From Rhodospirillaceae bacterium (GTDB lineage: Bacteria > Pseudomonadota > Alphaproteobacteria > UBA6615), in the NCBI GenBank assembly GCA_018667335.1, contig JABIVD010000044.1:62001-126000 (forward strand): 64,000 nucleotides of DNA, given 5' to 3'. The notes under the pieces are model-generated. The model did no database searches. It saw only the letters and a program-made list of their open reading frames with translations, and was not told the origin of the DNA. Of this stretch, positions 1 to 64,000 are shown in pieces. Within the stretch, counting starts at the first letter, position 1; every line of letters begins with the position of its first letter. The position numbers and the translations under genes were made by a program.

Positions 1-129
1 GCGCCGCTGGAAGACCTGAAGCGCCTGATCGAGGCTGCCAAGAAGGGATGCTTCGCCGAGCAGGCACTCACCCTGCCCTGCGCGATCGGCCACCGCCTGA
101 AGGTCGGCGAAGACTGGGTCGACGTCTAG
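1..129 (+). CDS. OsmC family protein, C-terminal end (partial)
   Basis: Only the last 42 codons of a gene entering from the left edge are present, ending in TAG at 127-129. The visible part contains KKGCFAEQ followed by a run ending GEDWVDV. This resembles the second redox-Cys region and C-terminal strand of OsmC-type proteins, which are thiol peroxidases that reduce organic hydroperoxides in the cytoplasm. The family call rests on this short segment only. The next gene is on the opposite strand and its stop codon overlaps this one's by a few bases. Confidence 0.55.
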   Translation, partial: APLEDLKRLIEAAKKGCFAEQALTLPCAIGHRLKVGEDWVDV

Positions 130-1379
130 TTTCGCCTGGCGACCACCTGATCGGCAATCAGCCGGTGGACTCCCAACGATTCGCAACGGCGGTCGTTGAT
201 CCTGCCAGATTCCCATTTCGCGAATTGAACAACGACCACCCCCTGTTCCGGAAAAATGTGAAGAAACTGGCCGCCGGACCCCCAACCCGTGAATCCGTCG
301 TTCGGGTCCTCGAACACCCACCACTGGAACCCGTAGCGATACTGGAGATCAAAGTCGCGGAAATCGCATCCGCGGCCCGTATCGCGATTGTCGTTCACCG
401 ACAGGCGCAGCCAGTTACCCATGAAGCCACGGTCCGCTTTGTACAGGTCCAGGATATGTGCACCGATCAGAGCCATGTCTCCGGCTGACATCCGGAAACA
501 GCAATGGGACGGAGACCGGTATTGATAGTCCGCCTTCCAGCGAGCGCGCTTGCGCGGGCCCAGCGCGCGCCAGAAATAATGGTCGAACCCCCGCGTCAGG
601 TTCGGCGCCTCGTGATCAGGCAAGATGTCCATGAACTCGGGAATCTGTGACAAACGTTCTTCAGCAAGGATACCGAGCAACTGGCTGTCGAGCCCCGAGT
701 AGTTGAATGGTCGTCGTTCGCCTGAACCGGGATCGAATTCCACATCTTTCAAAATCTCAGCTGTTACCCCGCGCAGCGTGCAATCGGAACCCTGCGGGTC
801 GCGATTGCAGTCATCACTCTCCAGCACCTTGACCCTTGGTTTATCACGTTCATCATCCCACTCCATCGCGCTCGACATCTGAAGCAAGTCACGCACGGTG
901 ACCGCACGATCGGGATACACAATCTCCGTAGGCAATAGGTCGATCAGACGGGATGAAATATCCAGTGGCACGCCAAGCGCCGGATCCATAAAAATGCGCC
1001 CGAAGAGCAGTGACGTGATCGACTTTGTGGTGGAGGCGAGACCATAGAGTTCATCTTCCACACCGCGCTGGCACCGACCCGCGCCATGCATGGGGCGCTC
1101 TGCATGGAAGTAGGGTGCCGCGCGATCAACGACAAAAAGCGCGCACACCGCATTGCGCTCGAGAAACTGTTCCAGATCGCAACGCCCCCCAAAGAGGCCG
1201 CACCTGTAGTCCACGTCGAGCGATTTGACGGGACGTGGCGTCGCACCGGCGTCCGTGGGTTCAAGCCAGTTTCGGTGCTTCCAATCCCGGGTTTCGTCAG
1301 CCAAAGCACCTTCAGGTAGAGCCCCAGACATGACCGCGATCAGGGACAGGAGGAGGAGACACCTCAGAGCTAACGACAT
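126..1379 (-). CDS. Serine hydrolase, beta-lactamase/penicillin-binding-protein fold, exported
   Basis: A 417-aa protein of the class C beta-lactamase/esterase superfamily. It starts with a hydrophobic leader of about 27 residues ending near ALA, so it is probably periplasmic. The SxxK catalytic motif is S116-T-T-K119 in LASTTKSIT. A later NYSG segment takes the place of the usual YxN, and GSGGQ near the C-terminus occupies the KTG/HxG position. I chose the ATG at 1379 because AAGAAGG lies 8 nt upstream. A start 48 nt earlier would put extra residues before the leader and overlap the upstream MFS gene. It lies 28 bp after that gene and is probably co-transcribed. The substrate is unknown. The missing canonical YxN argues against a genuine drug-resistance beta-lactamase. 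Confidence 0.7.
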   Translation of the reverse strand: MSLALRCLLLLSLIAVMSGALPEGALADETRDWKHRNWLEPTDAGATPRPVKSLDVDYRCGLFGGRCDLEQFLERNAVCALFVVDRAAPYFHAERPMHGAGRCQRGVEDELYGLASTTKSITSLLFGRIFMDPALGVPLDISSRLIDLLPTEIVYPDRAVTVRDLLQMSSAMEWDDERDKPRVKVLESDDCNRDPQGSDCTLRGVTAEILKDVEFDPGSGERRPFNYSGLDSQLLGILAEERLSQIPEFMDILPDHEAPNLTRGFDHYFWRALGPRKRARWKADYQYRSPSHCCFRMSAGDMALIGAHILDLYKADRGFMGNWLRLSVNDNRDTGRGCDFRDFDLQYRYGFQWWVFEDPNDGFTGWGSGGQFLHIFPEQGVVVVQFAKWESGRINDRRCESLGVHRLIADQVVARRN

Positions 1380-1407
1380 GTGGAACGCCTTCTTAATCAA
1401 CCCTGCG

Positions 1408-2553
1408 TTAGTGCCTTGCATGCACAAACATAGCGAACCCTAGCGCAACCGCGCTCAGCGCGGCCATGGCATAGAATGCACCGCCGGTGAAACTGCTGTA
1501 GAGCGCGCCGGACGCGATCAGCGCCAGCCCCATGATGATCCCCGATATGGAGGCGTAGGCGCCCTGCGCGGTCGCCTTCAGGCCTTCAGGCGCGTTCCCG
1601 GCGATGTAATGCATCGTCGCCAGGTAGGTCGCACCGAAGGTGATGGCATGCATCGCCTGGGCCACGATCAGCCCCGGTAGAGCGACCGTCTCGGCCAGAA
1701 TCAGCCAGCGCACCAAAGCCGTGCCCGCGCCCAGCAGGAGCAGCCGGGAGGCGCCAAGCCGCGCCACCACTGCACCGCTGAAGGCGAACAGGACGATCTC
1801 GACGACGACGCTGCCGCCCCAGAGCAGCCCGACCATGAGTTCCGAATGCCCTGCCGCCTTCCAGTGGATGCCGGAGAACCCGTTGAGCACGGCATGGCTC
1901 GCCTGCACCGCACTGGCCGCCAGCACGAAGGCGAGGAAACGCCGGTTGCGGACAAACGCCAGCACATCCGTCCAGCGCGCATGGCCGCGCGCCTCGTTCT
2001 GCTCGCGCAGAAAAACCGTCGTCACCAGCACCGCGACGAGGCCGAAAAATATGACGAGCAGGATCAGATCCGGGTCACGCCCGGTCAGCAGCGCCCCCAC
2101 CCCCAGAGTACCCAGGATAAACGTCACCGAGCCCCACAACCGGATGCGGCCATAGTCCAGCCCGTGGCGGAGCACCGCCGACATGGCCTGGGAATCGCCG
2201 AGCGGAATGAGCGCATGATAACTCGGCGCATAGACGAGGGTGATCAGCAGGATCAGCCAGAAGGACGAGACCAGGGAGAAGCCGGAGAAGGCAATCAGGC
2301 TGACGGCCGCGGTGATGACCAGCATGCGGCGGCCCTGCCCCCCATGGTCGGCCGCGCGGGCGATCACCGGATCCACCAGCACCCGCATCCAGGGACCAAC
2401 CGCAAGGATGATGCCGATATCGCCCGGCGTCAGCCCACGGCTCTGCAGCCAGATCGGCCAGAACGGCACCACCACGCCCAGCACAAAGAAGACCGCGCCA
2501 TAGAACATGGCGAAGCGGAGCGAGGTGCGGAACGGGGTCTCAGTCACGGCCAT
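1408..2553 (-). CDS. MFS transporter (MFS_1-like, HcaT/phenylpropionate-permease type)
   Basis: A 381-aa protein with about twelve hydrophobic segments. Near the N-terminus it has PFWPIWLQSRGLTPGDIG, the first-loop pattern of the small MFS_1-like/3-phenylpropionate transporter branch, and VLVDPVIARAADHGG is the motif A-like loop after TM2. It is an inner-membrane secondary transporter of unknown substrate. I placed the start at the ATG at 2553. The earlier in-frame start at 2592 would lie inside the hairpin terminator of the upstream gene. It is followed after 28 bp by the exported serine hydrolase, so the pair may take up and process one compound. Confidence 0.72.
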   Translation of the reverse strand: MAVTETPFRTSLRFAMFYGAVFFVLGVVVPFWPIWLQSRGLTPGDIGIILAVGPWMRVLVDPVIARAADHGGQGRRMLVITAAVSLIAFSGFSLVSSFWLILLITLVYAPSYHALIPLGDSQAMSAVLRHGLDYGRIRLWGSVTFILGTLGVGALLTGRDPDLILLVIFFGLVAVLVTTVFLREQNEARGHARWTDVLAFVRNRRFLAFVLAASAVQASHAVLNGFSGIHWKAAGHSELMVGLLWGGSVVVEIVLFAFSGAVVARLGASRLLLLGAGTALVRWLILAETVALPGLIVAQAMHAITFGATYLATMHYIAGNAPEGLKATAQGAYASISGIIMGLALIASGALYSSFTGGAFYAMAALSAVALGFAMFVHARH

Positions 2554-2571
2554 TATGTTTGGGACTGCCCA

Positions 2572-2611
2572 TAAAAAACGCCGGCCGCCCACATGGTGTG
2601 AACGGCCGGCG
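2572..2611 (-). terminator. Rho-independent terminator after the deiodinase-like gene
   Basis: A perfect 9-bp inverted repeat (2579-2587 with 2603-2611, arms CGCCGGCCG/CGGCCGGCG) is followed on the minus strand by TTTTTTAT. It sits 36 bp past the stop of the gene ending at 2648 and just before the MFS start, so it separates the two transcripts. Confidence 0.85.
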
Positions 2612-2647
2612 CGTGATCTGTTTTACCGCAGAAGCGTAGGACGCTGC

Positions 2648-3418
2648 CTATTCGGCGGCTTCCTGTCGGCTGGCAATTTCTTCCTTCGACAGCGGCTGGT
2701 TCCGGAACCGGCCATGCTTCTCGTAATACGCATCGACCTGCACATGCTTGGCGACGGTCAGCGGTGCGGCCTTGAAGAAGTCATAGAGCGCAACAACGCC
2801 ACCGGTCCACATCGTCCGCATCATGTGCGGCATCGAACGCGTGGCCCGAAGTTCGGCGGTCGGTGCATTCTCGACCTTGTGATAGCTCTCGCGATCCTCA
2901 AGCGCCGCCTCGATCAGATGCGGGGCCGCCCAGTTGCAGCGATAGTGGATCGTGCCATCGGGGCGAATGATGTAGACGACGTTCGGCATGGCGCCATAGG
3001 CGCGATGGAAATCGCCGTCGAGACTGTCGACCAGCACCCGACGGAATTCCTTGTAGCGTGGCGCGACCAGTTCGGCGGACTTGAACTTGTCATCCATGTT
3101 CTGGTGCGGACCCATGCGCTCACCCGGATGGGCCTCGCGGACATAGACCATGACAAAGTTCACGTCGGAGAACTTCTCGACGATGTCCCGGTAGATCTTG
3201 ATGTTCTTCGTATACATCGAACAGGTCGACGAACCGGTCTCGATGACGGTCCACTGACCGTCGAAATCCGACAGTTTGACCTCTTCGCGCGTCGCAAGGT
3301 CGGTGAATGTGGCGTCGATATATTTGTCGCCCGCCTGCGGGCCGACAAAGGTGTCGAAGTTGTAATCCACAACGCGGAAACGTTTGTTGTTGTAAACAGG
3401 CTTCGGTGCATCAGACAT
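2648..3418 (-). CDS. Iodothyronine deiodinase-like thioredoxin-fold protein (Cys variant)
   Basis: A 256-aa cytosolic protein with no leader. Residues about 30-165 match the deiodinase/redoxin pattern: ETGSSTCSMY, with Cys66 where deiodinases carry selenocysteine, then VYVREAHPGE (91-100), then YGAMPNVVYIIRPDG (141-155), the conserved end of the fold. The C-terminal 90 residues are an extension I do not recognise. Vertebrate deiodinases remove iodine from thyronines, but bacterial homologues are mostly uncharacterised, so a thiol redox or peroxidase-like role is as likely as dehalogenation. It is monocistronic: a terminator follows it and a 7-bp-arm palindrome lies in its promoter. Confidence 0.7.
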   Translation of the reverse strand: MSDAPKPVYNNKRFRVVDYNFDTFVGPQAGDKYIDATFTDLATREEVKLSDFDGQWTVIETGSSTCSMYTKNIKIYRDIVEKFSDVNFVMVYVREAHPGERMGPHQNMDDKFKSAELVAPRYKEFRRVLVDSLDGDFHRAYGAMPNVVYIIRPDGTIHYRCNWAAPHLIEAALEDRESYHKVENAPTAELRATRSMPHMMRTMWTGGVVALYDFFKAAPLTVAKHVQVDAYYEKHGRFRNQPLSKEEIASRQEAAE

Positions 3419-3458
3419 CGTGGGCCCCCTCTTTGCCTATGAATTAGATTGTTCTTGC

Positions 3459-3477
3459 TTGTGTGTATGCCACACAA
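3459..3477. promoter_or_regulatory. Operator-like palindrome TTGTGTG-N5-CACACAA
   Basis: A perfect 7-bp inverted repeat with a 5-nt spacer lies 41-59 bp upstream of the deiodinase-like start, in an otherwise AT-enriched promoter region. Its size and symmetry suit a dimeric repressor such as a GntR-type protein. No regulator gene is adjacent. Confidence 0.4.
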
Positions 3478-3577
3478 TTACGTCCACTATAGCACAAATC
3501 AAGCCTCCAGGCTGCAACTGCGCGACCTGCGAAATTGGTAAAACTGCCGTGATCGGGCGCGATCAGGCGCCAGATTT

Positions 3578-4636
3578 CTAGGCACCGAGTTTCGCGGCCA
3601 TCCAGTCGGCCATCAGCGGCCGTGATTTGAACGGAATGTTGTCGCAGACGTGGTTTCCCTCGGGAAACACCACCAGTTCGGCATCGTCACCCGCCTCGTC
3701 GATCATCTGCTGGGATTCCTCGACCGGGCAGATTTCGTCGAGCCCGCTATGGACGATCAGCAGCGGGCACCCAATTCGATCGAGCACACCGTCCAGTGTG
3801 TACAGCTTCGCGGTCTCGGCGGCGTCTTCCACCGTCTCGTCGCCGAACGCGAAACGCAGCGTGTCCTGCACGGCGAATGGCATGCGGTCCCAGAAGCCCG
3901 ACATGCTGTGGAACCCGCCGATCGAAACACACGCCTTGATGCGCGGATCGACCGAGGCGCGCGGCGCGGCATAGCCGCCGAAACTGCGGCCCCAGATGCC
4001 GATGCGCTCGCCGTCGATCTCGGGCCGCGCCTCCAGCACATCGATCAGCGCGCCGACAGGCACCTCCCAGTCCGGGCGGATCCGCCATTTGAGCATGGTC
4101 AGGCTCTGGCCCGGCCCGTCATAGGCGCAGGTGGCGACACCCCGCTTGAGAAACTCGTTCTCCAGCGTGTGGAACTCTTCCTTGGTCGAGTCCCCGCCGC
4201 AGGTGATCATCACGCAGGGCGCGGGCCCGTCGGTATTGGGCACCCGCAGGTTGGCCGGGAAGCTGTCCCCGTCGAACGGAATGTCGATGACCTCGGCCGG
4301 GATCGCCAGATGGGGCGCGCCCTTGGCATAGGCGGCGCGCTGGCGGCGTTGCATCCGCGCCTTCTCCTCGGCATCCCCGAAGGAGACCGACTGGCCGATA
4401 TGATAGTAGAGCGCCGCGCGCACGAACGCCTCGCCCGCCGTCATGGCGCGACCCTCGGCCAACGCCGCGTCGCCAAGCCCCTCATGGGTCTCTGCCAGCC
4501 CTTCCCAGACGGGCATCCATTCCTCCATCCGGGTGATGGTCCCCAGCACGGTCTGAGCGTCGTTGTAGTCGACCCCGGCGGCCATCAGCCGCGGGAACCT
4601 ATGTTCGATGGTTTCCTGTAGTGCAGCGTCGGCCAT
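3578..4636 (-). CDS. Alpha/beta hydrolase, DHPON-hydrolase/FrsA-like
   Basis: A 352-aa protein with an N-terminal helical cap region (residues 1-110) followed by an alpha/beta hydrolase core. The nucleophile is Ser218 in WGRSFGGYA, the acid is probably Asp300 in HSGLDEICP, and the base is His329 in EGNHVC. The long N-terminal region and the motif set match the 2,6-dihydroxypseudooxynicotine hydrolase branch, whose known member cleaves C-C bonds, though esterase activity is equally possible. The start is the ATG at 4636 (MADAALQ). In-frame codons further upstream give a Thr/Pro/Arg-rich non-family extension overlapping the neighbour. It lies 25 bp after the dienelactone hydrolase-like gene, probably in one operon. 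Confidence 0.75.
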   Translation of the reverse strand: MADAALQETIEHRFPRLMAAGVDYNDAQTVLGTITRMEEWMPVWEGLAETHEGLGDAALAEGRAMTAGEAFVRAALYYHIGQSVSFGDAEEKARMQRRQRAAYAKGAPHLAIPAEVIDIPFDGDSFPANLRVPNTDGPAPCVMITCGGDSTKEEFHTLENEFLKRGVATCAYDGPGQSLTMLKWRIRPDWEVPVGALIDVLEARPEIDGERIGIWGRSFGGYAAPRASVDPRIKACVSIGGFHSMSGFWDRMPFAVQDTLRFAFGDETVEDAAETAKLYTLDGVLDRIGCPLLIVHSGLDEICPVEESQQMIDEAGDDAELVVFPEGNHVCDNIPFKSRPLMADWMAAKLGA

Positions 4637-4661
4637 GGCGCGCTCCCCGGTTGGACTGGTT

Positions 4662-5366
4662 TCAGTCGAGATGTTTGTGGAAAAAGTCGATGGACAGGGC
4701 GAGCGCCCTGGTCGCCTCGGGTTCGCTGTAGGTCGTGCCGCCGTGGCGCGCGAACGCGTGATCGGCGCCGGGATATTTGTGGATCTCGACCAGCGGGTTG
4801 GGTGACAGCCGCCGTTCAATCATCGCGCAGACCTCCGGCTGGACCCATTTGTCGGCCAGCGCCTGATGCAGCATGAAGGGCTTCGACAGGTTCGGCGCTT
4901 CCTTGATCGAATGCTCGATATAGGTGCCGTAATAGGCGACCGCGCAGTCAATGTCGGAGCGGCAGCACATCAGGTAGCCCATCTTGCCGCCGAGGCAGTA
5001 GCCGACAGTGCCGACCTTGCCGTTGCCGCCCTCGATGCTGCGCAGATAGCTCGCGGTGTCCTCCATATCCTGGACACCCAATTCGTAATCAAAGTCGTAA
5101 TAGAGATCGATCGCCTTGGCCCAGTGGTCCCGGTTGCCGTCGGACAGCTCGACCCCCGGCTCCAGCCGCCAGAACAGATCGGGCACGAGGGTGATCCAGC
5201 CCGCTTTCGCGAACTCCTGCGCGTGCTCGCGCATGGTGTCGTTGACGCCCCAGATTTCCATGATCGCGATGATCGCACCGACCGGTGCCTTGTCCGGATA
5301 GGCGACATGGGCGCCCATCATGGCGCCGTCGCGCAGCGGCACCTGGATATCTTCGATTCGTGCCAT
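4662..5366 (-). CDS. Dienelactone hydrolase family protein
   Basis: A 234-aa protein with the full catalytic set of carboxymethylenebutenolidase: Glu37 (MEIWG), nucleophile Cys124 in VGYCLGGK, Asp172 in HQALADKW and His203 in PGADHAFAR. The spacing nearly matches the Pseudomonas enzyme (E36, C123, D171, H202). That enzyme opens dienelactone to maleylacetate in chlorocatechol breakdown. No other chlorocatechol genes are nearby, so the real substrate may be another lactone or ester. It sits between an orphan CoxL-type gene and an alpha/beta hydrolase on the same strand with short gaps (13 and 25 bp), suggesting one catabolic transcript. Confidence 0.82.
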   Translation of the reverse strand: MARIEDIQVPLRDGAMMGAHVAYPDKAPVGAIIAIMEIWGVNDTMREHAQEFAKAGWITLVPDLFWRLEPGVELSDGNRDHWAKAIDLYYDFDYELGVQDMEDTASYLRSIEGGNGKVGTVGYCLGGKMGYLMCCRSDIDCAVAYYGTYIEHSIKEAPNLSKPFMLHQALADKWVQPEVCAMIERRLSPNPLVEIHKYPGADHAFARHGGTTYSEPEATRALALSIDFFHKHLD

Positions 5367-5379
5367 TTCGGTTCTCCTT

Positions 5380-7704
5380 CTAGTCCTGAAGCGCGGCCCA
5401 GACGCGCGCCGGTGTCATCGGCAGGTCGATCGGCTCCTTCCCGGCACTTGCCAGCGCGTCGGCAACCGCCGCCATGCCCGAGGGCAACGCACCCGCGACG
5501 CCGGATTCACCCGCGCCCTTGGCGCCGAGCGGGTTCGTCGTCGCCGGCACCGAATGGTGGCCAACATCGAGAGCCGGCAAATCATCGGCCCGCGGCATCA
5601 TGTAATCCATGAACGAGCCGGTCACGAGTTGGCCGTCCGCGTCATAGACGACACATTCCCCCAGCACCTGGCCCAATCCCTGGGCGATACCGCCATGGAT
5701 TTGACCCTCGACCACCATCTCGTCGAACACGTTCCCCACATCGTCGACCGCCGCATAGCGCGCGACAGCGACCGTTCCAGTTTCGGGATCTATCTCGACC
5801 TCACAGATGTGACAGCCGTTGGGGAAGGTCATCTGGGGGGATTCGAACTTCTCCGTCGCGTCCAGGCCGCCTGTAAACTCTTCCGGCAACGCCAGCGTCG
5901 AAATCCGGTCCGCCAGTTCGATGATGCCGATTTGCCGGTCGGTCCCCTTGATCCGAAACGCACCGGCATGGAATTCGACATCGTCGACGGCCGCCTCAAG
6001 CACATGCCCCGCCAGCGCGCGACCCTTCTCGATCGCGGTGTCGCAGGACACGGCCATGGCGCTGCCCGCCATCATCATCGAGCGCGACGCGACTGACGGC
6101 GTACCCGGCGGCGCTTCGAGGCTGTCCCCCTCGATCAGCCGCACCTTCGACGGCGGGATTCCCAGCCGGTCGCCGATCAGCCGTGTGTAGGTCGACAGGT
6201 GGCTCTGCCCCATGGCCTGCACCCCAAGCCGCACGGTCGCATAGCCGTCGCCCTCGAAACGCAGGTCGGCGGTCTCCTCGAGGATTCCGCCGGCGACTTC
6301 GAGGAAGCAGGCAATCCCGATTCCGCGCAGCCTGCCGTCTTTCTCGGATGCCGCACGGCGTGACGGAAACCCGTCCCAGTCGGCCAGCGCCAGCGCCTTG
6401 TCGAGGCAGGCCTCGAACTCGCCGGAATCATAGATCGGCCCGTTCGGCGTTGTGTAGGGCATCGCCGACGGGGCGATAAGGTTACGCCGGCGAATCTCGA
6501 CCCGGTCGATGCCCATTTCGGACGCCGCCCGGTCGAGCAATTGCTCGATCGCGATGATCGCCTCGGGCCGCCCCGCGCCGCGATAGGGGCCCAGCGGCGC
6601 CGTATTTGTCAGGGTCATAGTCACGTCGATATGGATCGCCGGAATCGTGTAAACGCTGGCCAGGCAATTCTTGGTGTTGTTGGTCGCGAACACCGCAGAG
6701 AAGGTGGTCAGGTAAGCCCCCATCCCGACCCGGTTGCGGACCCGCAGCCCCTGAATCACGCCGTCCCCGTCGAGCGCCATTTCGGCCGCGATCAGGGTGT
6801 CGCGTCCCGCCGTGTCAGCGAGAAAGCTCTCCAGCCGCGTGTTGCACCATTTAACCGGCCGACCAACCTGACGCGCCGCTAACAGGATCGCAGCATATTC
6901 GGGATAGGGATGGGCCTTCATGCCGAAGCCGCCGCCGACATCATGGGTCAGCACCCGCAACTGATCGGGTTCCACGCCGAACACCTGGGCGGCGAACATC
7001 TTCGACACCAGCCCAACCCCCTGGGTCGGCGCGGTCAGCGTGTAACGGCCGAGCGCCTCGTCCCATTCGCCGATGCCGCCGCGCGGTTCCATGGAGACCG
7101 GCGCGAGGCGTGTGTCAAGCAACTCCACCCGCGAGATATGCGCCGCCTCGTCGAACGCCGAAGCCACCGCGCTTTCGTCCCCGTCCACCCACTCGAAGGC
7201 GACGTTGCCGGGCGCGCTGTCCCAAACCTGCGCCGCCCCATCGGCAAGCGCCTCCGCCACGCCGGGAACCGCCGGCAGGCTTTCTATATCGAGGATCACC
7301 GCTTCGGCCGCGTCCGCAGCCCGGACCGGCGTGTCGGCAACGACGAGCGCCACCGCCTCGCCCGCATGGCGGACCTTCTCATACGCAAGCACCGGCTTGG
7401 GTGCCGACGCCATCGTCATGCCGTCTCTACCCGGAAAACTGATCGCCGGCGGGATATCGCCCAGGCCCGCGGCCTTCACGTCTGCACCGGTGATCACCGC
7501 CAGGACGCCGGGCATCACCAGCGCCGCCGCCACGTCGACGCCGCGCAGGACGCCATGAGCGACCGGCGACCGCACGAACGCGCCGTAGGCCTGCCCCGCC
7601 AAATTAATATCGTCGGTGAAGCGTCCCGCCCCGGTCAGGAGCGGGAGGTCCTCGCTGCGCAGCGTGTCGCCGTCGCTGCCGTAGCGCGCGGTGATTTCGT
7701 TCAC
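5380..7704 (-). CDS. Molybdenum hydroxylase large subunit, CoxL/XdhB-type (form II), orphan
   Basis: About 774 aa, a usual length for the molybdopterin-cytosine-dinucleotide-binding large subunit of the xanthine oxidase family. Visible motifs are LLTGAGRFTDD at the N-terminus, GGGFGMKAH (Mo-pterin binding), PLGPYRGAGRPEA (the form II active-site loop rather than the AYRCSFR of true CO dehydrogenase), and KGAGESGVAG with the catalytic Glu near the C-terminus. I prefer the GTG at 7704, preceded by GAGGAG with 9 nt spacing and giving a family-like N-terminus. An ATG at 7737 adds 11 residues without a Shine-Dalgarno sequence. The small [2Fe-2S] and FAD subunits that normally accompany it are absent nearby. 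The substrate, probably an aldehyde or N-heterocycle, is unknown. Confidence 0.85.
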   Translation of the reverse strand: MNEITARYGSDGDTLRSEDLPLLTGAGRFTDDINLAGQAYGAFVRSPVAHGVLRGVDVAAALVMPGVLAVITGADVKAAGLGDIPPAISFPGRDGMTMASAPKPVLAYEKVRHAGEAVALVVADTPVRAADAAEAVILDIESLPAVPGVAEALADGAAQVWDSAPGNVAFEWVDGDESAVASAFDEAAHISRVELLDTRLAPVSMEPRGGIGEWDEALGRYTLTAPTQGVGLVSKMFAAQVFGVEPDQLRVLTHDVGGGFGMKAHPYPEYAAILLAARQVGRPVKWCNTRLESFLADTAGRDTLIAAEMALDGDGVIQGLRVRNRVGMGAYLTTFSAVFATNNTKNCLASVYTIPAIHIDVTMTLTNTAPLGPYRGAGRPEAIIAIEQLLDRAASEMGIDRVEIRRRNLIAPSAMPYTTPNGPIYDSGEFEACLDKALALADWDGFPSRRAASEKDGRLRGIGIACFLEVAGGILEETADLRFEGDGYATVRLGVQAMGQSHLSTYTRLIGDRLGIPPSKVRLIEGDSLEAPPGTPSVASRSMMMAGSAMAVSCDTAIEKGRALAGHVLEAAVDDVEFHAGAFRIKGTDRQIGIIELADRISTLALPEEFTGGLDATEKFESPQMTFPNGCHICEVEIDPETGTVAVARYAAVDDVGNVFDEMVVEGQIHGGIAQGLGQVLGECVVYDADGQLVTGSFMDYMMPRADDLPALDVGHHSVPATTNPLGAKGAGESGVAGALPSGMAAVADALASAGKEPIDLPMTPARVWAALQD

Positions 7705-7804
7705 GGCTTTTGTCTCCTCGACCATCCGCCCCGGCATTCTGGCGGCCGGGGTCGAGCGAACAGTCTAGGAGAAGAGGCGGGACGCGGGAAGCGGCCTGTT
7801 CCCG

Positions 7805-8689
7805 CTAGAAGCGGTAGAACGCTTCCGAGTTCTCCACCATGATCTTGCGGCGCATGTCCTCGTCGGGTACCCACTGGCCGAAGGCCTCGACCGGATCGGC
7901 GTCGTTCGGGTTGACCTCATACTTGTTCGGATGGGGCCAGTCCGTGCCCCAGATCACGCGGTCGGCGTTCGCCTCGATGAGCGCACGGGCCATCGGCTGA
8001 CAATCGTCATACGGCGGCAGATCGGTCGCGCTGACGCGGTTGGCACCGGAGATCTTGATCCAGGTGTTGCCGTCGCGGACCAGCTTCAGCAGGGCCTGGA
8101 AGCCAGGCGCCTCGATGCCGGCGGTCGCCGGCTGATAGGCGAAATGGCCGATCGTCATAGGCGTCGTCATCTTCTCAAACACCGGCATCAGGCCGACGAT
8201 GTCCTTGCCCGGGAACAGCCACTCAATGTGCCAGTCGAACGGCTTGATGCGCGCCTCCAACTCGGGGATCGCGTCGAGATCGAGCGGCATGCCGCCCTTG
8301 TTGTCGATGTTCAGGCGCACGCCGCGGATACCCTGGTCGCTCAGCTCCTGCAGCTGGGCATCGGTGAAGTCCATGGTCATGGCGCACACGCCACGAGCCC
8401 GGTTGGGGGTCTCGGCATTCAGCGTGTTCATGCCATCGAGGATGGCCGAATTGTCCGTGCCGTAGACCGACGGCTGGGTGAACACGACCCGGTCGATGCC
8501 CAGGGTCGCGTGCAGATGCTTGAGATCATCGAGCGTCGAGACCGGCGGGTTGTAGCCACGGTCGGGCGACAGCGGATAGCGGTCCTCGAACACATGCACA
8601 TGGGTGTCGATCGTGCCCTTGGGCAGGGTGATGTTCGGCTTGCGCGGGTTACGGTCGGGCGCAATGCAATCTCTGATGTCGCTGTTCAC
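7805..8689 (-). CDS. Amidohydrolase family protein, LigI (2-pyrone-4,6-dicarboxylate hydrolase)-like
   Basis: A 294-aa TIM-barrel amidohydrolase. Metal and catalytic motifs are DTHVHVF (His30, His32) and VIWGTDWPHPN with Asp250, both typical of the LigI/amidohydrolase_2 branch. LigI hydrolyses the lactone of 2-pyrone-4,6-dicarboxylate in the protocatechuate 4,5-cleavage (lignin) pathway. Lactone hydrolysis would suit the nearby dienelactone hydrolase, but no lig genes are present, so the substrate is open. The start is a GTG at 8689 with AGGAAGAGG upstream. Confidence 0.8.
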   Translation of the reverse strand: MNSDIRDCIAPDRNPRKPNITLPKGTIDTHVHVFEDRYPLSPDRGYNPPVSTLDDLKHLHATLGIDRVVFTQPSVYGTDNSAILDGMNTLNAETPNRARGVCAMTMDFTDAQLQELSDQGIRGVRLNIDNKGGMPLDLDAIPELEARIKPFDWHIEWLFPGKDIVGLMPVFEKMTTPMTIGHFAYQPATAGIEAPGFQALLKLVRDGNTWIKISGANRVSATDLPPYDDCQPMARALIEANADRVIWGTDWPHPNKYEVNPNDADPVEAFGQWVPDEDMRRKIMVENSEAFYRF

Positions 8690-8764
8690 GGCGAGGCCTC
8701 TTCCTGATTTTTTTGTTCGTTCAAGTGTTTGAAGATCCCGCCGAGCGGCGGAAACGCTTCCCTA

Positions 8765-9514
8765 TCACATATTCCCGGCGGGCCGAAAGACGTCGCGCGA
8801 AGCGATTTCCAGCACCAGCTTGTTGATCACGGCGCGGGGGAAATCCGCCGGCGATTCCGTCACTACCGTAAAGGCACCCGGGCCGCCAATGACGACCTCG
8901 CGGAAGTAGCCGTCGAGGTCGTACTTCACGCCCTCGACCTCCGTCTGTTCCTGCTGCGGGTTGATGACCAGGCCGTTGATGGTGATGCCTTTGGCGAGCG
9001 CCCGGTCACGCGCGGCCGAGACCTCTTCCTCGAGGCCGCGGGAATCGCGCCCGTCGGCCGACAGGTCGATCACATGCCGGGTGCCCTCGATGCCGTTGGC
9101 GTCGAACAGCGCCGCGGTGAAATCGAGCGCGCCGGTGATCGACGTCAGCCCGCCCTTGGGGATCGGGTTCGCGTCCACCGCCACCGCGAAGGCCGCGGCA
9201 TCGGCGGCGCTGGCGATCACCGTCCAGCCGACGGTGATCCGCTGGGTCACCGACCACTCCACATAGGTCACCGCCACCCGGCCCAGCGGGCCCGACAGCA
9301 TCGCGTTGATCACGCCCGGGTCCGTCAGGGCCTGCACATATCCAACACGCTGCAGATTGACCTCGCCGCCGTCGATCGAGGCCGACACATCGACCGCGAG
9401 AACCAATTCCACATCGACGGGTATTTCCTGGGCACCTGCAGGGGCGACGGCAGGCGCAATCACCCACGCGGCGAGCGCCAGCAGGACGGCGGAGACCCTA
9501 GGCCAGGTTCGCAC
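8765..9514 (-). CDS. DUF1194 (von Willebrand factor A-like) exported protein
   Basis: A 249-aa protein with a leader of about 29 residues ending AGAQE, then VELVLAVDVSASIDGGE. This contains the metal-ion-dependent adhesion site DxSxS (Asp42, Ser44, Ser46) that defines the VWA fold and is the hallmark start of DUF1194 proteins, which are widespread in alphaproteobacteria and uncharacterised. It is probably periplasmic. The start is GTG at 9514 and overlaps the last 17 bp of the upstream hydrolase gene, so the two are translationally coupled. Confidence 0.8.
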   Translation of the reverse strand: MRTWPRVSAVLLALAAWVIAPAVAPAGAQEIPVDVELVLAVDVSASIDGGEVNLQRVGYVQALTDPGVINAMLSGPLGRVAVTYVEWSVTQRITVGWTVIASAADAAAFAVAVDANPIPKGGLTSITGALDFTAALFDANGIEGTRHVIDLSADGRDSRGLEEEVSAARDRALAKGITINGLVINPQQEQTEVEGVKYDLDGYFREVVIGGPGAFTVVTESPADFPRAVINKLVLEIASRDVFRPAGNM

Positions 9515-10382
9515 GATAGAACTCCAGCAGCCGGGCGATCACCGTGGCGTAGACCGCCGGATTGCGCGGCTCATAGACCTCGGCATGGTTGATGTCCGGT
9601 ATGATCATCATGTCCTTCGGCTGGCCGGCATTGGCGAACAACGCCTCGCCCTCCTCCAGCCGCACCATCGTGTCCTTCTCGCCCTGCACCAGCAGCAGCG
9701 GGCGCGGCGCGATCTGCGCGACCCAATCCTCGGCCTTAAAGCCGCAGGCCAGGTCGATATTCTCCAGGGGATATCCGTCGGGATAGGCGTCCTCGGTCTT
9801 GTACATGGTCTTGAAGGCATCCCGCTCGGCCGGTCCCGGGGGCGAGACCTGCTGATAGGGCAAACGCTTTGACTGCCCGGTCAGCGCCCTCGCAATCCGG
9901 TCCTCCGCGAGCGTTTCCTGTAATTCGTCCCACTCGGCCTCGGTCCGTTTCGAGCGCTGCCAGCGTTCGCCGTTGCCGGGCGCGCCGACGGTCGCGATCA
10001 CCGCGATCCCCGGGTCGACGGCCGCCGCCTTGATCGAGGCGCCACCGCCATGGCTCAGACCCATCAGGCCAATCCGGGCGGCGTCAACTTCTGCGCGCTG
10101 GGCCAGCCAGATACGGGCCGCCAGGATGTCGCGCACCTGTTCTTCCGGGTCGATCCGGTTCGCGATACCGTCGCTGTCGCCGAACCCGCGATGATAGAAA
10201 TCGAGCGTGTGGAACCCGGCCGCCGTCAGGTCACGCACGAAGGGCGGCATGTAGGTCTCCTTGCGCCCCGTATAGCCGTGCACGCAGATGATTGCCGGGC
10301 TGGTTGTGTCGGTCTCGGAGCGGGTAAACGTGCCCGCGAGGCGCACGCCGTCTGCATAGAATTCCGCCGCTTCACTTTGCAT
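9498..10382 (-). CDS. Alpha/beta hydrolase (dienelactone hydrolase/Xaa-Pro peptidase-like)
   Basis: A 294-aa cytosolic alpha/beta hydrolase. CVHGYTG (34-39) forms the oxyanion region, the nucleophile is Ser110 in MGLSHGGGA, the acid is in VQGEKDTMV and the base in INHAEVYE. The family includes esterases and small-peptide hydrolases, and the sequence does not show the substrate. The start is the ATG at 10382. Upstream in-frame codons run into the divergent promoter and are Arg-rich. It overlaps the DUF1194 gene by 17 bp and diverges from the cupin gene with a 115-bp shared promoter region. Confidence 0.75.
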   Translation of the reverse strand: MQSEAAEFYADGVRLAGTFTRSETDTTSPAIICVHGYTGRKETYMPPFVRDLTAAGFHTLDFYHRGFGDSDGIANRIDPEEQVRDILAARIWLAQRAEVDAARIGLMGLSHGGGASIKAAAVDPGIAVIATVGAPGNGERWQRSKRTEAEWDELQETLAEDRIARALTGQSKRLPYQQVSPPGPAERDAFKTMYKTEDAYPDGYPLENIDLACGFKAEDWVAQIAPRPLLLVQGEKDTMVRLEEGEALFANAGQPKDMMIIPDINHAEVYEPRNPAVYATVIARLLEFYRANLA

Positions 10383-10497
10383 TGTCGCACCCCATATGGA
10401 TCTGCCGGTTGATCGTTTCGGCCGGTCGTGCGTCAATCGACACAAATCGCGGCGAGCCCATCTCATTTCAAGCCGCATTCTATTAGGAACGAGAGCC

Positions 10498-11061
10498 ATG
10501 CGCACCAAGACCCTGACCCCCAAAGAGATGGAGCGCTACATCGCGCGCTTCGACGACGTACCGGCCAACAAGGACCGTACGGCAAGCACAATCCCGACCG
10601 AGGCCCGCGAGATGATGACCGCACGCGCGACCCGCACCGTGATCGCCAGCACCAGCGTGGACACGCCGTGGGGCAACGGGGTGATCCCGGGCCCGGAGAA
10701 TTTTGCGGTGGTGATCGCCGAATGCGATCCGGGCAACGGTCCCGGCCTGCACTCCCACGCCCACACGACGGAGACCTTCACCTGCCTCCAGGGCCGTTTC
10801 CGGATCGAATGGGGCGACGCGGGCGAGCACGCGACCGAGATCGGCCTGTTCGACACGATCTCCATCCCGCCGGGCATCATGCGCCGGTTCGACAACATCA
10901 GCGAAGAGACGGGGTATCTCCACGTCACCCTGCAGGGCCCGCTGCGCGACGTCGAATACGCACCCAGCGTTGGCGCGGAACTGCGCGAGAAATTCGGCGA
11001 CGAGGTCATGACCGAGATCGAGAAGCTCGGCTACAACTTCGAGGCGGGCATCGACGCCTAG
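10498..11061 (+). CDS. Cupin domain protein
   Basis: A 187-aa single-domain cupin. The metal-binding motif is GLHSHAHTTETFTCLQG (His85, His87/His89, Glu92, Gly99), with a second-half motif around SIPPGIMRRFDN. Proteins of this type bind a divalent metal and act as small dioxygenases, isomerases or sensors, and nothing here identifies the ligand. The start at 10498 has TTAGGAACG upstream. The earlier part of the reading frame is Arg/Ser-rich and not family-like. The gene is followed by an intergenic palindrome that probably ends its transcript. Confidence 0.75.
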   Translation: MRTKTLTPKEMERYIARFDDVPANKDRTASTIPTEAREMMTARATRTVIASTSVDTPWGNGVIPGPENFAVVIAECDPGNGPGLHSHAHTTETFTCLQGRFRIEWGDAGEHATEIGLFDTISIPPGIMRRFDNISEETGYLHVTLQGPLRDVEYAPSVGAELREKFGDEVMTEIEKLGYNFEAGIDA

Positions 11062-11074
11062 GCAATCCAATTTT

Positions 11075-11147
11075 GTCATGCGCGGGCTTGACCCGCGTAT
11101 CTCGTCTCGATCAGGCATGAGATGCCCGGATCAAGTCCGGGTATGAC
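11075..11147. repeat. Dispersed alphaproteobacterial intergenic palindrome
   Basis: A 29-nt imperfect inverted repeat (11075-11103 with 11119-11147). Each arm is itself palindromic (CGCGGGCTTGACCCGCG and CCCGGATCAAGTCCGGG). I recall this GTCAT-CCCGG-CTTGA-CCGGG-ATCTC pattern as a high-copy intergenic element in several alphaproteobacteria. It lies between convergent genes, where its cruciform or hairpin could act as a bidirectional terminator. Confidence 0.7.
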
Positions 11148-11194
11148 GCTGTCGGTCGCAGGGGCGGGCTTCAAACCCGCCCGATGACCCGCGG

Positions 11195-12091
11195 CTAACC
11201 CGCCAGCGAAACCGTCGCCTCTTCGTAACTCGCGTCGCCCATCCCTTCCCCGTCGGGGAAGATGTCGTGTTCAGCGATCCAGGCGCGGGAATTCTCGAAG
11301 ATGTCCAGCGAGTAGGATTCGAAGACGATCCGCTCCCCCGGGCCCATGCGGCGCACGTCGATCATGTCGTGGTACCGCGCCGGCAATTCCTTGAGATAAT
11401 AGTGGGTGTAGAGCTCCGGCCGCAGATCGATGTCGCGCTGGGCGCGGCGCAGCGCACTGTAATATTTGCGCACGTCTTCCATGTCTGGCGCGCCGCTGAT
11501 CATGCCCGACATCATGAACGTCGAGTCACAGATTTTCCGAAACCCGAGCTGCTCGACCACGTAATACGGCGCACTGAACAGGGACGCGGCGGGAACCTTG
11601 CCGTCGACCAGCAGTTCCAATCGCTTGAACAGGAGCCCGTCGTTGAAGGACAGGTTGATGTCCTCGGATGCCAACCACTGCTCAAGCGCCTGGATGGTCG
11701 AATAGTGGCTGCCGGACTGGTAGCCGACCGAGACCGGCACGCCGGCCAAATCCTCGGGCTTGTGAATATCGGAATCCACCGGCACGAAGACGCCGCAGGG
11801 CGAGACAGAATAGGCGTCGCGATAGAGCTTGCCGTGGCCCGACGCCGCGGCGGTGTTCACCGTCCAGTGGCAGGCCGAGCTGATGTCGCAGGAGCGGCCC
11901 TGCTCGAAGGTCTGATAGGCACCCACCTTGTCGCCCAGGTCATGCTGCTTGCCGTCGTCCGACGTCAGCTGGTCCTGGAACACATATTCGAGGCCCTCGT
12001 CGTCGAAGTAGCCCTTCTCCTCGGCCACCCATTCCTGCAGCCGCATATGCGGTGCGATGACGAATTTTTCTTTGGTCGTGTCAGCGTTCAT
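11195..12091 (-). CDS. Leaderless ABC-type solute-binding-like protein (NMT1/THI5-like fold)
   Basis: A 298-aa protein with the periplasmic-binding-protein pattern of the NMT1/THI5-like group: MRLQEWVAEEKGYFDDEG (16-33), DISSACHW, then GVFVPVDSDIHKPEDLAGVPVSVGYQSGSH, the lobe 1 to lobe 2 region. It has no signal peptide, lipobox or membrane segment, and no ABC permease or ATPase lies nearby, so it is probably a cytosolic enzyme or ligand sensor derived from a binding protein. The start at 12091 has GGGAGAACG upstream. A GntR/FCD regulator gene follows 31 bp upstream on the same strand and is likely co-transcribed. Confidence 0.6.
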   Translation of the reverse strand: MNADTTKEKFVIAPHMRLQEWVAEEKGYFDDEGLEYVFQDQLTSDDGKQHDLGDKVGAYQTFEQGRSCDISSACHWTVNTAAASGHGKLYRDAYSVSPCGVFVPVDSDIHKPEDLAGVPVSVGYQSGSHYSTIQALEQWLASEDINLSFNDGLLFKRLELLVDGKVPAASLFSAPYYVVEQLGFRKICDSTFMMSGMISGAPDMEDVRKYYSALRRAQRDIDLRPELYTHYYLKELPARYHDMIDVRRMGPGERIVFESYSLDIFENSRAWIAEHDIFPDGEGMGDASYEEATVSLAG

Positions 12092-12122
12092 GTCGTTCTC
12101 CCAGATTGATCGACGCCTGTGC

Positions 12123-12902
12123 TCAGCAGCAGACGGGTTGATTGTTGTCCCGGTCTTCAGATATCCGGCGCGCCTTGATCTGACGCAGATGGCGGCTCAT
12201 GAGGTCGCGCGCCCCGTCGCCGTCTCGTGCCTTGACGAGCACGTAGAGTTCGCGATGCAGGGCGAGGATATGTTCGGCCACGTCGCGGGTGAGCGTGGAG
12301 TTGCGTTGCGGCCAGGCGACATGCTGCAACGAGATCAGCTGCACGCGCAGCACGTCGTTGTGGGCCGCGTCCGCGAGGGCGAGATGGAAGGCGAGGCTCA
12401 GGCGAGTGAAGCGCCCGAAATCATCCAGCGCGGCCTCGGACTGCGCCAGCAATCCCTCGATCGCCTCGAAATCTTCTGCCGTCGCGTGCACGGCGGCGAG
12501 CTCGGCGATCATGGTCTCGATGGCGCGCTGGGCGTCGAGAATGTCCGCAACCCCCACACCGATCAGATTGAGCTGCACAGCGAGCGCATCGGCGAACAGC
12601 TGGGGGTTGCCCCGGGCGATCCGCGCGCCGCCGCCCTTGCCCACCTTGATCTCGACGACGCCGGCCGCCTCCAGGCGCTTGAGCGCGTCGCGGGCGACGA
12701 TCCGGCTGACGTCGAACCGCGCCGCCAGGTCCTTTTCGGTGCCGAGCCGGTCACCGGCGCGCAGGCGTCCGGCGAACAACGCGTCGCGCACCCGCGCTAC
12801 GATCTGTTCGGACAACGTACCCACAGCACCCGTCGCGCCCGGATGTTCGTCCGCCGCGTCCAGTTCCAAGACATCCAATTGCAATGCGTCGCTGGGAGTC
12901 AT
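12123..12902 (-). CDS. FadR-subfamily GntR transcriptional regulator (FCD domain)
   Basis: A 259-aa regulator. An N-terminal winged helix-turn-helix spans about residues 28-97, with LSEQIVARVRDALFAGRL, then TEKDLAARFDVSRIVARDALKRLEAAG as the recognition region and a Gly-rich wing. It is followed by an all-helical FCD effector domain to about 245. FCD regulators bind carboxylic acids, often with a metal, and repress catabolic operons. Its adjacency to the leaderless binding-protein-like gene suggests that gene is a target. A TAGTA-N4-TACTA palindrome 56-71 bp upstream of its start may be its own operator. Confidence 0.85.
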   Translation of the reverse strand: MTPSDALQLDVLELDAADEHPGATGAVGTLSEQIVARVRDALFAGRLRAGDRLGTEKDLAARFDVSRIVARDALKRLEAAGVVEIKVGKGGGARIARGNPQLFADALAVQLNLIGVGVADILDAQRAIETMIAELAAVHATAEDFEAIEGLLAQSEAALDDFGRFTRLSLAFHLALADAAHNDVLRVQLISLQHVAWPQRNSTLTRDVAEHILALHRELYVLVKARDGDGARDLMSRHLRQIKARRISEDRDNNQPVCC

Positions 12903-12957
12903 TCGCCGTTCCGTTGCGCCTGAAATTCGAGGCCAACCTATAGGACCAAAAATAAAT

Positions 12958-12973
12958 ATAGTAAAGATACTAT
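12958..12973. promoter_or_regulatory. Candidate GntR operator ATAGTA-N4-TACTAT
   Basis: A perfect 6-bp inverted repeat with a 4-nt spacer in an AT-rich stretch 56-71 bp upstream of the GntR/FCD start. Its size and A/T content fit FCD-type operators and suggest autoregulation. The region otherwise holds only the 3' end of the PPOX gene. Confidence 0.4.
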
Positions 12974-13040
12974 CTTATAATTCCGGTCACAAACACTTGG
13001 GCCGCACAGGCACCCGCCCCATCCGTCCGCGAGACCGGGC

Positions 13041-13658
13041 CTAGTAAAGGTTTTCCGCGTAGTCCTTGGCGAGCCGGGCATCAACCTCGTCGCCGTCGAC
13101 CCCGTACCAGTCCGCATTGATCTTGCCCAGGGTCGGGAAATCCTTGCGGTCGACATGGTTGTCCGCGTTCCACAGCTCGGAGCGGATCACCGCCTTACCG
13201 CAGTGGAAGTAGACGTAACGGACATCGATCACCAGCGCCGCGCGCGGGGTCTTTCCCTTGGCGACCATTTTCTCCAGCAATTCGGGATCCGTCGAAAGCC
13301 GCGCCCGGCCATTCATGCGCAGCACCTCGTTGAGGCCCGGCACCATGAACATCACCGCGACCTCGGGGTTCTCCATGATGTTGTGGAACGTGTCCGTGCG
13401 CCGGTTCCCGGGCCGGTCGGGGATGGCGATCGTCGTGTCATCAATGACGTGGACGAAGCCCGCCGCATCACCGCGCGGGCTGCAATCCGCAGGGCCGTCG
13501 CCTGTCGCCGAAGTCGACAGCACGCAAAACGGCGACAGCGCGATGAAGTTCTTGCAGTGATCGCTCAGCGCGGGCTTTTCCTTTTCCGACAGATGGCCGA
13601 GCGGCTCACCATAATGTTCAACCAATTCCTCGACCGACTTGATATCGCCGTCCGGCAT
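13041..13658 (-). CDS. Pyridoxamine 5'-phosphate oxidase-family flavoprotein (PPOX, MSMEG_1061-like)
   Basis: A 205-aa protein with the split-barrel FMN-binding pattern: FCVLSTSATGDGPADCSPRGD, then DRPGNRRTDTFHNIMENPEVAVMF, then the MNGRARLSTDPELL strand. These are typical of the MSMEG_1061 group of FMN/F420-binding PPOX proteins, which are oxidoreductases of unknown physiological substrate. I chose the ATG at 13658 because GGAGG lies 8 nt upstream. The longer frame to 13745 overlaps the divergent gene's start region and is not family-like. Confidence 0.8.
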   Translation of the reverse strand: MPDGDIKSVEELVEHYGEPLGHLSEKEKPALSDHCKNFIALSPFCVLSTSATGDGPADCSPRGDAAGFVHVIDDTTIAIPDRPGNRRTDTFHNIMENPEVAVMFMVPGLNEVLRMNGRARLSTDPELLEKMVAKGKTPRAALVIDVRYVYFHCGKAVIRSELWNADNHVDRKDFPTLGKINADWYGVDGDEVDARLAKDYAENLY

Positions 13659-13734
13659 GATGCTATCCTCCGTTGCTGGCATCAGCCTGCCGCGCGCTGG
13701 CCAATTCGTCAACTCATCCAAGCAAGCTGATCTC

Positions 13735-14577
13735 ATGACCGACAAGATTTTTCGCGACTACACGCAAGAAGAACTCGACCTCCAATACACGAACCTGGTG
13801 ACCGATCACGACCGGGAGACCCAGCAGGAATTGCAGGCGCGCTCGGGCGTATTCGCCGAGGCGCGCGCGGACGAACACGGCCTCGCCTATGGCGACGATC
13901 CCGCCGATCGGTTCGACCTGTACCGGGCCACAGGCACATCGAACCCGGCCATCGTTTTCGCCCATGGCGGCCAATGGCAGCGCGGCAACCCGGCCGCCAC
14001 ATCCGCCTGGGCCGAGGCGGCGCTGAAACACGGGGTTTCGTTTGTCGCCGGCACGTTTCCCATGATCCCGCAGGTGCGCCTGCCGGAGATGGTGGACCAT
14101 GTCGTCGCACTGGTCCGGCATGTGCGCTCGAACGCGGCGGACTATGGCGTCGATCCGAAGCGGATATGCATCGCGGGCCACTCGTCGGGCGCGCATCTCG
14201 CCGCGGCGGCTCTGGTGCGCCTGGCCAATGAAGGCGACCTGGACGGCATCGTCTGCGGCCTGACCGTCAGCGGCAACTACGACCTGCGGCCGCTGATGCT
14301 GAGCTACCGGCGCGACTATCTGAAATTGAGTGACGACGAAACAATGGCGCTGTCGCCGCTGCTCGTGCTCGACAAGAAGCTGCCACCGACCATGGTCGTT
14401 CACGGCGGCGATGAGAGCGACGAGTTCAAGCGCCAGGCCGCGAACTTCCATGCGGCACTCACCAAACAGACCGAGACCGGCCTGCATGTGGTGCCCGGCG
14501 CCAACCACTTCGCGGTGTTTGCCGGGCTCGAAGACCCGGACTCACCGGTTTGGGCTTTCCTCAACAGATATCTTTGA
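13735..14577 (+). CDS. Alpha/beta hydrolase, kynurenine formamidase (AFMID)-like
   Basis: A 280-aa hydrolase of the HGGxW type: HGGQW (77-81) forms the oxyanion hole, the nucleophile is Ser150 in AGHSSGAHLA, the acid lies in HGGDESDEF and the base in GANHFAVF. This motif set and the length match arylformamidases, which remove formate from N-formylkynurenine in tryptophan breakdown. No other kynurenine genes are present, so a related carboxylesterase function remains possible. It diverges from the PPOX gene and converges on the CoA-transferase gene. Confidence 0.72.
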   Translation: MTDKIFRDYTQEELDLQYTNLVTDHDRETQQELQARSGVFAEARADEHGLAYGDDPADRFDLYRATGTSNPAIVFAHGGQWQRGNPAATSAWAEAALKHGVSFVAGTFPMIPQVRLPEMVDHVVALVRHVRSNAADYGVDPKRICIAGHSSGAHLAAAALVRLANEGDLDGIVCGLTVSGNYDLRPLMLSYRRDYLKLSDDETMALSPLLVLDKKLPPTMVVHGGDESDEFKRQAANFHAALTKQTETGLHVVPGANHFAVFAGLEDPDSPVWAFLNRYL

Positions 14578-14605
14578 GCCGCCCCGAAGGAATCGTTCCC
14601 GCAAC

Positions 14606-15832
14606 CTACTCGGCCGCCTCTGCCGCCGATTCATGAATCGCACCCGAGGCGATGAGCCCCTCGATCTCGTCGGCCCCGAAGCCGAATTCCGCCAGCACCT
14701 CGCGGCTGTGCTCGCCGATCAGCGGCGCACCGCGCCGGATTGATGTCGGCGTGGCGGAGTATTTGACCGGATGGGCGATCACGCTGTGCTCGCCACCGGT
14801 GGCAGCCGGAACCTTCTCGATCATGCCCCGCGCAATGGTGTGCGGATCTTCGCTCATTTCCTTGACGTCATAGACGGGCCCGGCCGGCACACCTGCCGCC
14901 TCAAGCTTCTCCAGCCATTCCGACGTCGTGCGGTGACTGAGGATTTCCGTCAGGGTCTCCACCAGCGCATCGAGGTTGGTCATCCGCAAATTGCTGGTCT
15001 CGAAACGCGGGTCCTCGGCGAGTTCGCCCGCATCGATCGCCTCGGCAAACTTCAGCCACGTGTTCTGGTTCGCCGCCCCAACCACCAATGACGTGTCCTT
15101 GGTCGGGAACGCCTGATACGGCGCCGACAAAGGATGCGCCGAGCCCATGGGCTGAGAAATTTCGCCGCTCGCCTGGTAGATCGCCGTCTGCCAGAAGGTG
15201 TGCATGATGCCGGCCTCATAGAGGGACGAGTCTACATGCTGCCCCTCCCCGGTCTCGTAGCGATGGGCCACGGCGCCGAGAATACCGACAGCCGAGAGGA
15301 TACCCGCGGTGATGTCGGTGATCGGCGCACCGACCTTGACCGGCGGCCGCCCGGGGGCCTCCCCGGTGATGCTCATGATGCCCGACATGGCCTGGGTGAT
15401 CAGGTCGAACCCGCCGCGTTCGGCATAGGGCCCCGTGCGCCCGAACCCGGACACGGAGCAATAAATCAGCCGCGGGTTGAGTTCATGCATCTCTTCCCAA
15501 CCGATGCCGAAATGCTCCATCGCGCCCTTGCGATAATTCTCGATGAACACATCCGCCTGGGAGATGATCCGGCGCAATGCCGCGCGGCCCTCGTCACTCT
15601 TGGTGTTCACCGCGAAGCCGCGCTTGTTGCGGTTCATCATCGCGAAGGCCGCGGAATCGCCTTGCGGTCCCTCGCCGAACCGGCGGGTGTCATCGCCGCC
15701 GGGCACGCGCTCGACCTTGATGACGTCGGCACCCATATCGGCCAGCATCTGGCCGCACGTCGGCGCCGCCATGATGTGGCTCATCTCGATTACCTTGAGG
15801 CCATGGAGCTGGCCCGTGTTGCTGTCGGTCAT
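14606..15832 (-). CDS. CaiB/BaiF family CoA-transferase
   Basis: A 408-aa class III CoA-transferase. The N-terminal GLKVIEMSHIMAAPTCGQ and ADMGADVIKVE motifs are typical, and the catalytic aspartate is probably Asp173 in GAPITDITAG. The family moves CoA between small carboxylic acids such as formyl/oxalyl-CoA, carnitine or succinyl-CoA donors. It is 2 bp from the crotonase gene on the same strand, so the two probably activate and then process one acyl-CoA. The oxalate-CoA-ligase-like gene at about 22 kb raises oxalate as one option. Confidence 0.88.
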   Translation of the reverse strand: MTDSNTGQLHGLKVIEMSHIMAAPTCGQMLADMGADVIKVERVPGGDDTRRFGEGPQGDSAAFAMMNRNKRGFAVNTKSDEGRAALRRIISQADVFIENYRKGAMEHFGIGWEEMHELNPRLIYCSVSGFGRTGPYAERGGFDLITQAMSGIMSITGEAPGRPPVKVGAPITDITAGILSAVGILGAVAHRYETGEGQHVDSSLYEAGIMHTFWQTAIYQASGEISQPMGSAHPLSAPYQAFPTKDTSLVVGAANQNTWLKFAEAIDAGELAEDPRFETSNLRMTNLDALVETLTEILSHRTTSEWLEKLEAAGVPAGPVYDVKEMSEDPHTIARGMIEKVPAATGGEHSVIAHPVKYSATPTSIRRGAPLIGEHSREVLAEFGFGADEIEGLIASGAIHESAAEAAE

Positions 15833-15834
15833 AT

Positions 15835-16635
15835 CTACTTTCCCTTGAATTCCGGCTTTTCCTTGGCCAGGAACGCCTTGTAACCCGTGTTGAAATCATC
15901 CGTGTCGAAACAGGCGAAGCCCTCCGCGGCTTCGGCTTGGGTCAGAGGCGCCCCGCCGGCGAGCACCCGATCCACGAACTTCTTGTGCCAGCGATTGACC
16001 AGAGGCGCACCATCCGCGATCCGCCGCGCGGTCGCATAGGCCTCATCTTCCACAGCATCATCGGCGACCACACGGTTGACCAGGCCCTTGTCCTTGGCCT
16101 CGGCCGCGTCGAACACGCGTGCCTCATACAGGATCTCCAGCGCCACCGACCGGCCCACCAGCTCCACCAGCGCCTCGACCTCCGGATAGGCCATCACCAG
16201 ACCGAGCCGATTGATTGGCACGCCGAAGCGCGAACCCTCACCGCAAATTCGCATGTCGCACATCAGCGCAATCTCGAGCGCGCCGCCGACGCACAGCCCC
16301 TTGATCAGTGCGATGACCGGATGGGGACAATCGCGGATCGCGTGCATCGCGTTGTGCATCAGGCCGCCATAGGTCTCGGCTTGTGCGGCGTTCGCGCGCT
16401 CGGTCGGGAACTCCGAGATATCCGCCCCCGGCCCCATAGCCCTGTCACCGGCGCCGCGCAGCACCACACAGCGGATGCTCTCGTCACCGCCCAGTTCGTG
16501 CATGACCTCGCCGACGCGCGTCCACATGGCCTTGTTCAGCGCGTTCAGCTTTTCCGGGCGGTTGAGCACCACGGTGACGATGTCGCCATCGCGTTCGACC
16601 AGCACCACATCCGCACTTGCTGCGGTCTCGTTCAT
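15835..16635 (-). CDS. Enoyl-CoA hydratase/isomerase (crotonase) family protein
   Basis: A 266-aa crotonase-fold protein with GPGADISEF and IKGLCVGGALEIALMCDMRI, which form the oxyanion hole and the CoA site. Glu121 corresponds to the first catalytic glutamate of enoyl-CoA hydratase. At the second catalytic position the sequence is FGVPINRLGL, with Ile in place of Glu, so classical hydratase activity is doubtful and isomerase, hydrolase or lyase chemistry is more likely. It is transcribed just ahead of the CaiB-type gene with only 2 bp between them. Confidence 0.85.
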   Translation of the reverse strand: MNETAASADVVLVERDGDIVTVVLNRPEKLNALNKAMWTRVGEVMHELGGDESIRCVVLRGAGDRAMGPGADISEFPTERANAAQAETYGGLMHNAMHAIRDCPHPVIALIKGLCVGGALEIALMCDMRICGEGSRFGVPINRLGLVMAYPEVEALVELVGRSVALEILYEARVFDAAEAKDKGLVNRVVADDAVEDEAYATARRIADGAPLVNRWHKKFVDRVLAGGAPLTQAEAAEGFACFDTDDFNTGYKAFLAKEKPEFKGK

Positions 16636-16760
16636 ATCCTCGTCCCCACCTGCACCGGCGCGCCGGGCATATCTGTTCTCTCAACTCTTGCCGCAGTATA
16701 GTGCCTGCCAATCAAGAACGCGCGCCGGGAATCAAAAACGGTCGCACCAGGGAGGAACAA

Positions 16761-17690
16761 ATGGACGGAATGAAACCGGGCGACCGCCTGCCTTTCTCAG
16801 CCATCACGGATCGCAAGCCGCTGATCCTGCCGGACGGCGCAAAATTGGTCCTCTGGCCGATTTTAGCTCTTGAGGTGTGGGACATCGTCCGCGCCATGGC
16901 GCGCATGGTCATCCCGCCGCCCCAGGGCGTACCCATGATCCCCGACCATCCCAACTGGAGCTGGCACGAATACGGCATGCGGGTCGGATTCTGGCGCATC
17001 AAGTCCATGCTCGACGATTTGGGTGTCCGCCCGACCGTGACCCTGAACGCGCGCACGATCGAGGAATATCCCCGGACCGCCGAGGCGGTCATGGATGCGG
17101 GCTGGGAGTTCAATGCGCATTCCTATGAACAGATGCCGATGCACAAACTCAAGGATGAACGCGCCGTCATCGACAAGTCGCTCAAGATCATCGGTGACTT
17201 CTGCGGCAAACGGCCGCGCGGCTGGTTCGGCCCGGGCCTGACCCAGACCTATCAGACGATCGACCATCTGGCCGACGCCGGGGTCGAGTATATCGGCGAC
17301 TGGGTTCTCGACGATCAGCCGGTCCGCCTGAAGACCACCGGCGGCAAGCCGATGGTCGCACTGCCCTACAATTACGAACTCCATGACATCGTGATGATGG
17401 CGGTTCAGCATCACCAGTCCCAGGAGTTCAAAACCCGCTCCCTCGATTACTTCGACACGGTCTACGCCGAGAGCCACGAGCACACGCGGATCATGGCCGT
17501 GGCCATGCACCCCTACCTGTCGGGCTCTCCGCACCGGATCAAATACGTACGTGAGACCTTCGAGCATATCCTCTCCCATCCGGGCGTGGTGTGCTGGGAC
17601 GGCGAGCAAATCCTCGACTGGTTCAACAAGGCACAGCCCTTGCCCAAATCCCGGAAAAAGAAATCCGGTGCCAAGAAAAAGAAGGGCTAA
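16761..17690 (+). CDS. Polysaccharide deacetylase (NodB) family protein, PuuE-like
   Basis: A 309-aa protein of the NodB-homology carbohydrate-esterase superfamily. It has no leader, begins with a GDRLPFSAITDRKPL region, and contains PTVTLNARTIEEYP and GWEFNAHSYEQMP, which match the cytosolic cyclic-amide/allantoinase-like (PuuE) branch rather than exported chitin deacetylases. The C-terminus is a Lys/Ser-rich tail. The start at 16761 has GGGAGG 5-6 nt upstream. It is followed after 6 bp by an amidase, which suggests a shared pathway cleaving C-N bonds of an amide or ureide. Confidence 0.75.
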   Translation: MDGMKPGDRLPFSAITDRKPLILPDGAKLVLWPILALEVWDIVRAMARMVIPPPQGVPMIPDHPNWSWHEYGMRVGFWRIKSMLDDLGVRPTVTLNARTIEEYPRTAEAVMDAGWEFNAHSYEQMPMHKLKDERAVIDKSLKIIGDFCGKRPRGWFGPGLTQTYQTIDHLADAGVEYIGDWVLDDQPVRLKTTGGKPMVALPYNYELHDIVMMAVQHHQSQEFKTRSLDYFDTVYAESHEHTRIMAVAMHPYLSGSPHRIKYVRETFEHILSHPGVVCWDGEQILDWFNKAQPLPKSRKKKSGAKKKKG

Positions 17691-17696
17691 CCGAGC

Positions 17697-18902
17697 ATGA
17701 CGGATGTGAAGATTCCCGAAGACCGGGCGGGCGCGTTTGTGCCCCACAACATCACCGAACCGATCCGTGGATCGGGCCAGGGCCCGCTCGCCGGCAAGAC
17801 GTTCGCGGTCAAGGACCTCTACCATATCGCCGGGCGCAAGGTGTCGAACGGCAACCCCGACTATTATGACTGGGTCGAGCCCAAGACGAAGACGTCGGTT
17901 GCGGTCCAGCAGCTCCTGGATGCCGGCGCCGATATCGTCGGCATTACGGTGTGCGACGAGTTCTTCTACAGCCTGTCCGGCGACAATGCCCATTACGGCG
18001 CGCCCAGGAACCTGCGCGCACCCGGGCGCATGCCCGGCGGCTCGTCATCCGGCTCCGCTGCGGCAATGGGCGCTGAAATGTGCGACTTCTCGCTCGGTTC
18101 CGACACCGGCGGGTCCGTGCGGGTACCGGCGTCTTTCTGCGGCTTGTATGGGATACGCCCCACCCACGGCCGGGTGGACCTGTCCAATGCCCATCCGATG
18201 GCGCCCTCTTTTGACACGGCCGGCTGGTTCACCAACGATGCGAAACTGTTCCGCGATATCGGACCGGTCCTGCTCGACGGAAACACAACTGCAGGCACAC
18301 CCGAGCGCATGCTGGTCCTGACCGACGCATTCGACCGCGCCACGCCGGACGTGAAGCAGGCGCTCGAATCCGTCCTCGCCGCCGCAGCTGACGTCCTGCC
18401 AACCGGTGAGCCGGTCGCCGTCGCGGGCGAGGATACCCTCGATGTGTGGTGGGATGCCTTCCGGGTGATTCAGGCCAGCGAAGTCAAGCAGACCAACGTG
18501 CCCTGGGTCGAGGAACATCAGCCCAACCTCGGGCCGGGCATTCGCGATCGCTTCGCCATGGCCGCCGCGATCACAGCCGAGGAAACCGAGGCCGCCAACG
18601 CCGTCCGGGATCGCGTTCGAAAGCGGGTTCTGGCCCTCGCGGCCCCCGGGACGATCCTCTGCCTGCCCTCGGCACCGGTAATCGCGCCGCCGCTCGACGC
18701 CGGTGCGGAGGATCTGGAGTTCTTCCGGTCCAACACGATGGCGCTGACATGCATCTCGGGCCACACCGGTTTGCCGCAGATCGCCATCCCCGCCGCCAAC
18801 GTCAACGGCTGCCCGATCGGGCTGTCCTTCATCGGCTGGCCCGGCGGTGACGAAGCCCTCCTCGAGCTCGCCGTCGCGCTGCAATCCTTCTGTATCCGCT
18901 AG
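17697..18902 (+). CDS. Amidase signature family enzyme (short AMI1-like)
   Basis: A 401-aa amidase with the complete Ser-cisSer-Lys triad: Lys39 in FAVKD, cis-Ser117 in PGGSSSGSA and nucleophile Ser140 in SDTGGSVRVP. At about 400 residues it is shorter than GatA and resembles the plant AMI1/indole-acetamide hydrolase type. It hydrolyses an amide of unknown identity in the cytoplasm. It lies 6 bp after the PuuE-like deacetylase and just before a SemiSWEET gene. A clear paralogue of similar length lies at 59965-61161. Confidence 0.85.
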   Translation: MTDVKIPEDRAGAFVPHNITEPIRGSGQGPLAGKTFAVKDLYHIAGRKVSNGNPDYYDWVEPKTKTSVAVQQLLDAGADIVGITVCDEFFYSLSGDNAHYGAPRNLRAPGRMPGGSSSGSAAAMGAEMCDFSLGSDTGGSVRVPASFCGLYGIRPTHGRVDLSNAHPMAPSFDTAGWFTNDAKLFRDIGPVLLDGNTTAGTPERMLVLTDAFDRATPDVKQALESVLAAAADVLPTGEPVAVAGEDTLDVWWDAFRVIQASEVKQTNVPWVEEHQPNLGPGIRDRFAMAAAITAEETEAANAVRDRVRKRVLALAAPGTILCLPSAPVIAPPLDAGAEDLEFFRSNTMALTCISGHTGLPQIAIPAANVNGCPIGLSFIGWPGGDEALLELAVALQSFCIR

Positions 18903-18912
18903 GCGCATAGAC

Positions 18913-19209
18913 ATGCTGGAAGCCATCCATCCAGACTTGCTCGGAGGCGTCGCGGCGGTCCTGACAACGATCGCGTTCGTGCCGCAGGTCATGAAATCCT
19001 GGCGCTCCGGCTCGACCCGGGATGTTTCGCTGGGAATGTTCGTGATCTTCACGACCGGGCTTTCCCTGTGGCTCGTCTACGGCTTCGTCATCGCATCCCG
19101 GCCGATCATCATCGCGAACGTCGTGACTCTCGGCCTCACCGGCATCATCATTGCCCTCAAGCTGCGGGACATGTTCGGACGGACGCCGCGCACACCGGCA
19201 GCGGACTAG
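18913..19209 (+). CDS. SemiSWEET-type sugar transporter
   Basis: A 98-aa protein with three hydrophobic segments and the PQ motif FVPQVMKSWRSGSTRDVSLG (22-41), which together define SemiSWEETs. These form dimers in the inner membrane and let sugars pass by facilitated diffusion. The start is the ATG at 18913, 10 bp after the amidase stop. The longer frame upstream overlaps the amidase and lacks family features. Confidence 0.85.
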   Translation: MLEAIHPDLLGGVAAVLTTIAFVPQVMKSWRSGSTRDVSLGMFVIFTTGLSLWLVYGFVIASRPIIIANVVTLGLTGIIIALKLRDMFGRTPRTPAAD

Positions 19210-19245
19210 ACTTCAGACGCTCCGTCAGACCGGGAGAGACATGAT

Positions 19246-20403
19246 ATGACCAGCACACATCCGGAAATCCATGGCGATTGTGACCCGCGGTTTCAGGCTG
19301 TTCGCGACGCGCTCGCCAACAATTTCGCCACCCATGACGAGCTCGGCAGCGCCGTGACGGTCTATCATGAGGGTCAGAAAGTCGTCGATCTCTGGGGCGG
19401 CCATATGGATGCCGCGCGCAGCAAACCGTGGCGCGAAGACACGCTGTGCATCATGTACTCGATCGCCAAGAGCATATGCGCCACGAGCGTACATATCCTC
19501 GCCGACCGGGGCCTGGTCGACCTTGAAGCGCCGGTCGCAGACTACTGGCCGGAATTCGCCCAGAACGGCAAAGAGGGCGTTCTGGTCCGGCATATCATTT
19601 CGCACAATTGTGGAGTCTGCTTCGCCGACGCAACCGAAGCCGGCGATGTCTACAACTATGACCGCATGATCGCGGCGCTTGAGGTTCAGGCCCCCGCCTG
19701 GCCGGCCGGCTCCAGGGGGGCCTACAACACAGTCAATATCGGCTTTCTTGCGGGCGAGGTCGTGCGCCGCGTCACGGGCACACCCATCCCGCAGTTCGTT
19801 CAGGAGAACATCTGCGGCCCACTGGGCGTGGACTATCAGATCGGTGTCCGCGAAGAAGACCTCGACCGGGTCGCCGACCTTCAGCCGAACCCGGCCGGCA
19901 GCGCGATGGCCGCGCAGGCCGCGGCGGGTGAAACGCCCCTCTCCCGCGCCTGGCGACCCAACCCGAAGCCTATGAACACCGACGTCCAGAACAGTCGCGA
20001 GTTTCGCACGGCAGGCATTCCATCCTTCGGCGGTTTCGGCGAGGCCCGTGCCATGGCGCGCATCTACGCCATGCTGGCCAATGGCGGCGAGATCGACGGC
20101 GTGCGCATTCTGTCCCCCGAGGCCGTCGCCCGCGCCACGGTCACCCAGTGGACAGAAGAAGCCGACGGCATGACCGGGCGGCCAATGCGCTATGCCATGG
20201 GTTACGCGAAGAACCCGCCGGGCGCGGCGATCATGGGCCCGAACGAGAACGCGTTCGGACATCTGGGGTCCGGCGGCGCACGTGCGCTCGCGGACCCGGA
20301 CCGCAACCTCGCCCTGTGTTTCGTCTCAGATCTTCACAGCGAGGGGTTTGGGGTGGGTGTGCGCACCGAAGCCATCGTCGACGCCGCATTCGCGGCCCTC
20401 TAG
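19246..20403 (+). CDS. Serine hydrolase of the beta-lactamase fold (family VIII carboxylesterase-like)
   Basis: A 385-aa protein with the SxxK motif S72-I-A-K75 in MYSIAKSIC. Tyr160 in GAYNTVNIGFLAGEVVRR is the second catalytic residue, and HLGSGGARALADPD sits near the C-terminus, the pattern of EstB-type esterases. It has no leader, so it is cytosolic, unlike the other beta-lactamase-fold gene at 126-1379. It follows the SemiSWEET gene by 36 bp and may be the last gene of the transcript starting at 16761. Confidence 0.8.
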   Translation: MTSTHPEIHGDCDPRFQAVRDALANNFATHDELGSAVTVYHEGQKVVDLWGGHMDAARSKPWREDTLCIMYSIAKSICATSVHILADRGLVDLEAPVADYWPEFAQNGKEGVLVRHIISHNCGVCFADATEAGDVYNYDRMIAALEVQAPAWPAGSRGAYNTVNIGFLAGEVVRRVTGTPIPQFVQENICGPLGVDYQIGVREEDLDRVADLQPNPAGSAMAAQAAAGETPLSRAWRPNPKPMNTDVQNSREFRTAGIPSFGGFGEARAMARIYAMLANGGEIDGVRILSPEAVARATVTQWTEEADGMTGRPMRYAMGYAKNPPGAAIMGPNENAFGHLGSGGARALADPDRNLALCFVSDLHSEGFGVGVRTEAIVDAAFAAL

Positions 20404-20430
20404 GCGCAACCGGCATCGGCCCAACATAAG

Positions 20431-21414
20431 TCAGTCGTAGCAGCCGGCCAGCCGGGCGCGCTGGCGCACCAGCCCCAGGACGATATCAATCGTGGGTGTC
20501 GGCACATCGACAATACGGCCAAGTTCCTGGACCGATGCCACGAGAGCGTCGATCTCCATGGGGCGACCCAGTTCGAGATCCTGCAGCATCGACGTCTTGT
20601 GGTCGCCCACGTCACGCGCGCCGGCAATCCGCTTGTCCACGTCGATCGGGAACTTTACGCCGAGTGCCTCACCCACCACCTGCGCCTCGAGCATCACCGA
20701 CCGGATCACCGCGCAGACGTCAGGATCGTCGATCATCTGCGCCAGCGTGCCGCCGGTCAGGGCCGAGATCGGGTTGAGAGACACATTGCCCCAGAGTTTG
20801 ACCCACATCTCATCGCGGATACGCGGCCGGACAGGTGCACGAAAACCGGCATCCGAGAGCAACGCCGACAGGGCCAGCACCCGCTCGGTCTTTTCTCCGG
20901 ACGGTTCACCGAGGGTGAAGCGGTTGCCGTACTCGTGCCGAATGACACCGGGCGCCGTGATTTCCGCCGCCGGGTAAACCACGCAGCCGATCGCGCGCTC
21001 GGGCCCGATCAGGTCCCATTGCCGGTTGCCCGGATCAACCGATGCCACCCGCGTGCCCTCATGGGCACCATCGAGTTTGTAGAAATACCACCAGGGCACG
21101 CCATTCTGGGCGGTCACCACAGCGGTCTCCGGCCCGAAGAGTGGGGCCATCTGGTCCGCAACGGCGGCGGCCGAATGGGCTTTGAGGGTCACGATCACGA
21201 TGTCCTGCGGCCCGGCTTCGACCGGATCATCCGTGCAGTTGACGGTGACGGTTTTGTCCTCCGCATCCTCGCGGACGAGGCGCAGGCCGTTCTCCCGCAT
21301 GGCCGCAAGATGCGGTCCCCGGGCGATGCAGGTGACTTCGGCATTCCCGGCGTCCGCCAACTCAACGGCCATATAGCCGCCGATCGCACCCGCCCCGAAA
21401 ATACAGACCTTCAT
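20431..21414 (-). CDS. 2-dehydropantoate 2-reductase family protein (PanE/ApbA)
   Basis: A 327-aa reductase with the N-terminal Rossmann motif CIFGAGAIGGYMA (4-16) and the central substrate-domain segment with the conserved Lys in RIRDEMWVKLWGNVSLNPI. True PanE reduces ketopantoate with NADPH in the pantothenate pathway, but many paralogues in catabolic clusters act on other 2-keto acids. It lies 9 bp downstream of the acyl-CoA synthetase gene on the same strand and is probably co-transcribed with it, which points to a catabolic role. Confidence 0.85.
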   Translation of the reverse strand: MKVCIFGAGAIGGYMAVELADAGNAEVTCIARGPHLAAMRENGLRLVREDAEDKTVTVNCTDDPVEAGPQDIVIVTLKAHSAAAVADQMAPLFGPETAVVTAQNGVPWWYFYKLDGAHEGTRVASVDPGNRQWDLIGPERAIGCVVYPAAEITAPGVIRHEYGNRFTLGEPSGEKTERVLALSALLSDAGFRAPVRPRIRDEMWVKLWGNVSLNPISALTGGTLAQMIDDPDVCAVIRSVMLEAQVVGEALGVKFPIDVDKRIAGARDVGDHKTSMLQDLELGRPMEIDALVASVQELGRIVDVPTPTIDIVLGLVRQRARLAGCYD

Positions 21415-21423
21415 ATCCGAACC

Positions 21424-22944
21424 CTAAAGCCCCAGCTTCTCGTGCAGGCCGATGCGCTGCATCTTGCCCGTCGCGCCCTTTGGAATTTCGTCGAGGATGA
21501 TCACCTTGCGCGGCACCTTGAAGTCCGCCAACCGTTTTGCGGCGAAGTCCCGGACCGACTGCTCATCGGTCTCCTCGCCTTCCTTGAGAACGATCGCGGC
21601 GGCGACCTCCTCACCCAACTTGTCGTGGGGATAGGCGAAGGTCAGCGCCTGGGCGATCGCAGGATGGTCCAACAGGATTTCATCCACCTCCCGGGGGCTG
21701 ATCTTCTCGCCGCCACGATTGATGATTTCCTTCAGACGGCCCGTGATTGCCAGATAACCCTCATCGTCGAACTGGCCCTGGTCGCCGGTCCGAAACCAGC
21801 CATTCGTGAAGCCCTCGGCGTTGGCTTTGTCGTTGGCCTCGTAGCCCGCCGTCACATTGGGGCCACGAATAACGATCTCACCTATCTCGCCATGGGCCAG
21901 AATATTGCCGTCGTCACCCATGATCTCGACCTCGGGCCCAGCGGCAATTCCAACCGAGCCGGGCTTGCGGGCGGCGGGCGGCAGCGGGTTCGAGGCCATC
22001 TGATGCGCCGCCTCCGTCATCCCGTAGGATTCGATCACCGGACAGCCGAACGTATCCTCCAAAGACGCCATCACCTGCGGCGGCAGAGACGAAGACGACG
22101 ACCGGATGAAGCGCAGATCCATGGCCGCCAGCGTCTCGGCGTTGCGCGCGGCGCGCGCGACGATCGCCTGATGCATGGTCGGTACGGCCGTGTACCAGGT
22201 CGGCGTCGCATCCTCGAACCAGCGGAACACACCCAAGGCATTAAAGCCGGGTGTGCAATAGGTGCTGCCGCCCGCCGCGAGGCTGGAGAGCACAGCGGCG
22301 ATAAGCCCGTGGATGTGGAAGAGCGGCATGATGTTGACGCACCGATCACCCGGCGTCAGCGCCAGAGTGGCGCCAATATGCTGGGCAGACGCACATATAT
22401 TGACCTGGCTGAGAGGCACAATTTTGGGCCGCGACGTCGTGCCGGAGGTATGCAGCACCAAAGCGATGTCGTCGGGCGTTGCATTGCCCGGTGTCGACGC
22501 CGGACCGGCGGCCGATGCGCCATCAACGGATATCTCGAACATGCCCGCCGCATCATCGCCGGACGTGGTGAGCTCCAGAACCGGAATGTCCATCGATGCC
22601 GCAACCTCGATCGCGGGCGACTCGCTGCCTGCCTCAACGAACAGGGCCTTCGCGTTGAGGTCCTCAAGGTAGAATCTAAACTCTTCCGCACGGTATCCCG
22701 GATTGAGCGGCGCCGTCGTCGCACCCGCCGCAACGGCCACGAACGCCGTCGCCATTTCAGGTCCGTTCGGCAACACGATCGCAACCCGATCATTACGGCC
22801 GATCCCCAATCGGTTCATATCCACAACCGTCTTCTCGACCAGCGCGCGAAGTCCCCCATAGGTCAACGGCGTGCGCTCCGGTGCCGCAATCGCGATATCG
22901 CCGTCAGCACCTGTCCCGATCAATTCATAAACCGTGTTCGCCAT
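21424..22944 (-). CDS. Acyl-CoA synthetase, oxalate-CoA ligase (AAE3)-like
   Basis: A 506-aa AMP-forming ligase. The nucleotide motif LHTSGTTSRPKIVPLS is near residues 165-180, MPLFHIHGL and TWYTAVPTMHQ follow, the GYFRTGD-like hinge is WFRTGDQG, and the catalytic Lys is in GATGKMQRIGL near the C-terminus. The HIHGL and WYTAVPTMHQ stretch resembles oxalyl-CoA synthetases of the AAE3 type. The start is the ATG at 22944 with GGGAGG upstream. Nine residues more are possible but lack a ribosome site. The neighbouring PanE-like gene is in the same transcript. Confidence 0.82.
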   Translation of the reverse strand: MANTVYELIGTGADGDIAIAAPERTPLTYGGLRALVEKTVVDMNRLGIGRNDRVAIVLPNGPEMATAFVAVAAGATTAPLNPGYRAEEFRFYLEDLNAKALFVEAGSESPAIEVAASMDIPVLELTTSGDDAAGMFEISVDGASAAGPASTPGNATPDDIALVLHTSGTTSRPKIVPLSQVNICASAQHIGATLALTPGDRCVNIMPLFHIHGLIAAVLSSLAAGGSTYCTPGFNALGVFRWFEDATPTWYTAVPTMHQAIVARAARNAETLAAMDLRFIRSSSSSLPPQVMASLEDTFGCPVIESYGMTEAAHQMASNPLPPAARKPGSVGIAAGPEVEIMGDDGNILAHGEIGEIVIRGPNVTAGYEANDKANAEGFTNGWFRTGDQGQFDDEGYLAITGRLKEIINRGGEKISPREVDEILLDHPAIAQALTFAYPHDKLGEEVAAAIVLKEGEETDEQSVRDFAAKRLADFKVPRKVIILDEIPKGATGKMQRIGLHEKLGL

Positions 22945-23065
22945 GGAACCTCCCGCATTTGAAACCGCCACCGCCGCCGATGGCGTGGTGATAGTTCTTG
23001 AATAAGCGAAAGGAGACAGTCACCGCAATGCGTGGCGTGACGGCGGCGTCAAATTGTCCGGCCGG

Positions 23066-23497
23066 TCAAACGAGGATATCGACCCGCGGACCATCCGTTG
23101 CGAATGCCGTTGCCTCGCCGGGGAGCAGGATATCCTGGTCAAACCCGAGCGACGGATAACCCGCCGCGGCGTGCGCCGGGACGACGGCATCGCCCTCGGT
23201 TTTTGCCGTCTCCTGCGCGAAATACTGCGCCAGAAAAAGTGGGCTCGGGCCATGCTGTCCACGCGCGGTAGCAGCCCGGCCCTGGTTTTCGCGATGGAGT
23301 TCCACCTCAACAAACACCCGCGCGCGCGACGCGCGCAGCGGCTGCTGAAGCGACCGATGTTCATTGCGATCGGAGCTCAACGTGGCGGACGGATATCCAA
23401 CACGCAGAGTGGCGGCTACGGCAGCCGGGCGCATCCGCGCGGCATTTGCCGCGGCGTCTGCACCTAATCCGATACGGTCTGGTAGGTTTGGTGTCAC
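23066..23497 (-). CDS. Conserved hypothetical protein (Ala-rich)
   Basis: A 143-aa reading frame starting at GTG 23497. It is Ala/Arg-rich, with a central SPLFLAQYFAQE segment and a C-terminus SLGFDQDILLPGEA followed by GPRVDILV. I recall similar short proteins with an AQ-xx-AQE helix and a hydrophobic VDI-V end in Rhodospirillales, all of unknown function. There is no leader and no clear Shine-Dalgarno site. Overlapping frames on both strands are less family-like. It diverges from the PAS-GGDEF-EAL gene across an AT-rich promoter region. Moderate doubt remains over whether it is translated. Confidence 0.42.
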   Translation of the reverse strand: MTPNLPDRIGLGADAAANAARMRPAAVAATLRVGYPSATLSSDRNEHRSLQQPLRASRARVFVEVELHRENQGRAATARGQHGPSPLFLAQYFAQETAKTEGDAVVPAHAAAGYPSLGFDQDILLPGEATAFATDGPRVDILV

Positions 23498-23589
23498 TTC
23501 GCGCCCAGAGTTGCGAACTTCATATGTCTACGATTTTATAGAAATACATATAAATATAAACATCAGATTACTTACAATTGTATCTTTCG

Positions 23590-23597
23590 TTAACCAT
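23590..23597 (+). promoter_or_regulatory. CtrA-like half site TTAACCAT
   Basis: The 8-mer TTAACCAT, a known alphaproteobacterial CtrA-binding variant, lies 163-170 bp upstream of the PAS-GGDEF-EAL start in the AT-rich region 23500-23700 between two divergent genes. The full 15-bp box is not present. The reverse complement of the same 8-mer occurs at 59899-59906 upstream of the BTLCP peptidase. Confidence 0.3.
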
Positions 23598-23759
23598 AAA
23601 TACTGACTGGTCTCGACTGTTAGTAGGTATTTTTTGCCGATGTGAATTAATTACCGGCAATTATTACCCTTTGTTAAGACCTCCTGCGTACTTTGCTCGG
23701 GAATTGTCTGCGCAGAAAGTGCGGATTGAAGAACTCAACCTTCAGGTAGGAGGTACAGA

Positions 23760-25463
23760 ATGTCGGACCTGGCCCAAATGGCTGAAGCGGGAAGTGCGCC
23801 CGAACCAGACGACAGCAAGCCGCTGTCGGACCTGGTCGGCCTGCTCGTGGCGTCCGGTGACCTCTTCTACGAATGGGATCTGGAAACCGATTCCATCGGC
23901 TGGACCGGACATTTGTCCGAGATTATCAGCATTTCTGACGTTGACGCTGTTGCGACCGGCGACCGCTTCCTCAACCGCATTCATCCCGAAGACCTGCCGC
24001 ACCGGATGATCGCGCTCTCCAACCATTTCGCGCACGGCGAATCCTTCGACCGCGAGTTTCGGCTGCGTGACGATTCCGGTCAATTCATCTGGATTCAGGA
24101 ACGCGCCGTCGTCACCAAGACTAGAAACGACAAACCACTCAGCCTGACCGGCGTGATTCGGTGCATCGAAGACCGGAAGCGCTCCGAAGAAGAAGCGACC
24201 TTCCTATCCAACCATGACGCCCTGACCGGACAGTATAACCGGTTGCGATTGCGCGAAGCGCTTGAGCATACAATCTCCCAGAGCCTGCACCGCAACCAAC
24301 GCGGCGGACTGCTTCTGGTCGGCCTCGACAAGCTGAACATCGTCTCGGACGTCTATGGCGAGGATACGGCAGATGCCATCGTGCTCGCGGCCGCACGTCG
24401 AATCGAAGACTGCATGCGCACCGGCGACGTCGTCGGACGGGTTGGGTTCGACAGGTTCGCCGTAATCGTCAATCGCTGCAGCCCCGAGGAGCTCTCGACC
24501 ATCGCCGGCCGTTTCCTGGCAACAATCCGCGAGACCCCCATCGCAACGCCGGCCGGGCCGATGACGATTACCGCATCGATCGGCGTCTCTCTGTTCCCCG
24601 ACGATGCGCCGACAGCGCGCGAAGTCGTGGCCAACGCCGACAATGCTCTACGCGGCGCACGGCGCCTCGGGTGTGACTGCTATCTCGAATATAGCGATTT
24701 GCCGGAGCACACGCGCACCGAACGGCCCGATCTTGTGGTCGCAGAGCAAGTGAAACAGGCGCTGAAAGATGAGCGCTTCACGCTCGCCTTTCAGCCGATC
24801 GTGTCCACCGTTACCGGCGAGGTCACATTCTACGAGGGCCTCGCCCGGATGCTGGACGACGATGGCAAACCGATCGCAGCCAGCGGGTTCGTGCCGGTGG
24901 TTGAACAGATGGGCTTGATGCGCCTGATCGACCGGAAGGTTCTCGGGCTCGGATTGGACGTGCTCGAACGCAATCCGGAGATGAAACTGTCGATCAACGT
25001 GTCGGGTATGACCGCGGTCGACCCGATGTGGCTGCGCCAACTCGAAGAGCGCCTGCAGGATCGCCGCGATCTCGCGTCACGACTGATACTCGAGATCACG
25101 GAAACCGTCGCACTCGACGATATTGATGATTCATCGCGCTTCGTGAATTCACTCAACAAGTTCGGCTGCCGGGTGGCGCTAGACGATTTCGGCGCCGGCT
25201 TCACATCCTTCCGTCACTTGCGTGCGCTCAATGTCGCCATGGTCAAGATCGACGGGTCCTTCGTCAGGGGCCTGACCCAGAACGACGAAAATCTTCTGTT
25301 CGTCCGCACCCTCGTCAATCTGGCAAAGGGGATCGGGCTGGAATCTGTCGCGGAATGGGTTGAAACCGAAGCGGAGGCCGAGCTGCTCAAGCGGGAAGGC
25401 GTCGACTATCTTCAGGGCTGGCATTGCGGACGGCCGGAGATCAATCCTGACTGGATGAAGTGA
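23760..25463 (+). CDS. PAS-GGDEF-EAL protein, degenerate GGDEF, probable c-di-GMP phosphodiesterase
   Basis: A 567-aa soluble signalling protein. PAS is at about 25-140 with the IHPEDLPHRM motif, GGDEF at about 150-310 and EAL at about 335-560. The cyclase signature is GFDRF (229-233) in place of GGDEF, so diguanylate cyclase activity is unlikely. The EAL domain has EGL (359-361) but keeps Asn413, Glu445, DDFGAG (Asp475, Asp476), Lys497, Glu532 and Gln552, so c-di-GMP hydrolysis is plausible. It has no membrane segment. The start has GGAGG upstream. It converges on phaR with a 39-bp gap. The PAS ligand is unknown. Confidence 0.88.
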   Translation: MSDLAQMAEAGSAPEPDDSKPLSDLVGLLVASGDLFYEWDLETDSIGWTGHLSEIISISDVDAVATGDRFLNRIHPEDLPHRMIALSNHFAHGESFDREFRLRDDSGQFIWIQERAVVTKTRNDKPLSLTGVIRCIEDRKRSEEEATFLSNHDALTGQYNRLRLREALEHTISQSLHRNQRGGLLLVGLDKLNIVSDVYGEDTADAIVLAAARRIEDCMRTGDVVGRVGFDRFAVIVNRCSPEELSTIAGRFLATIRETPIATPAGPMTITASIGVSLFPDDAPTAREVVANADNALRGARRLGCDCYLEYSDLPEHTRTERPDLVVAEQVKQALKDERFTLAFQPIVSTVTGEVTFYEGLARMLDDDGKPIAASGFVPVVEQMGLMRLIDRKVLGLGLDVLERNPEMKLSINVSGMTAVDPMWLRQLEERLQDRRDLASRLILEITETVALDDIDDSSRFVNSLNKFGCRVALDDFGAGFTSFRHLRALNVAMVKIDGSFVRGLTQNDENLLFVRTLVNLAKGIGLESVAEWVETEAEAELLKREGVDYLQGWHCGRPEINPDWMK

Positions 25464-25502
25464 GGTCTGGACCCCCGGGTCTGGGCGTGACGCGTGAGCG
25501 TC

Positions 25503-26093
25503 TCAGCGCGCCAATTCGTCGAGCTGCCGACGCAAGTTCTCGATTTGCGTCTTCAGATCATCGAGCTTCGTCTCGTCGTCACTCGATGCGGCGCCACCGG
25601 CATCGCCATCCCGCGGACCCTCACCATTCGTCCCACCGAAGGGTGTGAACGCCTGGAAGGCGCGCTCGAAGACCGCCATGTTCTGGCGGCCAAGCTCTTC
25701 CCATTGCGCGAACGGATTCATGGTCTGGCCGACCGTGCCCTGCATATATTCACGCATCCGACCCTGATTGTTCGAAAACGCATCCATCGACGCTTCCAAA
25801 TAGTTCGGCACCATCGTCTGTAGGCTGTCGCCATAGAACTGGATGAGCTGACGCAGAAAACTGATCGGCAGCAAATTCTGCCCCTTGCTCTCTTCTTCGA
25901 AGATGATCTGGGTCAGGACCGAGCGCGTGATGTTGTCGCCCGATTTGGCATCAATCACCTGAAATTCCGATCCCGCCTTTACCATCTGGGACAAATCATC
26001 GAGCGTCACATACTTGCTCGTCGACGTGTTGTAGAGCCGACGATTGGCATACTTCTTGATGATTATCGGGTCTGTTTTGTCTGTATCGGCCAT
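25503..26093 (-). CDS. phaR: Polyhydroxyalkanoate synthesis repressor PhaR
   Basis: A 196-aa protein. The N-terminal IIIKKYANRRLYNTSTSKYVTLDDL (10-34) is the DNA- and PHB-binding PHB_acc_N domain. It is followed by the PHB accumulation regulatory region with LLPISFLRQLIQFYGD and a C-terminal coiled-coil tail (LDDLKTQIENLRRQLDEL). PhaR binds nascent PHB granules and is released from phasin and its own promoters. The start is the ATG at 26093. It diverges from a PhaE-like small gene and the PHA genes, so the 140-bp gap probably carries its operator. Confidence 0.93.
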   Translation of the reverse strand: MADTDKTDPIIIKKYANRRLYNTSTSKYVTLDDLSQMVKAGSEFQVIDAKSGDNITRSVLTQIIFEEESKGQNLLPISFLRQLIQFYGDSLQTMVPNYLEASMDAFSNNQGRMREYMQGTVGQTMNPFAQWEELGRQNMAVFERAFQAFTPFGGTNGEGPRDGDAGGAASSDDETKLDDLKTQIENLRRQLDELAR

Positions 26094-26154
26094 GGGTCGC
26101 GGTACCGCAATGTTCGCCTGTAGGGCTTTAAGTATAGCAGAAAAAGGAACTATG

Positions 26155-26165
26155 TTGCATCGCAG
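26155..26165. promoter_or_regulatory. phaR: Candidate PhaR-binding site TTGC-N3-GCAG
   Basis: TTGCATCGCAG lies in the divergent gap between phaR and the PhaE-like gene, 62 bp upstream of phaR and 69 bp upstream of the other start. It is one base off the CTGC-N3/4-GCAG consensus reported for PhaR of Rhodobacter and Paracoccus. Confidence 0.4.
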
Positions 26166-26233
26166 CGCATAATTGTCCCGGCGGCATTGTCCCGGTGGCG
26201 ATTCCGCCAAGCGTGAGGCTATAGTCGATCATC

Positions 26234-26668
26234 ATGACCGAACAGCCGGATTTCGCAGCCCTCGCGCGGCAATATCTCGATCTTTGGGAAGATCAGCTCT
26301 CGGCAATGGCGGCCGATCCTGATCTGGCCGAACAGACCGCACGTTTCTTCGACACGATGACGCAACTGGGCGCAATCTCGCACCCCATGGGCGCCTCCGG
26401 ACTGGCAGCCCTCATGGCCCAGATGTCCGGCCATGCGAGCGCAACGACGGACGGATCCGATGGACCCAAAGACCAACCCACCTCCGCGGCTGGGGCCGCG
26501 TCCGCTGCCGCTGCACCTGATGACCGCGATCAACGGCTGGACGAGCTCACGCGGCGCCTTGCCGATGTTGAGGAACGACTCCATCGACTGGAATCCGGAG
26601 ATCGCGGCGCGCGCCGCGCAACTGCAAAAAAGCCTGCCGGCGGAACCACCGGCCGAAAACGAAGCTGA
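26234..26668 (+). CDS. Small PHA-locus protein, PhaE/phasin-like, coiled coil
   Basis: A 144-aa protein. Residues 1-60 contain LARQYLDLWEDQLSAMAADPD, an amphipathic helix pattern like the start of PhaE-type and phasin-like proteins. It continues with an Ala/Pro linker, a coiled-coil segment (RLDELTRRLADVEERLHRLE, about 99-118) and a Lys/Arg/Gly-rich tail. It is probably a PHA-granule or synthase-associated protein, an inference from position between phaR and the PhaC-like gene. Its last 209 bp overlap the PhaC-like gene in a different frame, and both reading frames look real in the overlap. Confidence 0.65.
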   Translation: MTEQPDFAALARQYLDLWEDQLSAMAADPDLAEQTARFFDTMTQLGAISHPMGASGLAALMAQMSGHASATTDGSDGPKDQPTSAAGAASAAAAPDDRDQRLDELTRRLADVEERLHRLESGDRGARRATAKKPAGGTTGRKRS

Positions 26669-27707
26669 CCCGTTCACCAACGCTGTCGAGACCGAAATTG
26701 CCGCACGGCTGACGGCATTCTCGGCCGGCGTGAATGCCTATCGCCACCACCCCTATCATCGCCAGCTGCCCGACCCGCCGACGTTGTGGGAGTCGGGTGC
26801 GACCCGCCTGCTCGACTACGGGCCGGCTGACGGCCGCCCGATCCTGTTCGTCCCCTCCCTGATCAACCGGGCCTACATCCTCGATCTGTCCGAACGGCGT
26901 AGCCTCATGCGCTGGCTCGCGGCCGAGACCGGGCTTCGCCCGCTGCTCGTGGATTGGGGGCTGCCCGGACCCGCGGAGCGTAATTTCACGCTTACCGACT
27001 ACATCACCGGACCACTCTCAGGCGCGCTCGATCAGGCCAACACAGCTGCGGGTGGGCCGGTGCCGGTGGTCGGCTACTGCATGGGTGGGTTGCTGTCTCT
27101 CGCCCTCGCGGCGATCCGGCCCGCCGATGTCGCAGCGTTGGCATTGCTCGCCACCCCATGGAACTTCCATGCCGAGCGCGTCGCCCAGGCCGAAGCGCTT
27201 GCCCGGACCGTCGAGGCGTCCACCCCTCTTCTGGAGGCGTATGGCGAGTTGCCGGTGGACATCATCCAGTCGATGTTCTCGGCGCTCGACCCGTTCCTGG
27301 TCACCCGCAAGTTCATCCGCTTCGCGACGGCGCAAACCGACAGCCCGGCCGCAGAGGCGTTTGTTGCGCTGGAAGATTGGCTGAATGACGGGGTCCCCCT
27401 GTCCGGGCCGGTTGCGCGCGAATGCATGGGCGGCTGGTACGGCCGCAACGCGCCTCACCTGGGGCAATGGGTGGTCGACGGCACGGCCGTCCGGCCCGAG
27501 GCGATCAATATCCCGGCGCGGGTGCTGATCCCTCAACAGGACCGAATCGTCCCGCCCGCATCGGCCCAGGCTTTGGCGGACGCGCTGCCGAACGCCGAAG
27601 CGAGCAGCACGCCGCTCGGTCATATCGGGATGGTCGCAGGCTCGCGCGCCCAGGCGCTTGTCTGGGAGCCGCTCGCCGAATGGCTGTCGGGGGTCTCCCC
27701 CCGTTAG
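26460..27707 (+). CDS. PhaC-like alpha/beta hydrolase (Cys nucleophile)
   Basis: A 415-aa protein with the PHA-synthase form of the lipase box: Cys207 in VVGYCMGGLL, a proposed Asp in IPQQDRIVPP and His in GHIGMVAG. At 415 residues it is shorter than class I PhaC (about 570-600) and lacks much of the N-terminal region, so it may be a class-III-like partner subunit, a short PHA synthase or a related acyltransferase. I chose the ATG at 26460 because the following PRLGPRPLPLHL segment matches the N-terminus I recall for this family. The next in-frame ATGs lie at 26520 and 26565, still inside the overlap. It precedes phaA and phaB. Confidence 0.8.
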   Translation: MDPKTNPPPRLGPRPLPLHLMTAINGWTSSRGALPMLRNDSIDWNPEIAARAAQLQKSLPAEPPAENEADPFTNAVETEIAARLTAFSAGVNAYRHHPYHRQLPDPPTLWESGATRLLDYGPADGRPILFVPSLINRAYILDLSERRSLMRWLAAETGLRPLLVDWGLPGPAERNFTLTDYITGPLSGALDQANTAAGGPVPVVGYCMGGLLSLALAAIRPADVAALALLATPWNFHAERVAQAEALARTVEASTPLLEAYGELPVDIIQSMFSALDPFLVTRKFIRFATAQTDSPAAEAFVALEDWLNDGVPLSGPVARECMGGWYGRNAPHLGQWVVDGTAVRPEAINIPARVLIPQQDRIVPPASAQALADALPNAEASSTPLGHIGMVAGSRAQALVWEPLAEWLSGVSPR

Positions 27708-27847
27708 TGGGTCGCCCGGTAGTTCGCTGGACTCCGACCCTTACCCGGTCTATATCCAATAAGGACTGAAAAACAGCGGATTTCGGCGGATTCGTGCAGT
27801 ACGCACACCGTCCCGGCCGATCCGTGAAATCGATCAGGAGAGATAGA

Positions 27848-29023
27848 ATGTCGGACGTCGTGATTGCCGGTGCAGCCCGGACCCCTGTCGGAGCCTTCAA
27901 CGGCGCCCTCGCCAGCCTGAGCGCTGCAGAACTGGGCACCGTCGCGATCTCAAACGCGCTCGAGCGGGCCGGAGTCCCGGCCGCAGATGTCGACGAAGTG
28001 GTCATGGGTCAGGTCCTGACAGCCGCGACCGGCATGAACCCCGCCCGCCAGGCGCTGCTCGCCGCGGGCATTCCGGACGATCGCACGGCGTATCTGATCA
28101 ACCAGGTCTGCGGCTCGGGCCTGCGTGCCGTCGCCCAGGGCTTTCAGGCGATCAAGCTCGGTGAAGCCGATGTTATCGTCGCCGGCGGCCAGGAAAGCAT
28201 GAGCCAATCGCCTCATGCGTCGCAGATGCGCAACGGCACCAAGATGGGCGACGTCAAGCTCGTCGACACGATGATCAACGACGGCCTGTGGTGTTCGCTG
28301 ATGGGCTACCACATGGGCACCACGGCCGAGAACGTCGCGGAGAAATGGCAGATCACGCGGGACGAACAGGACGCGTTTGCGGCCGGCTCCCAGCAAAAGG
28401 CAGAGGCGGCCCAGAATGACGGGCGCTTCGCCGACGAAATCGCGGCCGTGACGATCACGACACGCAAGGGCGAGACCGTCGTCGACGCGGATGAGTATCC
28501 CCGCCACGGCACCACGACCGAGACCCTCGGCAAGCTCCGCCCCGCCTTCTCCAAGGAAGGTACTGTCACGGCAGGCAACGCCTCGGGAATCAACGACGGC
28601 GGTGCGGCGACGGTCCTGATGAGTTCCGACGAAGCTGCCAAGCGCGGCATCACCCCGCTGGCGCGGATCGCCTCCTGGGCGACCGCCGGCGTCGACCCGG
28701 CCGTGATGGGCTCGGGCCCGATCCCGGCCAGCCGCAAAGCGCTGGAACGCGCGGGCTGGAGCGTCGGCGATGTCGAACTGGTCGAGGCCAACGAGGCCTT
28801 CGCCGCCCAGGCGATCGCGGTCAACCGCGACATGGGCTGGGACCCGGAGATCGTCAACGTCAATGGCGGCGCCATCGCGATCGGACATCCGATCGGTGCC
28901 TCGGGTGCCCGGGTGCTGGTGACGCTGCTGCACGAAATGCAGAAACGCGATGCCAAGAAGGGCCTCACGACCCTGTGCATCGGCGGCGGCATGGGCATCG
29001 CGCTCTGCGTCGAGCGGGACTAG
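27848..29023 (+). CDS. phaA: Acetyl-CoA acetyltransferase (PHB-type thiolase)
   Basis: A 391-aa thiolase. The acyl-enzyme Cys88 is in INQVCGSGL, the His is in NVNGGAIAIGHPIGASGAR, and the C-terminal Cys is in LCIGGGMGIALCVE, the three thiolase signatures. It condenses two acetyl-CoA to acetoacetyl-CoA, the first PHB step. The start is the ATG at 27848 with AGGAGAGATAG upstream. The frame's 18 upstream codons are not family-like. It is followed 94 bp later by phaB. A GTGC-N5-GCAC palindrome at 27794-27806 in its leader is a weak operator candidate. Confidence 0.95.
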   Translation: MSDVVIAGAARTPVGAFNGALASLSAAELGTVAISNALERAGVPAADVDEVVMGQVLTAATGMNPARQALLAAGIPDDRTAYLINQVCGSGLRAVAQGFQAIKLGEADVIVAGGQESMSQSPHASQMRNGTKMGDVKLVDTMINDGLWCSLMGYHMGTTAENVAEKWQITRDEQDAFAAGSQQKAEAAQNDGRFADEIAAVTITTRKGETVVDADEYPRHGTTTETLGKLRPAFSKEGTVTAGNASGINDGGAATVLMSSDEAAKRGITPLARIASWATAGVDPAVMGSGPIPASRKALERAGWSVGDVELVEANEAFAAQAIAVNRDMGWDPEIVNVNGGAIAIGHPIGASGARVLVTLLHEMQKRDAKKGLTTLCIGGGMGIALCVERD

Positions 29024-29117
29024 CCAGACAAGCATAACGGGGAACGCATCATTCATCGCGGGTAACACAGAAGCGCCGGTCTGAGGCGTCACCTATCCGC
29101 ATTACCGGGAGAGTAAA

Positions 29118-29840
29118 ATGGGCCGAGTAGCACTGGTTACCGGCGGCACCCGAGGAATCGGTGCCGCGATCGCGATCGCATTGAAGAATGCTGGCCGTGA
29201 CGTCGTCGTCAATTACGCGGGCAACGATCATGCGGCGCGCGAGTTCGAGGAATCGACCAGCATCAAGGTGATGAAGTTCGATGTCTCCGACCATGAGGCG
29301 GTCGCCGCTGCCACCGCACAGATCGAGACAGATCTCGGGCCGATCGAAATCCTGGTCAACAACGCCGGCATCACGCGTGACAGCACGATGCATCGCATGA
29401 CCTACGAGCAGTGGAAGGAAGTGATCGACACCAACCTGTCGGGCGTCTTCAACTGTTCACGCGCGGTCATCGAGGGCATGCGCGAGCGCAGCTTCGGCCG
29501 GATCGTCAACATCGGCTCGATCAACGGCCAGGCCGGCCAGTATGGCCAGGTCAACTACGCCGCAACCAAATCGGGCATCCATGGCTTCACCAAGGCTCTG
29601 GCCCAGGAAGGCGCGGGCAAGAACATCACGGTCAACGCCATCGCACCGGGCTATGTGGACACCGACATGGTGCGCGCCGTGCCGCCGGAGGTGCTTGAGA
29701 AGATCATCGCCGGCATCCCCGTCGGGCGGCTGGGCAAGGCCGACGATATCGCGCGCGGCGTGATTTTCCTGACTGCAGACAATGCGGACTTCGTCACCGG
29801 GTCGACCCTGTCGATCAATGGTGGCCAGCACATGTACTAG
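29118..29840 (+). CDS. phaB: Acetoacetyl-CoA reductase
   Basis: A 240-aa short-chain dehydrogenase with GGTRGIG (9-15) for NADPH binding, VNNAGITRD, and the catalytic Ser134, Tyr147 and Lys151 in IGSINGQAGQYGQVNYAATK. The GQYGQ-NYAATK arrangement is typical of PhaB. It reduces acetoacetyl-CoA to (R)-3-hydroxybutyryl-CoA for PHB. A GGGAG ribosome site precedes the ATG. Only the short PhaC-like protein is present as a polymerase candidate in this window. Confidence 0.94.
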   Translation: MGRVALVTGGTRGIGAAIAIALKNAGRDVVVNYAGNDHAAREFEESTSIKVMKFDVSDHEAVAAATAQIETDLGPIEILVNNAGITRDSTMHRMTYEQWKEVIDTNLSGVFNCSRAVIEGMRERSFGRIVNIGSINGQAGQYGQVNYAATKSGIHGFTKALAQEGAGKNITVNAIAPGYVDTDMVRAVPPEVLEKIIAGIPVGRLGKADDIARGVIFLTADNADFVTGSTLSINGGQHMY

Positions 29841-29867
29841 GCGGCCGCGCACGAACGGCACCCGAAG

Positions 29868-30608
29868 ATGCTCGAACTTCTGACCGATCCGGCCGCCTGG
29901 GCCAGCTTGCTGACCCTGACCCTGCTCGAGGTTGTGCTCGGCGTCGACAATGTGATTTTCCTGTCGATCGTCACGTCGCGCCTGCCGGCCGCACAACAGC
30001 CCCGCGCGCGGCGGATCGGGCTGATCCTGGCGCTCGGTGGCCGGGTGGTGCTGCTGCTCGCGCTCGGCTGGCTGATCGGGCTCACCGCTCCGCTGCTCTC
30101 GTTTCTGGGGGTCGAGCTTTCCTGGCGTGATCTGATCCTCGCGGTCGGCGGGCTGTTCCTGATCTACAAGGCCACGACCGAGATCCACGTGATGCTCGAG
30201 GGAGAGAACGCCGGAGGCCATGGCGGCAAGCCCGGCTCGGCGGTGTTCGCCGCCGTGCTGGTGCAGATCTTCCTGCTCGATCTGGTCTTCTCGCTGGACT
30301 CGGTCCTGACCGCCATCGGCATGGCCGACGAGATCATCATCATGGTCGCGGCCGTGACCATCGCGATCGGCGTGATGATCGTCGCCGCCGAACCCCTCAG
30401 CGCATTTGTGCAGCGGCACCCGACCGTGAAGATGCTGGCGCTGTCGTTCCTGCTGCTGATCGGCGTGGCGCTGATTGCCGACGGGTTCGAGTTCCACATC
30501 CCGCGCGGATACCTCTACTTCGGCGTCGCGTTCGCCACCGCCATAGAGATTCTCAACCTGATTGCCCGCAAGCGCCGCACCGATCCAAGCGCGGACACGG
30601 CAGGATGA
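29868..30608 (+). CDS. TerC family integral membrane protein
   Basis: A 246-aa protein with about seven membrane segments. The N-terminal LLEVVLGVDNVIFLSIV and the later LVFSLDSVLTAIGMAD each carry the conserved acidic residue of the TerC/Alx family, which transports or senses manganese in studied members and was first linked to tellurite resistance. It overlaps the following Nudix gene by 4 bp (ATGA) and starts 27 bp after phaB, so read-through from the PHA operon is possible. Confidence 0.88.
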   Translation: MLELLTDPAAWASLLTLTLLEVVLGVDNVIFLSIVTSRLPAAQQPRARRIGLILALGGRVVLLLALGWLIGLTAPLLSFLGVELSWRDLILAVGGLFLIYKATTEIHVMLEGENAGGHGGKPGSAVFAAVLVQIFLLDLVFSLDSVLTAIGMADEIIIMVAAVTIAIGVMIVAAEPLSAFVQRHPTVKMLALSFLLLIGVALIADGFEFHIPRGYLYFGVAFATAIEILNLIARKRRTDPSADTAG

Positions 30609-31153
30609 GCCGCGAATATCCCAAACGGCCCATCGCGGGGGTCGGGGTCGTTGTGCTGCGGGACGATCAGGTCCTGATGATCCGCCGCGGGCGTGAACCG
30701 CGCATCGGTCAGTGGAGCATCCCCGGCGGCAAACAGGAACTCGGCGAGACCTGGCAGGAAACTGCGGTGCGCGAAATCCGCGAGGAGACCGGCGTCGAGA
30801 TCGACGTGATCGGCATCGTCGATGTGGTCGATGCGATCGTGCGCGATGGCGACCCGCCGCGCCCGGGCACGGCCGAGGACGGCACCGAAGGGGTTGGCAT
30901 GGCGGCGGCGAATGACGACGGGGACGCGACCGTCGTCCCACTGCATGACACACCGCGGGTGCGATACCACTACACCCTCGTCGATTGCGCCGCGATCTGG
31001 ACCGGCGGCGAGCCGGTGGCCGGCGGCGATGCCGCCCACGCCGAATGGTGGCCCCTCGACCGGATCGATGAACTATCTCTCTGGTCCGAGACGGTCCGTA
31101 TCATCACCGAGGCCGCGGCCCTCGCCGCAGCCGGACGACGCGGGCCCCGTTGA
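30605..31153 (+). CDS. Nudix hydrolase (MutT/ADP-ribose pyrophosphatase type)
   Basis: A 182-aa protein with an exact Nudix box at 42-64: G-x5-E-x7-REIREETGV. It hydrolyses a nucleoside diphosphate linked to another group, using Mg2+ bound by the box glutamates. The sequence alone does not tell which substrate. An insert of about 30 residues (residues 82-112, Asp/Gly-rich) after the box is longer than in minimal MutT. It is translationally coupled to terC upstream and to the DMT transporter downstream (TTGA overlap). Confidence 0.88.
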   Translation: MSREYPKRPIAGVGVVVLRDDQVLMIRRGREPRIGQWSIPGGKQELGETWQETAVREIREETGVEIDVIGIVDVVDAIVRDGDPPRPGTAEDGTEGVGMAAANDDGDATVVPLHDTPRVRYHYTLVDCAAIWTGGEPVAGGDAAHAEWWPLDRIDELSLWSETVRIITEAAALAAAGRRGPR

Positions 31154-32070
31154 ACGCAACACCCCCGACACATGCAAACACACGCGCCACCTTGATCGGC
31201 CTGTCGGCGGTGCTGATCTGGTCCACGCTCGCGCTATTTGGCGCGCTGGCCGGACCGGTCCCACCCCTGCAACTCGTCGCGATGGCCTTCACGATCGTCT
31301 TCGCCCTGACCCTGACCGTCTGGCTGCTGCGGGGCGATAACCCATTGGTCCATTTGCGCCAGCCCGCATCCGTCTGGGCTCTCGGGATCGCCGGCCTGTT
31401 CGGCTATCACCTGCTGTATTTCGTCGGTATCCAGAATGCGCCCCCGGCGGATGCAAACCTGATCAACTATCTCTGGCCGATGTTGATCGTGCTGTTCTCT
31501 GCCTTGTTGCCGTCCAACACCGGGATCGGACGCCTGCGCTGGTATCACCTCGTCGGCGCGGCGCTCGGCCTGGCCGGCACCGCGCTGATCGTCATGGGCA
31601 ACGGCCTCTGGGACGGGAGCCTGCGTATCCGCGCCGACTATACCGGCGGCTATCTGGCGGCGGCCGGCGCCGCGCTCGCCTGGTCGGGATACTCGGTGTT
31701 GTCACGCAGGTTCGCGCATATCTCGACCGACGCCGTCGGTGCCTTCTGCGGCGGCACGGCGCTGCTGGCCTGGATCGCCCATCTTGCACTCGAGACGACC
31801 GTCTGGCCCAGCGGGGTCCTCGCCTGGCTCGCGGTGTTCGGCCTCGGCCTCGGGCCCGTGGGCGCGGCCTTCTTCGTCTGGGACCACGGTGTCAAACATG
31901 GCGACCTGCGGGTGCTCGGTGCCGCCGCCTACGCAGCCCCCCTGCTGTCGACGGCGCTTCTGGTCGCCGCCGGGTTGGCGGAGGGGACCTGGACGCTGGC
32001 CCTGGCCTGCGCGCTCATCGTCGCGGGCGGGCTTCTCGCCGCCCGCGAGATGCTCACACGCGCCAGCTAG
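31150..32070 (+). CDS. EamA/DMT-family transporter
   Basis: A 306-aa protein of ten hydrophobic segments in two EamA repeats. The start is TTG at 31150, overlapping the Nudix stop by TTGA. TM1 is LIGLSAVLIWSTLALFG and the second repeat begins near GGYLAAAGAALAWSGYSVLS, a typical EamA signature. It is an inner-membrane drug/metabolite exporter-type protein of unknown substrate. It ends 7 bp before the convergent ferredoxin-like gene. Confidence 0.8.
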   Translation: MNATPPTHANTRATLIGLSAVLIWSTLALFGALAGPVPPLQLVAMAFTIVFALTLTVWLLRGDNPLVHLRQPASVWALGIAGLFGYHLLYFVGIQNAPPADANLINYLWPMLIVLFSALLPSNTGIGRLRWYHLVGAALGLAGTALIVMGNGLWDGSLRIRADYTGGYLAAAGAALAWSGYSVLSRRFAHISTDAVGAFCGGTALLAWIAHLALETTVWPSGVLAWLAVFGLGLGPVGAAFFVWDHGVKHGDLRVLGAAAYAAPLLSTALLVAAGLAEGTWTLALACALIVAGGLLAAREMLTRAS

Positions 32071-32077
32071 TCGCCCG

Positions 32078-32752
32078 CTAGTTGCCGTCCTGCGCGCCCG
32101 TGAAAGCGCGCATGTGGAACCCGGCCTGATCCGGCGTGTAGACATACGCGCGCCCGATCGGGCACGCCCGCCGCGCCTGGCACCCCTGCCCCATGCAATC
32201 GCCGCTATCGGGGCCCATGATATGCCCGACGCACGCCGGGACATCGTATGTGGCGCTGGCGAATGCGCCGACAGGACAGGCCGACAGGCAGGGCCTGTCC
32301 GCACAGCTGTCGCAGGGTGACGGGTGCGTGTCCGCTTGTGCTAGCTCTAGTTTCTCTGGGAACGCCAATGCTCCGCGATAGGCATGCCACAGCCCGAACT
32401 CCGGATGGATCAGCACACCGAGCGGCGACGGATCGACAGGTTCGGCCCGCTGCGCCCAGCGCTGGAACGGCAGATGGGGTGGCCCGCCGAACGGGAACAG
32501 AGCCGTGGCGCCAATATCCGCCGCAACCGCGTCCAGAACGTCCGTTATCCAGGCATCGAGGGGGTTGGCGCCGTCGGCATAGGCGTCACGCACGCCATCG
32601 AACGCGGCCCACATGTCCGGCCCGGCATTGCCGACCATGACCAGCGTCGCAGGGTCACCCGGAACACGATCCGCAGGCATGGGGTGGAACCCGCCGCGGG
32701 CAATCAGCCCGTGTGCGGCAAGTGCTGAATGAATTGCAGGGCTATCCGGCAC
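32078..32752 (-). CDS. 4Fe-4S dicluster ferredoxin-like protein
   Basis: A 224-aa protein. An N-terminal domain (about 1-150, ending near PEKLELAQ) of the kind seen before ferredoxin modules in QueG-like proteins precedes an Fe-S module with CDSCADRPCLSACPVGAF and, further on, CMGQGCQARRACPIG, which gives eight cysteines in two CxxCxxxC-like sets. It lacks QueG's cobalamin region, so it is not epoxyqueuosine reductase. It lies 11 bp downstream of asd on the same strand. Confidence 0.65.
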   Translation of the reverse strand: MPDSPAIHSALAAHGLIARGGFHPMPADRVPGDPATLVMVGNAGPDMWAAFDGVRDAYADGANPLDAWITDVLDAVAADIGATALFPFGGPPHLPFQRWAQRAEPVDPSPLGVLIHPEFGLWHAYRGALAFPEKLELAQADTHPSPCDSCADRPCLSACPVGAFASATYDVPACVGHIMGPDSGDCMGQGCQARRACPIGRAYVYTPDQAGFHMRAFTGAQDGN

Positions 32753-32763
32753 GACAAGAGCAA

Positions 32764-33798
32764 CTATTCCGCCGCGATGGCCTTTTTCAGATAGTCCCGG
32801 TCGAGAAGCTCGGCTATCTGAACCGAGTTCAGGGCCGCGCCCTTGCGCAGATTGTCCGAGACAACCCAGATGTTCAGCCCGTTCTCGATCGTCGGATCCT
32901 CGCGGATGCGGCTCACATAGACCGCGTCCTCGCCGGCCGCCTCCTTGGGCGTGACATAGCCTTCGTCGGCGCGGTGATCGACCAGCACCACCCCCGGTGC
33001 ATCGCGCAGGGCCGCGCGCGCGGCCTTGGCCGACACATCACGGGAAAACTGGATGTTGATTGACTCGGCATGGCTGACGAACACGGGCACCCGCACGCAG
33101 GTGGCCGTGACCTTGATTTTCGGGTCGAGGATCTTCTTGGTCTCGACCGTCATCTTCCACTCTTCCTTGGTCGATCCGTCATCCATGAACGTATCGATAT
33201 GGGGAATGACGTTGAAGGCGATCGGCTTGGTGAACTGCTTCGCCTCGACCGGGTCGTTCACATAGACCGCGCGGGTCTGATTGAAGAGCTCGTCCATCGC
33301 ATCCTTGCCGGCGCCCGACACCGACTGATAGGTCGACACGACCACCCGCTCGATGCCGAAGGCTTCGTGCAGGGGCTTGAGTGCGACCACCATCTGGATC
33401 GTCGAGCAATTCGGGTTGGCGATGATATTGCGCTTGGTATAGCCGGCCGCCGCCTCGGGATTGACCTCGGGCACGATCAGCGGCACGTCGGGGTCCATGC
33501 GGAACTGGGACGTGTTGTCGATGACGATGCAGCCCGCAGCCGCAGCCTTGGGCGCGTATTTCGCAGACACCTTGGAGCCCGGCGAAAACAGGCCGATATC
33601 GGTTCCCGCAAAGTCATACTCGGCCAGATTCTGGACGATCAGGGTCTGGTCTTCGCCAAACGAAACCTCGCGCCCGACCGAGCGTTCGCTCGCCAGTGCA
33701 ACCACCTCATCCACCGGGAACTCGCGCTCCGCCAGCGTTTGCAGAATTTCGCGGCCGACATTTCCCGTCGCACCGACCACCGCAACCTTGTAACCCAT
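32764..33798 (-). CDS. asd: Aspartate-semialdehyde dehydrogenase
   Basis: A 344-aa enzyme. N-terminal VAVVGATGNVGREIL binds NADP, the catalytic Cys131 lies in ANPNCSTIQM, and the active-site His/Arg region lies near SVSGAGKDAMDEL. It makes aspartate semialdehyde for lysine/DAP, threonine and methionine. Its place two genes past leuB matches the alphaproteobacterial leuCDB-asd neighbourhood. The start is the ATG at 33798 (MGYKVAVVG). The longer frame overlaps the divergent gene and is not family-like. Confidence 0.95.
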   Translation of the reverse strand: MGYKVAVVGATGNVGREILQTLAEREFPVDEVVALASERSVGREVSFGEDQTLIVQNLAEYDFAGTDIGLFSPGSKVSAKYAPKAAAAGCIVIDNTSQFRMDPDVPLIVPEVNPEAAAGYTKRNIIANPNCSTIQMVVALKPLHEAFGIERVVVSTYQSVSGAGKDAMDELFNQTRAVYVNDPVEAKQFTKPIAFNVIPHIDTFMDDGSTKEEWKMTVETKKILDPKIKVTATCVRVPVFVSHAESINIQFSRDVSAKAARAALRDAPGVVLVDHRADEGYVTPKEAAGEDAVYVSRIREDPTIENGLNIWVVSDNLRKGAALNSVQIAELLDRDYLKKAIAAE

Positions 33799-33924
33799 GG
33801 GTCCAATCCTCTGATCCCCGGCCACGGCGGCCGGGTGCGGGCGATGACATAAGCCCGAACCGCCGGTTTTGCAAGGTTTGAGCGCCGATTGCATCGCCGG
33901 TCACCGGCCTGCGATAGTCCTTCC

Positions 33925-34365
33925 ATGCGCAGAATTGTATTGGCCCTGACCACATTTGCGGCAGTCCTCGCGGCCGCGACAGCGACCCTCGAAGCGCAAT
34001 CAGGCAACACGATCACCGGATTCCCGGCGGCCGAAGATGGGGCCAGCCTGTCATTTCCGGTGGGCGAGGCACGGCTCAAAGTGCGTTTCGCGGGTGTCAC
34101 CGCACCCGCACCCACCGCTTATCCCTATGGTGCCTGGGCGCATCTGGCTCTGGGCGATGCGATCGCGGGCAAGGAGGTGACCTGTCGGCTGTCGGCGGAT
34201 CGCCGGGATGCCGTCTGCACGACTCCCGGACTGGGAGACCTGGCCCGCTGGGCCGTGATCAACGGCTTCGCCGTACCCGAGCCCGGTGCCGCAGGCGATC
34301 CCTATGCGAAAGCCGCCCGTGATGCGCGCGCGGCAAGACGCGGCATCTGGGGTGGCACGCAATAG
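33925..34365 (+). CDS. Thermonuclease (staphylococcal-nuclease) family-like protein, exported
   Basis: A 146-aa protein with a leader (about residues 1-25, ending LEAQ), then a small OB-fold with RFAGVTAPAP and a C-terminal AKAARDARAARRGIWGG, the ending of many SNase-like proteins. The catalytic Arg/Glu/Arg set cannot be assigned confidently, so nuclease activity is uncertain. The start is the ATG at 33925. It converges with the methyltransferase gene (6-bp gap) and diverges from asd. Confidence 0.6.
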   Translation: MRRIVLALTTFAAVLAAATATLEAQSGNTITGFPAAEDGASLSFPVGEARLKVRFAGVTAPAPTAYPYGAWAHLALGDAIAGKEVTCRLSADRRDAVCTTPGLGDLARWAVINGFAVPEPGAAGDPYAKAARDARAARRGIWGGTQ

Positions 34366-34371
34366 CGCTGT

Positions 34372-35175
34372 CTAGGTCTTCCGCGCGACCATGCTCACAT
34401 AGTTCATGTAGCCATAGAACGTGCCGCCATCGATCCGCCGGTGCGCCTCCGCCCCGAGCGCATCAGCTGCGGCCTGGTCGATCTTACCCGCTGCGACCAG
34501 GTAATAGGCGCCGCGCAAGGTCCAACCCAGGGTCAACACGGGCGCGTCCGTATCCAGATGCCCGTGACTACGCGTCGCGGCCGGATCGAACCCGATCTCG
34601 CGCAACATGCCGGGCAACCGGCGCACCAGCCAGCGGTCGTGGACATTGTCGTCGACGAAGGCATCGATGCAGGCCTGCAAAGGGTCGTCATCGCCCGTTG
34701 CCACCGACATGGTCGTGAAGTCACCGTCATAGATCGCCACCGACCCACCGGCCTTTAAAACCCGGTGTACCTCTGACAAAACACCTTCCGGCCCGGGCAC
34801 ATGGGTCAGCAGCGTGTGCAGCACGACGACATCGAAGCTGGCATCATCAAACGGCAGGTCGCGCGCGTCCGCCTGTTCAAATGAAACATTCCGCAGGTCC
34901 ACCGCCAGCTCGCGCCCACGCTCAAGGAAAGGTTCCAGTTGATCCACGCCGACCACTTCGCCCACGCCGGGAATCGCGGCGATGGTTCGTGATTGCGGGC
35001 CGGTGCCACAGCCGATGTCGAGCACCCGCGCGCCGTTGGGGAAGTCCACATCACCGAGATAGGACTGGAGTGCGGTCGCCTGCTGCGGGGTCGCCGCCCG
35101 ACGCTCCAGGCTTTCCTTCATCCCGTCCAGAATTTCGTCCGGGATCGCATCCGGGTCCACATAAATATCGGGCAT
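34372..35175 (-). CDS. SAM-dependent methyltransferase (class I)
   Basis: A 267-aa enzyme with a Rossmann fold: motif I ARVLDIGCGTGPQSRTIA, motif II VVGVDQLEPFL, motif III ARDLPFDDASFDVVVLHTLLTHV and post-III VHRVLKAGG. The acceptor cannot be told. UbiE-like proteins and many small-molecule methyltransferases share this profile. The start at 35175 has GGCGAGGAG upstream. It diverges from the Mpo1-like gene with 47 bp between starts. Confidence 0.82.
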   Translation of the reverse strand: MPDIYVDPDAIPDEILDGMKESLERRAATPQQATALQSYLGDVDFPNGARVLDIGCGTGPQSRTIAAIPGVGEVVGVDQLEPFLERGRELAVDLRNVSFEQADARDLPFDDASFDVVVLHTLLTHVPGPEGVLSEVHRVLKAGGSVAIYDGDFTTMSVATGDDDPLQACIDAFVDDNVHDRWLVRRLPGMLREIGFDPAATRSHGHLDTDAPVLTLGWTLRGAYYLVAAGKIDQAAADALGAEAHRRIDGGTFYGYMNYVSMVARKT

Positions 35176-35222
35176 GTCAGTCTCCTCGCCTTGCCGGCTT
35201 TCTATGTGCCAGAATTCGCACC

Positions 35223-35576
35223 ATGACCGAACGGTTTTCGACCTATGGCGACTTTTGGCCGCACTATCTGCGCGAGCATGCGCGCCCGCAAACCCGCGCA
35301 TTCCACTATGCGGGCACGCTCTCAGGTGTCTTGCTGGTCGGCTTCGCCGTGGTGATCGGTCCGTGGTGGCTCGCGCTGGTGGCGCTGGTGGCCGGCTACG
35401 GACCGGCCTGGATCAGCCACGGGCTGATAGAACGCAACCGCCCCGCCACCTTCAGCCATCCTGTGTGGTCACTGCTCAGCGATTTCCGAATGCTTTCTCT
35501 CTGGATAACCGGGCGACTGGCTCCCGAATTGGCCGGCGCCCTGGCCATGTCACCGGAGGTTTCATCCGAACGATGA
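35223..35576 (+). CDS. DUF962/Mpo1-like membrane protein
   Basis: A 117-aa protein. It opens with FSTYGDFWPHYLREHARPQTRAFHYAGTL and has two hydrophobic segments, matching DUF962/Mpo1-like proteins. Yeast Mpo1 is an Fe2+-dependent dioxygenase acting on 2-hydroxy fatty acids. The His of YLREH and FHYAG are among its conserved residues, so a lipid role is possible. It overlaps the downstream lipoprotein gene by 4 bp (ATGA). Confidence 0.7.
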   Translation: MTERFSTYGDFWPHYLREHARPQTRAFHYAGTLSGVLLVGFAVVIGPWWLALVALVAGYGPAWISHGLIERNRPATFSHPVWSLLSDFRMLSLWITGRLAPELAGALAMSPEVSSER

Positions 35577-35977
35577 AACGATGGACCCTCCTTGGGTTTC
35601 TGGCGCTGGCGGCCTGCGCCGGCGGCCCGTCGGACAACCCCCTGGTCGGCGACTGGCATGTGGCATCGCCGACCGTTTTGCGCGCCCATGGCAACGTCAT
35701 CGGATTTCGCGAGGAATGCCTGATCGTCAGCGGCAACCGGGTGAATGTGCGCGTCGCGCGGCCGATCGTCTTCGGCGAGGGCATCGACGGCATACGCGTG
35801 TGGTACGGCCCACCGGCCGTGGCCGCGCAAAAATCGGAAGCGGACGCGGCGCGGGTGATCTTCATCTCACCCAACCGAATCCAGATCGTCTGGCCCCATG
35901 GGGCAGAGACGGGCTATCTGCGCGCGGTCGGGGCCGCGGACGCGCATTTCAGCAACGCCGACTGCAAAACACCTTAG
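35573..35977 (+). CDS. Putative lipoprotein
   Basis: A 134-aa protein with a lipoprotein signal: MKRWTLLGFLALAAC, with Cys15 in the LAAC lipobox. The mature part is about 120 residues, mostly beta-like, with no family I recognise. It is translationally coupled to the DUF962 gene, so both probably act at the envelope. It converges with a small exported-protein gene (10-bp gap). Confidence 0.6.
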   Translation: MKRWTLLGFLALAACAGGPSDNPLVGDWHVASPTVLRAHGNVIGFREECLIVSGNRVNVRVARPIVFGEGIDGIRVWYGPPAVAAQKSEADAARVIFISPNRIQIVWPHGAETGYLRAVGAADAHFSNADCKTP

Positions 35978-35987
35978 GACGGAAAGT

Positions 35988-36278
35988 TCAGCTTCCGGAA
36001 CGAGCCGGCGGGAAGACGACCGGCGACTGGCCCTGTGGAAGGGACCGGCTCCGGGAACTCGCCAGCGCGTTGTCGAGGAGCGCGTTGATACGGCTCTTGG
36101 TGTCGACCTGGCCGTCCGCCTGGCCCTGCTCGATCGCCGCCAGCATCGCCTGGGTGACCGAACATTGGCCGCTGGCATGCTGCACACCCGTCGAGGTGTC
36201 GACGATCTGCTGGGCAAACGCGGGCGCCACCACGAATAGCGGTGCGACAACGGCAATGCCCAGAACGATCTTACGCAT
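35988..36278 (-). CDS. Small exported hypothetical protein
   Basis: A 96-aa protein with a typical signal peptide (MRKIVLGIAVVAPLFVVAPAFA, cleavage after AFA). The mature part is about 74 residues with a single Cys and a Ser/Arg-rich end, and I do not recognise it. It lies alone, antisense to no other likely gene, with an 86-bp gap to leuB. Confidence 0.5.
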   Translation of the reverse strand: MRKIVLGIAVVAPLFVVAPAFAQQIVDTSTGVQHASGQCSVTQAMLAAIEQGQADGQVDTKSRINALLDNALASSRSRSLPQGQSPVVFPPARSGS

Positions 36279-36364
36279 GAACCAACTCCGGATTTATCGC
36301 GACAACGCTAACGCCCCGTCCCGCATTCCGTCAAATCACGAACCGCCCAAAAACCGCGAGACGG

Positions 36365-37477
36365 CTAGGCCGTGAGCCGATCGAGTTCTGCCAGCAGATG
36401 GTTGCCCATCTCCTCGGTCGAGACCGGGGTGCAGCCATCCTGCATGATGTCGGCGGTGCGGAAGCCCTCGTTGAGCACGTTCTGCGCCGCCTGCTCGACC
36501 AGATCGGATTCTTTGCCCAGGTCGTAGGAATAGCGCAGCATCATGCCAAAGGAGAGGAGCATGGCGATCGGATTGGCCTTGCCCTGCCCTGCGATGTCCG
36601 GGGCCGAACCGTGGACCGGCTCGTACATGGCGCGGCGCGCACCCGTAACGGGATCCGGTGCACCGAGGCTCGCCGACGGCAGCATGCCCAGCGACCCGGT
36701 CATCATCGCGGCCTCGTCCGACAGGATATCGCCGAACAGATTGTCGGTGACGATGACGTCGAACTGGTGCGGGTTACGAATGAGCTGCATGGCGCAATTG
36801 TCGGCCAGGATGTGGTGGAATTCGACGTCGGGGTATTCCTTGGCCACTTCCGCCGACACCTGACGCCAGAACACGCCGGTCTCCATCACGTTGGATTTCT
36901 CGGCGCAATGCACCTTGTTGCCGCGCTTGCGCGCCAGCTCGAAGGCGACCCGGCAGATCCGGACGATCTCGTCCTTGGTGTAGGCCTGGGTGTCGACCAC
37001 GCGGACCGTGCCGTCCTCCAGGGTCTGCTCACCCTTCGGCTCGCCGAAGTAAACGCCCGAGGTAAGCTCGCGCAGGATCATGATGTCGAGCCCCCGCACC
37101 ACTTCGGGCTTCAGGGTCGAGGCATCGACCATGGCATCCATCACGACGGCCGGGCGGAGGTTTGCGAACAGGTCGAGATCCTTGCGCAGGCGCAGCAGGC
37201 CAGCCTCGGGGCGCTGGTCGCGCGGCACATCATCCCATTTCGGGCCACCAACGGCACCGAACAGGACCGCGTCGAGGGTCATCGCCTTTTCCATGGTCTC
37301 GTCCTGGATGGACAGGCCATGGGCGTCGAAGCAGGCGCCGCCGACAAGCTCTTCCTGGACCTCGAAGCGAACGGCTTCCTTTGCCTCGAACCAGCCCATC
37401 ACACGACGGACCTGCTCCATCACCTCGGGTCCGATGCCGTCACCCGGCAGGACCAATACGCTCTTGTTGGCGGCCAT
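36365..37477 (-). CDS. leuB: 3-isopropylmalate dehydrogenase
   Basis: A 370-aa enzyme. N-terminal [16 protein letters not shown], the central YFGEPKG motif of LeuB, and [26 protein letters not shown] (metal and NAD binding) are all present. It oxidises and decarboxylates 3-isopropylmalate in leucine synthesis. It is downstream of leuD (37 bp) and in the leuC-RDD-leuD-leuB order on the minus strand. Confidence 0.96.
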
Positions 37478-37514
37478 TCGTTATCTCCCCGTTGGAATCT
37501 TGTTCTGGCGCCGC

Positions 37515-38135
37515 CTAGGACGCTCGCTTGTAGAGCCAGGGCTGCTGGCTGCGCTGGCCGCCCTCGAAGTCGCCGATATCGTCGCCGCGCTTCATCGTCA
37601 GGCCAATATCATCGAGCCCTTCCAGCAGACAATGCTTGAGGAACGAGTCGAGTTCGAACGGATAGACGACGCCGTTGGGTGCGTGCACTTCCTGCTTCTC
37701 CAGATCGACCGTGATCTCCGGGTTCTCCGGATCGCTCGCCACGGACATCAGATTGTCGATCTGCTCCTGGGGCAGCTTGACCAGCAGCATGCCGTTCTTG
37801 AAGCTGTTGTTGTAGAAAATGTCGGCAAAGGTCGGCGCGATCACCACCTTGATGCCGAAATCCTGCAGCGCCCAGGGTGCGTGCTCGCGCGAAGAGCCAC
37901 AGCCGAAATTGTCGCCGGCGATCAGGATTTCCGCTTTCGTATAGGGCTCCTGGTCGAGGATGAAATCATCCCGCGGCGTACCGTCTTCGTTGGTCCGCAT
38001 CTCGAAGAACAGGCCCTTGCCCAGGCCCGTGCGCGCGATCGTCTTCAGGAACTGCTTGGGGATGATCTTGTCGGTGTCGACATTGACCAGCGGCAGCGGT
38101 GCGGCCACGCCGGTCACCTTGTTGAATTTTTCCAT
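37515..38135 (-). CDS. leuD: 3-isopropylmalate dehydratase small subunit
   Basis: A 206-aa swivel subunit. N-terminal [18 protein letters not shown] and [17 protein letters not shown] are the LeuD signatures. It forms the isopropylmalate isomerase with LeuC. The start is the ATG at 38135 with AGGAG upstream, and the TTG two codons earlier is unlikely. It lies 9 bp after the RDD gene that separates it from leuC. Confidence 0.95.
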
Positions 38136-38144
38136 TCCCAACTC

Positions 38145-38600
38145 CTAACGTTTGAGCACGAGGCATCCGGCCAGCATGTCATGCAAGGCCTGGCGCCGCG
38201 GCGGAATTATTGCCATCAGATAGCCGATGAAGAAGATCACCGTCGACAGGAACTTCGTCCAGTGACGCGCGCTGGCGCGCAAAAACGTCACACGCGTTCC
38301 GTGCAGGTCAGTCACATACAACCCCATGAACGCCTTGCCCAGGGTCGCCTGCATCGCGCTGGACTCCATCGCTGCGAAATAGATCCAGGCCACGAACAAC
38401 GTCATCGAGACCAGCACATGCAGGATCGTGGTGTTGGCCAATTCCTCGGGTGTCGCCGCCAGAAAGGATATTCCGAGCAACGCCGATATGAGCCAGGCGA
38501 AACCCCAGATGACTCCAATGTCGACCAGGGCCGCCACGGCGCGCAGGAGAAACCCTCCACGGCGGAGCGGCAGAATATCGCTGGCGGGGGTGTCGCTCAT
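38145..38600 (-). CDS. RDD family membrane protein
   Basis: A 151-aa protein with about three membrane segments. The RDD opening is LRAVAALVDIGVIWG, with Asp in the first helix, and the later pattern is TLGKAFMGLYVTD. RDD proteins are small inner-membrane proteins that may transport ions or osmolytes. It is placed between leuC and leuD with gaps of 9 bp on both sides, so it is co-transcribed with leucine genes without an obvious functional link. Confidence 0.8.
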   Translation of the reverse strand: MSDTPASDILPLRRGGFLLRAVAALVDIGVIWGFAWLISALLGISFLAATPEELANTTILHVLVSMTLFVAWIYFAAMESSAMQATLGKAFMGLYVTDLHGTRVTFLRASARHWTKFLSTVIFFIGYLMAIIPPRRQALHDMLAGCLVLKR

Positions 38601-38609
38601 GCGTTCGGG

Positions 38610-40022
38610 CTACGTGTCCAGATCACGCACGTCGGTGAGCTTGCCCGTGATCGCAGCTGCCGCAGCCATGCCCGGACTCACCAGGTGGGTGCGCCCGCCA
38701 CGGCCCTGACGGCCCTCGAAGTTGCGGTTCGACGTCGAGGCGCAGCGCTCACCCGGCTCCAGCTTATCGGCGTTCATGGCCAGGCACATGGAGCAACCCG
38801 GCTCGCGCCACTCGAAGCCGGCCGCTACCAGGATCTTGTCGATCCCCTCGGCCTCGGCCTGTTCCTTCACCAGGCCCGAGCCCGGCACGACCAGCGCGTG
38901 AACGCTATCGGACACCGTGCGGCCTTCCGCGATCGCGGCAACGGCGCGCAGATCCTCGATCCGGCCATTGGTGCACGAACCGATGAACACCTTGTCGACC
39001 GCCACATCGGCCATTTTTGTGCCCGGCGCCAGGTCCATATATTCGAGGGACCGCTCCCAGGCCTGACGCTGATTGTCGTCGCGCGCGTCATTCTCGGGGT
39101 CCGGCACCGCGCCGGTGATCGGCACCACATTCTCGGGGCTGGTGCCCCAGGTGACCTGCGGCGGAATATCCGGCGCCGAGAGACGCACTTCCTTGTCATA
39201 GACCGCGCCCGCGTCGCTGGGGAGCGTGCGCCAATAGGCCTCGGCCGCTTCCCACTCCGCGCCCTTCGGCGCCATCGGCAGGCCCTTGAGATACTCGTAG
39301 GCGGTGTCATCGGGTGCCACCAGGCCGGCGCGCGCGCCGCCCTCGATCGACATGTTGCACATGGTCATGCGCCCCTCCATCGAGAGCGCCCGCACCGCGT
39401 CACCGGCATATTCGATGACATGACCGGTGCCGCCGGCCGTACCGATGGCACCGATGATCGCAAGGATCATGTCCTTCGCGGTCACGCCGGTGGACAGGTC
39501 ACCATCGACGGAGACCAGAAAATTCTTGGCCGGGCGCTGCAGCAGGGTCTGGGTGGCGAGCACATGCTCGACCTCCGACGTGCCGATCCCGAAGGCCAGT
39601 GCACCGAACGCACCATGGGTGGCCGTGTGGCTGTCGCCGCAAACGATCGTCGTCCCCGGCAGGGTGAAACCCTGCTCCGGGCCGATGATGTGCACGATGC
39701 CCTGGCGGATATCATCCATCTCGAACAATTCGATGCCGAACTCCGCGCAATTCTTCGTCAGGGTCTCGACCTGGATGCGCGATTCCTCGTCCGCGATGCC
39801 GCCGCTGCGGTCCGTGGTCGGTACGTTGTGATCGGCGACCGCGAGGGTTGCATCGGGCCGGCGGACCGTGCGCCCGTTCAGGCGCAGCCCTTCGAAAGCC
39901 TGCGGGCTCGTCACCTCATGCACGAGGTGCCTGTCGATATAGATCAGGCAGGTGCCGTCCTCTTGGGTTTCGACCAGATGGGAGTCCCAGATTTTGTCGA
40001 ATAATGTTCTCGGCTGAGCCAT
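38610..40022 (-). CDS. leuC: 3-isopropylmalate dehydratase large subunit
   Basis: A 470-aa aconitase-type subunit. N-terminal [46 protein letters not shown], and the three [4Fe-4S] Cys in [15 protein letters not shown] and GCSMCLAMN are present. It isomerises isopropylmalate with LeuD. It starts about 20 nt downstream of the rplS terminator hairpin, so that hairpin lies in or next to its leader. Confidence 0.96.
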
Positions 40023-40040
40023 GAATTTCGTCTTTCCGCT

Positions 40041-40077
40041 AAGAAAAACGCCCCGTGCGCGAATGCTCCGGGGCGTT
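40041..40077 (-). terminator. Rho-independent terminator after rplS
   Basis: A perfect 9-bp stem (AACGCCCCG, 40047-40055, with 40069-40077) is followed on the minus strand by TTTTTCTT. It ends the rpsP-rimM-trmD-rplS transcript. leuC begins about 20 nt past the U-run, so it may also act as a leader element for leuC. Confidence 0.85.
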
Positions 40078-40115
40078 GCCTCGATTACGTCGGTGCATCT
40101 GCCCGCGCGTAACGC

Positions 40116-40535
40116 CTACTCTGTTTTGGCGTCCGTCTTGGAAGCCGCGGCGGCGCCCCGGCGGGTCATGCCCCGGCCCGTGGTGCGTTCGGTGATGCGC
40201 GCACGCTTGCCGGTCAGGCCACGCAGATAATACAGCTTGGCGCGCCGGACTTTGCCGTGACGAATAACATCGATTGAATCGACGCGCGGGCCATAAAGCG
40301 GGAACACACGCTCGACACCTTCGCCGAAGGAAATCTTGCGCACCGTGAACGCCGAGTTGATCCCGTCATTCTTGACCGCGATGCAGACCCCTTCATAGGC
40401 CTGGATACGCTCGCGCTCGCCCTCGACCACACGCACATTGACGCGCACCGTGTCGCCCGGGCCAAACTCGGGAACGTCCTTTTCGGCTTGCAACTTTGCG
40501 AGCTGCCCGGCTTCGAATTTCTCAAGCGTATTCAT
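40116..40535 (-). CDS. rplS: 50S ribosomal protein L19
   Basis: A 139-aa protein, slightly longer than usual. The L19 core is [31 protein letters not shown], then the [13 protein letters not shown]-terminal motif. A short Ala/Lys-rich tail follows. It sits at the subunit interface of the ribosome. It overlaps trmD by 4 bp and is the last gene before the terminator. Confidence 0.97.
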
Positions 40536-41278
40536 CGCTTCTGTCCTTCATCATTTTTCGCCGCGTAGCGCTGCCAGAGATCCGGCCGACGCGTGCGGGT
40601 TGCTTGTTCTGCCTGTGCTTTCCGCCACTCTGCGATCCGCCCGTGATGGCCGGAAGTCAGGATGTCGGGGACCGAACGTTTTTGTCCCTGCCGGTCGACC
40701 CAGTCGGCCGGCCTTGTGTAATGCGGATACTCCAGCAGTCCGCGTTCAAAACTTTCTTCCGACAACGACTCTGCCGTTCCCATCACGCCCGGCAACAACC
40801 GGACGACTGCATCGAGCAACACCAGTGCCGCCGGTTCGCCACCGGACAGCACATAGTCGCCGACGCTGATTTCCTCGGCCTGCCAGGCGTCGAGCACACG
40901 CTGATCGACACCCTCATAACGACCGCAAAGCAGTATCACGCCGGGGTCGTTCGCCAAGTCCTGGACACGTGCCTGATCTAAGGGACGACCGCGGGGCGTG
41001 AGATAGATGATCGGCCGCTGATCGTCAACCGGATTGACGGCATCATTAAGTGCGGAATCGACGATATCCGGTCGCATCACCATCCCGGCACCGCCGCCAA
41101 AGGGCATATCATCGACGCTCCCGTGCAGATCAGACGCCTGCGCCCGGATATCCCGGACATCGAGCTGCCAGGCCCCACGCGCCAGCGCCTTGCCCGCCAA
41201 CGACTGCCCCAGCGACCCCGGAAACATCTCCGGGAACAGGCTCAGGACGGTGGCTGTCCAGGCGGATGTCTCAGCCAT
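40532..41278 (-). CDS. trmD: tRNA (guanine-37-N1)-methyltransferase
   Basis: A 248-aa SPOUT enzyme. [14 protein letters not shown] and [23 protein letters not shown] are the knot and SAM-site motifs, and [12 protein letters not shown] is also conserved. It places m1G37 in tRNAs to prevent frameshifting. The start is the ATG at 41278 ([19 protein letters not shown]). The longer open frame upstream is the reverse reading of rimM's repeat tail. It overlaps rimM by 8 bp. Confidence 0.96.
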
Positions 41279-41924
41279 CGACGCCTCCGTCAGGCCCGGA
41301 ATCACCGGAATTCTCCTGCGAATCCGCCGCAGAATCAGCCACAGAATCAGCTGCAGAATCTGACGGATCGTTCCCCGGCCAGAGCACCGCGGCCCCATCG
41401 ACCGTCACCCGCCGGGCGGCCAAATCGATGTCCGGCACCGCTGCAAGGGTAAACATCACTGTTCCGAGGCGGCCGCCGGTGTCCAGAATTTCCAGCATCT
41501 CGCCGGCGCCGAAATCATGCAGTGCGCGCACGGTGCCGAGCGCCTGGCCCTCGGTCGTGACGACGTCCAGTCCCACCAGATCTGCGTGATAAAACTCGCC
41601 TTCGTCGGGAGACGGCAGACGGTCACGCGACACATACAGCTTCTCGCCCTTAAGCGCTTCGGCTGCATCGCGGTCACCCACACCGGTAATCGCGACCAGG
41701 ATTTGGCCTTTCCCCGTGCGATTGCGCACATCGAGGGCGAACTCGCGGGTGCCATCCTCGCTCTGGACCGGACCATACGCTCCCACGTCCTCCGCGACAT
41801 CGGTGAACGGGCGGACGCGCACCAGGCCCTGCAGCCCGTGCGCGCCAGAGATCACACCCACGCAAACGCGTGCGTCGCCCGCATCTTCCGGATCTTCAAC
41901 CATATCTACGGCCATCTCCGGCAC
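41271..41924 (-). CDS. rimM: Ribosome maturation factor RimM with a low-complexity tail
   Basis: A 217-aa protein. N-terminal [22 protein letters not shown], then [28 protein letters not shown] (PRC barrel), end of the core near [13 protein letters not shown]. It matures the 30S 3' head with S19. After the core comes an Asp/Ser/Ala-rich tail ([14 protein letters not shown]) encoded by three 12-bp units at 41320-41355. The tail lies just before trmD's start. Confidence 0.93.
41320..41355 (-). repeat. Three 12-bp tandem units in the rimM tail
   Basis: GAATCCGCCGCA, GAATCAGCCACA and GAATCAGCTGCA (plus-strand reading) at 41320-41331, 41332-41343 and 41344-41355 encode the Asp-Ser-Ala/Val-Ala repeats of the RimM C-terminus. 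They are in frame, so copy changes would not disrupt the gene. Confidence 0.75.
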
Positions 41925-41971
41925 CTTCCCACCGCCCGCAACAGCGGGCGGTTCGAGCGCGTCCCAAAAGG

Positions 41972-42604
41972 TTAGGACTTGGGCTCTTCTTCGGCAGCTG
42001 CAGCTTCCTCGGCCGGAGCTTCTTCAGCTGCAGGCTCTTCAGCCGGAGCCTCTTCGGCGGGCGCTTCCTCGGCAGCGGCCTCTTCGGCCGGAGCCTCCTC
42101 AGCCGGCGCTTCCTCAGCGGCAGCCTCTTCGGCCGGAGCCTCCTCGGCAGTAGCTTCCTCGACAACAGCTTCCTCAGCCGGGGCCTCTTCCGCAGGGGCC
42201 TCTTCCACGGGCGCTTCTTCCACGGCAGGTGCCGCAGCCGCTTCGGCAGCTGCCGTTGCGGCGGCTTCCGCTGCCTCGGCCTCGGCCACGGCGCGTTCCT
42301 GCGCCTTCGCCTTGGGCATATGCTGCTTGGTCTGGTCGCGGCGTGCCGGCAGTTTCACCAGATCCGCACCGGCGAAGAATTTAGCAACCCGGTCCGACGG
42401 CTGGGCGCCGACGCTCAGCCAATGCTTGGCCCGGTCGATGTCGATCCCGACGCGGTTGGGGTCATCCTTGGGCAGCATCGGGTTGTAGTGCCCGATGCGC
42501 TCGATGAAACGGCCATCGCGCGCGCGACGCGAGTCCGCAACCACGATGCGATAGTAAGGCCGCTTTTTGGCGCCGCCACGGGCGAGTCGAATACGAAGAG
42601 ACAT
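41972..42604 (-). CDS. rpsP: 30S ribosomal protein S16 with an Ala/Glu/Pro repeat tail
   Basis: A 210-aa protein. The first 85 or so residues are a normal S16 ([39 protein letters not shown]), about the full length of most S16 proteins. Residues 90-210 add an Ala-rich linker and then about 16 repeats of EEAPAEEA-like units ending KS, a strongly acidic tail. S16 lies in the 30S body, and the tail would project from it. Extended S16 tails are known in alphaproteobacteria, but this one is long. It is first gene of the rimM-trmD-rplS run after the VOC pair. Confidence 0.95.
41987..42230 (-). repeat. Degenerate 12-15-bp repeats encoding the S16 tail
   Basis: About 16 imperfect copies of a GCTTCCTCGGC/CGGAGCCTCTTC-type unit (plus-strand reading) encode Glu-Glu-Ala-Pro/Ala steps of the S16 C-terminus. 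The units stay in frame and differ at third positions, which suggests selection on the protein rather than recent slippage. Confidence 0.7.
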
Positions 42605-42663
42605 GATGCGTAGTTCCTTTGTTTACGTATGTATTTACGTGTGTTGGTTCGATTGATCGGAAT

Positions 42664-43053
42664 TCAGTGTTCGGTTCGGCAAACGGCCTCGACCTTGTGC
42701 CCATCCGGGTCCAGGACGAACGCGCCGTAATAATTCTCGCTGTACTCGGGACGCAGGCCCGGGGCGCCATTGTCGCGCGCCCCCGCCGACAGCGCCGCGG
42801 CATGGAAGTCGTCGACGGCGCCACGGCTGGTTGCGGCAAACGCAACATGGGAGCCGCGCGATGCAGACGCATCGGCATTCGGTCCAACGATCCAGAACAT
42901 CATCCCCGTGCGGTCCGGGCCGGGCCCATAGGCCATCCCGATGCCCTTCTCCAGGACGCGCCGGTAGCCCAGGGGCTCCAGTGCTGCGTCATAGAACGCA
43001 CCGCTGACCGACAGGTCGCGCACACCCAGCGAGATATGGTCGAGCATCGTCAT
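42664..43053 (-). CDS. VOC (glyoxalase/bleomycin-resistance) superfamily protein, copy 2
   Basis: A 129-aa single VOC domain: LDHISLGVRDLSVSGAFYDAALEPLG at the start and YYGAFVLDPDGHKVEAVCR at the end. The start His and terminal Glu are in metal-ligand positions. It shares the whole plan and the ending GAPG-RPEY-xx-YYGAFVLDPDGHK-EAV with the upstream neighbour, so the two are tandem paralogues. Substrate unknown. Its ATG overlaps the neighbour's stop by one base (TGATG). Confidence 0.82.
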   Translation of the reverse strand: MTMLDHISLGVRDLSVSGAFYDAALEPLGYRRVLEKGIGMAYGPGPDRTGMMFWIVGPNADASASRGSHVAFAATSRGAVDDFHAAALSAGARDNGAPGLRPEYSENYYGAFVLDPDGHKVEAVCRTEH

Positions 43054-43445
43054 CAGTCGCGCGGCGCGTAGACGGCTTCGAGCTTGTGCCCGTCCGGGTC
43101 CAGCACGAAGGCGCCATAATAAGTGTCGCGGTACTCCGGGCGGATGCCCGGCGCACCGTCATCGGCGGCGCCGGCGGCAACAGCGGCCGCGTGAAACGCG
43201 TCGACCTGCGCCTGGGATTCGGCCTGGAACGCGATGTGACGGCCGTCATCGCCAATCACCGTCAGATCGTCGCGCAGGTTGATCCAGAACGCCTGCCCGC
43301 CGCCCTTCGGCCACCATGACTGGGTGCCCGGCTTCTGCAGAAACCGTTCGTGCCCGAGCGCGGCCATGACCGCGTCATAGAAACGTGTGGACCGTTCGAG
43401 ATCGGACACGCCGATCGAGACATGATGGAACATCGTCATGGTCAT
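43053..43445 (-). CDS. VOC (glyoxalase/bleomycin-resistance) superfamily protein, copy 1
   Basis: A 130-aa single VOC domain: FHHVSIGVSDLERSTRFYDAVMAALG and GAPGIRPEYRDTYYGAFVLDPDGHKLEAV. Paralogue of the next gene downstream. I placed the start at the ATG at 43445, though ATGs two and four codons later are equally possible. The in-frame extension beyond overlaps ffh and is not family-like. It begins 8 bp after the ffh stop. Confidence 0.8.
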   Translation of the reverse strand: MTMTMFHHVSIGVSDLERSTRFYDAVMAALGHERFLQKPGTQSWWPKGGGQAFWINLRDDLTVIGDDGRHIAFQAESQAQVDAFHAAAVAAGAADDGAPGIRPEYRDTYYGAFVLDPDGHKLEAVYAPRD

Positions 43446-43452
43446 CTGCCCC

Positions 43453-44847
43453 CTAGCGGCCCATGCCCGGCGGCAACATGCCGGGCGGCAACCCGCCGCC
43501 ACCAAGTCCGGGCATTCCGCCGCCACCCATGGGCGGCAATTTTCCACCCATCTTTTTCATCTTCTTCATCATCGTGTGCATCTGCTGATACTGCTTCAGC
43601 AGCTTGTTAATTTCCTGGATGGTGGTGCCCGAGCCGGCGGCGATCCGTTTCTTGCGCGACGCCTTGACCATCGCCGGTCGCTGTCGCTCCTGAACCGTCA
43701 TCGACAGGATGATCGCTTCCTGGCGTTTGATCAGGCTGTCGTCCATATCGTGGTCGGCCATCTGCTTCTTGATCTTGCCGATGCCCGGGAGCATCGACAT
43801 CACGCCGCCAAGACCGCCCATTTTCTTGAGCTGGCGCAGCTGATCAAGGAGATCCTCGAGGTCGAAATCGCCCTTCTGCATCCGCCGCGCGATCTTCTCG
43901 GCCTTTTCCTCTTCCACAAACTCGTGGGCGCGCTCGACCAGGCCCACCACGTCGCCCATATCAAGAATGCGGCCAGCGACACGTTCCGGATGGAACGGCT
44001 CAAGCGCGTCCATCTTTTCGCCGGTACCGATCAGCTTGATCGGTTGGCCCGTCACGGCGCGCATCGACAGCGCGGCACCACCGCGCGCATCACCATCCAT
44101 CCGGGTCAGGACGATGCCCGAAATGCCGACCCGCTCATGAAAGGCCTGCGCCGTGTTCACCGCGTCCTGCCCGGTCATCGCATCGGCCACGAGCAGGGTT
44201 TCATGAGGTTTCGCCGCATCGCGGATGGCCGTCGCTTCGGCCATCAACCCGTCGTCGATCGCCAGACGGCCGGCGGTATCGAGCAGGACCACGTCGTAGC
44301 CCTCGCGCCGGCCCTGATCCATGGCGCGCTTGGCGATGGCAACCGGCATCTCACCGGTCCGTATATCCAGGGTCGGGATCAGGGCCTGGTCACCCAGCAC
44401 CCGGAGCTGTTCCTGCGCGGCCGGACGGCGCACGTCGAGAGACGCCATCAAAACGCGCTTCTTCTGTTTCTCGACCAGATGGTGCGCGATCTTGGCGGTC
44501 GTCGTGGTCTTGCCGGAGCCCTGCAGGCCGACCACCAGAATGGCGACCGGCGCGGGCGCATTCAGGTCGATCTCGACCGCGTCCCCGCCGAGCATCTCGA
44601 TCAGCTGATCATGGACGATCTTGACGACCATCTGCCCCGGCGTGACGCTTTTGACGACCTCCTGGCCAACGGCGCGTTCCTGCACCGCGGCGATGAAATC
44701 GCGCACGATCGGCAACGCCACATCCGCCTCGAGCAGGGCAACACGCACCTCACGCATGGCCGCCGCGACGTCATCCTCCGACAGGGCGCCGCGCCGTTTC
44801 AGGCGATCGAAGACGTCGCCCAGGCGTTCGGTCAGTGATTCAAACAA
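43453..44847 (-). CDS. ffh: Signal recognition particle protein Ffh
   Basis: A 464-aa GTPase. N domain about 1-95, G domain with VGLQGSGKTTTTAKIAHHL, DTAGRLAID, TRMDGDARGGAALS and the GEK-D region, and a C-terminal M domain (about 295 onward) rich in Met and Gly that binds 4.5S RNA and signal peptides. It targets membrane and secreted proteins with FtsY. It precedes the two VOC genes and then rpsP. A long gene-free AT-rich region lies upstream. Confidence 0.97.
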   Translation of the reverse strand: MFESLTERLGDVFDRLKRRGALSEDDVAAAMREVRVALLEADVALPIVRDFIAAVQERAVGQEVVKSVTPGQMVVKIVHDQLIEMLGGDAVEIDLNAPAPVAILVVGLQGSGKTTTTAKIAHHLVEKQKKRVLMASLDVRRPAAQEQLRVLGDQALIPTLDIRTGEMPVAIAKRAMDQGRREGYDVVLLDTAGRLAIDDGLMAEATAIRDAAKPHETLLVADAMTGQDAVNTAQAFHERVGISGIVLTRMDGDARGGAALSMRAVTGQPIKLIGTGEKMDALEPFHPERVAGRILDMGDVVGLVERAHEFVEEEKAEKIARRMQKGDFDLEDLLDQLRQLKKMGGLGGVMSMLPGIGKIKKQMADHDMDDSLIKRQEAIILSMTVQERQRPAMVKASRKKRIAAGSGTTIQEINKLLKQYQQMHTMMKKMKKMGGKLPPMGGGGMPGLGGGGLPPGMLPPGMGR

Positions 44848-44968
44848 AGGCCTTCACCCTATTTTTGCAGCAACCAGCATTGCGCCGGTTCCCGCAACCA
44901 CGTCACAACGACAAACGCGCCAGCGCGCGAAACTCGCGGACTGGCGGAGCTCCGACCACCGGCCGGAG

Positions 44969-44988
44969 CCGCATCTTTATTGATGCGG
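44969..44988. promoter_or_regulatory. Palindrome CCGCATC-N6-GATGCGG
   Basis: A perfect 7-bp inverted repeat with a TTTATT spacer, 122-141 bp upstream of ffh. It has no U-run on either side, so a protein-binding site or RNA hairpin is likelier than a terminator. Confidence 0.35.
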
Positions 44989-45133
44989 AATGGCGCGGAA
45001 CCTATGCGAAGCCGTATTGCGGGTCAAGCTTCGCACAACAATATCGTGCGCCCACAATATGTTAGCTGCGCGCCTGTATACCTACTTCGGTACCGCTGCG
45101 AGACATCATACCGGGGTCGCCAAACGCGGCACC

Positions 45134-45157
45134 GAATACGGTATCGAATACGGTATC
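45134..45157 (+). repeat. Tandem 12-bp repeat GAATACGGTATC
   Basis: Two exact adjacent copies of GAATACGGTATC (45134-45145 and 45146-45157) followed by GATGC. It lies in the ffh-XRE intergenic region. Function unknown. Confidence 0.6.
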
Positions 45158-45261
45158 GATGCATTCTCCGCCACGCGGGTTTGGACGGTATGACCAGAGG
45201 ACGCGCAAACCTTCACATGTATGAAACAAATTAACTAAACATCTGTAGTTATTGTATTTTT

Positions 45262-45289
45262 TGTAGCAAGGATTTTTTCTCCTATACCC
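45262..45289 (+). promoter_or_regulatory. Candidate sigma-70 promoter for the XRE gene
   Basis: TTGTAG (45262-45267), 16 bp, TATACC (45284-45289) within the AT-rich stretch upstream of the XRE-family gene. The leader would be about 170 nt. The match to consensus is moderate. Confidence 0.35.
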
Positions 45290-45464
45290 TTGTATGCACC
45301 TGAAGGTTATGCGATATTCAGTTCGTCGTGACTCGGGGGAGATACGGCAAAAGCAGTATTTTCCAATTTTTTCGCCGATGGGACGGGGCTATTCAGGCCG
45401 CACAACCCGTTCGGCGCGAACGTTTTGCTGCAACAGCATTTTCGCAAGTAGAGGAAGAATTTTC

Positions 45465-45845
45465 GTGCCACATCCCGTTGATACACATGTTGGCCGGCGC
45501 ATGCGCCAAAGACGCGAAATGTGCGGCATGCCGCAAAAGGAACTCGCACGGCAGTTGGGTATCAGCTTTCAACAGGTTCAAAAATACGAAAGCGGCGCCA
45601 ACCGGATCAGCGCATCGAAACTCTGGCAGCTTTGCGGCGTCCTCGATGTGACCCCGGGATATTTCTTCGAAGGCCTCAATTCGCAACGCAGTTCTGCCGG
45701 ATCTGCCGATAAGGCCGGCGCGCCGGAAACGGATTCACGCTCCGCGCGCCAGGTCCTCGACCTCAATCAGGCATTTCAAAAAATCGCCGACACCCGCGTC
45801 CGCCGCCAGATTGTCCAACTGGTGAAATCGCTCGGCCGCTCCTGA
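45465..45845 (+). CDS. XRE-family helix-turn-helix regulator
   Basis: A 126-aa regulator. The HTH_3 domain contains VGRRMRQRREMCGMPQKELARQLGISFQQVQKYESGANRISASKLWQL, with C-terminal region LDLNQAFQKIADTRVRRQIVQLVKSLG. Proteins like this are common in alphaproteobacteria and act on unknown targets. I chose GTG at 45465, preceded by AGAGGAAG with about 8-10 nt spacing. The open frame extends to 45294, but that part is not family-like. A CACCCTC-N7-GAGGGTG hairpin follows the stop (45855-45875). Confidence 0.8.
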   Translation: MPHPVDTHVGRRMRQRREMCGMPQKELARQLGISFQQVQKYESGANRISASKLWQLCGVLDVTPGYFFEGLNSQRSSAGSADKAGAPETDSRSARQVLDLNQAFQKIADTRVRRQIVQLVKSLGRS

Positions 45846-45854
45846 GCCGCAAAC

Positions 45855-45875
45855 ACCCTCGTCTATTGAGGGTGG
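45855..45875 (+). terminator. Hairpin after the XRE gene, no U-run
   Basis: CACCCTC (45855-45861) and GAGGGTG (45869-45875) form a 7-bp stem 10 bp past the XRE stop. It has no U-tract, so termination may be weak or factor-dependent. dapF starts 34 bp later. Confidence 0.35.
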
Positions 45876-45908
45876 ACGCACGGCCCCCGGCGGCCCTATA
45901 TCCCGCCC

Positions 45909-46760
45909 ATGGGCATGCGAGATTTCATAAAGATGCACGGACTGGGCAATGACTTCGTCATTGTCGACGCGCGCGACCATCCGCTTCGCGTCAGCGATGT
46001 CGGCACGCGCCGGCTGTCCGACCGTCACACCGGGATCGGCTTCGACCAGCTGATCGCGCTGGACGCGCCGGCGGACGATAGCGCCGACGTGGATGTCCGC
46101 ATTTACAATTCCGACGGCGGCGAAGTCACCGCATGCGGCAACGCCATGCGGTGCGTAGCCCACCTGTTGTTGGACGCGGACGACCAGCCGTTGAGAATTC
46201 GCACGGGCGCGGGGCTGCTTCATGCCTGGCGCAGCGCCGACGGTTCGGCAACCTACGCGGTCGACATGGGCCCCGCCCGCGACAGATGGCAGGACATTCC
46301 CCTGGCCGAGGCCTGCGACACCGATCACCTGCCGCTTTCGCTTGGCACCCTGTCGGACCCCGTCGCAGTCAACATGGGGAATCCGCACGCGGTCTTTTTC
46401 GTCGACGACCTCGCATCGATCCCGATCGAAACCCTCGGACCTGAGCTCGAACATCATGCAATCTTTCCGGAACGCGCGAATATCGGCGTCGCGCAGCTCG
46501 TCGGACCCGATGCCCTGCGTCTGCGGGTATGGGAGCGCGGCGTCGGATTGACGCTGGCCTGCGGTTCGGGTGCCTGCGCCGCAGCGGTCGCCGCCCATCG
46601 CCGCGGCCTGACCGGCCGCCACGTCCGGATCGATGTCGACGGCGGCACACTCATGATCGAGTGGCGCGACGACAATCACGTGGTGATGTCCGGACCGGCG
46701 GTGGAAAGCTTCCGCGGATCGATCGCCGAGGACGCATTCATGGCAGGCGAAAATGCCTGA
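45909..46760 (+). CDS. dapF: Diaminopimelate epimerase
   Basis: A 283-aa enzyme. DFIKMHGLGNDFVIVD, YNSDGGEVTACGNAMRC (catalytic Cys76) and LACGSGACAAAV (second catalytic Cys) are the DapF signatures. It converts LL-DAP to meso-DAP for lysine and peptidoglycan. Met1 and Met3 are both possible starts. It overlaps mtaB by 8 bp, the first of a tightly coupled run to ftsY and EamA. Confidence 0.96.
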   Translation: MGMRDFIKMHGLGNDFVIVDARDHPLRVSDVGTRRLSDRHTGIGFDQLIALDAPADDSADVDVRIYNSDGGEVTACGNAMRCVAHLLLDADDQPLRIRTGAGLLHAWRSADGSATYAVDMGPARDRWQDIPLAEACDTDHLPLSLGTLSDPVAVNMGNPHAVFFVDDLASIPIETLGPELEHHAIFPERANIGVAQLVGPDALRLRVWERGVGLTLACGSGACAAAVAAHRRGLTGRHVRIDVDGGTLMIEWRDDNHVVMSGPAVESFRGSIAEDAFMAGENA

Positions 46761-48021
46761 TACGCGTGCGCCGGAAATCATCACATTCGGCTGTCGGCTG
46801 AACGCCTATGAATCCGAGGTCATGCGCAAGCATGCCGACAAAGCCGGGCTGACCAACACCGTGATCATCAACACGTGCGCAGTCACGTCGGAGGCGGAAC
46901 GCCAGGCGCGCCAGGCCATCCGCCGGGCCCGACGCAAAAACCCCGAAGCGCGGATCGTCGTGACCGGCTGTGCCGCACAGATAAACCCCGCCGACTATGC
47001 CGCGATGGCCGAGGTCGATGTCGTGCTGGGGAACACGGAAAAACTGGACCCGGCGCGCTTCACCGACCTGGATCACGCGCCGGTGCAGGTGAACGACATC
47101 ATGTCCGCGCGCGAAACCGCCGCACATCTGATCGAGGGTTTCGACGGCCGCGCACGGGCATTCATCCAGGTCCAGAATGGCTGCGATCATCGCTGTACGT
47201 TCTGCATCATCCCATTCGGCCGCGGCAATTCCCGGAGCGTCCCGATTGGAACCATCGTCGAGCAAGTACGCACCCTGGTCGATCATGGCGTGCAGGAAGT
47301 CGTCCTGTCGGGCGTCGACATGACGTCCTATGGCGCAGACCTTCCCGGTCGGCCACGCGCCGGCCAGATGATCCGGCGCCTGCTGGCGAACGTGCCCGAC
47401 CTGCCCCGCCTGCGGCTCAGTTCTATCGACGTGGCCGAAATCGACGATGACCTGCTGCACCTGATCGCCGACGAACCCCGCCTGATGCCCCATCTGCATC
47501 TCAGCCTCCAGGCCGGTGACGACATGATCCTCAAGCGGATGAAGCGGCGCCACAGTCGCGCTCAGGCCATCGCGTTTTGCGAGCAGGCCCGGCGGTTGCG
47601 GCCGGACATTGTCTTCGGCGCTGACCTGATCGCCGGGTTCCCGACGGAGACCGATGCGATGTTCGCGCAAAGCGAGGCCCTCGTGGCCGAGTGCGGGCTG
47701 ACCCATCTTCATGTCTTTCCCTATTCACCCCGCCCGGAAACACCGGCGGCGAGAATGCCGCAACTCGACCGTTCACTGATCAAGAAGCGCGCCGCTGATC
47801 TGCGCGCCGCCGGCGACCGGAACCTGGCCGCCTTCCTGCGCGATGAGGTCGGACAAACACGTGCCGTCCTCCTGGAGCGACCGGGTATGGGACGCACGGA
47901 ACAATTCGCCGAAGTCGTCTTCGAGGACACCAACGCCGCACCGGGGCAGATCATCGACACGCGGATCACGGGCGCCGATGGCACACGTTTGAACGGCGTG
48001 ACACTGCGGGATGCGGCATGA
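46753..48021 (+). CDS. mtaB: tRNA t6A37 methylthiotransferase
   Basis: A 422-aa radical-SAM enzyme. N-terminal UPF0004 domain with ITFGCRLNAYESEVM and INTCAVTSEAERQARQ, radical SAM motif NGCDHRCTFCIIPFGRG, C-terminal TRAM-like region. FGCRLN and its length identify the MtaB branch rather than MiaB or RimO. It adds methylthio groups to t6A37 in tRNA. It overlaps ftsY by ATGA. Confidence 0.92.
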   Translation: MPDTRAPEIITFGCRLNAYESEVMRKHADKAGLTNTVIINTCAVTSEAERQARQAIRRARRKNPEARIVVTGCAAQINPADYAAMAEVDVVLGNTEKLDPARFTDLDHAPVQVNDIMSARETAAHLIEGFDGRARAFIQVQNGCDHRCTFCIIPFGRGNSRSVPIGTIVEQVRTLVDHGVQEVVLSGVDMTSYGADLPGRPRAGQMIRRLLANVPDLPRLRLSSIDVAEIDDDLLHLIADEPRLMPHLHLSLQAGDDMILKRMKRRHSRAQAIAFCEQARRLRPDIVFGADLIAGFPTETDAMFAQSEALVAECGLTHLHVFPYSPRPETPAARMPQLDRSLIKKRAADLRAAGDRNLAAFLRDEVGQTRAVLLERPGMGRTEQFAEVVFEDTNAAPGQIIDTRITGADGTRLNGVTLRDAA

Positions 48022-48974
48022 GCGGAGACGGCTGGCTATCGAAGCTCCGTGCCGGGCTATCACGCACCTCTTCACACCTGTCCGGCGAAATCGGCAGCAT
48101 ATTCACGGCGCGCAAGATCGATGCCGAAACGTTGTCGGAACTCGAAGATGCTTTGATCATGGCCGACCTCGGGGTCGCCACCGCAGCGAAGCTCGCCGCC
48201 GACATCGGCGACCGCAAATTCCCCGGAGATGCCGACGAGCATGACGTCCGCGAGGCGCTGGCGGAAAACATCGCAGAGCTCCTCGAACCCGTGGCGCGGC
48301 CCCTATCTGACCTTACGGCCACGCAGAGCGGACCGCGGGTGATCCTCGTTGCCGGCGTCAATGGAACGGGCAAGACCACCACGATCGGGAAGCTGGCTGC
48401 GCGGTTCACCGAGGATGGGCGTTCGGTGATGCTCGCCGCCGCGGACACCTTCCGGGCGGCCGCGATCGACCAGTTGAAATTATGGGGTGAGCGCGTGGAC
48501 GTGCCCGTTGTCGCCCAGAAACAAGGCAGCGATCCGGCCGCCGTAGCCTTCGACGCCATGCAGCAGGCCCGCGACGCCGGCGCGGATCTGCTGCTGATCG
48601 ACACGGCCGGCCGCCTGCACAACAAGGCCGACCTGATGGCCGAACTCGAGAAAATCATCCGGGTCATCAAGAAGGTAAACCCGGACGCGCCGCATGATGT
48701 TCTGTTGGTGCTCGACGCAACCACCGGCCAGAACGCCCATGCTCAGGTCGAGACGTTCAGCGAGCTGGTCGATGTGAGCGGCCTCGTGGTGACCAAACTC
48801 GACGGGTCGGCGCGCGGCGGTGTGATCGTCGGCCTGGCGGACCGCTTCCAACTGCCAATCTATGCGATCGGCGTCGGCGAAGACGTGGATGATCTGCGGC
48901 CGTTCGAGGCCACTGCGTTTGCGCGCAACCTGCTCGGTCTCGACGTGACAGCGCCAGGCGAATCTGCCGAATGA
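48018..48974 (+). CDS. ftsY: Signal recognition particle receptor FtsY
   Basis: A 318-aa GTPase. NG domain only: VILVAGVNGTGKTTTIGKLAARF, ADTFRAAAIDQLKLWGERV, DTAGRLHNKADLM, TKLDGSARGG. It lacks the long acidic A domain found in E. coli. It docks Ffh at the membrane. It is coupled to mtaB upstream and EamA downstream by ATGA overlaps. Confidence 0.96.
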   Translation: MSGDGWLSKLRAGLSRTSSHLSGEIGSIFTARKIDAETLSELEDALIMADLGVATAAKLAADIGDRKFPGDADEHDVREALAENIAELLEPVARPLSDLTATQSGPRVILVAGVNGTGKTTTIGKLAARFTEDGRSVMLAAADTFRAAAIDQLKLWGERVDVPVVAQKQGSDPAAVAFDAMQQARDAGADLLLIDTAGRLHNKADLMAELEKIIRVIKKVNPDAPHDVLLVLDATTGQNAHAQVETFSELVDVSGLVVTKLDGSARGGVIVGLADRFQLPIYAIGVGEDVDDLRPFEATAFARNLLGLDVTAPGESAE

Positions 48975-49834
48975 CAACGATCGTCGCCCTGGCTGTCGTC
49001 CTGTCGGCTCTGATGCATGCAAGCTGGAACGCACTGGTCAAAGGCGGGACGGATGGCTGGCTGACCGGTGCGATGATCGCCGGATTTGCCGCCGCGGGCG
49101 CACTGATCGTAGCCGTCGCTTTCGTGCCATGGCCGGCCCCTCACCACTGGCCATGGCTGATTGGCTCCGGCGCTCTGCATGCCGGTTATTTTGTCCTCCT
49201 GGTGAGCGCCTACGCGCATGGCGATCTCGGAAAGGTCTATGCCATCGCGCGCGGCACAGCGCCCCTAATCATCGTCGCCCTGGCCGGGCCATTGGTCGGC
49301 GACGTGCCGGGCTGGCAGGAGATCGCCGCGATCACGGTCCTGGTCACGGGTGTCGTTGCCCTCACGTTCGAGCCGGGGAAGTTCGCAACGGCCGACCTCA
49401 AGGCCATCGTCCTCGCCCTGCTGACCGGCGGCATGATCGCAGCCTATTCCCTGTTCGACACCATCGGCATTCGCACCGTCGGCCCCGAGATCGAGTACGC
49501 CGCGATCGTTTATGTGTGCTGGCTCATGATTTTCACCGCCATCCCGGTCCTCGCCATCGCGTTCGCCCTTCGGCGCGGGAGGATCATCACCTACATGCGC
49601 GCCAACGCGCTCAAGGGGATCGCCGGCAGCACCGTCGCGGTTGGCAGCTACGCATTGATCCTGTTTGCCTTCGAAAACGCGCCGGTCGCCAGCGTCGCAG
49701 CCTTGCGCGAGACCGGCGTGGTGTTCGCGGCATTGATCGGAACATTTTTTTTGGGCGAACGCCTCGGCAAACGGCGAATTCCAGCCGCGATACTCGTGGC
49801 CGTCGGCGCGAGCGCGCTCAAATTCGCGGCATAA
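48971..49834 (+). CDS. EamA/DMT-family transporter
   Basis: A 287-aa ten-segment membrane protein with two EamA repeats. ALMHASWNALVKGG near the start and VASVAALRETGVVFAALIGTFFLGE in the second repeat are typical. Substrate unknown. It overlaps ftsY by ATGA and is the second DMT protein in the window (the other at 31150-32070). Confidence 0.82.
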   Translation: MTTIVALAVVLSALMHASWNALVKGGTDGWLTGAMIAGFAAAGALIVAVAFVPWPAPHHWPWLIGSGALHAGYFVLLVSAYAHGDLGKVYAIARGTAPLIIVALAGPLVGDVPGWQEIAAITVLVTGVVALTFEPGKFATADLKAIVLALLTGGMIAAYSLFDTIGIRTVGPEIEYAAIVYVCWLMIFTAIPVLAIAFALRRGRIITYMRANALKGIAGSTVAVGSYALILFAFENAPVASVAALRETGVVFAALIGTFFLGERLGKRRIPAAILVAVGASALKFAA

Positions 49835-49884
49835 CCAACTCCGGGCTTTCGCCCGACCATCAACAATCGTAGGTTCGCGCCGTT

Positions 49885-50511
49885 ATGCGCCCATGGATCA
49901 AACTGATAATCGAAGCTGGCCCGCTCGTGGTCTTCTTCGTCGTGAACGGCCGCGATGGGCTCCCGGAATTTCGAAATCTCTGGCTGCCGGAGGGCGGCAG
50001 CCTGATGGCGGAACAGAGTTTGTTCGAGGCCACCGGCGCGTTCATGGTCGCGACCCTCCTCGCACTGGTGACCGGCTGGGTCCTGGAGCGCCGCCTGCCC
50101 GTCATGCCGCTCGTCAGCGGCATCTTCGTCGTTTTCTTCGGCGGACTGACATTGGTCCTCGCGGACGAGACCTTCATCAAGCTCAAGCCAACCCTGGTCA
50201 ACACGCTGTTCGCGGTGATCCTGTTCGGCGGTTTGCTGACGGGTCGATCGCTATTGAAACCGCTGTTTGGCGCAGCGGTTCAGTTGACGGATCAGGGCTG
50301 GCGCAAACTCACCCTGCGCTGGGCGATCTTCTTTGTCGTGCTCGCCGTCCTGAATGAAATCGTCTGGCGAAACTTCACCACCGACTTTTGGGTCTCGTTC
50401 AAACTGTTCGGTATCATGCCGCTGACGTTTTTGTTCGCGGCCTCGCAGACCCCGTTGTTCCTGCGCGAGCAGATCGAAGACGCCGTCGAACCCTCGTCTT
50501 CGTCCGACTAG
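49885..50511 (+). CDS. yciB: Septation protein A / inner membrane protein YciB
   Basis: A 208-aa protein with about five to six membrane segments. Typical start KLIIEAGPLVVFFVVNGR, then GLTLVLADETFIKLKPTLVNTLFAVILFGGLLTGRSLLKPLFG and NEIVWRNFTTDFWVSFKLFG, which are YciB/IspZ motifs. It acts in envelope maintenance and division. It follows EamA by 50 bp. Confidence 0.93.
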   Translation: MRPWIKLIIEAGPLVVFFVVNGRDGLPEFRNLWLPEGGSLMAEQSLFEATGAFMVATLLALVTGWVLERRLPVMPLVSGIFVVFFGGLTLVLADETFIKLKPTLVNTLFAVILFGGLLTGRSLLKPLFGAAVQLTDQGWRKLTLRWAIFFVVLAVLNEIVWRNFTTDFWVSFKLFGIMPLTFLFAASQTPLFLREQIEDAVEPSSSSD

Positions 50512-50596
50512 CTGGAATCGGCGCGTCGGATCGGGTGCGACTCAGCACCGCCAGGCAACGCCTGCATCATCCATGTTGGCCGGCCGACCGACCGAA

Positions 50597-50833
50597 CTAG
50601 ACGACGAGGTTCAGGTAACTTCCGCGCGGCGCATTCGGATTGAGGGTCGCGGCATCCTTCGGGACCTGCACCCGCGGCTCGGCCGCAGCGGTGCGCTGTG
50701 CGTCGGGTCTGGCGTCGGGTCGCGCGGCGGCGTCCCTGGGATTGTTCGCCACACCCGGTGCGCGCGACGGCACGGCCGGGTCGAGTTGGCGAAGAATGGC
50801 GTGGAGCGATGAGGGCGCGGGTGTAACGGACAT
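50597..50833 (-). CDS. Small hypothetical protein (Pro/Ala/Arg-rich)
   Basis: A 78-aa frame. It is Pro/Ala-rich and disordered, with a C-terminus of NPNAPRGSYLNLVV. Short proteins of this composition ending in a RGS-hydrophobic tail occur in Rhodospirillales as I recall, but I know of no function. It diverges from the DUF2336 gene (36-bp gap) and converges on yciB. Confidence 0.42.
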   Translation of the reverse strand: MSVTPAPSSLHAILRQLDPAVPSRAPGVANNPRDAAARPDARPDAQRTAAAEPRVQVPKDAATLNPNAPRGSYLNLVV

Positions 50834-50869
50834 AAATGCTACCGGTAAACGTTAAGACAAATTCATCAT

Positions 50870-52144
50870 ATGGCGCGTCCGCTTAACGAATTGCTAAGGC
50901 CGCCGACAAACTCATTTACCAGTTGGCAACCGGAACCACGCAAAATGGCCCATCGACCGAGCGGCGTGCGCTTGGATTCCGGGAGTCCCACTTTGTTTGC
51001 TGAAACCCATGGCGAGAGCGCCCTCGACGTTGACGCACTGTTGCGTCTGTCCCGCGACCGGTCGGCTGCGGCGCGGCGCGAACTCGTCGAGATCATTGGC
51101 GACCTGTTCTTCGACAAGGACCGTGTCCTGAACGAACGCGAACGCGTTGCCATGGGCGAGATTCTGCGGCAGCTGATCCATGACGTCGAAATATCGGTCC
51201 GCAAGCACCTGGCAATACGCTTGTCCGACGAGCCAGACGCGCCCTCGGAATTGGTCTTCGCGTTGGCCAACGACAATGCCGAAATTGCGCATCCCATATT
51301 GATGCGTAGCGACGTCCTGAAAGACCCTCAACTCATTGAAATTATTCGCAATCGAGACCTTGAGCACCAACTCTCCGTGGCGATGCGCACGTCCGTCTCC
51401 GAGACCGTCGCCGACGTGTTGGTCGAGACCGAAGAAGTCACCGTTATCGAACGTCTGCTGGAGAATCCGGGCGCAGAGATCGGGCAGAAAACGATGGCCT
51501 ATCTCGTCGAACAGTCACAGCGGGTGGACGCTTTCCAGAATCCGCTCATCCGCCGCAAGGACCTGCCGAAGAAACTCGCCGAACGGATGTACTGGTGGGT
51601 CTCGGGCGCCTTGCGTACGGAAATCCTGGACCGGCATGATCTGGATGCGAGCCAACTCGACGATGTCATGGAATCCGCCATCGAAGCGGCCGTCCGATCC
51701 GATTCCGAACTGACACCGGGGGGCGCGGCTGCATCCCGGCTGGTTGCGCAACTGGTCGAGCAGCATGGCATTTCCGCCGAACTGATGATCGAAGTTCTCC
51801 AGGCCGGAGAAATTGCCTTGTTTGAGCACATGGTCGAACAGGCGACCCGACTGCGCCAGCCACTTGTCCGGCGATTGATCTATGAATCCGGTGGTGAAGG
51901 CTTGGCCATTGTGTGCCGCGCCATGGGCTACACGGTCGCAGAATTTCTCATACTTGCCGAACTGTGCCGCGCGGCGCGTCCACAGCGCAGCGAGGAGTAT
52001 CCTGTCACTCGCATGAAACCGGACGCTTTCTATGAACTGATCCACCCTGCTGCGGCGGGACTGGTTCTGGACCGCTGGCGGCGCAATCCCGACTATCTCG
52101 ACCTGTTGCGACAGGTCGAGGCACTGGCGGGAAATCCGGTGTAG
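50870..52144 (+). CDS. DUF2336 domain protein
   Basis: A 424-aa protein, alpha-helical repeat type: LLRLSRDRSAAARRELVEIIGDLFFD, LADEP-like LSDEPDAPSELVFALANDNAEIAHPIL and MAYLVEQSQRVDAFQNPLI are typical of DUF2336, found mainly in alphaproteobacteria, often near signalling and chemotaxis genes. Function unknown. Start uncertain: ATG at 50870 or 50945. A TTAA-N7-CTAA element (50883-50897) would be in the promoter if the later start is right. Confidence 0.78.
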   Translation: MARPLNELLRPPTNSFTSWQPEPRKMAHRPSGVRLDSGSPTLFAETHGESALDVDALLRLSRDRSAAARRELVEIIGDLFFDKDRVLNERERVAMGEILRQLIHDVEISVRKHLAIRLSDEPDAPSELVFALANDNAEIAHPILMRSDVLKDPQLIEIIRNRDLEHQLSVAMRTSVSETVADVLVETEEVTVIERLLENPGAEIGQKTMAYLVEQSQRVDAFQNPLIRRKDLPKKLAERMYWWVSGALRTEILDRHDLDASQLDDVMESAIEAAVRSDSELTPGGAAASRLVAQLVEQHGISAELMIEVLQAGEIALFEHMVEQATRLRQPLVRRLIYESGGEGLAIVCRAMGYTVAEFLILAELCRAARPQRSEEYPVTRMKPDAFYELIHPAAAGLVLDRWRRNPDYLDLLRQVEALAGNPV

Positions 52145-52375
52145 AGCGACGAGATTGTGCCAGCACGACAGGTGGGCGTAATTTAATTACCAAATAAGTG
52201 TTCTTTGTGTTTTATAATTTCACATAAACGCGTATTGTGAAGGCATAGATCTTGCATGATCTTGTATAATCTTCGGCGCTTACCAAGATTTTTAGCCGAT
52301 AATGTTTCGTGTTGCGACTGGCGGTCGCTAATTTGACGTTCGAACGTCGCGTTCTGCGACAAGATGGAGATCGAG
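52145..52375 (+). promoter_or_regulatory. AT-rich promoter region of the RTX gene
   Basis: AT-rich in contrast to its neighbours. It contains two TATAAT hexamers (52213-52218 and 52265-52270) and a tandem 10-bp repeat GATCTTG-C/T-AT (52248-52257, 52258-52267) overlapping the second one. No good -35 element is found at the right spacing. The RTX leader probably starts here. Confidence 0.4.
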
Positions 52376-55300
52376 ATGCCCGGTGGCAGTGGTAGCGGCA
52401 GCGGCAGTGGTTCTGGAAGCGGATCCGGCGGGGCGTATGACGACCTGTCGGTGATTCTGGGCGACCACACCCTGGGCGACCAGGGCGGCGGCGAGATCAT
52501 CTTCGGTGCCGGCGAAGGCAACGACACGGTTGAAGGCGGCGCGGGCAATGACTTCATCGTGGCGCGCGGCGGCGACGACACGGTCGAGGGCGGCGCGGGC
52601 GAAGACGCGATCTTCGGCGACTATTTCGACGATTGGTATGACCGATCGAATGGTTCGGGCAGCGGCAGCGCAGCCTCTGGCGCATCCGGCATGGGCGGCT
52701 CAGGCAGCGGCACGGCCGTCACATTCAACGATTATCTGTCCGGCGGCGCCGGCAGCGATTTGCTCGTCGGCGGCATGGGCAATGACGAATTGCGCGGTGG
52801 TGCCGATGACGATGTGCTGTATGGCGACACCTATGGCGGCGGCGACAGTGACTACACTTGGGGCGCCGGCTGGGAAGACCCCCGCTTCGATGCGGAAACA
52901 GGCGCTGCGAACGGTAGTGGCAGCGGCAGCGGCAGCGGCAGTGGCCACGGCAGCGGCGGCAGCGGCGGTGTCACCTACACCTTCGACGATATGCTCAGCG
53001 GCGGCGGCGGCGACGACATCCTGCACGGCCAGCTGGGCTCTGACACGCTATATGGCGGCCTGGGCGAAGACACGCTGTTCGGCGGCGTCGGCAACGACAC
53101 GCTGGTCGGCGGCACCGAGGCGGGCGAGACAGAGTCCACGACATTCCTGTCGGAAACCTTCGACGACGGCCCGGGCAGCTTCACCTATGCCGATGGGGCC
53201 TTCCACAACACAGACAATGGCGCGTATGCCGAAGGTGTATACGCGACCGGCGAAGGCACGGACGGCCGGATTGGTGTTCTGCTCGGTGGCATCGACGGCG
53301 ACGACATCACCGACGGCATGTCCGGCGGCTTCAGCAACAGTTTCAACGTCGCCGCGGATGCGACGAACGCCCAGATCACCTTCACCTATCAACTCGACGC
53401 GGACAAAAAGCTCGACAGTGACGAGTATGCCGATGTGCTGGTCAGCATCGACGGCCAGCTCGTCGGCCTCGACGGCAACGACTATGTTGTCCGGGACTGG
53501 GGCGGCGACGACAAAGGCGGCTGGCAAACGGTCACCATCGATCTCGGGAACCTTTCTGCCGGCGACCACACGGTCACACTGGGCGGCTTCCTGAACCAGA
53601 AGACGAAGTCCGACGAGGATGCCTTCATCAAGTTCTCGGACGTGGAGATCAAGGGTGACGTGGCCGTGGGCGATGATTCGAGCGACGACGTGCTCGACGG
53701 CGGCGCGGGTGACGACAGCCTCGACGGCGGCGCAGGCAACGACACACTCGACGGCGGCACAGGCGACGATATCCTGATCGGCGGCGACGGCAACGACACG
53801 CTCGACGGCGGCGACGGGTTCCAGGACTCCCTGACCGGGGGCGCAGGCAACGATACGTTGACCGACACCGATGGCGTCCTCGAGGCCCATGGCGGCGACG
53901 GCAACGACGTGATCGACATCACCTTCGATGCGGCCTGGGACGACGACGCCAATGGCGGGACCGACCCGGCTTCGACCAATCGAATATCCGGCGGCGCCGG
54001 TGCCGACGTCATCACCGTCACCATGGCGAGCCTCGGCTTCGCCATCGCACTCGACGCCGATGAATCAACCGCCTCCGCCGAGGATGGTGACGACACCGTG
54101 ACGCTGGCGGGACTTTACGCGACATCCCAGATCGACCTTGGTGGCGGCAACGATGTTTTCACCGGCGGCGATGGCGCCGACACGGTGGAAGGCGGCCTTG
54201 GGGTCGACAACATCAAGGGTGGTCGCGGCGACGACATCCTGTTCGGCGACGACGGCAATGACCGTCTGCGCGGCCAGGCCGGCAACGACACGCTCTACGG
54301 CGGGGACGGCAATGACCGGCTCCAGGGTCAGGGCGGCAACGATATCCTGGATGGCGGCGAAGGCGTCGATAAGCTCGAGGGCGGCGGCGGCAACGACATC
54401 TTGTTCTTCGACCCCGGCCTCGAGACGGAGACGCAATTTGGCTTCTTCTTTGCGATTGAAGATTCGAAGGTCTCCGGCGGCGGCGGTATCGACACCCTGA
54501 TGGGCAGCGCCCTCGGCGATTTTATCGACTTCGGCAATGACGCATTGTTCACCGATATCGAAATTGTGCGCGCCGGGGCGGGCGACGACTTTGTTGTCGG
54601 TGCCATGGATACGACGCTCGACGATCAGTTCCTGATCTACGGCGGCGACGGCGACGACGTTGTCTCCTTCTTCTCGGTCACAACCACCAACTTCGACCTG
54701 AGCCACATCGACGGATCGTTCAATTCGACGACGGACACCTGGACGATCGACTACACGGCCAACGGGTCCAAAACCGTCACCCTGAGCCAAGCCGATATCG
54801 TGGCATCGGCCACGGGGGAAGTCGGCAACTGGGATCCCACCTCCGGGCTGGGCACCATGTTCCCGGGCTCACCGAACTTTCTTTCGGCCAACTACATCGA
54901 TGGCGGCTCGGGCGTGAATACGCTGTTCGGCTCCGAGGGCTCGGACATCATCTTCGGCGGCATCAACACCACCGACGACAAAACCCTCGCAACGTTCGAC
55001 GACAAGATCTATGCGAACGGCGGCAACGATATCCTGATCGGCGGCGACGGCTACGACACCTATTACATCTCGCGAGACGGCGGCGATAACTTCATCTTCG
55101 ACGGCAACACCAACACCGGCGGCTACTCCAACGGCCTGGTGTTCTTCGAGGGCTTCGAGAATAACGACAACGTCACCATCGATTATGAAGATGGAAATGG
55201 TGCCGACAATGGCGTCGGGACCGGGGATGTATCCTTCGTCAACAATGCCGACGGCACCTGGACGATCTCGTTCACGAGCAGCGAGGGGTCCGTGACCTTC

Positions 55301-55432
55301 GCCGGCCACGAGATCAGCGACATCAACCTGCAGGACAATAAAGAAGGCGGCACCGGCGGCATCACCAAGGCGTACCGCTTCAATGATCAGGGCACCGCCG
55401 ATTTCGCCGACGACACCTACGATCTGCAGTAG
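52376..55432 (+). CDS. RTX/hemolysin-type calcium-binding repeat protein
   Basis: A 1018-aa acidic Gly/Asp-rich protein. It starts with a (Gly-Ser)-rich linker, followed by RTX GGxGxDxLx nonapeptide blocks at about 39-84, 120-152, 204-247, 437-499 and 594-679. Between 259 and 427 lies a beta-rich domain (SETFDDGPGSF to DAFIKFSDVEIKG). A further stretch of about 340 residues with few RTX units ends in ADFADDTYDLQ, a typical type I secretion end. It has no N-terminal leader, as expected for type I secretion. Calcium should fold the repeats outside the cell. No type I ABC exporter or TolC gene is nearby. The ATG at 52376 has GGAG 7 nt upstream. Confidence 0.9.
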   Translation: MPGGSGSGSGSGSGSGSGGAYDDLSVILGDHTLGDQGGGEIIFGAGEGNDTVEGGAGNDFIVARGGDDTVEGGAGEDAIFGDYFDDWYDRSNGSGSGSAASGASGMGGSGSGTAVTFNDYLSGGAGSDLLVGGMGNDELRGGADDDVLYGDTYGGGDSDYTWGAGWEDPRFDAETGAANGSGSGSGSGSGHGSGGSGGVTYTFDDMLSGGGGDDILHGQLGSDTLYGGLGEDTLFGGVGNDTLVGGTEAGETESTTFLSETFDDGPGSFTYADGAFHNTDNGAYAEGVYATGEGTDGRIGVLLGGIDGDDITDGMSGGFSNSFNVAADATNAQITFTYQLDADKKLDSDEYADVLVSIDGQLVGLDGNDYVVRDWGGDDKGGWQTVTIDLGNLSAGDHTVTLGGFLNQKTKSDEDAFIKFSDVEIKGDVAVGDDSSDDVLDGGAGDDSLDGGAGNDTLDGGTGDDILIGGDGNDTLDGGDGFQDSLTGGAGNDTLTDTDGVLEAHGGDGNDVIDITFDAAWDDDANGGTDPASTNRISGGAGADVITVTMASLGFAIALDADESTASAEDGDDTVTLAGLYATSQIDLGGGNDVFTGGDGADTVEGGLGVDNIKGGRGDDILFGDDGNDRLRGQAGNDTLYGGDGNDRLQGQGGNDILDGGEGVDKLEGGGGNDILFFDPGLETETQFGFFFAIEDSKVSGGGGIDTLMGSALGDFIDFGNDALFTDIEIVRAGAGDDFVVGAMDTTLDDQFLIYGGDGDDVVSFFSVTTTNFDLSHIDGSFNSTTDTWTIDYTANGSKTVTLSQADIVASATGEVGNWDPTSGLGTMFPGSPNFLSANYIDGGSGVNTLFGSEGSDIIFGGINTTDDKTLATFDDKIYANGGNDILIGGDGYDTYYISRDGGDNFIFDGNTNTGGYSNGLVFFEGFENNDNVTIDYEDGNGADNGVGTGDVSFVNNADGTWTISFTSSEGSVTFAGHEISDINLQDNKEGGTGGITKAYRFNDQGTADFADDTYDLQ

Positions 55433-55438
55433 AAATTA

Positions 55439-55479
55439 ATTTATCAGTTGATAAATAGCTTATTTATCAACTGATAAAT
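55439..55479. repeat. AT-rich nested palindrome after the RTX gene
   Basis: A perfect 19-bp inverted repeat (55439-55457 with 55461-55479) around GCT. Each arm also contains its own palindrome TTATCA-N2-TGATAA. It lies 7 bp after the RTX stop and 11 bp before the APH gene's 3' end. It may terminate both convergent transcripts or serve as a binding site. No U-run follows. Confidence 0.75.
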
Positions 55480-55489
55480 AACAGGCGCC

Positions 55490-56500
55490 CTAAACAGCCT
55501 CCACACCCAATCGCTCCGCGATCGCACCGAACCAGCGCGCAAGCGGCGCCGTTCGATCCGTCCCGGCTGCGAACTCCGCACCTCGCCCGCACAGCAGCGC
55601 CGCACCGGCCGCCGTCACCCGAACCTTGTCCTCGGCGAGGCACATGTCCTCGTCCCACCATTCCCCGTCATCCTTGTGGTGGACCACCAGCGCCAGCCGG
55701 ACAGCTGTGTGGAACGTCGCGTAGGTCAGGAAGTATTCACGCGCGGCGGCAGGGTCCATATCCGCCGGCGCGTTGGCGACCGCGATATCGGCCAGGCCCG
55801 ACACCTGCGGCACATACTCATCGGCCAACAGCCAGGCAAAGTCATCCAGCGCGTTGCGGGCGCCGCAATGTTCCCAGTCGAACCAGCCGATAGAGCCGTC
55901 CTCGCACACGACGGCATTGCCGGGCCGCGCATCCCATTTCAGAAAACTAGGCGCGCCGACCCGCAGCCTGGCGACCAGGCCGTCCCCATCAAGGGTTGGT
56001 GCTGCGACATCAAGCGCCTCACCGATCCGGTTCGGCGTGTCGATCAGGCCCCGCAACCAGCTGTCGGCGGTCCCCAGCTGCACGACCTTGCCGTGCAGAC
56101 CCGTTTCGGCGCCGATCGCATGAATGCGCGCCAATCCGTTCGCTGCCGACGAGAGAAGCTCATGCGCGCGCGCCGGATCGCAGTCGACCAGGACATGCGG
56201 CAGGCGCTCGCCCGCCAGATATTCCTGAATGAGCCAGACCCCGTCATAGGCGTGCACCGCCGGCACGGCGGCGCCGTGCTCGTGCAACGTCTTCAGCACA
56301 TTGGCCTCGAGCATCGAGCGTTCCCGGCGTTTGCGGCGGGTTGCGATCACCGTCAGGTCCTCGAGATAGACACGCACGGACCGCCGCGACCGCGAGGCGG
56401 GCCAATCGACATTGGTGGCCTTCTGGCCAAGGAGGCGCTCGCACGCAGCGGCGGCCTCATCGGCGAAGACCTGGGGATCACGTACCCGACGGGTGGCCAC
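55490..56500 (-). CDS. Aminoglycoside phosphotransferase (APH/choline kinase) family protein
   Basis: A 336-aa kinase-fold protein. The catalytic region is FLKWDARPGNAVVCEDGSIGWFDWEHCG, a WDxxxxN variant of HxDxxxxN and a DWEH metal motif. An N-terminal region with the Lys/Glu pair lies before GVWLIQEYLAGERLPHV. The substrate is probably a small alcohol or choline-like compound. I chose GTG at 56500, preceded by AGGA and 9 bp after the pgk stop. An ATG at 56566 would overlap pgk's 3' end by 58 bp. Confidence 0.7.
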   Translation of the reverse strand: MATRRVRDPQVFADEAAAACERLLGQKATNVDWPASRSRRSVRVYLEDLTVIATRRKRRERSMLEANVLKTLHEHGAAVPAVHAYDGVWLIQEYLAGERLPHVLVDCDPARAHELLSSAANGLARIHAIGAETGLHGKVVQLGTADSWLRGLIDTPNRIGEALDVAAPTLDGDGLVARLRVGAPSFLKWDARPGNAVVCEDGSIGWFDWEHCGARNALDDFAWLLADEYVPQVSGLADIAVANAPADMDPAAAREYFLTYATFHTAVRLALVVHHKDDGEWWDEDMCLAEDKVRVTAAGAALLCGRGAEFAAGTDRTAPLARWFGAIAERLGVEAV

Positions 56501-56508
56501 GGCTTTTC

Positions 56509-57711
56509 CTATGCTCCGGGAGGTGTCAGGGCGGCAACGCCCGGGAGGGTCTTGCCCTCGAGCCATTCGAGGAACGCACCGCCGGCAGCGGAGACATAGC
56601 TGAAATCATCGCTCACGCCGGCATGGTTCAGGGCTGCGACCGTATCCCCACCGCCCGCGACCGAAAGCAGGCTGCCTGCTTTCGTCAATGCGGCGGCCGC
56701 GCGCGCGACCTCCACGGTGGCCATATCAAAGGGCTCGATCTCGAACGCACCCAGCGGGCCGTTCCAGACGAGGGTGCGCACGTCGGCGATGCGCGCCGCG
56801 AGGCCGGCGACGCTTTGCGGGCCAATATCAAGAATCATCTGGTCACCAGGCACGGCATCGACAGGAACCACGCGGCTTGGCGCACCCGCCTTGAACTCGC
56901 CTGCGATAACCACATCGGATGGCAACACCACCTCGCAGCCGATCTCGTCGGCCCGGACGAGAATGCCGCGCGCGGTCTCCGCCATGTCATGCTCACACAA
57001 GGACGCGCCGACATCGATGCCCATGGCGTTCAGGAACGTGTTCGCCATGCCGCCACCGATCGCGAGCTGATCGACACGCGCGATCAGATTTCCCAGAAGT
57101 TCGAGTTTGGATGCGATCTTGGCACCCCCGACAACCGCCATCACGGGCCGCTGCGGATTGCCAAGCGCCCGATCCAATGCATCAAGTTCCGCCTGCATCA
57201 GGCGGCCCGCATAGGCCGGCAAGAGATGCGCGACCCCTTCGGTCGAGGCGTGCGCGCGGTGCGCGGCCGAGAAGGCATCATTCACATAGGCGTCCGCAAA
57301 CGCCGCAAGCGCTCCGGCGAAACCCTTGTCGTTCGCCTCCTCGCCCAGATGATAACGGGCATTCTCAAGCACCAGAATATCCCCATCGACCATCGCGCCG
57401 GAGGCGTCCAGCACCGCGTCGCCGATACAATCCGGCACGAAACCGACGGGACGGCCGAGCACCGCACTGAGCACCTTTGCCACCGGCGCCAGAGACATTT
57501 CCAACACCCGCTCGCCCCTGGGCCGCCCGAAATGGGATGTCACGAGCACCTTCGCCCCCTTGTCGGCCAACTCCAGGATCGTCGGCGCCAGCCGCTCAAG
57601 CCGGGTTCGGTCGGTAACCTTTCCGTTCGCCATGGGGACGTTCAGGTCGGCCCGCAGCAGAATCCGCTTTCCGGCTGCGTCGAGGTCGTCGAGGGTGCGA
57701 AACGCGCTCAT
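56509..57711 (-). CDS. pgk: Phosphoglycerate kinase
   Basis: A 400-aa enzyme. [47 protein letters not shown] and NGPLGAFE plus the C-terminal [12 protein letters not shown] loop are PGK signatures. It makes ATP from 1,3-bisphosphoglycerate. The start is the ATG at 57711. The 41 upstream codons are not family-like and cross two palindromes in the promoter. Confidence 0.96.
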
Positions 57712-57743
57712 GCTGTTTGAATTTCCGTGTGTACTGCGTGGAG

Positions 57744-57783
57744 TAAGCCGCACATGCGGCGGTGGATAAGCCGCGAATGCGGC
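57744..57783. promoter_or_regulatory. Tandem palindromes upstream of pgk, 23-bp period
   Basis: Two copies of TAAGCCGC-N2-ATGCGGC-like sequence (57744-57760 and 57767-57783) spaced 23 bp, about two helical turns. Each is an inverted repeat (GCCGCA-N2-TGCGGC for the first; one mismatch in the second). They lie 33-72 bp upstream of pgk and suit a pair of dimeric regulator sites. Confidence 0.5.
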
Positions 57784-57858
57784 AGTTCCCCCGTTATACC
57801 AGCGCAAAGGGCACGGTACAGCAGGATGCGACACGACGGCCCGCCTACCCGAGCCCGA

Positions 57859-59088
57859 CTAGCCCGCCCCCGGCACACGGCGGCGCTCGATCCGGCGCAG
57901 CAGCAACATCAGAACGCTGCCGGTCACGGCTGCCACGACCAGCGTGACCGGGGCGAAATCCCAGGAGCCGGTCACCGTCACGACCTTCGCCATGGCCACG
58001 GGACCAACGAGTTGTCCCAACTGCGAGCCCTGCATCATCAGGCCCGTCGTCGCACCGACGAGGGCTGCCGTGGGCGCGACGACTGCCGCGGTCGCGAACA
58101 GGCAGGCCGGGATGACGCCCGCGATGAAGGACAGGAAGATCGCCGCCGCCAGACGTATTTCGAATGTCAGGCTGTCGTCATACATCAGGAGCGCGCTGAG
58201 ACCGACAAGCACGAACGTGGCAATGACCAGTTTCCAGCGCGCCACGCCCCGGTGAATCGCAATCCCGCCGAGGATATTCCCGGCGACATTGACCACGGTC
58301 ACAAACGCCGCCAGTGGGGCGACCCGCCCCAGGCCGAGTGCCTCCGCCTCCACATAGAAGGTCGGCAGCAGGGCCACCACCGTTACATGGATCGACGAAT
58401 AGGTCGCGAATGTCAGCGCCAGCACGAGCGGCCCGGCCTGGGTGAATGTGCGCAACGCGTGGCCGAACGGCGGCGGCGCCGCCGGGGCCCGAATGACGGC
58501 GCTGGACCGCGTCGCGAACGCAACCAGCAGCATCACGACGATCGCCAGCACCCCATTCAACGACCAGAGGCCGCGCCAGCCCGCGGCCTCCAACACGACG
58601 GGGGTGACCAGGATCATCACGGCAACACCCGCCGGCCAGTAGCCGCCATAGAACCCGAAGATCAGGCGATGATGACGCGGCTCTGCGAACTGCAGGAACA
58701 GCGCCGGCGCGACCGCGACCACGACCACGAACCCGAACCCCTCGAGAACCCGGCTCGCGAGCAGCATCGCAAACCCGTCGGCATTCGCGCCGACGAAGCT
58801 CGCGGCGGCCATCGCCACGAACCCTGACAGGAGCAGCTTTCGGTGACCCAGCCGATCCCCCAACGCACCAGCGAACATGCCGAATGCGACGCCCAGCAGA
58901 TTGAAGATGGAGATAATCCAGACACCCTCTTCGAGGGTGAGGCCGAGATCGGCCTGCATAGCCGGTAGTGCGGCCGGCGCCTTGCCGATCTGGAATGCCG
59001 CCGTGACCGATGCCAGGACGACAACGGATACGGCAAACCAGTTGGTCCGCAGCGGCGGGTCACCGGCGCGCGCATCGTGCGAACTCAT
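57859..59088 (-). CDS. MFS transporter
   Basis: A 409-aa protein with twelve hydrophobic segments. LEEGVWIISIFNLLGVAFGMFAGALGDRLGHRKLLLSG contains motif A between TM2 and TM3. It is a drug/metabolite antiporter-type protein with unknown substrate. It lies 8 bp downstream of the BTLCP gene and may be co-transcribed with it. Confidence 0.8.
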   Translation of the reverse strand: MSSHDARAGDPPLRTNWFAVSVVVLASVTAAFQIGKAPAALPAMQADLGLTLEEGVWIISIFNLLGVAFGMFAGALGDRLGHRKLLLSGFVAMAAASFVGANADGFAMLLASRVLEGFGFVVVVAVAPALFLQFAEPRHHRLIFGFYGGYWPAGVAVMILVTPVVLEAAGWRGLWSLNGVLAIVVMLLVAFATRSSAVIRAPAAPPPFGHALRTFTQAGPLVLALTFATYSSIHVTVVALLPTFYVEAEALGLGRVAPLAAFVTVVNVAGNILGGIAIHRGVARWKLVIATFVLVGLSALLMYDDSLTFEIRLAAAIFLSFIAGVIPACLFATAAVVAPTAALVGATTGLMMQGSQLGQLVGPVAMAKVVTVTGSWDFAPVTLVVAAVTGSVLMLLLRRIERRRVPGAG

Positions 59089-59096
59089 GATCGAAA

Positions 59097-59822
59097 TCAG
59101 GTTTTGGGGGCGATGTGGAGGTAGAGCCGGGGGCCGCTGAGGGACACCGTCGGGCGATAATGGTCGGCCAGCTGATGGGGCTTCACATCGCGGATCAGCG
59201 AGTCGAGCATCCAGGCCTCACCGCCTTCGTTCACCGCCAAAACCGCGTGCTGCCGGTTGCGCTCCTGATCGAGGACCAGGACGATGCGCATCCGCGCCGG
59301 GTGAAAACCCATCTTCTCGAGCAGCTTGAATTTCGCCATCGCGAAATCCTCGCAATCACCGCCATTCCTGAAGAAGGTCGCCGTGTCGGCCCAGAAATCG
59401 CGCAGCCCGTAATTGTCGATGTCCTCGATATAGGGCATCCGGTTGGCGAAATCGTTGACCATGCGCATGCGTTCGCGCGGGCTGAAGGCGCCGGCCGCCT
59501 GGAAGATCGCATCCGTCGTGCCGCCGCGTACGGCAGCCGCCAACGGCGCCTGGGCGACGGCCTGCGCGAAATTTGCAGCGATCTCGTCCTCAAGCGGCTT
59601 TATCGCAGCGCGGGCGCGCGGCAGCTTCTTGACCGTGCTGCCGATGAAATACTCACGCGTGCCGAACAGGGCCGGAAAGCTGCTCACGGGCTGCGAGACA
59701 TCCTCGAACCCGACCGCCGCCGTGGCCACGCGGGCCCATGACGGGGTGGCCGCCAGTCCTGCGACTGCGCCGGCACCCAGTGCCGCGAGAAATCCTCGCC
59801 GTTCCATTGCACGTCGTTCCAT
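59097..59822 (-). CDS. Transglutaminase-like cysteine peptidase (BTLCP/LapG type), exported
   Basis: A 241-aa protein. A leader with ERRGFLAAL and a hydrophobic run to SWA resembles a Tat signal. The mature part has the triad Cys157 in GGDCEDFAMAK, His192 in QHAVLAV and Asp207 in AWMLDSLI, matching the BTLCP family that includes LapG. LapG releases RTX adhesins from the outer membrane when c-di-GMP is low. ATGs at 59822 or 59807 are both possible starts. A perfect TTAA-N7-TTAA box lies just upstream. Confidence 0.82.
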   Translation of the reverse strand: MERRAMERRGFLAALGAGAVAGLAATPSWARVATAAVGFEDVSQPVSSFPALFGTREYFIGSTVKKLPRARAAIKPLEDEIAANFAQAVAQAPLAAAVRGGTTDAIFQAAGAFSPRERMRMVNDFANRMPYIEDIDNYGLRDFWADTATFFRNGGDCEDFAMAKFKLLEKMGFHPARMRIVLVLDQERNRQHAVLAVNEGGEAWMLDSLIRDVKPHQLADHYRPTVSLSGPRLYLHIAPKT

Positions 59823-59833
59823 AGAAACGCCCG

Positions 59834-59848
59834 TTAAGCTTTCGTTAA
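59834..59848. promoter_or_regulatory. CtrA-like box TTAA-N7-TTAA
   Basis: TTAAGCTTTCGTTAA is a perfect match to the CtrA consensus, 12-26 bp upstream of the BTLCP peptidase's first ATG. CtrA controls cell cycle, motility and envelope genes in alphaproteobacteria. Confidence 0.5.
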
Positions 59849-59898
59849 GGCCAAAGCTATCATCGCCCGACGCCGAGCCCCAATCACTAAATTGTCCG

Positions 59899-59906
59899 AT
59901 GGTTAA
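59899..59906 (-). promoter_or_regulatory. Second CtrA-like element ATGGTTAA
   Basis: The reverse complement of TTAACCAT, 77-84 bp upstream of the BTLCP start, in the gap before the amidase 3' end. Together with the full box it supports CtrA control, though an 8-mer alone could be chance. Confidence 0.3.
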
Positions 59907-59964
59907 TGCCGCCGGCCGTCAGCTCGCATATGAACAGCGGTCACGAAGGTAGTCACGGCGGCCG

Positions 59965-61161
59965 TCAGCCCGCGACCGCGACCGCCAGGTCGAGCAACAT
60001 CTCGTCGTTCCCATGGCCGGCGATCACGCCAAGACCCACGGGCCCATCGGCCGTCTCGGCCAGCGGCAGCGAGACCTGTGGCAGGCGCGCCAACGGGGCA
60101 GTGCAGTTGTAGAGCTCGTTACGGGTCCGGAGTTGGTCGTAGAGCGCCTCCTCCGCCCGCGCCGGGGGCGCGGCCGCCGGTGCTGCGGGCACAAGCAGGA
60201 TGGCGTCGTCACCAAGGGTCCCGGCCATATATCCGTCGATCATTGCGCGTTTCGACATGGCGTCCGCGATATCGGTCGGCCCATAGTCACCACCCGCCTC
60301 GAACCGCTCGCGAAAATGCGGACCCATTTCGGGGTTTGTCGCGCGTATCCAGGCCAGGTGCGACGCCGCGGCCTCGGACCCACGCGTCACCTGCATCGCC
60401 TGCTGCCATTGCGGGAAACCACCGGCCAGACCGGCGCGCTCACTCGGCCGGATCGGTTTGGCGGCCCCGAACAGCGCCTCGACCCGCGCGATGGCCGGGC
60501 CCAGCGCATCGCGCACGTCATCGTCGACCAAATCAAACGCATCCTCGGCGATCAGGACCCGTGTCGGCGCGGGCTTGTCAGACCAGTCCATGAGAACCGG
60601 TGCGATCCAGCGGAACAGGGCGGCCTCGCGGGCAAACCAGCCGCAGGTGTCGAGGCTCGGCGCCAACGGCATGATTCCCCGCAGCGACACCCGGCCATGG
60701 CTCGGCCGGATGCCGAACAGACCGCAGAAGGCTGCGGGAACGCGGACCGAGCCGCCCGTGTCCGTGCCCAATGCAAAGTCCACCTGCTCACATGCGACGA
60801 CAGAAGCCGAGCCCGAAGAGGACCCGCCGGGAATCCGGCCCTCGGCGCGCGGATTGACCGGCGTGCCGTAATGATAATTCTCTCCGATCAACCCGTAGGC
60901 AAATTCCTCGGTGATGGTCTTCCCCGCCAGATCGGCGCCGGCATCCAGGAGTTGCTGCACAACCGTGGCATGGCGCGGCGCGGGGCCATGGCTCGCAAAC
61001 CAGTCGGGGTTGCCGACCCCGGTCACAACGCCCTCGACATCGATGATGTCCTTCACCGCGAAGCTGAGACCTTTGAGCGGGCCGTCGGACGCGCCAGACA
61101 CTGATACATCGCCCAGATGGCTGCAAAAACCCGATACAAATTTTCCGAAAAGCTCGCTCAT
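59965..61161 (-). CDS. Amidase signature family enzyme (short AMI1-like), second copy
   Basis: A 398-aa amidase. Lys37 in FAVKD, cis-Ser115 in PGGSSSGSA and nucleophile Ser138 in TDTGGSVRVP. The same short plan as the amidase at 17697-18902, with many shared stretches such as VQQLLDAGAD and GRIPGGSSSGS. Substrate unknown. The start is the ATG at 61161 with GGGAGA upstream. The longer frame to 61230 reads into the divergent promoter. Confidence 0.85.
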   Translation of the reverse strand: MSELFGKFVSGFCSHLGDVSVSGASDGPLKGLSFAVKDIIDVEGVVTGVGNPDWFASHGPAPRHATVVQQLLDAGADLAGKTITEEFAYGLIGENYHYGTPVNPRAEGRIPGGSSSGSASVVACEQVDFALGTDTGGSVRVPAAFCGLFGIRPSHGRVSLRGIMPLAPSLDTCGWFAREAALFRWIAPVLMDWSDKPAPTRVLIAEDAFDLVDDDVRDALGPAIARVEALFGAAKPIRPSERAGLAGGFPQWQQAMQVTRGSEAAASHLAWIRATNPEMGPHFRERFEAGGDYGPTDIADAMSKRAMIDGYMAGTLGDDAILLVPAAPAAAPPARAEEALYDQLRTRNELYNCTAPLARLPQVSLPLAETADGPVGLGVIAGHGNDEMLLDLAVAVAG

Positions 61162-61273
61162 ACTGCCGTCTCCCATTTGTCTCGTGTGCGAGTCTACGTG
61201 CGGGACCCGTTCGCGCCAAGGCACCGCCAACAGCCGCTTGCCTTGCGCGCAAGGCGGCGACTACCCTGACACC

Positions 61274-61864
61274 ATGACGGAACAACCCGCAGCGCTCTCG
61301 AGCGCGGAACTCGCGCAGACCACGATCGACTGGCGCAACCTCATCTGGGTCGGGCTGAGCCTGGCGGTGATGATCGTCGCCATCGTCATCAACGATCTCT
61401 GGTTTCTCAATTTCATTCACGTGTTCGCCGGGCTGCTGTGGACCGGGGTCGACCTGTTGCTCGGCTTCGTGATCGGGCCGATCCTGCGCCGTCTCGACTT
61501 CCCCGTACGCCGCGCGATCACCATGCGGCTGATGCCACGCCTGCTCTTCATCATGCCGACGCTCGCCATCGTCGCCCCGACAGCCGGTTGGTTCATGGCC
61601 GTCGATCAGGGCTATCTCGGGTTGGCGTTCCCGGAGATCTGGTGGCTGATCGCCGCCCTGGCGATCACCACGATCCTGTCGATCCAGGGCGTTCTGATCC
61701 TCCTGCCGACCAACGTTCTGGTCTATCTCGAGATGCGCAAACCCAGCCCGGACGGGCAACGGATCGGACGCCTGATGCGCCGCTACGTCCGGGTGGTGGC
61801 GTTCCAGGGCACGATGCAGATCGTCATCATCATGATCATGAGCCGCTTCGCGACCGGGCTTTAG
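61274..61864 (+). CDS. Integral membrane protein of unknown function
   Basis: A 196-aa protein with about five hydrophobic segments. LWFLNFIHVFAGLLWTGVDLLLGF in the second segment contains a His and Trp pattern seen in a family of small membrane proteins annotated as hypothetical. No leader. The start is the ATG at 61274 (MTEQPAAL), diverging from the amidase by 112 bp. It converges on the TfoX-like gene (20-bp gap with a CGGGCT-type short stem). Confidence 0.62.
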   Translation: MTEQPAALSSAELAQTTIDWRNLIWVGLSLAVMIVAIVINDLWFLNFIHVFAGLLWTGVDLLLGFVIGPILRRLDFPVRRAITMRLMPRLLFIMPTLAIVAPTAGWFMAVDQGYLGLAFPEIWWLIAALAITTILSIQGVLILLPTNVLVYLEMRKPSPDGQRIGRLMRRYVRVVAFQGTMQIVIIMIMSRFATGL

Positions 61865-61884
61865 CCCGGCTCCCAGAACGGGCT

Positions 61885-62244
61885 TTAGTCCGGCTTCTTT
61901 GATGGCGGTGCGGACATCGCGCATGCGGCACTCTCGACGATCAGACCGGCCAACGTCGCAGGCTGGTCCATGATTTCGCCCGGCAGCACGACATACGCCG
62001 TCTTGATCGGAGCCTTGGGAAAATAACGCAGCGCTTTGCCGCCCGCCGCCATCAGCTCCTCGCGGCGTGCCTCGGGAAGCTTCAGCGCCAACCCGACCGG
62101 TGTCAGGCTCATGAATATACCGCCGTTCACATAGGCGGCCGCGCCGCTGAAGAAATGCCGGCATGCGACCACGTCGCCCGCACCAAAGGCTGGCGCGACG
62201 CGGTCGAGCAATTGCTCAAGGTCATCAAGATAGGGCTTCGCCAC
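61885..62244 (-). CDS. TfoX N-terminal domain protein
   Basis: A 119-aa protein. RHFFSGAAAYVNGGIFMSLTPVGLALKLPEARREEL matches the TfoX_N fold. E. coli Sxy/TfoX switches on competence genes, but stand-alone N-domain proteins are common in alphaproteobacteria with no known role. It follows the Lrp/AsnC gene by 20 bp, so they probably share a transcript. Confidence 0.78.
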   Translation of the reverse strand: MAKPYLDDLEQLLDRVAPAFGAGDVVACRHFFSGAAAYVNGGIFMSLTPVGLALKLPEARREELMAAGGKALRYFPKAPIKTAYVVLPGEIMDQPATLAGLIVESAACAMSAPPSKKPD

Positions 62245-62264
62245 GTTGCGTTACCTCCGGTCCG

Positions 62265-62759
62265 CTAGCGCTCTGCCTTTTCCGCAATATGTCCGAGCGG
62301 CAATGCGGTGCGGTAGCTGACCTGCTTGAGGGCGAAGCTCGACTTGATGCTGGCCACGCCGGGGATCTTGGTCAGATGCTCCAGCAGGAAGTGCTGGAAC
62401 GAATCCAGGTCCGGCGCCACGACGCGCAGCAGGTAATCGCTGTCGCCGGTCATCAAATAGCACTCCATCACTTCCGGGCGTTCGACGATCCGGCGCTCGA
62501 ATTCCTCCAGCGCGTTGTCGACCTGGCGCTCCAGCGACACCTGCACGAAGACACTCACCGGCAGGCCGATGGCCGCAGGGTCAAGCAACGCCGTGTAGTG
62601 GCGGATATACCCCTCACGTTCAAGATTACGCACCCGGCGCAGGCAGGGCGACGGTGACAGGTTCACTTTGCGCGCGAGGTCGGCATTCGCCATCCGCGCA
62701 TCCTCCTGGAGCGTATCGAGGATATTGCGATCAATCGCGTCGAGATCATTTATTGGCAT
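62265..62759 (-). CDS. Lrp/AsnC family transcriptional regulator
   Basis: A 164-aa regulator. HTH with [47 protein letters not shown] (about 5-52), RAM/AsnC domain with [29 protein letters not shown]. It senses amino acids or keto acids. The start is the ATG at 62759 (MPINDL). It diverges from the E1-component gene by 130 bp, so that gene is a likely target. Confidence 0.9.
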
Positions 62760-62889
62760 ATTCCGTCTCACAAAAACTCAAATCAGGGGTTTTATTGCTC
62801 AATTCGACAACATATACGCCACCTTCGCAACTCCCGTAAAAATCCGAAATGTTACGATGAGGCCCAATACAGCTGACCCGGAAAAGCCG

Positions 62890-64000
62890 ATGACCCGCCG
62901 CAAAGCCGACCCCAAGACGATCCTCTCGAACGTCGACATCCCGACCCTGGAAGCCCTGGAGCGCAAGATCCTGTGGCTGTCGTCCTGGATGATCCACAAC
63001 GCCAATCACCTGCGCGAAAGTAGTGACGGGCTGAAGGTCGGCGGCCATCAGGCATCATGCGCGTCCGCCGCCACGCTGCTCACGGCGTTGTACCTGCACA
63101 GCCTGCGCGCCGAAGACCGGGTCGCGGTGAAGCCTCACGCCTCGCCTGTTTTTCATGCGATTCAGTATCTCCTGGGCCGCCAGGACCTCGACAAGCTCCA
63201 GGACTTCCGGGCACTCGGCGGCGCCCAGTCCTACCCGTCGCGGACCAAGGACACCGATGATGTGGATTTCTCCACGGGCTCGGTCGGGCTCGGGGTCGGG
63301 GCTACGCTGTTCGGCGCGATGGCGCGCGACTATGTGCACCATCATGGGATGGCGGAGGGGCGGCCGAATGGGCGGCTCGTGGCGCTGATGGGCGACGCCG
63401 AACTCGACGAAGGCAACGTCTTCGAAGCATTGCTCGAAGGCTGGAAGCATGATGTGCGGAACCTCTGGTGGGTGATCGACTACAACCGCCAGAGCCTCGA
63501 TGGGGTGGTGCATGACTACCTGTTCCAGCGCATCAAGGACTTCTTCGGCACGGTCGGCTGGAACGTGGTCGAGCTGAAATACGGAAAACTGCAGGAGGCT
63601 GCGTTTGCCCTGCCCGGCGGCGACGCCCTGCGCAAATGGATCGACGAATGCCCAAACCAGCTCTACGCCGCGCTGACCTTCCAGGGCGCCGACGCATGGC
63701 GGACCCACCTCAAATCCGACATCGGGCGGGTGAAGGGCATGAAGGCGCTGCTCGACGATCACGACGACGATGCCCTCCAGCGCCTGATGACAAACCTTGG
63801 CGGCCACGACATGGCGGCGACCCTCGAGGCGTTTGCCGATGTCGGCGACGACGACACGCCGCAATGCTTCGTCGCCTACACGATCAAGGGGTTCAACACG
63901 CCGCTGGCGGGCCACAAGGACAACCATTCGGGCCTGATGAACCTGGAGCAGATGGAGGCCTTCAAGGCGAGCCACGGCATCCGCGACGGGCATGAGTGGG
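62890..64000 (+). CDS. Homodimeric-type 2-oxoacid dehydrogenase E1 / transketolase-like (partial)
   Basis: The first 370 residues of a gene cut by the right edge, with no stop in frame. The TPP motif is MGDAELDEGNVFEA (167-180) through NLWWVIDYNRQSLDG (191-205), with Asn199 ending the GDG-N motif. The pre-motif GGHQASCASA and KPHASPVFHA (81-90) region is AceE-like. It would act on pyruvate or a related 2-oxo acid. The divergent Lrp/AsnC gene recalls mdeB-mdeR of Pseudomonas putida, where MdeB is an alpha-ketobutyrate dehydrogenase E1. Confidence 0.82.
   Translation, partial: MTRRKADPKTILSNVDIPTLEALERKILWLSSWMIHNANHLRESSDGLKVGGHQASCASAATLLTALYLHSLRAEDRVAVKPHASPVFHAIQYLLGRQDLDKLQDFRALGGAQSYPSRTKDTDDVDFSTGSVGLGVGATLFGAMARDYVHHHGMAEGRPNGRLVALMGDAELDEGNVFEALLEGWKHDVRNLWWVIDYNRQSLDGVVHDYLFQRIKDFFGTVGWNVVELKYGKLQEAAFALPGGDALRKWIDECPNQLYAALTFQGADAWRTHLKSDIGRVKGMKALLDDHDDDALQRLMTNLGGHDMAATLEAFADVGDDDTPQCFVAYTIKGFNTPLAGHKDNHSGLMNLEQMEAFKASHGIRDGHEW

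Follow-up and report, generated by a model that had tools for sequence, protein, structure and literature searches.

Two genes of a PHA operon, here called E and C, are in all probability both real protein-coding genes that share some 110-290 nt of the same strand in different reading frames, in an arrangement that comparison of homologous loci indicates to be old in Alphaproteobacteria. In the window, by which we mean the whole 64,000-nucleotide stretch of a Rhodospirillaceae bacterium that was analysed, the shared segment is 209 bp long, and C lies in the +1 frame of E (offset 226, that is 1 mod 3). The gene order is that of a PHA operon, with phaR divergent and then E, C, phaA and phaB, so that E directly adjoins the phaC-type gene. 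The features are as follows, with coordinates in the window; the start of phaR was placed at the family-typical ATG.

25503..26093, minus strand: phaR repressor gene, reading away from E and C (158 bits to TIGR01848; cut-off 109).
26234..26668, plus strand: gene E, starting with ATG, 144 aa; N-terminal helical hairpin, disordered linker, coiled coil and basic tail.
26252..26377, plus strand: E-only region encoding the N-terminal helical hairpin predicted by AlphaFold, residues 7-48.
26449..26455, plus strand: Shine-Dalgarno-like GGACGGA, 5' of the C start (predicted anti-SD pairing -5.7 kcal/mol).
26460..27707, plus strand: gene C, starting with ATG, 415 aa; PHA-synthase-like alpha/beta hydrolase with invariant C207, D361 and H388.
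26460..26668, plus strand: putative dual-coding overlap, 209 bp including the E stop, supported by codon randomisation in both directions, reduced synonymous change and natural losses.
26493..26519, plus strand: GPRPLPLHL codons, C residues 12-20, over the end of the disordered linker of E; conserved in the C frame and kept without E.
26519..26593, plus strand: E coiled-coil codons, residues 96-120, from AlphaFold models, with E-frame heptad residues above the null.
27848..29023, plus strand: phaA-type acetyl-CoA acetyltransferase gene, 3' of C.
29118..29840, plus strand: phaB-type acetoacetyl-CoA reductase gene (340 bits to TIGR01829; cut-off 302).

The conservation of the arrangement was followed in 220 C-family loci from Alphaproteobacteria, some of them mutual duplicates, drawn from relatives, a class-wide genome sample, further extracted regions and 80 named records that include Azospirillum, Paramagnetospirillum, Pelagibius, Thalassospira, Nitrospirillum and Inquilinus. 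The C query found matches in 42 of 60 relatives, some of these being only a distant class I-sized paralogue, and the C profile matched 176 of the 385 genomes sampled across the class (E-value <= 1e-30). E, whose N-terminus follows the pattern L-A-R-x-Y-L-D-L-W-x-x-Q, was detected by its HMM in 210 of the 220 loci. In 203 of these the overlap with C has the same relative frame, and E runs past the start of the conserved N-terminal motif of C, extending mostly 110-245 nt beyond it. Both open reading frames and their relative frame are kept in divergent relatives, and the same-strand, out-of-frame overlap that a sequence-only reading of this DNA had pointed out is a real one. The N-terminus which that reading had taken to be typical of the C family is indeed so, since (R-x)GPRPLPLHL is retained in nearly all homologues. 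About 8% of the loci that retain C lack E or have it truncated, so E is not indispensable everywhere. When a C tree, several deep nodes of which are weakly supported, is rooted with class III PhaC, parsimony places the overlap as the ancestral state with 13 changes; the comparative analysis shows in this sense an apparently old arrangement.

A single open alternative frame of such length is unremarkable in GC-rich DNA. The E frame stays open in approximately 52% of synonymous shuffles of C, and an alternative frame is open in 1096 of 1959 downstream control windows. Since openness alone says little, we tested conservation instead, and this exceeds chance. Codon nulls were computed from 150 loci below 85% identity, scoring BLOSUM similarity over an ungapped 33-codon block of the overlap in pairs less than 50% identical in C. 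When the synonymous codons of C were randomised, the expected E-frame similarity was 0.01 and the expected number of E-frame stops 45, against observed values of 1.24 (Z 47) and 0. When the E protein was kept and its codons randomised, a C-frame similarity of 0.31 and 54 C-frame stops were expected, and 2.09 (Z 61) and 0 were observed. In other blocks of C the E-frame similarity departs from its null by at most 0.40, a small excess that probably arises because the nulls take the sequences as independent and ignore the shared ancestry of synonymous sites. The suggestion that both products are meaningful within the overlap is thereby borne out, the dual-frame constraint lying far above the codon-shuffled nulls.

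A comparison of synonymous rates, proposed as a check by the sequence-only reading, gives suppression within the overlap for both genes. Within close groups, synonymous codon change in C is 0.28-0.37 in the overlap versus 0.44-0.58 downstream, and in E it is 0.15-0.20 in the overlap versus 0.37-0.46 outside. Upstream of the overlap the third codon positions of E are about four times more variable than the second, a coding signature. The comparative analysis shows purifying selection on both frames within the overlap, with the constraint partly divided between them. The first 16 codons of the block carry mainly the C motif over an alanine-rich linker of E, and the next 16 mainly the E heptad residues L, R, L/I/V, L, E, R and L/I/V over a helix of C. 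The constraint in the E frame tracks amino-acid classes, with L, I and V interchanging and the R, E and R positions nearly invariant. In the window the predicted coiled-coil codons of E cover C residues 21-45, including most of the N-terminal helix of C (residues 16-38).

The losses of E, of which about 13 are inferred, serve as natural controls. Twelve loci with a readable motif in which E is lost or truncated retain the PRP motif of C. Matches at the seven coil sites fall in the lost or truncated loci to 0-3 of 7; synonymous shuffles give 3.16, and loci that bear the overlap 6.58 of 7. The exception is locus L110, with 7 of 7 coil sites and a single in-frame stop just before the coil, which represents either a very recent loss of E or an error in the sequence of that metagenome-assembled genome. 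In four loci (L020, L177, L192 and L198) E is truncated before the coiled coil while its N-terminal helical part is kept, which suggests that function may be possible without the coil.

The comparative analysis also shows that within E there is a conserved start belonging to C, preceded by a ribosome-binding-like site. Of 143 loci, 110 have a C-frame ATG no more than 75 nt upstream of the motif, whereas the other two frames have one in 3 and 24, and an in-frame ATG, GTG or TTG upstream of the motif is found in 142 of the 143. The predicted anti-SD energy of C starts has a median of -5.65, versus -3.05 for control codons; by these bioinformatic measures of ATG and SD enrichment the downstream gene has an initiation site of its own. 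In the window the ATG at 26460 scores -5.7 kcal/mol, the E start at 26234 -2.0, and a second in-frame ATG for C at 26433, which would give a protein of 424 aa, -1.5; we prefer 26460 over 26433 for its stronger SD. E starts across loci have weak predicted SDs (median -2.4), which, next to those of C, may mean that initiation of E is leaderless or weak. C would, according to this evidence, be translated by independent internal initiation. The E stop lies 206 nt downstream of the C start, which makes classical stop-start reinitiation unlikely. Ribosomes on E must cross the C start site, so that any coupling would act through ribosome traffic or unfolding.

Four other explanations of the overlap have to be weighed against these results. 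Long same-strand overlaps are often start errors, and class III PhaC models align to C only from residue 110 onward, both of which would fit a C that truly begins downstream of the overlap and owes its early start to over-extended annotation. C homologues do not begin downstream of 26668, however, and GPRPLPLHL is nearly invariant without being implied by E: over the first 16 codons of the block the C-frame similarity is 2.90, where 0.29 is expected from E. The motif is also kept in loci without E, the ATG and SD upstream of it are conserved, and residues 11-30 of C are modelled by AlphaFold at pLDDT 86-92 (about 69 for the overlap-encoded N-terminus beyond them). We regard a downstream start as refuted at the level of sequence, with hardly any probability left to it, and the early start favoured by the sequence-only reading as correct. 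A real E whose 3' part just reads on, unselected, through an open frame in GC-rich DNA is also very improbable: about half of the synonymous shuffles of C would permit it, but the coiled-coil heptad residues are conserved far above the C-derived null, and they decay where E has been truncated or lost.

Production of C by programmed +1 frameshifting from E, as an E-C fusion, would account for the constancy of the relative frame in all overlapping loci. This is slightly less improbable, though still highly unlikely, given the near-universal start codon upstream of the motif, the position-specific ATG peak with SD enrichment, and the conservation of the E coil past the point at which C begins, which indicates that E is not just a leader. 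The reduced synonymous change could instead reflect an RNA element or regulatory site, and the C start region, which lies within the overlap, does need some nucleotide conservation. Here RNAalifold gives 2 pairs at -0.1 kcal/mol with no compensatory change, a search of Rfam returned no family above its gathering score, and the constraint follows amino-acid classes in the E frame; such an element as the whole explanation is barely credible. Two proteins encoded in overlapping frames remain by far the best reading of the data.

C is nearest to class III PhaC, judged by its sequence, though far below the family cut-off. It matches TIGR01836 at 1.8e-47 with 162 bits, where the cut-off is 365 and a Rhizobium class III PhaC scores 391. 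Residues 111-412 are homologous to a class III PhaC (HHalign 99.9%), and it is the N-terminus of about 110 residues that falls outside the TIGR01836 match. C207, D361 and H388, the Cys-Asp-His catalytic residues, are invariant in 22 C sequences, and the top matches among solved structures are the PhaC proteins of Aeromonas caviae, Chromobacterium and Cupriavidus. The same genome contains a 632-aa open frame with a second PhaC-like gene of class I size (G000:C47:4479-4811), and C may therefore be a second synthase.

E resembles PhaE in size and in its position beside phaC, and to that extent its description as PhaE-like by the sequence-only reading stands; the similarity to the PhaE family that the term implies was not detectable. 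The PhaE models TIGR01834 and PF09712 are not among the matches listed for 24 E proteins at E-value <= 1 (25 of 36 Pfam families listed), and comparison with one annotated Rhizobium PhaE gave an HHalign probability of 3.9%, so that a homology of E to PhaE is unsupported. Searches of solved structures with E returned no match. DUF7310, a Pfam coiled coil of unknown function, was weakly matched by 16 of the 24 E proteins (best E-value 0.0016), probably as a generic coiled coil. AlphaFold models E with N-terminal helices, a disordered linker and a helix at residues 96-120, at a mean pLDDT of 70; block means over the hairpin at residues 7-48 are mostly 82-96, the last being 67. The tail is basic, rich in lysine and arginine.

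According to the model that we favour for function, E would be an accessory subunit, small and helical, which forms oligomers by way of its coiled coil and helps the PHA synthase C in the role that PhaE has for class III PhaC. Ribosomes translating E would traverse the region where C starts and could adjust C synthesis or couple it to that of E, and the N-terminus of C may be an E-binding site. Taken together, these elements would make E and C a class-wide, undescribed two-subunit PHA synthase whose small subunit overlaps the N-terminus of the enzyme out of frame and is missed by some annotations, with the shared DNA tying together the evolution of the subunits and perhaps their synthesis, and with the E coil and the C helix possibly forming an interaction pair. 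We hold this larger proposal tentatively, at somewhat less than an even chance. The main competitor is that E is translated but is not a synthase subunit, being for example a phasin-like granule protein or a DNA- or nucleoid-binding protein that shares the operon. The lysine/arginine tail, the lack of PhaE similarity and the absence of E in some lineages that keep C all speak for it; the near-universal linkage of E to C in the sampled loci and the adjoining phaR, phaA and phaB speak against it. We consider it a serious contender, albeit rather less probable than not. The preservation of both frames suggests that the small gene probably encodes a real partner protein.

Class III synthases (TIGR01836/TIGR01834) likewise have a small helical protein encoded just upstream of PhaC, as in the phaE-phaC pair of Rhizobium johnstonii, where the genes lie 3 bp apart and do not overlap as E and C do. 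Thermus rnpA and rpmH are also two functional bacterial genes on the same strand and out of frame, with rpmH nested in rnpA and a single initiation region in which the start codons are one nucleotide apart (PMC9841429). E and C differ from these in having start codons at a distance of 226 nt and a private part each. Long out-of-frame coding in bacteria has also been reported for overlapping genes of Pseudomonas aeruginosa and of E. coli O157:H7 (PMC9927249, with the studies it cites). In E. coli the three genes run antisense, and weak expression and a possibly recent origin are ascribed to them (PMC9927249), whereas E and C are on the same strand, the pair is class-wide, and purifying selection is measurable in both frames. 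Fully established cases of long out-of-frame overlap are few in bacteria (PMC9927249), and annotation rules and common practice tend to exclude them (PMC8665328, PMC9927249). An overlap of the kind formed by E and C was not described in the open-access papers searched; subscription papers may differ. Its significance would lie in conservation over many families of one class with both frames under purifying selection.

In Rhodospirillum rubrum the order is phaR (Rru_A0276), phaC1 (Rru_A0275), phaA (A0274) and phaB (A0273) (PMC4026134), and the phaC1-phaA-phaB operon has the gene order of the window; phaR and phaC1 have no locus tag between them (PMC4026134, PMC4958253). The reverse complement of a phaC1 qPCR primer (PMC9999600) encodes VEDWLND, resembling ALEDWLNDG of the C family, and R. 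rubrum phaC1 is likely a member of that family. The primer probe, at up to 2 mismatches, gave 4 matches in the 385 genomes, all with 2 mismatches and none at C loci, and no match in a smaller order-level genome set. On plasmid p3 of Azospirillum brasilense Sp7 the annotation places an 'alpha/beta fold hydrolase' between phaR and acetyl-CoA acetyltransferase. The E of that locus (L221:2604-3131) overlaps the annotated hydrolase by 230 bp and does not appear in the gene table of PLSDB, such tables being incomplete; this is suggestive of the small gene having been left out by at least one standard annotation. The missing entry in A. brasilense Sp7, together with the lack of a tag at this position in R. 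rubrum, suggests that work confined to the PhaC of this operon may have missed a subunit, which would matter both for the engineering of PHA bioplastics and for annotation rules that exclude overlaps. E is likewise unlisted in a further locus, L222. Upstream of phaR, at 23760-25463 of the window, lies a long open reading frame that by eye resembles a PAS-GGDEF-EAL signalling protein.
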